20,157 nt of DNA from a virus. Shown piece after piece: positions 1-20,157 of the stretch; position 1 is the stretch's first letter; every line of letters starts with the position of its first letter. Under the pieces are notes generated by a model that was not told the DNA's origin, did not search any database, and saw nothing but the letters and a program-made list of their open reading frames with translations. The stretch spans positions 1-20,157 of the IMG/VR virus record IMGVR_UViG_3300030380_004389; one strand, given 5' to 3'. Position numbers and translations under genes: made by a program.

Positions 1-409
1 ATTTTTTAAGGTTTTTATTAGCTATTTCACAAGTATCAATTAAGGCTCTATTGTATAAATAGCGTAGTTTTTCATGGCTACAATCAAGATAGAGCCGTTT
101 TAAAGCCCTATATGATTTTCTATGAGGAAAGTTACGAAGATATAAGAGTTCCCTAGTCTTCGGCTTTGTATCTATCATTAAAAGCAATATAAACTCATAG
201 ATAGATAATTGTTTTGATGTTGGAATGATCTTGAGTCTAGCAATAGGGGTATCCGAATTTTTAAGTTGTTCCTTTGTAATAGGTAATTCTAGGATCTTAA
301 ACATACTAGGAGAATTTTTTGGAATTGGATTTGGTAATTTATCATCAACCCATGATGCGATTTGAAGAAAGCGATCTAATTGATCCATAGTTAATCTACT
401 AGTTATCAT
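1..409 (-). CDS. Partial HTH-like phage protein, runs off the left edge
   Basis: An open frame of about 136 codons on the minus strand has no stop before the window edge, so the C-terminus is missing. The start at 409 is chosen because AAGG lies 6 bases upstream. It overlaps the end of the upstream 81-residue gene by 11 nt. A second in-frame ATG lies at 388. The segment FPHRKSYRALKRLYLDC followed by a helix ending near RALIDTCEIANK has the look of a sigma-region-4-like helix-turn-helix, as in DUF6362-like or small-terminase-like phage proteins. Lying last in the leftward block, it could precede the terminase genes outside the window. That role is inference and the family assignment is weak; the reading frame itself is well supported by its length and coding-like composition. 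Confidence 0.7.
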   Translation of the reverse strand, partial: MITSRLTMDQLDRFLQIASWVDDKLPNPIPKNSPSMFKILELPITKEQLKNSDTPIARLKIIPTSKQLSIYEFILLLMIDTKPKTRELLYLRNFPHRKSYRALKRLYLDCSHEKLRYLYNRALIDTCEIANKNLKK

Positions 410-644
410 TTTTGGCCTTATAGGTTGAATCTGACTTATAAGTTGAATCTTGAGCCTTATAGATTGAATCTAAATATTCATTGAAACGATCTTTAGATAA
501 ATTCTTTTGATTTAGTTTTATTTGCTTTTTTAAATCATGTTGTTTTCTATTTTTAATTCTAGAGTCTTTAGCTATTTTATAGTTAAAACTTCTATTTTTA
601 ACAAATTTAGATAACACCTTTTTTATTTTTTCATTTTGATCCAT
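399..644 (-). CDS. Small basic protein with C-terminal D-S-x-Y-K repeats
   Basis: This 81-residue protein is very rich in Lys, Asn and Gln and has no recognised domain. Its tail carries three copies of a five-residue unit: DSIYK (59-63), DSTYK (66-70) and DSTYK (72-76). At DNA level these are three imperfect copies of a 15-mer found once more in the glycosyltransferase gene, so the repeat may be under DNA-level rather than protein-level selection. It lies between the winged-helix gene and the partial HTH gene and overlaps the latter by 11 nt. No clear Shine-Dalgarno sequence precedes its ATG. The strong basic charge suggests nucleic-acid binding, but nothing specific can be claimed. Confidence 0.6.
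   Translation of the reverse strand: MDQNEKIKKVLSKFVKNRSFNYKIAKDSRIKNRKQHDLKKQIKLNQKNLSKDRFNEYLDSIYKAQDSTYKSDSTYKAKNDN
418..471. repeat. Three copies of a 15-mer, TTATARRTTGAATCT
   Basis: Copies read on the plus strand lie at 418-432, 436-450 and 457-471, at 18 and 21 base spacing. They fit TTATARRTTGAATCT, where R is A or G. They encode the repeated D-S-x-Y-K tail of the 81-residue protein. A fourth full match lies at 1345-1359 inside another gene. Confidence 0.8.
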
Positions 645-679
645 ATAATATTATTTTCTATTAATTAATCTCTATATAA

Positions 680-720
680 GGGGTACAAAAATTGACCCCT
701 ATAGGTCAAAAATTGACCCC
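680..720. promoter_or_regulatory. Paired operator-like inverted repeats, 21-bp spacing
   Basis: The 14-mer CAAAAATTGACCCC occurs at 686-699 and again at 707-720, a period of exactly 21 bp, or two helical turns. Each copy sits in an inverted repeat. At 704-718 GGTCAA and TTGACC flank AAA. At 680-699 GGGGT and ACCCC are the outer arms. The pair fills the only real gap between the winged-helix gene (ending at 721) and the next gene (starting at 644). It looks like a site for a dimeric DNA-binding protein or a pair of iterons. The adjacent winged-helix protein is an obvious candidate binder, which is inference. Confidence 0.65.
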
Positions 721-1128
721 CTAAAGTTTATTTTTAATAGGTATAACTTTCCCAATGTTGATATTATGTGAATAGTTTTTTTGTTGTGATTTTGTAGCTT
801 TAATAATTTTAGACATTTTTTTTCGCCTACCATTATTAGTTCTTATAAATTCTTGCATTTGGTTTTTATCAAAAGTAAATTTATTAGGCTTTTTAAAATG
901 AGGTTGATTCCTAGCAACAAGGCCAAAGTTAGCCAAACGATCAAGATATTTCCTTAATGTTACTTTAGATTGAATCCCAGTTCTTTTCATTAAATAAGTA
1001 TTAGTAATGTTAATTCCATTTTTAACATTCTTAAATCGACTTATAAGGATAAATAGAAGTTTCTCATGACTATTTAAGTTAAGGTTGTCCAAGAGTTCAA
1101 CATCGACTTTTTCAAAAGTCCAACTCAT
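721..1128 (-). CDS. Winged-helix DNA-binding protein, replication-initiator-like
   Basis: This 135-residue protein opens with a region (about 5-90) that reads as a winged helix: helices around LNSHEKLLFILISRF, then NITNTYLMKRTGIQSKVTL with a helix-turn-helix pattern, then LRKYLDRLANFGLVAR and a beta-like segment. This arrangement is typical of phage and plasmid replication-initiator or replisome-organiser N-terminal domains and of MarR/Rrf2-like regulators. The C-terminal 45 residues are basic and disordered-looking. Its ATG overlaps the glycosyltransferase stop as ATGA, so the two are probably translationally coupled. Directly after its stop lies a pair of 21-bp-spaced inverted repeats that it might bind. 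Regulator and initiator roles cannot be told apart from the sequence. Confidence 0.75.
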   Translation of the reverse strand: MSWTFEKVDVELLDNLNLNSHEKLLFILISRFKNVKNGINITNTYLMKRTGIQSKVTLRKYLDRLANFGLVARNQPHFKKPNKFTFDKNQMQEFIRTNNGRRKKMSKIIKATKSQQKNYSHNINIGKVIPIKNKL

Positions 1129-1982
1129 ACAGCCACCTCTTTTAAGACCATACCATAATTATTCACCCCAGTCGGTATTACTAAATCTTTTTTCTTAATA
1201 GGAATATTTTTTTTGAAAATGCTATAGTCAACGAAATGATGCCAACGATTAAAACGCCATACAACTTTAGCAACGTCAGGGTGTTGCTCTTGTAAAGATT
1301 TTGATTTGGCCATTACTCCATCCATATAGTCTAATTCATCATTCTTATAAATTGAATCTGTGTTACCACCCTTTAATCGCATCGTAGTAGCTTTCTCACT
1401 TAAAAAGGCGTTAAATTGTAAAGTACAATAACCAAGTTTAAGACATCTTATAGACAAATCTGTGTCCTCATTGTATTTTCCTCTCCAACGTAGGTCCAGG
1501 CGATTGTCAATTAAGATTGTAGAATAAATTCTAGTGTTAAATAAATAAGGTGGATATTTCTCACTAGCTATACAAAACTTACAATAGTTAAATCCACTTA
1601 TCATGACGTTTTCATAACGATCCACAAAATCTTCCGCAGCTTTAAATATAGCTCCACTTTCAACAATGTTTTTAGCGTTACGATTTAATCTATAAAAATC
1701 ATAAATATTGTCATCTATGATCCAATGCTTTTTCGCACCAATGCTTATAGAGTGATCCCAAACCCAATTTCTTGCAGGGATTGAGCCTTTGCCTAAATTA
1801 GAAAATGGTAAAGTATAAATCTTTTTAGGATCAATTACTTTTGCATATTCATCGTATTCTTGTGGCTCAACAACGATATGATAAGGGACTCCCATTCTTT
1901 CAAGCGTTTTAGAAGTTAATCGACTTTCCCAACGCCCTTTGCTAATCACATATATAGGATGTTTAGGATTCATCTTTGACAT
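1125..1982 (-). CDS. TET/JBP-associated-type glycosyltransferase (TAGT), putative DNA base glycosylation
   Basis: This 285-residue protein has the features of the phage TAGT glycosyltransferase family: YVISKGRWESRLT near the N-terminus (11-23), IVVEPQEYDEY (36-46), an ARNW motif (70-73), WIIDDN with a GT-A metal-binding acidic pair at 90-91, and NEDTDLSIRCLKLG at 171-184. Family members are predicted to glycosylate oxidised or hydroxymethylated pyrimidines in phage DNA. The gene sits in an operon with an MTA-70 adenine methylase and overlaps its upstream neighbour by 20 nt. AAGAGG (1984-1989) is only 1 base from the ATG at 1982 but 10 bases from a second ATG at 1973, so translation may start at residue 4. 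No TET/JBP hydroxylase is visible in the window. The family call is fairly sure; the substrate is unknown. Confidence 0.8.
   Translation of the reverse strand: MSKMNPKHPIYVISKGRWESRLTSKTLERMGVPYHIVVEPQEYDEYAKVIDPKKIYTLPFSNLGKGSIPARNWVWDHSISIGAKKHWIIDDNIYDFYRLNRNAKNIVESGAIFKAAEDFVDRYENVMISGFNYCKFCIASEKYPPYLFNTRIYSTILIDNRLDLRWRGKYNEDTDLSIRCLKLGYCTLQFNAFLSEKATTMRLKGGNTDSIYKNDELDYMDGVMAKSKSLQEQHPDVAKVVWRFNRWHHFVDYSIFKKNIPIKKKDLVIPTGVNNYGMVLKEVAV
1345..1359. repeat. Fourth copy of the TTATARRTTGAATCT 15-mer
   Basis: TTATAAATTGAATCT on the plus strand matches the consensus of the three copies near 418-471 without a mismatch. It lies inside the glycosyltransferase gene, about 0.9 kb away, and there too it encodes D-S-I-Y-K. 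Confidence 0.7.
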
Positions 1983-2232
1983 ACCTCTTATTAAAATGGT
2001 TTTGGAATTTAAGTTTAGGATGCCAAATACTTTTTGTTTTATTATTTAGTTCTTGCCCTATTACTTTTGCGAAATCTTGCAAATCTTCCTCACTTGCAAA
2101 TCTTATTATTATTTTATGATAAGCTTCCTTTGAATATTGCTCAAACTCAGGCATACCATCCCATTCTTTTCGCCAATCTTCTTTTAATTCTTCTTGACCA
2201 AAAAGATTATTTTGTTTTTCTCTCTCACTCAT
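1963..2232 (-). CDS. Conserved-looking 89-residue phage protein, unknown function
   Basis: This small charged protein lies between the MTA-70 methylase and the glycosyltransferase and overlaps both (8 nt and 20 nt). The first 30 residues are acidic and polar. From about residue 38 comes a compact-looking module, YHKIIIRFASEEDLQDFAKV, then GQELNNKTKSIWHPK. That pattern, a beta strand followed by an acidic helix and a K-T-K-S-I-W-x-P segment, recurs in small phage proteins next to DNA-modification genes, as far as I can recognise it. No catalytic motif is visible. Its position suggests an accessory or substrate-handling role in DNA modification, which is inference from context only. Confidence 0.7.
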   Translation of the reverse strand: MSEREKQNNLFGQEELKEDWRKEWDGMPEFEQYSKEAYHKIIIRFASEEDLQDFAKVIGQELNNKTKSIWHPKLKFQNHFNKRYVKDES

Positions 2233-2773
2233 TTAGTTCGTTTCCCCAGTGATCCCAACCTTTGTGTGTAAAATCTTGTCTAGCAAAGAGTTCAATTCTT
2301 GAAACATCGCCACATAACTCAACGATGCGATCCCTTATGCAATCAGGCTTTCTTGAGTGTTCTCTTATTTTATCAATGACAACTTGATGAACTTTACTAG
2401 AAATTCTTTTTGGCTTACCTTTAGTAGCTAATAAACATATTTCATTATTTGATCTTGTATAATATCCCATACCCCAAAATAAACTGTCTTTGATTTTATT
2501 TTTTTTAATCCAACTAAATCCACAAGTTTTGTAGGTAAATCCCCACCTTTTAATAGTTTCTAAACCCTCTAATAAATTAGGATAAGTAACCCATAAAAAC
2601 AAAATACAATTTTCCTCACTAATTTTACTGACTGGTAAATTATAAATTTCATTAGCTGTCATTAATTGATAATGATTTGAAACTTTTCTTTGTGCTTTTT
2701 CACTCCAAAATGTAAAGGTCCAGGGTGGATCAGCGTAGATAATTTTGTATTTTTTTTTTGGAAAATTAGTCAT
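2225..2773 (-). CDS. MTA-70 family DNA N6-adenine methyltransferase
   Basis: The 182-residue protein carries the catalytic DPPW motif at 15-18, preceded by a beta strand (YKIIYA). It is followed by the MTA-70-typical blocks: Y-N-L-P with ISEENCILFLWVTYP, LLEGLETIKRWGF, a FSWIKKN strand, G-M-G-Y-Y-T-R-S-N-N-E (the alpha/beta region seen in phage MTA-70 enzymes) and KPDCIRDRIVELCGD near the C-terminus. The length matches compact phage members. It transfers a methyl group from S-adenosylmethionine to adenine N6 in DNA and acts in the host cytoplasm. It would protect phage DNA or mark it during replication. No target-recognition domain or paired restriction enzyme is seen, so it is probably an orphan methylase. 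Starts and stops overlap its neighbours by 8 nt on both sides. Confidence 0.92.
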   Translation of the reverse strand: MTNFPKKKYKIIYADPPWTFTFWSEKAQRKVSNHYQLMTANEIYNLPVSKISEENCILFLWVTYPNLLEGLETIKRWGFTYKTCGFSWIKKNKIKDSLFWGMGYYTRSNNEICLLATKGKPKRISSKVHQVVIDKIREHSRKPDCIRDRIVELCGDVSRIELFARQDFTHKGWDHWGNELNE

Positions 2774-2963
2774 GTTTGTTAAACCTTAACTTTTCCATTT
2801 GTTGTTTTAATTGATCTATTGTGAACCCTGTAGATTTTTTACAATAGTGTTCAACACAATAATCTCTACCTTGCTCAACCACATCGGCTTTTTTTTTACA
2901 TTTACAACAAACCCTTTGGTCGCCATAAATATTAATTAAATTTGGATCAATTCCATTTACCAT
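2766..2963 (-). CDS. Small zinc-ribbon-like protein
   Basis: This 65-residue protein has a cysteine cluster in the middle: CCKCKKK (19-25), then YCVEHYCKK about 15 residues later. Together these give a C-x2-C...C-x3-H/C arrangement suited to binding one zinc ion. The C-terminal part is a predicted helix (TIDQLKQQMEKLRFN). It overlaps the downstream methylase by 8 nt and the upstream nuclease-like gene by 17 nt, so it is in the same transcript. A DNA- or protein-contact role alongside the methylase is possible, but no family is recognised. Confidence 0.7.
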   Translation of the reverse strand: MVNGIDPNLINIYGDQRVCCKCKKKADVVEQGRDYCVEHYCKKSTGFTIDQLKQQMEKLRFNKHD

Positions 2964-3453
2964 CTTGCAAAATCTCTATTGGGGTTAAAATATCTTTAGG
3001 GATGTAATGACACTTTGGTCGCCCATTACCTAAATTAGTTAAGTATTTATTTGTTCCTAAAACATGGCTTGAATTAATAAAACCACAAACTTCGTAAATA
3101 GGTGATTTATCAATGACTAAAATATAAATTTCGTTTGGCTTTGCACCTTTAGGTCTAATAATCAAACCATTATTTTCTTTTGGCATTTGACAACGAACTT
3201 GTAAATGCAAGTCATGATAAATTAGATCAGGGTTATTGCCATGATTGACATGATAAGTAAATTCTATTTGTAATAATTTTGAACAAGCCAACTCTGCTCC
3301 ACTACCACTTATTGATCTTGCAATTTTTTCGTTCAAAGAACTTTTATATCCATGACCCCACTCTTGATTTAATCGCATAGATTCAAAAACTCTAGTAAGG
3401 CCATTGTTAGCACTTGCCATTAATTCATATAAATCTAATTTTATTTGTTTCAT
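2947..3453 (-). CDS. Phage PD-(D/E)XK-like protein with an unusual Q-V-R core
   Basis: The chosen ATG at 3453 overlaps the upstream stop as ATGA; an upstream in-frame start would run much further into that gene. The 168-residue protein has a PD-(D/E)XK-like layout: GAELACSKLLQ with E54, NPDLI with D76, then LHLQVRCQ with Q85 and R87 where most nucleases have E/D and K. The second half contains IYILVIDKSPIYEVCGFI and a GRPKCHYIPKDIL tail, which I recognise as a pattern of a common phage protein family of unproven activity. A typical active enzyme would be a DNA endonuclease; with the Q-V-R core it may be weakened, specialised or purely DNA-binding. It lies upstream of the zinc-ribbon and methylase genes. 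Confidence 0.72.
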   Translation of the reverse strand: MKQIKLDLYELMASANNGLTRVFESMRLNQEWGHGYKSSLNEKIARSISGSGAELACSKLLQIEFTYHVNHGNNPDLIYHDLHLQVRCQMPKENNGLIIRPKGAKPNEIYILVIDKSPIYEVCGFINSSHVLGTNKYLTNLGNGRPKCHYIPKDILTPIEILQDGKWN

Positions 3454-3680
3454 GAAAGCCAATTCCCTTTTTCGTCTTGGCAATAAGAAGCTACAATTTG
3501 TTTTCTATTGTAAATATAAAATCCCCATAACTCACCATTACCATCTTCAAATTTTGGGTTGTCATACCAAATAGCTTTGCTTTGATAAGCGTCATCACAA
3601 TTAGTAAAATTTTTTATTAAAATTTTTTCGTAAGTTAAGTTTGGGCTAGTCAATAAAACTAAAATTAAAAAGGATTTCAC
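3450..3680 (-). CDS. Small exported protein of unknown function
   Basis: The 76-residue product begins MKSFLILVLLTSPNLTY, a short N-terminal signal-like hydrophobic stretch after a single Lys. The rest is a soluble domain with two cysteines (28 and 69), the second in SYCQDEKG near the C-terminus, that could form a disulphide in the periplasm. Its start overlaps the metalloprotease stop as ATGA and its stop overlaps the next start as ATGA. Small periplasmic phage proteins of this kind sometimes act in superinfection exclusion, but there is no direct evidence for that here. Confidence 0.7.
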   Translation of the reverse strand: MKSFLILVLLTSPNLTYEKILIKNFTNCDDAYQSKAIWYDNPKFEDGNGELWGFYIYNRKQIVASYCQDEKGNWLS

Positions 3681-3997
3681 TTTGATAAATTCCTTTTTAT
3701 AAAAGTAAGTAGTTTAGGATTTTGTAAAAATACTTTGCAAAACTCACTACCTATAAAAGTAGCGACCCCCTCCTCACCTAAATTCTTTAAACGAATCGAT
3801 GATTTGTCGGCAATAAAATGAGCTATCTCATGTAGCAAAGTATCAACATAAGTAATTTTTCCTAAATTTTCTTGAATCGCTATGGTAGATTCGTTTGGGT
3901 TGTAGTACCCATAAATCATCTCTTTTTTGGCTTGTTTATTGGATAATTTAACAATTTTAGCTTTAAAATTACGATATTTTATCTCTTTAAGACTCAT
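3677..3997 (-). CDS. HExxH zinc metallopeptidase-like protein
   Basis: Translation is taken from the ATG at 3997, giving 106 residues starting MSLKEIKYRNF. The frame stays open upstream to 4060, but those residues are hydrophobic low-complexity and overlap the promoter. The motif LLHEIAHFI (HEIAH at 56-60) is a zinc-binding HExxH signature. An acidic pair at 75-76 within LGEEGVATFIGSEF could supply the third ligand. The layout resembles SprT-like or ImmA/IrrE-like minimal metallopeptidases. As the first gene of the leftward block it may cleave a host or phage regulator or protein-DNA adducts; no substrate can be read from sequence. Its leader is almost absent if the predicted promoter is right. 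Confidence 0.8.
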   Translation of the reverse strand: MSLKEIKYRNFKAKIVKLSNKQAKKEMIYGYYNPNESTIAIQENLGKITYVDTLLHEIAHFIADKSSIRLKNLGEEGVATFIGSEFCKVFLQNPKLLTFIKRNLSK

Positions 3998-4010
3998 AAT
4001 TGATAATATT

Positions 4011-4038
4011 CTTATAACAATAATATGAATAGTTTCAA
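4011..4038 (-). promoter_or_regulatory. Sigma-70-like promoter for the leftward block
   Basis: On the minus strand TTGAAA (4038-4033) is followed after 16 bases by TATAAG (4016-4011). Transcription would begin around 4004, just 7 bases or so before the ATG at 3997, giving a nearly leaderless message. It is divergent from the plus-strand promoter at 4066-4093. Confidence 0.6.
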
Positions 4039-4065
4039 TATTTAAAAAAAAGATATACAAAAAGA

Positions 4066-4093
4066 TTGCAATTTCTTATAAAAAAATTATACC
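4066..4093 (+). promoter_or_regulatory. Sigma-70-like promoter for the rightward early block
   Basis: TTGCAA (4066-4071), a 16-base spacer, then TATACC (4088-4093). The predicted start of transcription is near 4100, at most a few bases before the ATG at 4102, and no Shine-Dalgarno is visible. The first message would be leaderless or almost so. Confidence 0.6.
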
Positions 4094-4101
4094 TTAATTA
4101 T

Positions 4102-4338
4102 ATGACGAATCGCCCAAGACAAATTGGAGAATGTTATACAAATTTTGGTCTTAAACACACTTCCAAAAGCCAAAACACAATCCCTGACGATGTACGTTTT
4201 TTTAGATACGTTTGTCTAACACCTAAAGAAAAATCAAACCTACCTACTAATTGCTCATTCATTGGTGGAACAATTGCACATGAAGTAGTGCAAATGGCTT
4301 TATGCGATGGAGTTAAACTTGGAGATATTTTAAAATGA
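4102..4338 (+). CDS. N-terminal half of a split RecB/Cas4-like PD-(D/E)XK exonuclease
   Basis: The 78-residue frame starts MTNRPRQIGECYTNFG at 4102; an upstream TTG at 4066 is rejected because it is the -35 element. FFRYVCLTPKEKSNLP followed by IGGTIAHEVVQMAL matches the N-terminal helical region of RecB/Cas4-type nucleases, including the characteristic G-x(2,3)-H with His in TIAHE. The rest of that nuclease, with its D-x-K core, is encoded in the next frame, which begins at 4335 inside this gene's last codons. The zero frame ends ATT TTA AAA TGA, so TTTAAAA (4329-4335) is a canonical -1 slippery heptamer that would fuse this half to the next. Either two separate subunits or a frameshifted fusion is made. 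Confidence 0.75.
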   Translation: MTNRPRQIGECYTNFGLKHTSKSQNTIPDDVRFFRYVCLTPKEKSNLPTNCSFIGGTIAHEVVQMALCDGVKLGDILK

Positions 4339-4979
4339 TAAAAGAAATTCAACATAAAATAGATAATTACAATCCAATTAATGAAAAAGATAAAATAAAA
4401 TTTGAGCATATTATCAAAAATATGGAGTCATTATCAAGAAATCATTTAACAAATATTGCATCATTACCAAATCAAAAATGGGAAAAAGAGAAAGAGTACA
4501 CACATTGGGATCAAAGAATTAAAACTTATTTTTTAGCTTATGTAGATTTAATTGGTGAAACTCATTTTGGAGATATTAAAAATGTTTTTGGAACTTTAGT
4601 AAAAACTAAAAGTGGATATTCTTATACTAAAAAAAAATGCCCTAAAGTACCTTTTCATAGTGATTGTTTGCAAATTGCTTTGTACTCAAAACTATTACCA
4701 AAACATATCCCATTTTTAACTTATGCTAGTGATAGCGACCATGTAATTTTTACGCCTGACAATTGCATAGAATTAAGAAAAGAAAATTTAGAAAAATATT
4801 ATGATGAATTAGTTTTATATCAAATGTGTTGGGAAAAAAAATTAGAACTAGCAAATGGCGATATAAAAACTTTAGCTTTACTTTGTAAGCCTGACTTTAG
4901 CGAAATAAGAAAAAATGGTTTTTGGTGGAATGGAATTGAACCTAATTTAATTGAAAGATTTAGAGGTTATTATGGGTGA
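4335..4979 (+). CDS. Catalytic half of a PD-(D/E)XK (RecB/Cas4-like) exonuclease
   Basis: This 214-residue protein holds the nuclease core: YVDLIGE with Asp in a beta strand (about 72), HFGDIKN with the D-x-K pair (about 79-81), and a downstream helix with HSDCLQIALYSKLL, the Q-containing motif IV/QxxxY of RecB-family exonucleases. The protein would resect 5' ends to yield single strands for the annealing protein encoded downstream. The start overlaps the preceding stop as ATGA, with GGAG at 4321-4324, 10 bases upstream, so independent initiation is plausible. It ends GYYG, overlapping the next gene by 8 nt. The N-terminal helical/His part expected in this family is in the previous frame. Confidence 0.8.
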   Translation: MIKEIQHKIDNYNPINEKDKIKFEHIIKNMESLSRNHLTNIASLPNQKWEKEKEYTHWDQRIKTYFLAYVDLIGETHFGDIKNVFGTLVKTKSGYSYTKKKCPKVPFHSDCLQIALYSKLLPKHIPFLTYASDSDHVIFTPDNCIELRKENLEKYYDELVLYQMCWEKKLELANGDIKTLALLCKPDFSEIRKNGFWWNGIEPNLIERFRGYYG

Positions 4980-5160
4980 TCAAGGAATTATTAAACCATT
5001 AAGAGATAGAGTAAGAGATTTAGAAACTATTAATAATGAACATCAAAAAAAGAATGGCCAATTAAGAGTAGAAATTCAAAACAAAGATAAAATTATTAAA
5101 GATTTAGAAGAACAAATTAAAAACCCAACAAAAAAATTGAGAGAGGTAGGACAACTATGA
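4972..5160 (+). CDS. Small coiled-coil protein
   Basis: Translation from ATG 4972 (AGAGG at 4962-4966 upstream) gives 62 residues beginning MGDQGIIKPLRDRVRDLE. Nearly the whole chain is a heptad-patterned, highly charged helix, with leucines and isoleucines around RVRDLETINNEHQKK and DKIIKDLEEQIK. It overlaps the exonuclease stop by 8 nt and the annealing-protein start as ATGA. It probably dimerises and may bridge the exonuclease and annealing protein, but no family is recognised and this is a guess from position. Confidence 0.75.
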   Translation: MGDQGIIKPLRDRVRDLETINNEHQKKNGQLRVEIQNKDKIIKDLEEQIKNPTKKLREVGQL

Positions 5161-5810
5161 GTAAAGAAAAAACATTGGAAAGTGCAATACAAAATTTTAG
5201 GGATGGAATTAAACAAAGCGACTATGTAAAATTAGGTGCTAAAGGTGAATATTTAACAGTTCCTTATCGTATCAAGTTTGTAAGAGAATATTTTGGAAGT
5301 AGATTACAAATTTTAACATTTAGTAGTGAGTTAGAAAATGGCTCTACAAAATTTAGAGCAAGTGTCTTTTTAGATGGCAAAGAATTAAGTGTTGGTGAGT
5401 CTAAAATGATGGTCAATAGAGATAAAGAATTTGAAAAAGCACAAACAGTCAGTATTGGTAGAGCATTATCTATTCTTGGATTTATGGGTAATGAGATTGC
5501 AACAGCAGAAGAAATTGAGGATTTTGTAAAAGGCAAAGAAACAAAACCTATTGCTAAACCTAATGGTAAAGAAATTACAAAAAAATTTAATGTTGAAGAA
5601 TTTGCTAGTGAATGGATTAGTAAATTAGAACAACAAGCAAAGCTATCAACAAGCGTTAATAAATTTGAACAAGGTATTCAAAGTTTATCTAAAGAATACA
5701 CAAACGAATTAGAACAACTTTATCTTGATCCAATTCAAGACGTTAAGGTTGCTAATAAATACAACAAACTAAAAACTACAATACAAGGAAGAAAACCTAA
5801 TGGACAATAA
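5157..5810 (+). CDS. Rad52/Sak-like single-strand annealing protein (putative recombinase)
   Basis: This 217-residue protein has the pattern of a widespread phage annealing-protein-like family: YLTVPYRIKFVREYFG (about 32-47), I-L-T-F with a strand carrying FRASVFLDGKELSVGESKM, then the conserved block EKAQTVSIGRALSILGFMGN (about 93-112), followed by EIATAEEIEDF. The same E-x-A-x-T-x-x-I-G-R-A-L-x-x-x-G pattern occurs in Rad52/Sak-type phage single-strand annealing proteins. The C-terminal half is helical and charged. It sits directly after the exonuclease, the usual SynExo arrangement, and directly before a small SSB-like protein. It would anneal complementary single strands in phage recombination and replication. 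Assignment to a particular SSAP superfamily is uncertain. Confidence 0.75.
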   Translation: MSKEKTLESAIQNFRDGIKQSDYVKLGAKGEYLTVPYRIKFVREYFGSRLQILTFSSELENGSTKFRASVFLDGKELSVGESKMMVNRDKEFEKAQTVSIGRALSILGFMGNEIATAEEIEDFVKGKETKPIAKPNGKEITKKFNVEEFASEWISKLEQQAKLSTSVNKFEQGIQSLSKEYTNELEQLYLDPIQDVKVANKYNKLKTTIQGRKPNGQ

Positions 5811-6027
5811 ATACGATAATCAAATCGCACTGTGGAAAAGACAACCTAGAGAAAACGATAAACCTGGTACTAAATATCCACATTATACTGGAAAAGCTAC
5901 TATCAATGGTCAACCTAAACAAGCTGCGGCTTGGTTAAATACCGATAAATCGAAAGACACCCAACCTGATATTAGTATCAAGTTAAGTGAACCAAACACT
6001 AACAAACAAGAGGAAGCACCGTTCTAA
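5800..6027 (+). CDS. Small DUF736-like protein with an SSB-like acidic C-terminal tip
   Basis: The 75-residue protein has a short beta-rich segment: NQIALWKRQP, KYPHYTGKATINGQPKQAAA and PDISIKLSEP. This resembles small phage proteins of the DUF736-like type (a lysine-rich greenhand-sized OB-like domain is plausible). It ends KQEEAPF: two acidic residues then a hydrophobic pair with terminal Pro-Phe, very like the DDDIPF tip with which bacterial SSB recruits repair enzymes. Overlap with the annealing gene is 11 nt, and its last base is shared with the next ATG as TAATG. It probably binds single-stranded DNA or a partner of the recombination set; the OB fold is inferred, while the tip is seen directly. 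Confidence 0.75.
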   Translation: MDNKYDNQIALWKRQPRENDKPGTKYPHYTGKATINGQPKQAAAWLNTDKSKDTQPDISIKLSEPNTNKQEEAPF

Positions 6028-6329
6028 TGCAAAATGAAAGTGTAAATCCTCAACATTATAAAAAGGCAATCCAAACTTGCGATGCGATTTTAAGTCAACA
6101 AACGCATGAAGAAAACATTGGTTACTTAAAGGGTGCTGGTTTAAAGCACCTTTTTCGTTTTGGTCAAAAACATGGAACATCAATTGATAGTATCATTATG
6201 GATTTGGAAAAGTGTCTTTGGTATTTAAAAAAATTATTAAATTACCTAAAGGCTCTTAAAGAAGATGGCCATGATATTAGGCAATCACAAGAAAACGTAA
6301 CAAATTTATTTAAGGATAAAGAAGAATGA
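6027..6329 (+). CDS. DUF3310 family protein
   Basis: The 100-residue protein opens with VNPQHYKKAIQTCDAI, the diagnostic start of DUF3310, found in many phages. It continues with a GYLKGAGLKHLFRFGQK block and DLEKCLWYLKKLLNYL. Some databases call these proteins nucleotide-kinase-like, but this short form has no P-loop, so that label is not supported. It is packed between the SSB-like and LexA-like genes with 1-base and 4-base overlaps, so it belongs to the early operon. The biochemical role remains unknown. Confidence 0.9.
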   Translation: MQNESVNPQHYKKAIQTCDAILSQQTHEENIGYLKGAGLKHLFRFGQKHGTSIDSIIMDLEKCLWYLKKLLNYLKALKEDGHDIRQSQENVTNLFKDKEE

Positions 6330-6628
6330 AAAATGGAAATGGAAATGGCCATCAAATTTATTTAAGTCAAATCAAGCTTGATGTACTTAAATTTATAAAA
6401 AGGTTTATTGATCAACATGAGTATAGTCCAACCTATAAAGAAATTTCTACTAAATTTAAATTTTCTAGGGCTAGAGCTGGTGCAATTATATCAGAATTAT
6501 ACAAGTTAAATTTGATTAGCAAAAGTAATCAAGCACAAAGAAATATTGAGTTAAGCAATAATCAATTGGAAAAAATATCAATGTTAAAAGTTAATAAAAG
6601 CTATTCAACAATGGATTTAAGACGATGA
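6326..6628 (+). CDS. LexA-type winged-helix DNA-binding protein without protease domain
   Basis: The 100-residue product contains, at about 13-76, a domain resembling the N-terminal LexA DNA-binding domain: KLDVLKFIKRFIDQHEYSPT, then YKEISTKFKFSRARAGAIIS and ELYKLNLISKSN, ending RNIELS. The sequence Y-S-P-T-x-x-E-I is the LexA helix-1/helix-2 hallmark. There is no Ala-Gly cleavage site or Ser/Lys dyad, so it cannot self-cleave in the SOS response. It may be an early phage regulator or may occupy LexA boxes. A glycine/asparagine-rich stretch precedes the domain. The gene overlaps both neighbours as ATGA. Confidence 0.8.
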   Translation: MKNGNGNGHQIYLSQIKLDVLKFIKRFIDQHEYSPTYKEISTKFKFSRARAGAIISELYKLNLISKSNQAQRNIELSNNQLEKISMLKVNKSYSTMDLRR

Positions 6629-6819
6629 ATAAAGTTTTAAAAGAAAGTTTTTATGAGGCCAATGTAAAGGTCGATGAAGAATTTGAAAGTGTGGAAAAAG
6701 CACATTTATCAAATACTCCTAGTGAAAACGCTAGGGTTAAGGTTCTTGATTTAAAATTAGACAAATCAAGAATTAAATTAACAAACGATAAGGAGTCTAA
6801 AGAGGATGGCTTTAAGTAA
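6625..6819 (+). CDS. Small acidic/polar protein, unknown
   Basis: This 64-residue protein has no recognised motif: charged throughout, with acidic VDEEFESVEK near residue 16 and a likely strand around RVKVLDLKLDKSRIKL. Its start overlaps the LexA-like stop as ATGA, and its end overlaps the next gene by 14 nt. The tight tiling and codon use like its neighbours support it as a real gene. No function is proposed. Confidence 0.65.
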   Translation: MNKVLKESFYEANVKVDEEFESVEKAHLSNTPSENARVKVLDLKLDKSRIKLTNDKESKEDGFK

Positions 6820-7006
6820 AAGTAATAGTCTTACAAGACGTTACCAAAAACTTGAAAAATATCATGCTGAAATTATGAAACCAGCTAAATCTGGTAAAGC
6901 AAGACAGTGTGTTCATTCAAGCGTAGCGTTTAAAAAATATGTTAAGACTTTTAGGCAAATATGCTTGGTGGAAAATGAAGATGCCAAGTTTATGTATTCG
7001 CCTTAA
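6806..7006 (+). CDS. Small basic protein, unknown
   Basis: This 66-residue basic protein contains SNSLTRRYQKLEKYHAEI, KPAKSGKARQCVHSSV and KKYVKTFRQICL. It reads as mostly helical, with two cysteines and a KSGKARQC segment suggestive of nucleic-acid contact. AAGGAG (6790-6795) lies about 10 bases upstream of its ATG. It is followed by a 67-base gap before the XRE regulator. I recognise no named family. Confidence 0.68.
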   Translation: MALSKSNSLTRRYQKLEKYHAEIMKPAKSGKARQCVHSSVAFKKYVKTFRQICLVENEDAKFMYSP

Positions 7007-7073
7007 AAATTAATGAACTTAAAAGTTGTAAAAAACTCTAGGCCACTTGTCCGCCAAATTTAAGGAGAGAGTA

Positions 7074-7448
7074 ATGAATAGACAATATAAAGCTTACAAA
7101 AAAACAGAAGAAGAAACTAAACTCAATAAAGAAATAGGAAAAAAAATTAAAGAAGCAAGATTAAACCATTTAGTTTATGTTGGTGAAATAGTAGATGGTG
7201 AATTTTTAGGAACTTATAAACCAAGAAAAAAATTAGTTACTCAAAGTGAATTATCAAAACAAATTGGCGTAACTTTCCAACAGATCCAAAAGTATGAAAA
7301 AGGACAAAATGGAATTAGTTCTACCAAGCTATTAAAAATAAGTCGATTTTTTAAAAAGCCACTTGATTATTTTACAAGTGGTGCAAACGAATTGTTAGGT
7401 CAAGACGTTCCACCTAATAATAACCCAACAGCTCCCTCTTTAAATTAG
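7074..7448 (+). CDS. XRE/Cro-CI family regulator with an insertion in the HTH domain
   Basis: The start at 7074 is chosen because AAGGAGA (7062-7068) lies 5 bases upstream; an upstream TTG at 7047 has no ribosome site. The 124-residue protein has helix 1 IGKKIKEAR (21-29), then after an unusual 22-25-residue insertion (about 30-53, with VYVGEIVDGEFLG) the normal VTQSELSKQIGVTFQQIQKYEKG and ISSTKLLKISRFFKKPLDYF. Ordinary XRE domains have only a few residues there. The C-terminal tail is disordered and proline/asparagine-rich. It is probably the lysogeny or early-promoter repressor, as it is the last gene before the terminator and faces the integrase operon; the operator is not identified. Confidence 0.85.
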   Translation: MNRQYKAYKKTEEETKLNKEIGKKIKEARLNHLVYVGEIVDGEFLGTYKPRKKLVTQSELSKQIGVTFQQIQKYEKGQNGISSTKLLKISRFFKKPLDYFTSGANELLGQDVPPNNNPTAPSLN

Positions 7449-7498
7449 AGTCAATGGGTAACTATAAAAGTGAGTGTCAATAAAATGTGAAAACAACT

Positions 7499-7523
7499 GA
7501 TAAGTGCTTTGTAACCACTTATC
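7499..7523 (+). terminator. Hairpin, possible first terminator
   Basis: GATAAGTG (7499-7506) and CACTTATC (7516-7523) form a perfect 8-bp stem around a 9-base loop. It is followed by an interrupted T-rich stretch (TTTTATTTTG). It lies about 50 bases after the XRE stop and 23 bases before a much stronger terminator, so the two could act in tandem. Confidence 0.55.
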
Positions 7524-7545
7524 TTTTATTTTGTTGTGTATGAGA

Positions 7546-7575
7546 GGGGGAGAGTAATCTCCCCCTTTTTTTTTT
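7546..7575 (+). terminator. Strong intrinsic terminator of the early block
   Basis: GGGGGAGA (7546-7553), loop GTAA, TCTCCCCC (7558-7565), then ten uninterrupted T (7566-7575). This is a textbook rho-independent terminator for plus-strand transcription. On the minus strand the hairpin has no following T-tract, so it is one-directional. The ATG of a 56-residue gene follows the last T immediately. Confidence 0.92.
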
Positions 7576-7746
7576 ATGTATTTTGTAATTTGGAAACCTA
7601 AAAATAAATTTACTAGCTTTTCTAATTCTTTGTTTGCGTTAGAAAAAGACGCTAGGGAGTTTGCTAAAAAAAGTATCAAAAAAAAAATAGAATGGGATGT
7701 AGTTCTCTATAATAATGAGAACTACGATAAGTATTGGTATAAATAA
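7576..7746 (+). CDS. 56-residue gene starting at the terminator's last U
   Basis: The frame from ATG 7576 to TAA 7744-7746 encodes 56 residues beginning MYFVIWKPKNKFTS. It continues through SLFALEKDAREFAKK and a C-terminal part with KKIEWDVVLYNN and DKYWYK. The tryptophan, tyrosine and charged-residue pattern looks like a genuine small folded protein rather than random AT-rich sequence. The ATG directly abuts the ten-T tract, and no Shine-Dalgarno is visible. It would need terminator read-through, a promoter inside the hairpin, or leaderless expression. It is convergent with the integrase operon. No family is named. Confidence 0.6.
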   Translation: MYFVIWKPKNKFTSFSNSLFALEKDAREFAKKSIKKKIEWDVVLYNNENYDKYWYK

Positions 7747-7810
7747 TTAATTATTAATTAAATAATAAGTAAGTGCCATTAACTCTATAATAATAATAGC
7801 TTCTAACATT

Positions 7811-8164
7811 TTATTTCTTAAAATTTTTATAAACTTGTTTAGCAGCTAACCTATTTATTGGCATAAATTTTGGTGGAGCATTTACAAGTGTATTAGTTGA
7901 ACAATTTATATGTGGAGTTTGCTTTAACATTTTTCGTTCAGCATTTTTTCTACCAAGTTCATTAATTTTTTCTTTGTATTGTTCAATTTGCAATTTATTA
8001 GACTCTACTTTAGCTTTTACATGATTTTCTAATTTTGCGATTGCCTCTTTTTGTGTATTTGAGTTTATTAAAATTATAATATGCTCAACTAATTTTTTAG
8101 TTATTTTTATTTCATTAGTTAGAAAGGCAATATCTAACTCATATTGTTGTATAGATTTTGGCAT
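7811..8164 (-). CDS. Coiled-coil protein downstream of integrase
   Basis: The 117-residue protein is mainly a long charged helix with heptad spacing (YELDIAFLTNEIKITKKLVE and KAKVESNKLQIEQYKEKINE). A short basic C-terminal tail follows (NRLAAKQVYKNFKK). Its start shares a base with the preceding stop (TAATG), so it is translationally coupled to the 64-residue gene and thus to the integrase. No catalytic features are visible. A directionality or regulatory role is possible from position only. Confidence 0.7.
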   Translation of the reverse strand: MPKSIQQYELDIAFLTNEIKITKKLVEHIIILINSNTQKEAIAKLENHVKAKVESNKLQIEQYKEKINELGRKNAERKMLKQTPHINCSTNTLVNAPPKFMPINRLAAKQVYKNFKK

Positions 8165-8358
8165 TAAGACTCCTTTTTAGTTGTTGCCATCTCTATTGTG
8201 TGATCTTTATGTTTGATACCCTTATTTACTATCTTGCCTGTTAGTTTTACAGTCGGCTTTATTAGATTAGTGTTTTCGGATAACTTGTTGTAACCTTGTT
8301 GAACATCTATTCCTTTTTTAGCTAACGCTTCTGCTACTGCTTTTGCTATTATATCCAT
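8164..8358 (-). CDS. Small protein downstream of integrase
   Basis: This 64-residue protein starts MDIIAKAVAEALAKKGIDV, an amphipathic helix, and ends in a basic/polar tail with KHKDHTIEMATTKKES. Its ribosome site AAGGAGAGAG (8370-8361) overlaps the last codon of the integrase, so it is read from the same message. Excisionases are commonly small and next to the integrase, but no winged-helix pattern is visible here, so an Xis role is only a possibility. Confidence 0.7.
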   Translation of the reverse strand: MDIIAKAVAEALAKKGIDVQQGYNKLSENTNLIKPTVKLTGKIVNKGIKHKDHTIEMATTKKES

Positions 8359-8368
8359 ATCTCTCTCC

Positions 8369-9535
8369 TTATTTCCAATTAAAGTGTTTGTTTTGATAAT
8401 CTACATTTTCAATTTCTTTCTCACTCTTGAGATATAAAGCTATGTAGTTATCTTGCACAAAATCTATTGACTTATCTCCAAGTGCTTTGGCCAAGTCGAT
8501 AGCGTTCTTATATTTAGACGTATAAGCCCAAAAACTAGCTGTGTAATGACGCCAGAAGTACCCTTTTCGCTTAATTGGTAGCGTAAGGTGTAATTTATTT
8601 AAACTCTTGTCTATGCCTCTAATAATGGCTTCTAGGCGTATAGGTGAGTTAGTTTTATCTAAAAATAGATAATTCTGGTCCTTTGGCAAGGTTTTAACAT
8701 ATTTGTTAATTTCATCCCTTAAATCGTTAGAAATAACTAATTGTCTAAAACCATTATCAGTTTTTGGATCACCTATTTTTTTAGTACCACTCTTAACTGA
8801 TTTATTAATATCAATGATTGGTGGTAAATTAGAACTAGCATCAAAGTTTAGCAAATCATCTAGGGTCAAGCATCTAGCCTCACTAGGCCTTAATGCACAC
8901 TCTAAAAGAATTTTGCATATTAATTGAACTTCGTATCTTGGAATATTATGAATTATCTTTTTCATTAAATCCATGTTCCAATAGTCAAAATCAATACGTT
9001 CTGGCTTTGTTCTACTAGTAACAACCATAGTCATCCAATCGGCATCTTTACAAATATTACGCTTTAGCTTTCTATTTGGTGGATCAACTTGGTTTTGAAT
9101 AATAAGTTCTAACGTATTAAATATTTTTCTAATAGTTTTAGCTTTTAATTCATTTGTAAATAATTTGTCAGTTAGGTATTTAACAAAACTATTTAATTCT
9201 TTTTCACCTATTTTTCTAATATCTACATTATTAAAATTTGGTAAAATATGATTTGCATAAAAACTATTATAAGATTTAACATGGCCTATATCTACAATAC
9301 CCTCTCTAATCTTATATTTAAGTCTTTTAATAAAAGAATCGTAAGCTTCGTTTAAAGTTACTTCTTGTGAGTCAAATTTAACAAAGCCTACTTCTTTAAT
9401 TTTTTCTTCAGCTTTTTCTTTACAATCTTTGTAAGTGTTTTTAGTTATAGATTTTGGCTTGGTATCTTCACCAATATATTTCCATCTATATCTTCTTTTA
9501 CCACTAACATAACAAGGTCTTATATTTAGTTCCAT
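8369..9535 (-). CDS. int: Tyrosine site-specific integrase
   Basis: The 388-residue protein has the usual three parts: an N-terminal arm-binding-like region (1-55, with YVSGKRRYRWKY), a SAM-like core-binding domain (about 56-150) and a catalytic domain. Catalytic residues visible are R216 (ALRPSEAR), K258 (DPKTDNGFRQ), R329 (FWRH) and Y364 (QDNYIALY). Box II normally reads H-x-x-R, but here the position three before R329 is Tyr326. The usual LGH reads LGD (D354). It integrates the phage genome at a host attachment site. AAGGAGAGAG (9548-9539) is the ribosome site and a good promoter lies at 9564-9592. It heads a three-gene operon. The attachment site is likely to be in the 9536-9755 gap. Confidence 0.93.
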   Translation of the reverse strand: MELNIRPCYVSGKRRYRWKYIGEDTKPKSITKNTYKDCKEKAEEKIKEVGFVKFDSQEVTLNEAYDSFIKRLKYKIREGIVDIGHVKSYNSFYANHILPNFNNVDIRKIGEKELNSFVKYLTDKLFTNELKAKTIRKIFNTLELIIQNQVDPPNRKLKRNICKDADWMTMVVTSRTKPERIDFDYWNMDLMKKIIHNIPRYEVQLICKILLECALRPSEARCLTLDDLLNFDASSNLPPIIDINKSVKSGTKKIGDPKTDNGFRQLVISNDLRDEINKYVKTLPKDQNYLFLDKTNSPIRLEAIIRGIDKSLNKLHLTLPIKRKGYFWRHYTASFWAYTSKYKNAIDLAKALGDKSIDFVQDNYIALYLKSEKEIENVDYQNKHFNWK

Positions 9536-9552
9536 TTTCTCTCTCCTTATAG

Positions 9553-9571
9553 GTTATATAAAAGTTATATA
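9553..9571. repeat. Two GTTATATA direct repeats at the integrase promoter
   Basis: GTTATATA occurs at 9553-9560 and 9564-9571, an 11-bp period. The second copy covers the -10 element. This is a candidate operator for a repressor of integrase transcription, though AT-rich context makes chance occurrence possible. Confidence 0.35.
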
Positions 9572-9592
9572 TAAGATATAGACAAATTGCAA
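9564..9592 (-). promoter_or_regulatory. Integrase promoter
   Basis: On the minus strand TTGCAA (9592-9587), a 17-base spacer, then TATAAC (9569-9564). Transcription would start near 9557, leaving a leader of about 22 bases that includes the AAGGAGAGAG ribosome site. Confidence 0.65.
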
Positions 9593-9640
9593 TAAATCAA
9601 TTGACAAAAAAAATGGCTAAAAACCTTGTATTTCGGACAT

Positions 9641-9686
9641 AAAAAAAGAGCCAAAACGAACCATTTTTGATTCATTTCGGCTTTTT
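9641..9686. terminator. Bidirectional terminator between late block and integrase
   Basis: AGCCAAAACGAA (9649-9660) and TTCATTTCGGCT (9671-9682) form a 12-position stem with two mismatches around a 10-base loop. T-tracts follow on both strands: five T on plus (9682-9686) and seven T on minus (9647-9641). It would end the late transcript coming from the right and insulate the integrase promoter. Confidence 0.75.
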
Positions 9687-9710
9687 AATAATTTACCCAC
9701 CACTATCCCA

Positions 9711-9742
9711 TTTGATTAGATCAAATCATGATCGTTAGATCA
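9711..9742. repeat. Inverted and direct repeats in the integrase-adjacent gap, attP candidate
   Basis: TTTGAT-TAG-ATCAAA (9711-9725) is a perfect inverted repeat. TTAGATCA occurs at 9716-9723 and 9735-9742, and GATCA/TGATC (9719-9733) is a further inverted repeat. The 9536-9755 gap otherwise holds the integrase promoter and a terminator. Such dense repeats next to an integrase suit arm-type binding sites or an attP region. No tRNA-like core is recognised. Confidence 0.45.
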
Positions 9743-9755
9743 CATCCTATTCGGT

Positions 9756-9914
9756 TTATGCTTTAGCTGTTTTAGATGCTCTTTTTAAAGCTACGTCAGA
9801 TACAGTACCTTTGCCTTTACGACTAGTACCTGCTTTTTTTCTGCGATTCATATAATAGTACAAACCTTTTTTTGCAGTTCGACCATCTTTTGTTTTATGA
9901 GTTTTTTTTGTCAT
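9756..9914 (-). CDS. 52-residue basic phage protein
   Basis: The minus-strand frame from ATG 9914 to TAA 9758-9756 encodes 52 residues: MTKKTHKTKDGRTAKKGLYY at the start, MNRRKKAGTSRKGKG in the middle, then SDVALKRASKTAKA. The K-D-G-R-T-A-K-K-G-L-Y-Y-Y and later K-K-A-G-T-S-R-K pattern recurs in tiny, very basic marine phage proteins. It starts 3 bases after the stop of the 86-residue gene and is the last gene before the bidirectional terminator. Nucleic-acid binding or a structural role is plausible from charge alone. Confidence 0.8.
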   Translation of the reverse strand: MTKKTHKTKDGRTAKKGLYYYMNRRKKAGTSRKGKGTVSDVALKRASKTAKA

Positions 9915-9917
9915 AAT

Positions 9918-10178
9918 TTACATCCATGCCTTTCTTGACCAATAGTTAGCTGATAAGGTCTTTTGACCACTTGTTTTTATTCCACCACTTCTAGCTAGAT
10001 AACTTTTTCTAGCTTTAGGGTTATTCTTTCTAATCTTCATATTTGGATCACCAAAAGTAACTTTATTAACTTTGCCTGTCTTTTGATTTTTTACATACAC
10101 TCCACTTTTTTTAGAACTCCCTTTAGGTAATCTAAAAGGTTTATTGAGTGTAACTTTTCTACCTTGATATGTAGCCAT
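9918..10178 (-). CDS. DUF6321-like basic phage protein
   Basis: The 86-residue protein contains GRKVTLNKPFRLPKGSSKK, then GVYVKNQKTGKVNKVTFGDP with NMKIRKNNPKARKSYLAR, then an S-x-x-Y-W-S-R-K-A-W-M end. This is a recognisable short phage module (DUF6321-type) seen across marine phages; the cysteines present in many relatives are absent here. It is strongly basic. It overlaps the preceding small exported protein as TAATG. Function is unproven; its late-operon position suggests a virion-associated or packaging-associated role. Confidence 0.8.
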   Translation of the reverse strand: MATYQGRKVTLNKPFRLPKGSSKKSGVYVKNQKTGKVNKVTFGDPNMKIRKNNPKARKSYLARSGGIKTSGQKTLSANYWSRKAWM

Positions 10179-10417
10179 TATGCTTTAACCTTTGGTTTTG
10201 GGGGTGGAACAATAATATTTTCTGTGCATAAGAATTTAATAAAAATTTTATTCTTATTAACTTCTTCGTAACCTATTTCTTCTAATTTTGTAATAGACTC
10301 ATAGTTTCCTGCTATCATGCAAGAATACCCATCAACAAATAGATCAGGGTATTTGTATGGTGGCAAACAAGTGTTAGCTACAGCTGAACACATGATTAAG
10401 TTTAAAACAAAATTCAT
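10178..10417 (-). CDS. Small exported cysteine-containing protein
   Basis: This 79-residue protein starts MNFVLNLIMCSAVANTCLPP, a short signal-peptide-like N-terminus with cleavage plausible after SAVA. Mature cysteines in TCLPPYKY, YSCMIAGNYES and KFLCTEN could form disulphides. It ends in a proline/lysine tail (VPPPKPKVKA). Similar small exported proteins occur next to lysis genes in marine podoviruses. It overlaps both neighbours (ATGA and TAATG). A lysis accessory or superinfection role is conceivable, not shown. Confidence 0.75.
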   Translation of the reverse strand: MNFVLNLIMCSAVANTCLPPYKYPDLFVDGYSCMIAGNYESITKLEEIGYEEVNKNKIFIKFLCTENIIVPPPKPKVKA

Positions 10418-10635
10418 TCATTATCTTTCTTATTTAGTTTGTGTATTTGATCTTCTAGTTCTGTAATTTTTTTATTAGCTTGTTCCAAGTCTTGTTGAGA
10501 ATGTTCTAATTTTTGCAAACATCTTTTATTTGCACTATCTTTAGATTTACCTGCGTCTTGCAACTCAGCTACTTCTCCTTTTAGAATACGAACTTGTTCT
10601 TTGTATTCGTTTATAAGATCTGTGTTATCCGACAT
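10414..10635 (-). CDS. Small coiled-coil protein of the lysis block
   Basis: A 73-residue, highly charged helix with heptad spacing (NEYKEQVRILKGEVAELQDA and QQDLEQANKKITELEDQIHK). There is no membrane segment or lipoprotein signal, so it is not a conventional Rz/Rz1 spanin. It is coupled to the holin gene upstream (TAATG) and to the exported-protein gene downstream (ATGA). Confidence 0.75.
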   Translation of the reverse strand: MSDNTDLINEYKEQVRILKGEVAELQDAGKSKDSANKRCLQKLEHSQQDLEQANKKITELEDQIHKLNKKDNE

Positions 10636-11027
10636 TATTTCTTACTAGAAATTCCACCCTTAAATATTTGAGTGCCTTTAATCCCATAAATACTAGCTAC
10701 AACTAAAATCCACAGATTAGTGAACCAGGACGGCAAGTTTGAGAAGTGATCAAAAAAAACATTTATTTTATTCATGACTTCTACGTCATCACTTATAACG
10801 CCATATGCAAGGACCAGTATCGGCAAAGTCAGAATCAAAAGTACAGCTTCGTCTTTCCAGTCAGATTGTCTAGCTTCTAGCAATTTTCCACTGTACTCAA
10901 GTTCACCGTTTGCCATCTTTTCTGCATGTTTAGCCTGAGCATTGGCCATCATCATTTTAGTTTCTTGTTTCTTTTTATAAATATGACTTCCTGCGTTTAA
11001 CGCTAGTTTAATTGCACTTAACCACAT
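10635..11027 (-). CDS. Holin (GTA-holin-like)
   Basis: The 130-residue protein has a soluble helical N-terminal half (KKKQETKMMMANAQAKHAEK). Two membrane segments follow: about 61-79 (AVLLILTLPILVLAYGVIS) and about 99-118 (containing PSWFTNLWILVVASIYG). The S-D-W-K-D-E sequence preceding the first segment and the ASIYGIKG end match the GTA_holin_3TM-type phage holins. It would form the lysis pore or control its timing. It directly follows the endolysin gene, with AAGGAG ahead of its ATG. Confidence 0.8.
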   Translation of the reverse strand: MWLSAIKLALNAGSHIYKKKQETKMMMANAQAKHAEKMANGELEYSGKLLEARQSDWKDEAVLLILTLPILVLAYGVISDDVEVMNKINVFFDHFSNLPSWFTNLWILVVASIYGIKGTQIFKGGISSKK

Positions 11028-11036
11028 AGTTACTCC

Positions 11037-11465
11037 TTATAGTTTTGCACTCCGCATTTTACCTGCTAATTTACCAGCTCTTGCTGGAGTTTGTTTAGCC
11101 CATAGTGAGTCAAGCATTTGGAATGAGGCCTCACCATAATCTTCATTATCTAAAGCTTTCCACATATTCTGAAATTTAGATACGCCACCAATTCCTAATT
11201 GAAATACCATTTCAATAATGACTTCTTTAGCAACATCATTAATTGGTCTTTCTTCAATAAGTGTGTTGGCGTTAAAATGAGCATTATCAAAATCTTTATT
11301 AAAGATTTCTTCTAAATACTCTTTTTCGTATTTTTTATCATCTTCCCAATGATCCTCTACGCAAAGATGACCATAGCCGATTGTTCGTTTTCCAAGACTG
11401 TCTTTATAAACTACATCTCTAAAACCCTCATGTAGTTTAACTTCTTCTTTTAGTGTTTCGTACAT
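11037..11465 (-). CDS. Endolysin, T4-type lysozyme (GH24)
   Basis: The 142-residue muramidase has the GH24 active-site spacing: E13 in LHEGFRD, D22 in YKDSLGKR and T28 in RTIGYGH, matching T4 lysozyme Glu11/Asp20/Thr26. The domain end TPARAGKLAGKM is typical. It hydrolyses the MurNAc-GlcNAc bond of host peptidoglycan. No signal peptide or SAR segment is present, so export depends on the holin. CGGAGA precedes the ATG. A candidate promoter and hairpin lie upstream in the 115-base gap. Confidence 0.95.
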   Translation of the reverse strand: MYETLKEEVKLHEGFRDVVYKDSLGKRTIGYGHLCVEDHWEDDKKYEKEYLEEIFNKDFDNAHFNANTLIEERPINDVAKEVIIEMVFQLGIGGVSKFQNMWKALDNEDYGEASFQMLDSLWAKQTPARAGKLAGKMRSAKL

Positions 11466-11519
11466 TTATTCTCCGTTTCAATTTTGTTGTGAATTTGATC
11501 CTTATTCTAAATGCGTAAC

Positions 11520-11548
11520 CATAGAGTCTTCTAAAAAAACACTCTATG
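11520..11548. repeat. Inverted repeat upstream of endolysin
   Basis: CATAGAGT (11520-11527) and ACTCTATG (11541-11548) form a perfect 8-bp stem around a 13-base A-rich loop. On the minus strand it lies in the 5' region of the endolysin message, at or just after the predicted transcription start. There is no following T-tract, so it is not a normal terminator; an operator or mRNA-stability hairpin is possible. The rest of the 11466-11580 gap holds no other visible feature. Confidence 0.6.
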
Positions 11549-11549
11549 C

Positions 11550-11577
11550 CTAATAATATTCTCCCCATCATCGTCAA
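11550..11577 (-). promoter_or_regulatory. Candidate lysis-block promoter
   Basis: TTGACG (11577-11572) on the minus strand is followed after 16 bases by TATTAG (11555-11550). It sits at the only large gap in the late block, just after the Cys-rich gene. Predicted initiation would fall inside the inverted repeat at 11520-11548. Confidence 0.4.
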
Positions 11578-11580
11578 CTC

Positions 11581-11781
11581 CTAGCATTTGCAAACCTCAC
11601 AAGTACATAATTCACCATCGTAAAAATGACTATGTAAAATTTCTTTACAGTGACACTTGCAATTACAATTTTTGCATTTTCTTTTTTTTCTTTTTTTTGG
11701 TTTTGGGAAAAAAAAAGAGTCTATCCATGCACTTAAATTATCTAGTAATCCTAAAAATTTATAAATAAATCTATCTATCAT
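11581..11781 (-). CDS. Small cysteine-rich protein with amphipathic N-terminus
   Basis: The 66-residue protein begins MIDRFIYKFLGLLDNLSAWI, an amphipathic or membrane-associated helix. A highly basic linker (PKPKKRKKRK) follows, then a cysteine-dense region with CKNCNCKCHCK (36-46) and LCTCEVCKC at the end: nine cysteines and several histidines in about 30 residues. Such spacing suits two small zinc or other metal centres. Similar proteins occur in marine podovirus genomes next to virion and lysis genes. It is coupled to the preceding gene (TAATG). Confidence 0.75.
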   Translation of the reverse strand: MIDRFIYKFLGLLDNLSAWIDSFFFPKPKKRKKRKCKNCNCKCHCKEILHSHFYDGELCTCEVCKC

Positions 11782-11993
11782 TATTCCATAATTAATTTTT
11801 TAATTGAATATGAGCCATCTATATTTTTTTCTAACTCAGCTTTTGATTTAATACATCTATACTCAATGTTGTTTGATGAATTTCTGCTAGCCTGACGTTT
11901 GCCTTTTAAACAACTACTTAAATCAGGTTGTAATCTTGCTTCCGTAATTTCATTATTAACTAATAAAAGCAAAGCTATAACTACTTGCTCCAT
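11781..11993 (-). CDS. Small exported protein, unknown
   Basis: This 70-residue protein starts MEQVVIALLLLVNNEITEAR, a short hydrophobic stretch that could be a signal peptide or anchor. Its soluble part contains two cysteines (SSCLKGKR and YRCIKSK) suitable for a disulphide. Its ATG directly follows the TAA of the 49-residue gene. No family is recognised. Confidence 0.65.
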   Translation of the reverse strand: MEQVVIALLLLVNNEITEARLQPDLSSCLKGKRQASRNSSNNIEYRCIKSKAELEKNIDGSYSIKKLIME

Positions 11994-12143
11994 TTAACGA
12001 CCTACTTTTTTCATTGCTAACCTGTGAGCTTGAGTAAATGTTTTACCTTTACCCATTAAAAATTTCATGCTTTTCATGTGTTTAGCAGTGTGATGTTTTT
12101 TATGTTTTGCAAGTGTTGTTTTTTGTCTTTTTGTTAATGCCAT
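11994..12143 (-). CDS. 49-residue basic histidine/lysine-rich protein
   Basis: From ATG 12143 to TAA 11996-11994, 49 residues start MALTKRQKTTLAKHKKHHTA, then KHMKSMKFLMGKGKTFTQAH and RLAMKKVGR. It tiles exactly: its ATG follows the TAA of the 122-residue gene and its TAA is followed at once by the next ATG. The pattern A-L-T-K-R-Q...H-x-x-H-H-T...G-K-T-F-T-Q-A-H-x-x-A-M-K-K-V-G recurs in tiny phage proteins. Its function is unknown; charge suggests DNA binding in the virion. Confidence 0.82.
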   Translation of the reverse strand: MALTKRQKTTLAKHKKHHTAKHMKSMKFLMGKGKTFTQAHRLAMKKVGR

Positions 12144-12512
12144 TTAATGACCCCCATTTGCTCTTACTTTGTCTTTTATAATTTCTAATTGATCTTTAAT
12201 TTTTTCAATATCACTCATAGCGTATTTAATATTTACGTTATTATTTCTCATGAGTTCCATTTCTTTTTGTATAGACTCAACTTGAGTTGCTATATGTTCC
12301 AACAGCATAAATTGTTCTTGATCCGTTGGTAATTGTTCAGATTTTTTAAGTAAATCAGCTTGAAATAATTCTCTACTAGTTTCTAAACTACCTATTCGGT
12401 TTTCTAGTTCAAAAAAACTAACAGTTGCTATAACTGCTCCTGCTACAATCATTAACAGATTCTTTGCTGGTAATTGGATTCCTGTGTCCTCTGACAATTT
12501 TATATTTTTCAT
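12144..12512 (-). CDS. Membrane-anchored coiled-coil virion-block protein
   Basis: The 122-residue protein has a short N-terminal SEDTGIQLPAKN segment and one membrane helix (about 18-36, LLMIVAGAVIATVSF). A long charged coiled coil follows: ENRIGSLETSRE, the conserved-looking DQEQFMLLEHIATQVESIQK, then SDIEKIKDQLEIIKDKVRAN. The pattern is familiar from pelagiphage-like podoviruses. It could span the periplasm as part of an injection conduit or as a u-spanin-like element, both inferences from topology. It overlaps the nuclease-like gene by 4 nt. Confidence 0.78.
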   Translation of the reverse strand: MKNIKLSEDTGIQLPAKNLLMIVAGAVIATVSFFELENRIGSLETSRELFQADLLKKSEQLPTDQEQFMLLEHIATQVESIQKEMELMRNNNVNIKYAMSDIEKIKDQLEIIKDKVRANGGH

Positions 12513-12844
12513 ATTTTATTTCCATGATCGACCATGATAATTTTAATACCTAGTTTTTTTTGTTTAGGTGTAGGAACTCTCCAAATCTTTCGCCTATATG
12601 ATTTGACGTTTTTTCTATAAGTATTCGTTTTAATATCAACAAGTTCAATCTTACCACTAGGGCTTACCAAAACTAAATCAAATGGACATTGAGGATCACA
12701 TGATTTTGCAACCCAATAACCTTTTTTAGTAAAATCAACAATACATTGATATTCACCAACAACACCTTTTTGAGTAGTATTTAACTTACTAGATTTGATA
12801 TTAGATTGAGCAAGGTTGATAGACTTATCAATCCTACTGCCCAT
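12509..12844 (-). CDS. PD-(D/E)XK nuclease, resolvase/intron-endonuclease-like
   Basis: The 111-residue protein shows a complete PD-(D/E)XK core: E31 in KGVVGEYQCIVDFTKKGYWV, D56 in CPFDLVLV, and D70-I-K72 in LVDIKTN. A basic segment follows (TYRKNVKSYRRKIWRV). The arrangement resembles Group-I-intron-associated PD-(D/E)XK_5-type enzymes and Holliday-junction-resolvase-like phage nucleases. Its frame overlaps the upstream membrane-protein gene by 64 nt, an unusually long overlap here, and no Shine-Dalgarno precedes ATG 12844. It is the only nuclease among the virion genes, so a role in packaging, DNA entry or attack on host DNA is possible. Confidence 0.8.
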   Translation of the reverse strand: MGSRIDKSINLAQSNIKSSKLNTTQKGVVGEYQCIVDFTKKGYWVAKSCDPQCPFDLVLVSPSGKIELVDIKTNTYRKNVKSYRRKIWRVPTPKQKKLGIKIIMVDHGNKI

Positions 12845-12987
12845 AATAATTTATAAATAGAATTCACTTTAGCGTCTAAATGAGCTAAATGATTATCTTT
12901 TATAGTCGATATTTTGTTATGTATTAGTTTTATTTCACCTTGTAACTTAATAATTTGCTCTGAATTTTTTTGAGATTGTGTGGCCAT
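12781..12987 (-). CDS. XhlA-like small membrane protein
   Basis: This 68-residue protein has a helical charged N-terminal region (SEQIIKLQGEIKLIHNKIST) and a C-terminal membrane helix (YKLLWAVGLISLSTLLNLIS). The layout matches XhlA-type phage haemolysin/holin accessory proteins. Its ATG shares a base with the stop of the 817-residue gene (TAATG), so it is coupled to it. A lysis or ejection accessory role is possible; homology is weak for so short a protein. Confidence 0.7.
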   Translation of the reverse strand: MATQSQKNSEQIIKLQGEIKLIHNKISTIKDNHLAHLDAKVNSIYKLLWAVGLISLSTLLNLISNLVS

Positions 12988-15440
12988 TATCTATACTTAT
13001 TTAAACTTTCAATTATTTTGTATTGTTCTAATAAAGATGATTGATCTTGTTCATTCATTTTAGGTAACACAGTTTGATTTTCATAAGCTGTTTGTATCAA
13101 ACCTTGACCACCACTAGCATTAGGTAATTTAGCAAAAGCAATAGCATTAGCTATATCATCTAGTGCTTGATTGTGTTTAGCAGTTTTGGCAACAGCGTCA
13201 AAAAAGAATCTTGCACCTAAAGTAGCTTGAATACCACCAGCTTGAAACCCTGCAATTCCTACAAGTGATCTTCCAAAACTTTGAAAAACACCTAAAAATT
13301 TTTTAGCACCACCCTCAACTTGTTTAAAATCATTTATATCAGTTGTTTTTTGTAATTCTTTTGCAAAGCCAATTAAATCTTTTTGTTGTTCTTTAGTAAA
13401 TAAAATTTTAGATATTTCTTTACCATTACCATTCATCATTTGCTCAACTTCTTTTATAAAAATTTTAGGATCAAATATTTCATTTGTTCCAACTTTTTTA
13501 AAAGAGTTGTTTAACATTCTTTGAAAAGCACCATCAACTAACAAATCAAATCCCTCTGACCCTTTAGGAAATATAGTTGTAGTTAATCTATTTAGAATAT
13601 CAGTTGATTGTTTTACGCTATTTGCACTTAAACTAGCGTTACCATATAAATAATTATTTATTTGTAATGCAGTATATTTACCATTTAAAATATTATTTAA
13701 ATATGCACCAGCTTGATCTTTAACTTTACCTACATTATTAGGTTCAAATATTTTTTTAACTTTACTAGAGTCGGCTCTTGCACTTTTAATAGCTTCTAAA
13801 ACACTTTTATCGCCACTTGATAATGCACCTTGTATAGTTTTATCGTAAAATTTATCAAACTCACCTTTTAAAGTTAATAATGCTTTTTTATCAGTTGCAT
13901 CTTTTGTAGTGCTTATAATTGTATTTAAGTTTCTTCTTTTAGCTTCTAAACTATCTAAAGTTATTTTAGTTACTTTATTATCTTTAATACCTTTTAAAAA
14001 TTTATCAAAATCATTCATCCAAGCTAGTGATTTTGGTGTAATATCTTTATTAAGATTCATACCAATACCATCACTACTAGATACAACTAATCTCATATTT
14101 TTAGTTACATTATTAACTACTGGTGCTTTTATTTTACCAGTCCAATCAATAGCATTATATTTAGCATCAACTGCATCATCCATTTTAGATTTGATAGCGT
14201 TAATTTGATTTGTAACATTATCTATTGTATCTTCAACAGGCGTTTTTTGGCCTGGCAAAGTAGTTGTTTGTTGAGTATTTTTATTTCTAATTAAACCATT
14301 TCTAAATTTAGTAAGATAATCAAATGATTGTTTTAATTGTATCTCTGCTTGATAATTAACAATATTTTTTAAATCTTCTCCATGAACACCTTTTTTAGCT
14401 TGTTCAATCCATTTTAAAACTTTTTGATTTCCACTAGCTTGAGCTTTCCATAAAGATATTCCATACTTATTAGCACCAACAATTTGAATTGCTAAAGCAG
14501 GATTAATACCATCTTCTAAAGCTTGTGCAAATTCTTTCATGACTTTTTTGTCATTTAATAAATTTAAATCTTCAAAATTTTGTTTAGCTAGTGTTTTAGT
14601 TTTTTCGGTTATCATACCTTTGTTGTTTAGATATAAACCACTTCCACTAAATATATTAAACTTACTAGGTATAACTTTATTAATTCCATCTTTAACAATA
14701 TTAAAACCACTAAATCTTGCTAAAAATTTTCCTATTGGCTCACCAGCCATTCCCATAGTTTGATTTAATAAAAGCCTATCATCTTCTATAATTGGAATTC
14801 CACCATCACCTGCTTGTGATCCCATATTACTAGCTACAACATCTTGAGTTGCTCCAGTTACAGCTGCAGCACTTCCTTGAGCTATTGATTTTTTTATAAT
14901 TCCACCACCAACTTTTTTATAAACAAAACCAGCACCAGGGATGTATTGTAAAACTTGTGCAACTCCCTCAACTGCGTCTTTAAATGTAAAACCTGGTTTA
15001 TTTAAATAAAAAGTTCGATCAGTTCCTTTTTTGACTGCTCCATTAGGTAATGTAATAACAACATTTTCAAATTTATCTCTTGATATAACAGCGTCAGGAT
15101 ATACGTTTTTTACCATATCAATTTGTGCTTCAACCGATGGTGTAATACTAAAACCTATTCCAAGCTTTATAGAGTTACCAATGTTAGTTAAAGGTGCATT
15201 ATTTAATTCACCCATATTTTTAAATTCTTCTCTATTGTTGCCAGTAAAGAAATTACTTATAAAATCTATTGATGTATTAAAAAAACCTTGTTCTTTATTT
15301 TTTTTCTCAATTGCTTTAGATACTAATTCTTTTTCATCGCCCTCAACTTCATTTGTAGAAGTATCTACGTTGTCATATTTTTTTTTAATTAAAGCTTTTT
15401 CTATAAGATTTAATTCTTCTTCGTTAGTTACAACAGCCAT
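12987..15440 (-). CDS. Large internal virion/ejection protein (817 residues)
   Basis: The largest gene of the window. Its product is mostly helical, charged and low in cysteine. About 1-60 is acidic (NEEELNLIEKALIKKK, VEGDEKELVSKAIEKK). A glycine/alanine-rich segment with alternating hydrophobics lies near 165-205 (VLQYIPGAGFVYKKVGGGII, AAAVTGATQDV), and another near 740-770 (GIAGFQAGGIQATLGARFFF). The rest resembles podovirus internal core or ejection proteins (a T7 gp16-like position), but the lytic transglycosylase domain of gp16 is not visible. It would be ejected with DNA to form the trans-envelope channel. It closes the run of internal virion proteins. Confidence 0.78.
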   Translation of the reverse strand: MAVVTNEEELNLIEKALIKKKYDNVDTSTNEVEGDEKELVSKAIEKKNKEQGFFNTSIDFISNFFTGNNREEFKNMGELNNAPLTNIGNSIKLGIGFSITPSVEAQIDMVKNVYPDAVISRDKFENVVITLPNGAVKKGTDRTFYLNKPGFTFKDAVEGVAQVLQYIPGAGFVYKKVGGGIIKKSIAQGSAAAVTGATQDVVASNMGSQAGDGGIPIIEDDRLLLNQTMGMAGEPIGKFLARFSGFNIVKDGINKVIPSKFNIFSGSGLYLNNKGMITEKTKTLAKQNFEDLNLLNDKKVMKEFAQALEDGINPALAIQIVGANKYGISLWKAQASGNQKVLKWIEQAKKGVHGEDLKNIVNYQAEIQLKQSFDYLTKFRNGLIRNKNTQQTTTLPGQKTPVEDTIDNVTNQINAIKSKMDDAVDAKYNAIDWTGKIKAPVVNNVTKNMRLVVSSSDGIGMNLNKDITPKSLAWMNDFDKFLKGIKDNKVTKITLDSLEAKRRNLNTIISTTKDATDKKALLTLKGEFDKFYDKTIQGALSSGDKSVLEAIKSARADSSKVKKIFEPNNVGKVKDQAGAYLNNILNGKYTALQINNYLYGNASLSANSVKQSTDILNRLTTTIFPKGSEGFDLLVDGAFQRMLNNSFKKVGTNEIFDPKIFIKEVEQMMNGNGKEISKILFTKEQQKDLIGFAKELQKTTDINDFKQVEGGAKKFLGVFQSFGRSLVGIAGFQAGGIQATLGARFFFDAVAKTAKHNQALDDIANAIAFAKLPNASGGQGLIQTAYENQTVLPKMNEQDQSSLLEQYKIIESLNKYR

Positions 15441-15450
15441 GTTTTATTCC

Positions 15451-16512
15451 TTAAAGTGAATTAATTTTTTTATATTTTTTATTTTCTTCATCAATAATGT
15501 AATACCATTCACCATTTTCAGCTTGTATGAAATTATCGTTATTTTTCATTTCTTCTAAATTTGTATTTGAAAGTTTAAGCATTTCTTCCATTTCATCTTT
15601 TGGTATAATTGGATTTACAAGATCACCATTATCATCTAATTCGTTTGTGTATTGATCCCACATTTGATTAAAAGTCATCATTTTACCATTAACTTCTTTT
15701 TTAGTTAATAATGTGTTTAGACCATCATCACCAGCTACCCAATCCTCTGCCATTTGTGCTTTTAAAATTTCTCTATCGTTAATAGCTTCCATAATTCTTG
15801 CATTAGCTTTGATACCATTAGGAGTCATAGATAAACTAGTTGTTAAACTTTCAAAAATATCCATTTCCTTTTCTGATATAGCACCTTTTGTTTGTGAAAT
15901 TTTCCCAAACAATTGATTACCTGCTAATACACTAATAACTTCTGTATTTTGTATTTGACTATTCATATCTCCTATATCGCTTAACCATGAAACATCTAAT
16001 CCAAAACCTTTAGCATATTTCATTAAATCAGCTACTATTGGAGCTACCTTACCAGTTTCTAAATTATCAGCTGTTATAGTAAGCAATTCTAAATCAACAT
16101 TTTCTTTAGAAGCATTATCTGCTGTTTCTAAAATCTTATTAAACACCTCACCTTGACCTTTACCAACTGTTTTTTGAAATTCAGTTTCCATATTAGAACC
16201 TGTATTAACATTAACATTAGTTTGTGGAGCATTTGTTTTGGTTTTAATTAATTCAATTTTATTAGTTACTAAATTTCTTTGATAATTAGAATTATTATCT
16301 AACGATGGATTAGACTCTATTTCTTCTCTAGTTAAAATTTCGTATTTATCTTTATTTTTATTCGCACTAAAAAGTTTTTTAAGTTGACCAGCTTGTGCTA
16401 TCGCAGGGAATATAGCCTCACCTACTCCTTTCCCCTGAGCTCCTTGTTGTAGCAAACCTGCTGCTACTAAAAATTCTTCGTCTTGTAAAAGTCCTTTAAA
16501 ATTGATTGCCAT
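15451..16512 (-). CDS. Internal virion protein (353 residues)
   Basis: The protein opens with a short module (FKGLLQDEEFLVAAGLLQQG, then GEAIFPAIAQAGQLKKLF) common to phage ejection-like proteins, in which a helical hairpin packs early. The rest is helical and polar: KILETADNASKENVDLELL, a KYAKGFGLDV segment and WVAGDDGLNTLLTKKEVNGK. It lies between two other putative internal proteins with 10-base and 1-base gaps. It resembles T7 gp15-position proteins by gene order only. The C-terminal ENGEWYYIIDEENKKYKKI looks like a small separate hairpin. Confidence 0.72.
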   Translation of the reverse strand: MAINFKGLLQDEEFLVAAGLLQQGAQGKGVGEAIFPAIAQAGQLKKLFSANKNKDKYEILTREEIESNPSLDNNSNYQRNLVTNKIELIKTKTNAPQTNVNVNTGSNMETEFQKTVGKGQGEVFNKILETADNASKENVDLELLTITADNLETGKVAPIVADLMKYAKGFGLDVSWLSDIGDMNSQIQNTEVISVLAGNQLFGKISQTKGAISEKEMDIFESLTTSLSMTPNGIKANARIMEAINDREILKAQMAEDWVAGDDGLNTLLTKKEVNGKMMTFNQMWDQYTNELDDNGDLVNPIIPKDEMEEMLKLSNTNLEEMKNNDNFIQAENGEWYYIIDEENKKYKKINSL

Positions 16513-16513
16513 A

Positions 16514-17554
16514 TTATATTAGTCCTTGATTATCTAGTTCTTCTTCAAATGGATTTGCACTTGTCATACTTCTTGCATACTTTTGATTAAAAGTATTACC
16601 AAATCCAAATTGTTGATTGTTTGGTGTTAAGTTTAAAGTTTTTGCTATTTTATCTTTAGCGTTGTTGTAAGTTGTCATGTAAGTAGATGAAACACCTAGA
16701 TTTGTATTATTTAGATTATTAAAATAATCATTAACCATTGAGTTTTCATTTGTTTCAATAGTTTTTACATCATCAGGGTTGTCAAATAAAACTACATTAT
16801 TATCTCCACCACCACCACCACTTTGATTTGTGTTGTTATCACCTAATGTACTTTTGTAATCAGTTTCATTAAATAAGTAATCATACTCAGGTGATCCCTC
16901 TACAATAACTCCATTAGGATTCCAATTTAACCCTGTGCCTAATTCATATTCTTTAATCATGGCAGTTGTCATATAATTGTTTCTTCTTTTTTTATTTGCA
17001 GAATTTGCAAAAGGGGAAATAATTTCTTTTAAAACATTTAAAGTTATAAATGGTGAACTTGTAAGTCTTTCAAATCTTGTTTTGCCAGTAAGTGCATCAT
17101 TAATATTTACACCTTGATCTACAAGATCAACTATGTTTTGTGCAACAACTCTATCTTGTTGCGATTGTGTCATCGCTGTATTGTATTGGTTACTTTGATT
17201 ACCTTGGAAAGCACTAGTAGAACCACCACCAGATGATTGTTGTCCACTATCATTTTGTCCTCTATCCATAGCACCTGATACATCACCACCAGCTCTATTT
17301 TGGCCAGGATCGGTTGATCCAAAACCATCAAAACTTAAAAGTCCTGATGCTCCAATATTTGCTTTATCATTTTTTAAAGAGCCATGTAAATTAGCGTCTA
17401 GCAAAAGACCTTTTTCAGCATCAGTTATGTATGCTAGTTCTGTCTTTGGGCTTTTAGGTGATGACTTCCAAAATCTAGGTGCTGTAACTTCTTGAGTTTC
17501 ACCAAGATAATTTCTTACCCCACCTTGCATTACAAAGTCTTTTTCTAATAACAT
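16514..17554 (-). CDS. Gly/Asn/Gln-rich internal virion-like protein (346 residues)
   Basis: The N-terminal 70 residues look folded (VMQGGVRNYLGETQEVTAPR, AYITDAEKGLLLDANLHGSL). A long low-complexity segment follows (about 75-145, GGDVSGAMDRGQNDSGQQSS), then a helical part (RVVAQNIVDLVDQGVNINDA) and a second Gly run near 245. The composition suits a flexible, ejected or scaffolding-type virion protein. AAAGG overlapping the stop of the 36-residue gene provides its ribosome site. No enzymatic domain is recognised. Confidence 0.7.
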   Translation of the reverse strand: MLLEKDFVMQGGVRNYLGETQEVTAPRFWKSSPKSPKTELAYITDAEKGLLLDANLHGSLKNDKANIGASGLLSFDGFGSTDPGQNRAGGDVSGAMDRGQNDSGQQSSGGGSTSAFQGNQSNQYNTAMTQSQQDRVVAQNIVDLVDQGVNINDALTGKTRFERLTSSPFITLNVLKEIISPFANSANKKRRNNYMTTAMIKEYELGTGLNWNPNGVIVEGSPEYDYLFNETDYKSTLGDNNTNQSGGGGGDNNVVLFDNPDDVKTIETNENSMVNDYFNNLNNTNLGVSSTYMTTYNNAKDKIAKTLNLTPNNQQFGFGNTFNQKYARSMTSANPFEEELDNQGLI

Positions 17555-17562
17555 TTTAACCT

Positions 17563-17673
17563 TTATAAAATTATTGAAACAACAAATAAAATAGCAAGAC
17601 CCATCACATATTTAGATGTTCTTTTATTTATATCAGTTTCTATATCAAAAATTATTTTTTTTATTTTATCCAT
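17563..17673 (-). CDS. 36-residue single-pass membrane protein
   Basis: From ATG 17673 to TAA 17565-17563 the frame encodes 36 residues: MDKIKKIIFDIETDINKRTS then KYVMGLAILFVVSIIL. The second half is one membrane helix; the first half is charged. The start shares a base with the preceding stop (TAATG), and AAAGG over its stop serves the next gene, so it fills the 17555-17672 gap exactly. Its place among ejection proteins suggests a role in envelope passage, which is inference. Confidence 0.72.
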   Translation of the reverse strand: MDKIKKIIFDIETDINKRTSKYVMGLAILFVVSIIL

Positions 17674-18365
17674 TATAATAATCCCCCTAATAATCCACCT
17701 ACAACAGCACCACCGATTCCTGGTGCAATCATATTACCAATTAAAGCACCACCTAAACCTTGTGTTACTCTATTTGGATTGTTAACAGTTTGTTGAACAG
17801 GAAATCCTGTAGCAATAGGATTTACCAAAGATGAATATTGTTGTAATGATTGAAAAGGTGCTAGGTTTTGTTGTCGTTGTATATTTTCTAATTGAGAACC
17901 AACTTGAGTTAATGTTGGAGAAGCACTAGCAATACCTAATTGTCTTTGTCTTTCTCTTTCATAAGAATCAAAAGCATATGGTAAAGCTTCTTGAGTTATA
18001 CCACTTAAAATTTGTTGTTGACTCATTGGCGACCCTGGAGTCCGACCCATTCCACTAAACTCACTATTAACTGCTGTTGCAATTGAATTAGCACTACCTT
18101 GAAGCATTGGAGATAAAAAAGGATTTAAATATTGTCCACTTAATGTATCAGCTAATTGTTGTTGCGAAGCATTGGCCATAAGCTCTTGTTGAGCAAGGCC
18201 TTGAGTTGTTTGAGTTGTCGGTGCTACATATCCACTAGCACTTACACCTTGATTATATAAATTACCTGCCTCTGAAATAATTTGATTTAACGCAGGTTGT
18301 GCTGGTGCATATGGGTTGACTTGTGCTTGACTACCCCCACCACTTGATCCACCACCAAATGACAT
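17673..18365 (-). CDS. Internal virion protein with glycine-zipper C-terminus
   Basis: This 230-residue protein is rich in Gln, Ser, Gly and Ala. After a Gly/Ser-rich start (MSFGGGSSGGGSQAQ) come helical repeats containing ALNQIISEAGNLYNQGVSA and LAQQELMANASQQQLADTLS, and EALPYAFDSYERERQRQLGI. The last 28 residues form a glycine zipper (LGGALIGNMIAPGIGGAVVG), a membrane-inserting pattern. By order and composition it corresponds to a T7 gp14-like ejection protein that could form the outer-membrane pore. It is coupled to the GNAT-like gene by TAATG. Confidence 0.78.
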   Translation of the reverse strand: MSFGGGSSGGGSQAQVNPYAPAQPALNQIISEAGNLYNQGVSASGYVAPTTQTTQGLAQQELMANASQQQLADTLSGQYLNPFLSPMLQGSANSIATAVNSEFSGMGRTPGSPMSQQQILSGITQEALPYAFDSYERERQRQLGIASASPTLTQVGSQLENIQRQQNLAPFQSLQQYSSLVNPIATGFPVQQTVNNPNRVTQGLGGALIGNMIAPGIGGAVVGGLLGGLL

Positions 18366-18808
18366 TAGTTATTCTCCTTTTTAATTAATTGTTTTTCAAG
18401 AACTACATGAGTTCTTTTATAGTCGTAATTTTGTAAAACTTTTTGCCAACCAACTCTAGCGTTAAGTTCCATAAGATCACAATTTTGTTCTAAGGCAAAA
18501 TCTTCAAGCACTTGAATAAGACCTGTCCATTTTTGCCTATGCCTACCTGTCATAATAAATATTTGACAAGATTTTTTAAGCTTACGTTGTATTACTTCTG
18601 TTACAACAACTCCATAATATTTTTCTAAAGTTTTAGATTTGCTCTTATCCCAAATAATCCACATTTGCATTTTGTTATTTTTTAAACAATCAAAAACAAA
18701 TTGTGAGTCAGTATAATCGCCTGAGTAAGTTAAAGCATTTTGTATATCTTGCTTAACTAAACTCCAAACTTCATTAACATTAGAAGTTGGTATTCTTACA
18801 AGTTTCAT
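18365..18808 (-). CDS. GNAT-like protein in the internal-virion gp13 position
   Basis: The 147-residue protein has a GNAT-like alpha/beta order: NEVWSLVKQDIQNALTYSG (helices 1-2), MQMWIIWDKSK (strand), YYGVVVTEVIQRK (strand), CQIFIMTGRHRQKWTGLIQV (the strand-loop-helix of the CoA-binding region) and MELNARVGWQKVLQNYDYKR near the C-terminus. The classic Q/R-x-x-G-x-G/A acetyl-CoA loop is only loosely present, so enzymatic activity is uncertain. Podoviruses often carry such a protein next to ejection proteins. It is coupled to both neighbours by single-base overlaps. Confidence 0.75.
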   Translation of the reverse strand: MKLVRIPTSNVNEVWSLVKQDIQNALTYSGDYTDSQFVFDCLKNNKMQMWIIWDKSKSKTLEKYYGVVVTEVIQRKLKKSCQIFIMTGRHRQKWTGLIQVLEDFALEQNCDLMELNARVGWQKVLQNYDYKRTHVVLEKQLIKKENN

Positions 18809-19137
18809 TAAGTTACACTTAAATAATTTAATCCTATGTGAACACTATCTGATGTACTTGTAGTAGCCTTTAACACATCATTACTTTCTAATACTAAAGG
18901 CTGTGATAATATTTCTATTGAACTATTAGCACTTAAATTTTGTGTGTGTAGTATTGTAAATTCAGTATTACTTTGTGAGCTATCCAAAACATCCATTGAT
19001 ATATTTGGAGTGTTACCACTATTATTAGTAACTCTTATTGATTTTACAATTAAAGTTTCTTTATTACTTGATGTTAATAAAGCAGTTTCATTAGTTGTAG
19101 CTAAAGCTACTCCTTTAAATTTATATGAGTTAGCCAT
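18808..19137 (-). CDS. Small beta-rich virion structural protein
   Basis: The 109-residue protein starts MANSYKFKGVALATTNETAL. It is almost all short beta strands with Ser/Thr/Asn loops: SNKETLIVKSIRVTNNSGN, ISMDVLDSSQSNTEFTILHT and NDVLKATTSTSDSVHIGLNY. This is the pattern of small phage beta-sandwich tail or neck-associated proteins. It lies two bases after the tail-fibre gene and is coupled to the GNAT-like gene (TAATG). No more specific role can be given. Confidence 0.75.
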   Translation of the reverse strand: MANSYKFKGVALATTNETALLTSSNKETLIVKSIRVTNNSGNTPNISMDVLDSSQSNTEFTILHTQNLSANSSIEILSQPLVLESNDVLKATTSTSDSVHIGLNYLSVT

Positions 19138-19139
19138 GA

Positions 19140-20157
19140 TTATCTAGCTGTACATGGTACGTTGTTTGAACCTACTAATGATTGACCAAATGCCATGTAA
19201 ATGTATGTTCCACCAGATGTATTTCCACCTGCTTGTGTATTTCTTAATTTAAAACCATTAGAAAGATAATCAGTATGATAATTTGATAAATTATATTCTG
19301 AATCACTTACATTTGTAAAAAGAGCATGGCTATTAGGATTATAAACATCTCTTTTATTATCTAATATTTGCCACCAACCACTTGTTGAAGTTGCGTATTT
19401 TGTTAAAACAAAAGCTGGTTTAAATCCTGTATAAACAAATGTTCCATCAGCATTACCATTACCAGTATAAGAACCAAACTTGCTGTAACCAGTAACTTCT
19501 GAAAAACAGTAGGCTATATAATTTGAACCAGAATTATTTACATATACTGAACCATCTATAGAAAAAACAGAAGAAGTAGGTGTTGTGTTGTTGAATACAG
19601 TAGAAGCTCCTTCTGCAACATTATCATTTAATTTTAATCTTTTATTATTTCCTATACTTGCATGATAAACAAACCAATCTCTAGTATTAGACAAATCTTT
19701 AATTATTATCATTTTAGGTACAGCACCTAAACCATGACCAATAGTTCCTGCACTTCCTGTTCCTGTCCATTTACATATTGAAAAACCTGCTGTCGTATTA
19801 ACAGATGTGTAAGTAGTATTTATAGAACCTGCTGTATTTGATGAACCTTGACCATTTGCTTTCCAGTTCCAACTCATAAATCCTTTTGTTGTAGATGCAC
19901 TTTCATTTGCAGGATTACCAGTTCCTGTTGTAAAGCCATCTGAAGTAAAAGCTGATATAGAATTAGTTGAATTATTTACTTCTGCTGAAGTGTTATCAGA
20001 TTGAATATATTTTCCTACACCTCTAACAGCATCTACTAAACAATGATTATTACCATTATCTCTATCCTTAATCCAAACCAAATCTGGTTGAAATTCTAAT
20101 CCTGTAACTGTTACTGCTGATGAGCTTCCTAAATATATTTTTCCATCAAAGTGGTCT
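19140..20157 (-). CDS. Tail fibre/spike protein, DUF7483-like, truncated at the right edge
   Basis: The frame is open to the last base, so the N-terminus lies outside; upstream of the first possible start (TTG at 20081) it still reads GLEFQPDLVWIKDRDNGNNH without a stop. The visible part has the repeated marine-phage fibre pattern F-x-P-D-L-V-W-I-K-D, then LVDAVRGVGKYIQSD, TSDGFTTGTGN, GFMSWNWKANG, TAGFSICKWTGTG and a second G-F-K-P-A-F-V-L-T-K block. It ends QSLVGSNNVPCTAR. Such Gly/Asn/Thr-rich beta proteins form host-recognition fibres or spikes. It leads the visible late block. Confidence 0.85.
   Translation of the reverse strand, partial: DHFDGKIYLGSSSAVTVTGLEFQPDLVWIKDRDNGNNHCLVDAVRGVGKYIQSDNTSAEVNNSTNSISAFTSDGFTTGTGNPANESASTTKGFMSWNWKANGQGSSNTAGSINTTYTSVNTTAGFSICKWTGTGSAGTIGHGLGAVPKMIIIKDLSNTRDWFVYHASIGNNKRLKLNDNVAEGASTVFNNTTPTSSVFSIDGSVYVNNSGSNYIAYCFSEVTGYSKFGSYTGNGNADGTFVYTGFKPAFVLTKYATSTSGWWQILDNKRDVYNPNSHALFTNVSDSEYNLSNYHTDYLSNGFKLRNTQAGGNTSGGTYIYMAFGQSLVGSNNVPCTAR

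Follow-up and report, generated by a model that had tools for sequence, protein, structure and literature searches.

A phage RecB/Cas4-like nuclease gene split at an ATGA overlap: a probable case of gene fission with translational re-initiation

In several phage enzymes (nrdA of Aeh1, gene 43A/43B of phages 25 and 44RR, T4 gene 60), one ancestral coding region has given rise to two polypeptides, and the split NrdA of Aeh1 and gp43 of phage 25 are reported to be active as two pieces (PMC2988022). These known cases carry inserted homing endonucleases or spacers. The nuclease described here, encoded by a marine phage in a window of 20,157 nucleotides (the whole stretch of DNA analysed, taken from a virus record of 22,151 bases), resembles them in that one ancestral coding region appears to yield two polypeptides, but it differs in the enzyme concerned and in the nature of the break: there is no insert, and a small indel creates an ATGA stop/start overlap coupled to a Shine-Dalgarno (SD) core. 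No earlier report of such a split nuclease was found in the literature searched, which covered a minority of subscription journals.

Modules of the λ Red, RecET and ERF types combine a nuclease and a RAD52-superfamily annealing protein in one operon. The window has the same arrangement, although its nuclease is RecB/Cas4-like and split, and the core of its annealing protein has no Pfam match. With the Cas4/RecB-like nucleases ACE1, SSO0001 (which we take to be of the Cas4 family) and AdnAB, the window nuclease shares a predicted fold and the motif order G-x3-H, D, D-x-K, QxxxY, at an identity of only 10 to 12% in fold alignments; it differs from them in having no conserved C-terminal CxxC-type cysteine cluster and a catalytic site spread over two polypeptides. 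A 'putative nuclease' stands at the same operon place, before the annealing protein (annotated in three of four cases), in the SAR11 phages HTVC203P, HTVC204P, Skadi-1 and Lederberg. These nucleases are about 21 to 35% identical to that of the window at the protein level, and each is encoded by one ORF of approximately 300 to 320 aa, whereas the window has two ORFs joined by ATGA. The nearest cultured phages having Candidatus Pelagibacter hosts, the host of the present phage is probably also a SAR11 bacterium, as far as a relationship at only 21 to 35% identity can indicate.

The two ORFs are the first genes of a closely packed operon on the plus strand. The N half (positions 4102 to 4338, ATG at 4102, TGA at 4336 to 4338) encodes 78 aa, comprising the N-terminal helices and the motif-I GGTxxH with His60; it is homologous to residues 1 to 78 of single-ORF relatives. 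The C half (4335 to 4979, ATG at 4335, TGA at 4977 to 4979) encodes 214 aa and carries the PD-(D/E)XK core, with D71, D80-I-K82 and Q113xxxY117. They overlap by the four bases ATGA at 4335 to 4338, a type of junction also present at three other places of the operon (5157, 6326 and 6625), and a GGAG, the SD core of the C half, lies at 4321 to 4324, 10 nt before the ATG. The last zero-frame codons of the N half read ATT TTA AAA TGA, so that positions 4329 to 4335 form a T TTA AAA heptamer in the slippery phase X XXY YYZ, from which a -1 shift would enter ATG ATA of the C half. The original prediction had described this arrangement, in two frames and with the His module separated from the D-x-K module; on re-reading the sequence, all its coordinates proved right.

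Taken together, the two products are one RecB/Cas4-like PD-(D/E)XK nuclease, an identity proposed from the outset and with which both the conserved H, D, D-x-K and QxxxY motifs and the predicted fold agree. In single-ORF relatives the protein has about 291 residues, among which G56-x3-H60, D148, D157-x-K159 and Q190-x3-Y194 are invariant, and these H, D, D-x-K and QxxxY motifs are kept across the two halves of the split relatives. Judged by motif order, without superposition, H60 is the apparent equivalent of RecB H956, which is catalytic together with D1067 and D1080 (PMC1185551). For the fold we relied on modeling L002, an intact relative, with a result of moderate quality (mean pLDDT 73; the other four models reached 45 to 54). 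Its best PDB matches in Foldseek were the Argonaute-associated Cas4-family nuclease ACE1 (top match, E 1.7e-4), SSO0001 and AdnAB, and all predicted beta strands fall in the C part. In sequence searches with the nuclease, no Pfam family scored above its cut-off, the sequence libraries searched returned sub-threshold matches only, comparison with the sequences of solved structures gave nothing meaningful, and a PHROG labeled 'CRISPR/Cas system associated' matched with E 0.003. Assignment to Cas4 proper was considered and rejected, the only invariant cysteines being C11, C188 and C221, with no C-terminal CxxC-type cluster for a [4Fe-4S] center, and the neighboring genes not being cas genes. We infer an exonuclease activity, and its polarity, for the pair.

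The split is found in 20 contigs, the window and 19 others, from many samples. They form three groups: A1 (the window, L001, L009 and L012), A2 (L010, L011, L013 to L017 and L019) and B (L042 to L045, L048, L081, L082 and L149, the last of which is truncated at the 5' end, with the junction preserved). Single-ORF relatives spanning the junction, for which the original prediction had suggested looking, were indeed found: they make up the majority of the related viral contigs in which the junction was read, all 30 members checked of a group approximately 44% identical, and the annotated nucleases of the four SAR11 phages. Because all outgroups read are single-ORF, fission is the derived state. 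No relatives were found in bacterial genomes. A 79-residue viral protein in BFVD (A0A8S0I7X7), 54% identical to the N half, probably represents a further instance of the split form. Within the split subclade of the window, at dS near 1, dN/dS is 0.04 to 0.07 for the N half and 0.08 to 0.14 for the C half; these ratios indicate strong purifying selection on both halves, which have therefore been kept working.

The reading we consider probable is gene fission followed by termination and re-initiation, with two polypeptides that reassemble into one nuclease. In the lineage of the window, the ancestral single gene would have been broken by a small indel within a variable linker. The ribosome would end the N half at TGA and restart on the overlapping ATG, aided by the GGAG or GAGG just upstream, so that two polypeptides are made in a coupled ratio; the halves would then fold together, the N half contributing the metal-binding His and the C half the D/D-x-K/QxxxY core. 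Re-initiation had been put forward as a fair alternative to frameshifting, and it gains from the comparison: ATGA is present in all split sequences, and GGAG or GAGG stands 7 to 10 nt upstream of it in all 17 distinct ones, the SD spacing of 10 nt in the window being somewhat long, which counts against re-initiation. Short stop/start overlaps are translationally coupled in the cases tested (PMC6728339), and they are over-represented among the subunits of heteromeric complexes (PMC10666635). Among the products initially envisaged (two subunits, a fusion, or both), two polypeptides are thus favored, and a fusion is not supported. Judging from the conserved motifs and from precedent, reassembly of the halves is the most likely outcome. 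The place of the break would be compatible with it: it falls between the predicted helices H73-78 and H80-87 of the L002 model, where the protein is least conserved and none of the residues that separate Q64 from K95 is invariant. The locus would then be a natural case of a nuclease with its active-site residues spread over two co-translated polypeptides, for which the intact relatives, almost unchanged beyond the junction, provide a ready comparison. It would also supply a natural site at which to split a compact phage exonuclease.

The question arises as to how the split came about. Split and unsplit genes differ by small indels that create the ATGA, a gain of 2 nt relative to the closest unsplit relatives, and many unsplit genes (20 of 45 single ORFs) already possess an SD core at the homologous place, in the form of GAGGAA (Glu-Glu) or GGAGAT (Gly-Asp). 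An AT-rich phage genome may thus easily split a gene, by one small indel near an SD-like stretch coding for Glu or Gly. When the junction columns were left out of the tree, at least three changes between the split and unsplit states were needed, and the hypothesis that the split arose once, in one clade, was rejected (AU test, p = 5e-8), a result that local recombination can also produce. The divergence is in fact concentrated at the junction segment (approximately 4270 to 4375), where split and unsplit alleles differ sharply while their flanks are almost identical. Identity between the window and the unsplit L002 is 95 to 100% over the first ~165 nt, about 55% across the junction and 76 to 100% after it, and 39 of their 66 differences lie within one 90-column window. 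Similarly, the unsplit L018 falls inside group A2, and 16 of its 32 differences from L010 lie within 90 columns. Synonymous divergence is also raised at the junction. This peak, synonymous sites included, points to short recombination tracts bringing in a different junction, and the split rows fail to form one clade probably because the junction segment was swapped between near-identical flanks. Exchange of the nuclease junction by short recombination tracts between otherwise near-identical phages is, from the alignments, the likeliest explanation. One could go further and suppose that split and unsplit forms are co-maintained by exchange of a junction cassette, the two-piece enzyme being advantageous, for instance by tying activity to assembly or by evading an inhibitor. 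We regard this extension as unlikely; if true, fission and fusion would be a selectable switch.

We find it improbable that programmed -1 slippage on the T TTA AAA heptamer yields a fusion nuclease, whether as the sole product or at a fixed ratio to a separate N half. The heptamer is in the correct phase, as originally claimed, and is kept in all four A1 members, and the fusion would have 292 residues compared with 291 in single-ORF relatives. However, TTTAAAA is present in only 4 of the 17 distinct split sequences, all of A1, and also in one unsplit gene. Its absence from the 13 others is an outcome that the original prediction had itself named as refuting the frameshift. Nor do the two other groups offer a substitute: in the 13 to 16 nt where a shift could join the frames, no canonical -1 site occurs in A2 (GGAAATTTTAGAATGA or GGAAATCTTAGAATGA) or in B (GGANATATCATGA). 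The RNA of the 85 nt from 4336, just past the heptamer, folds no better than shuffled sequences (z = 0.15). Stimulation of slippage by the GGAG, another element of the original prediction, encounters a problem of spacing, as an SD sequence must lie 9 to 14 nt upstream of the slip site to stimulate a -1 shift (PMC5009743), whereas the gap here is 4 nt. Finally, heptamers of this kind are frequent in DNA as AT-rich as that of the window, as had been anticipated: TTTAAAA occurs 37 times on both strands, including 14 occurrences within genes and in slippery phase, and 5,374 codons contain 88 in-phase XXXYYYZ heptamers. At this frequency, one is therefore expected by chance in a 5 to 7 codon overlap at about 8 to 11% of junctions. 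The split exceeds chance; the heptamer does not, and we judge it to be incidental in view of its distribution, although a minor share of slippage within A1 could make some fusion. A TTTAAAA at a junction of this kind is accordingly not to be taken for programmed frameshifting.

A re-initiated C half might also be the nuclease alone, the N half having become a separate regulator or DNA-binding subunit. The D, D-x-K and QxxxY motifs and all predicted beta strands are in the C half, in keeping with such a division of labor, yet the split lineages conserve the GG motif and His60 in the N half, and the RecB residue equivalent to His60, H956, is catalytic with D1067 and D1080 (PMC1185551); we find this alternative very unlikely. 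That the gene is a frameshift pseudogene, or the split a sequencing or assembly error, is scarcely credible: the contigs are metagenomic, one small indel separates the two states and near-identical unsplit alleles exist, but 20 contigs from many samples share the split and its ATGA/SD design, dN/dS is mostly below 0.15 in both halves, and all catalytic motifs are kept.

Gene fission with re-initiation thus remains the preferred reading, and the enzyme it would yield has a candidate partner. The product of 5157 to 5810 is a single-strand annealing protein whose core is predicted to be RAD52/Mgm101-like, on account of fold matches to yeast Mgm101 and human RAD52, and an ERF-family annealing protein occupies the same operon place in the relative L118 and in the SAR11 phage Skadi-1. 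The predicted fold and the position of ERF in relatives make the nuclease part of a Red-like exonuclease/annealing module; on this modeling evidence, the split nuclease and the annealing protein encoded two genes further downstream are partners in a λ-Red-like operon. BLASTP found no similarity between the annealing proteins of the window and of Skadi-1. Between nuclease and annealing protein lies a small coiled-coil-like gene (4972 to 5160), overlapping the C half by 8 nt; a small gene sits in the same position in Skadi-1, with no sequence match to it. Internal stops had suggested that in L049 and L081 the annealing gene is split as well, but only its last codons differ, and the idea was discarded. 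The tail of the annealing protein (residues 126 to 217) is common to relatives with a different, ERF-family core (L118, 3622 to 4287), suggesting that the core was swapped and the tail kept.

Elsewhere in the window, a tyrosine-type integrase is encoded on the minus strand at 8369 to 9535 (phrog_1, E 1.3e-25), and the phage is therefore probably temperate; no tRNA genes were found near the integrase or in the rest of the window. Positions 2225 to 2773 encode a putative MT-A70-type adenine methyltransferase, recognized by eye from its DPPW motif.
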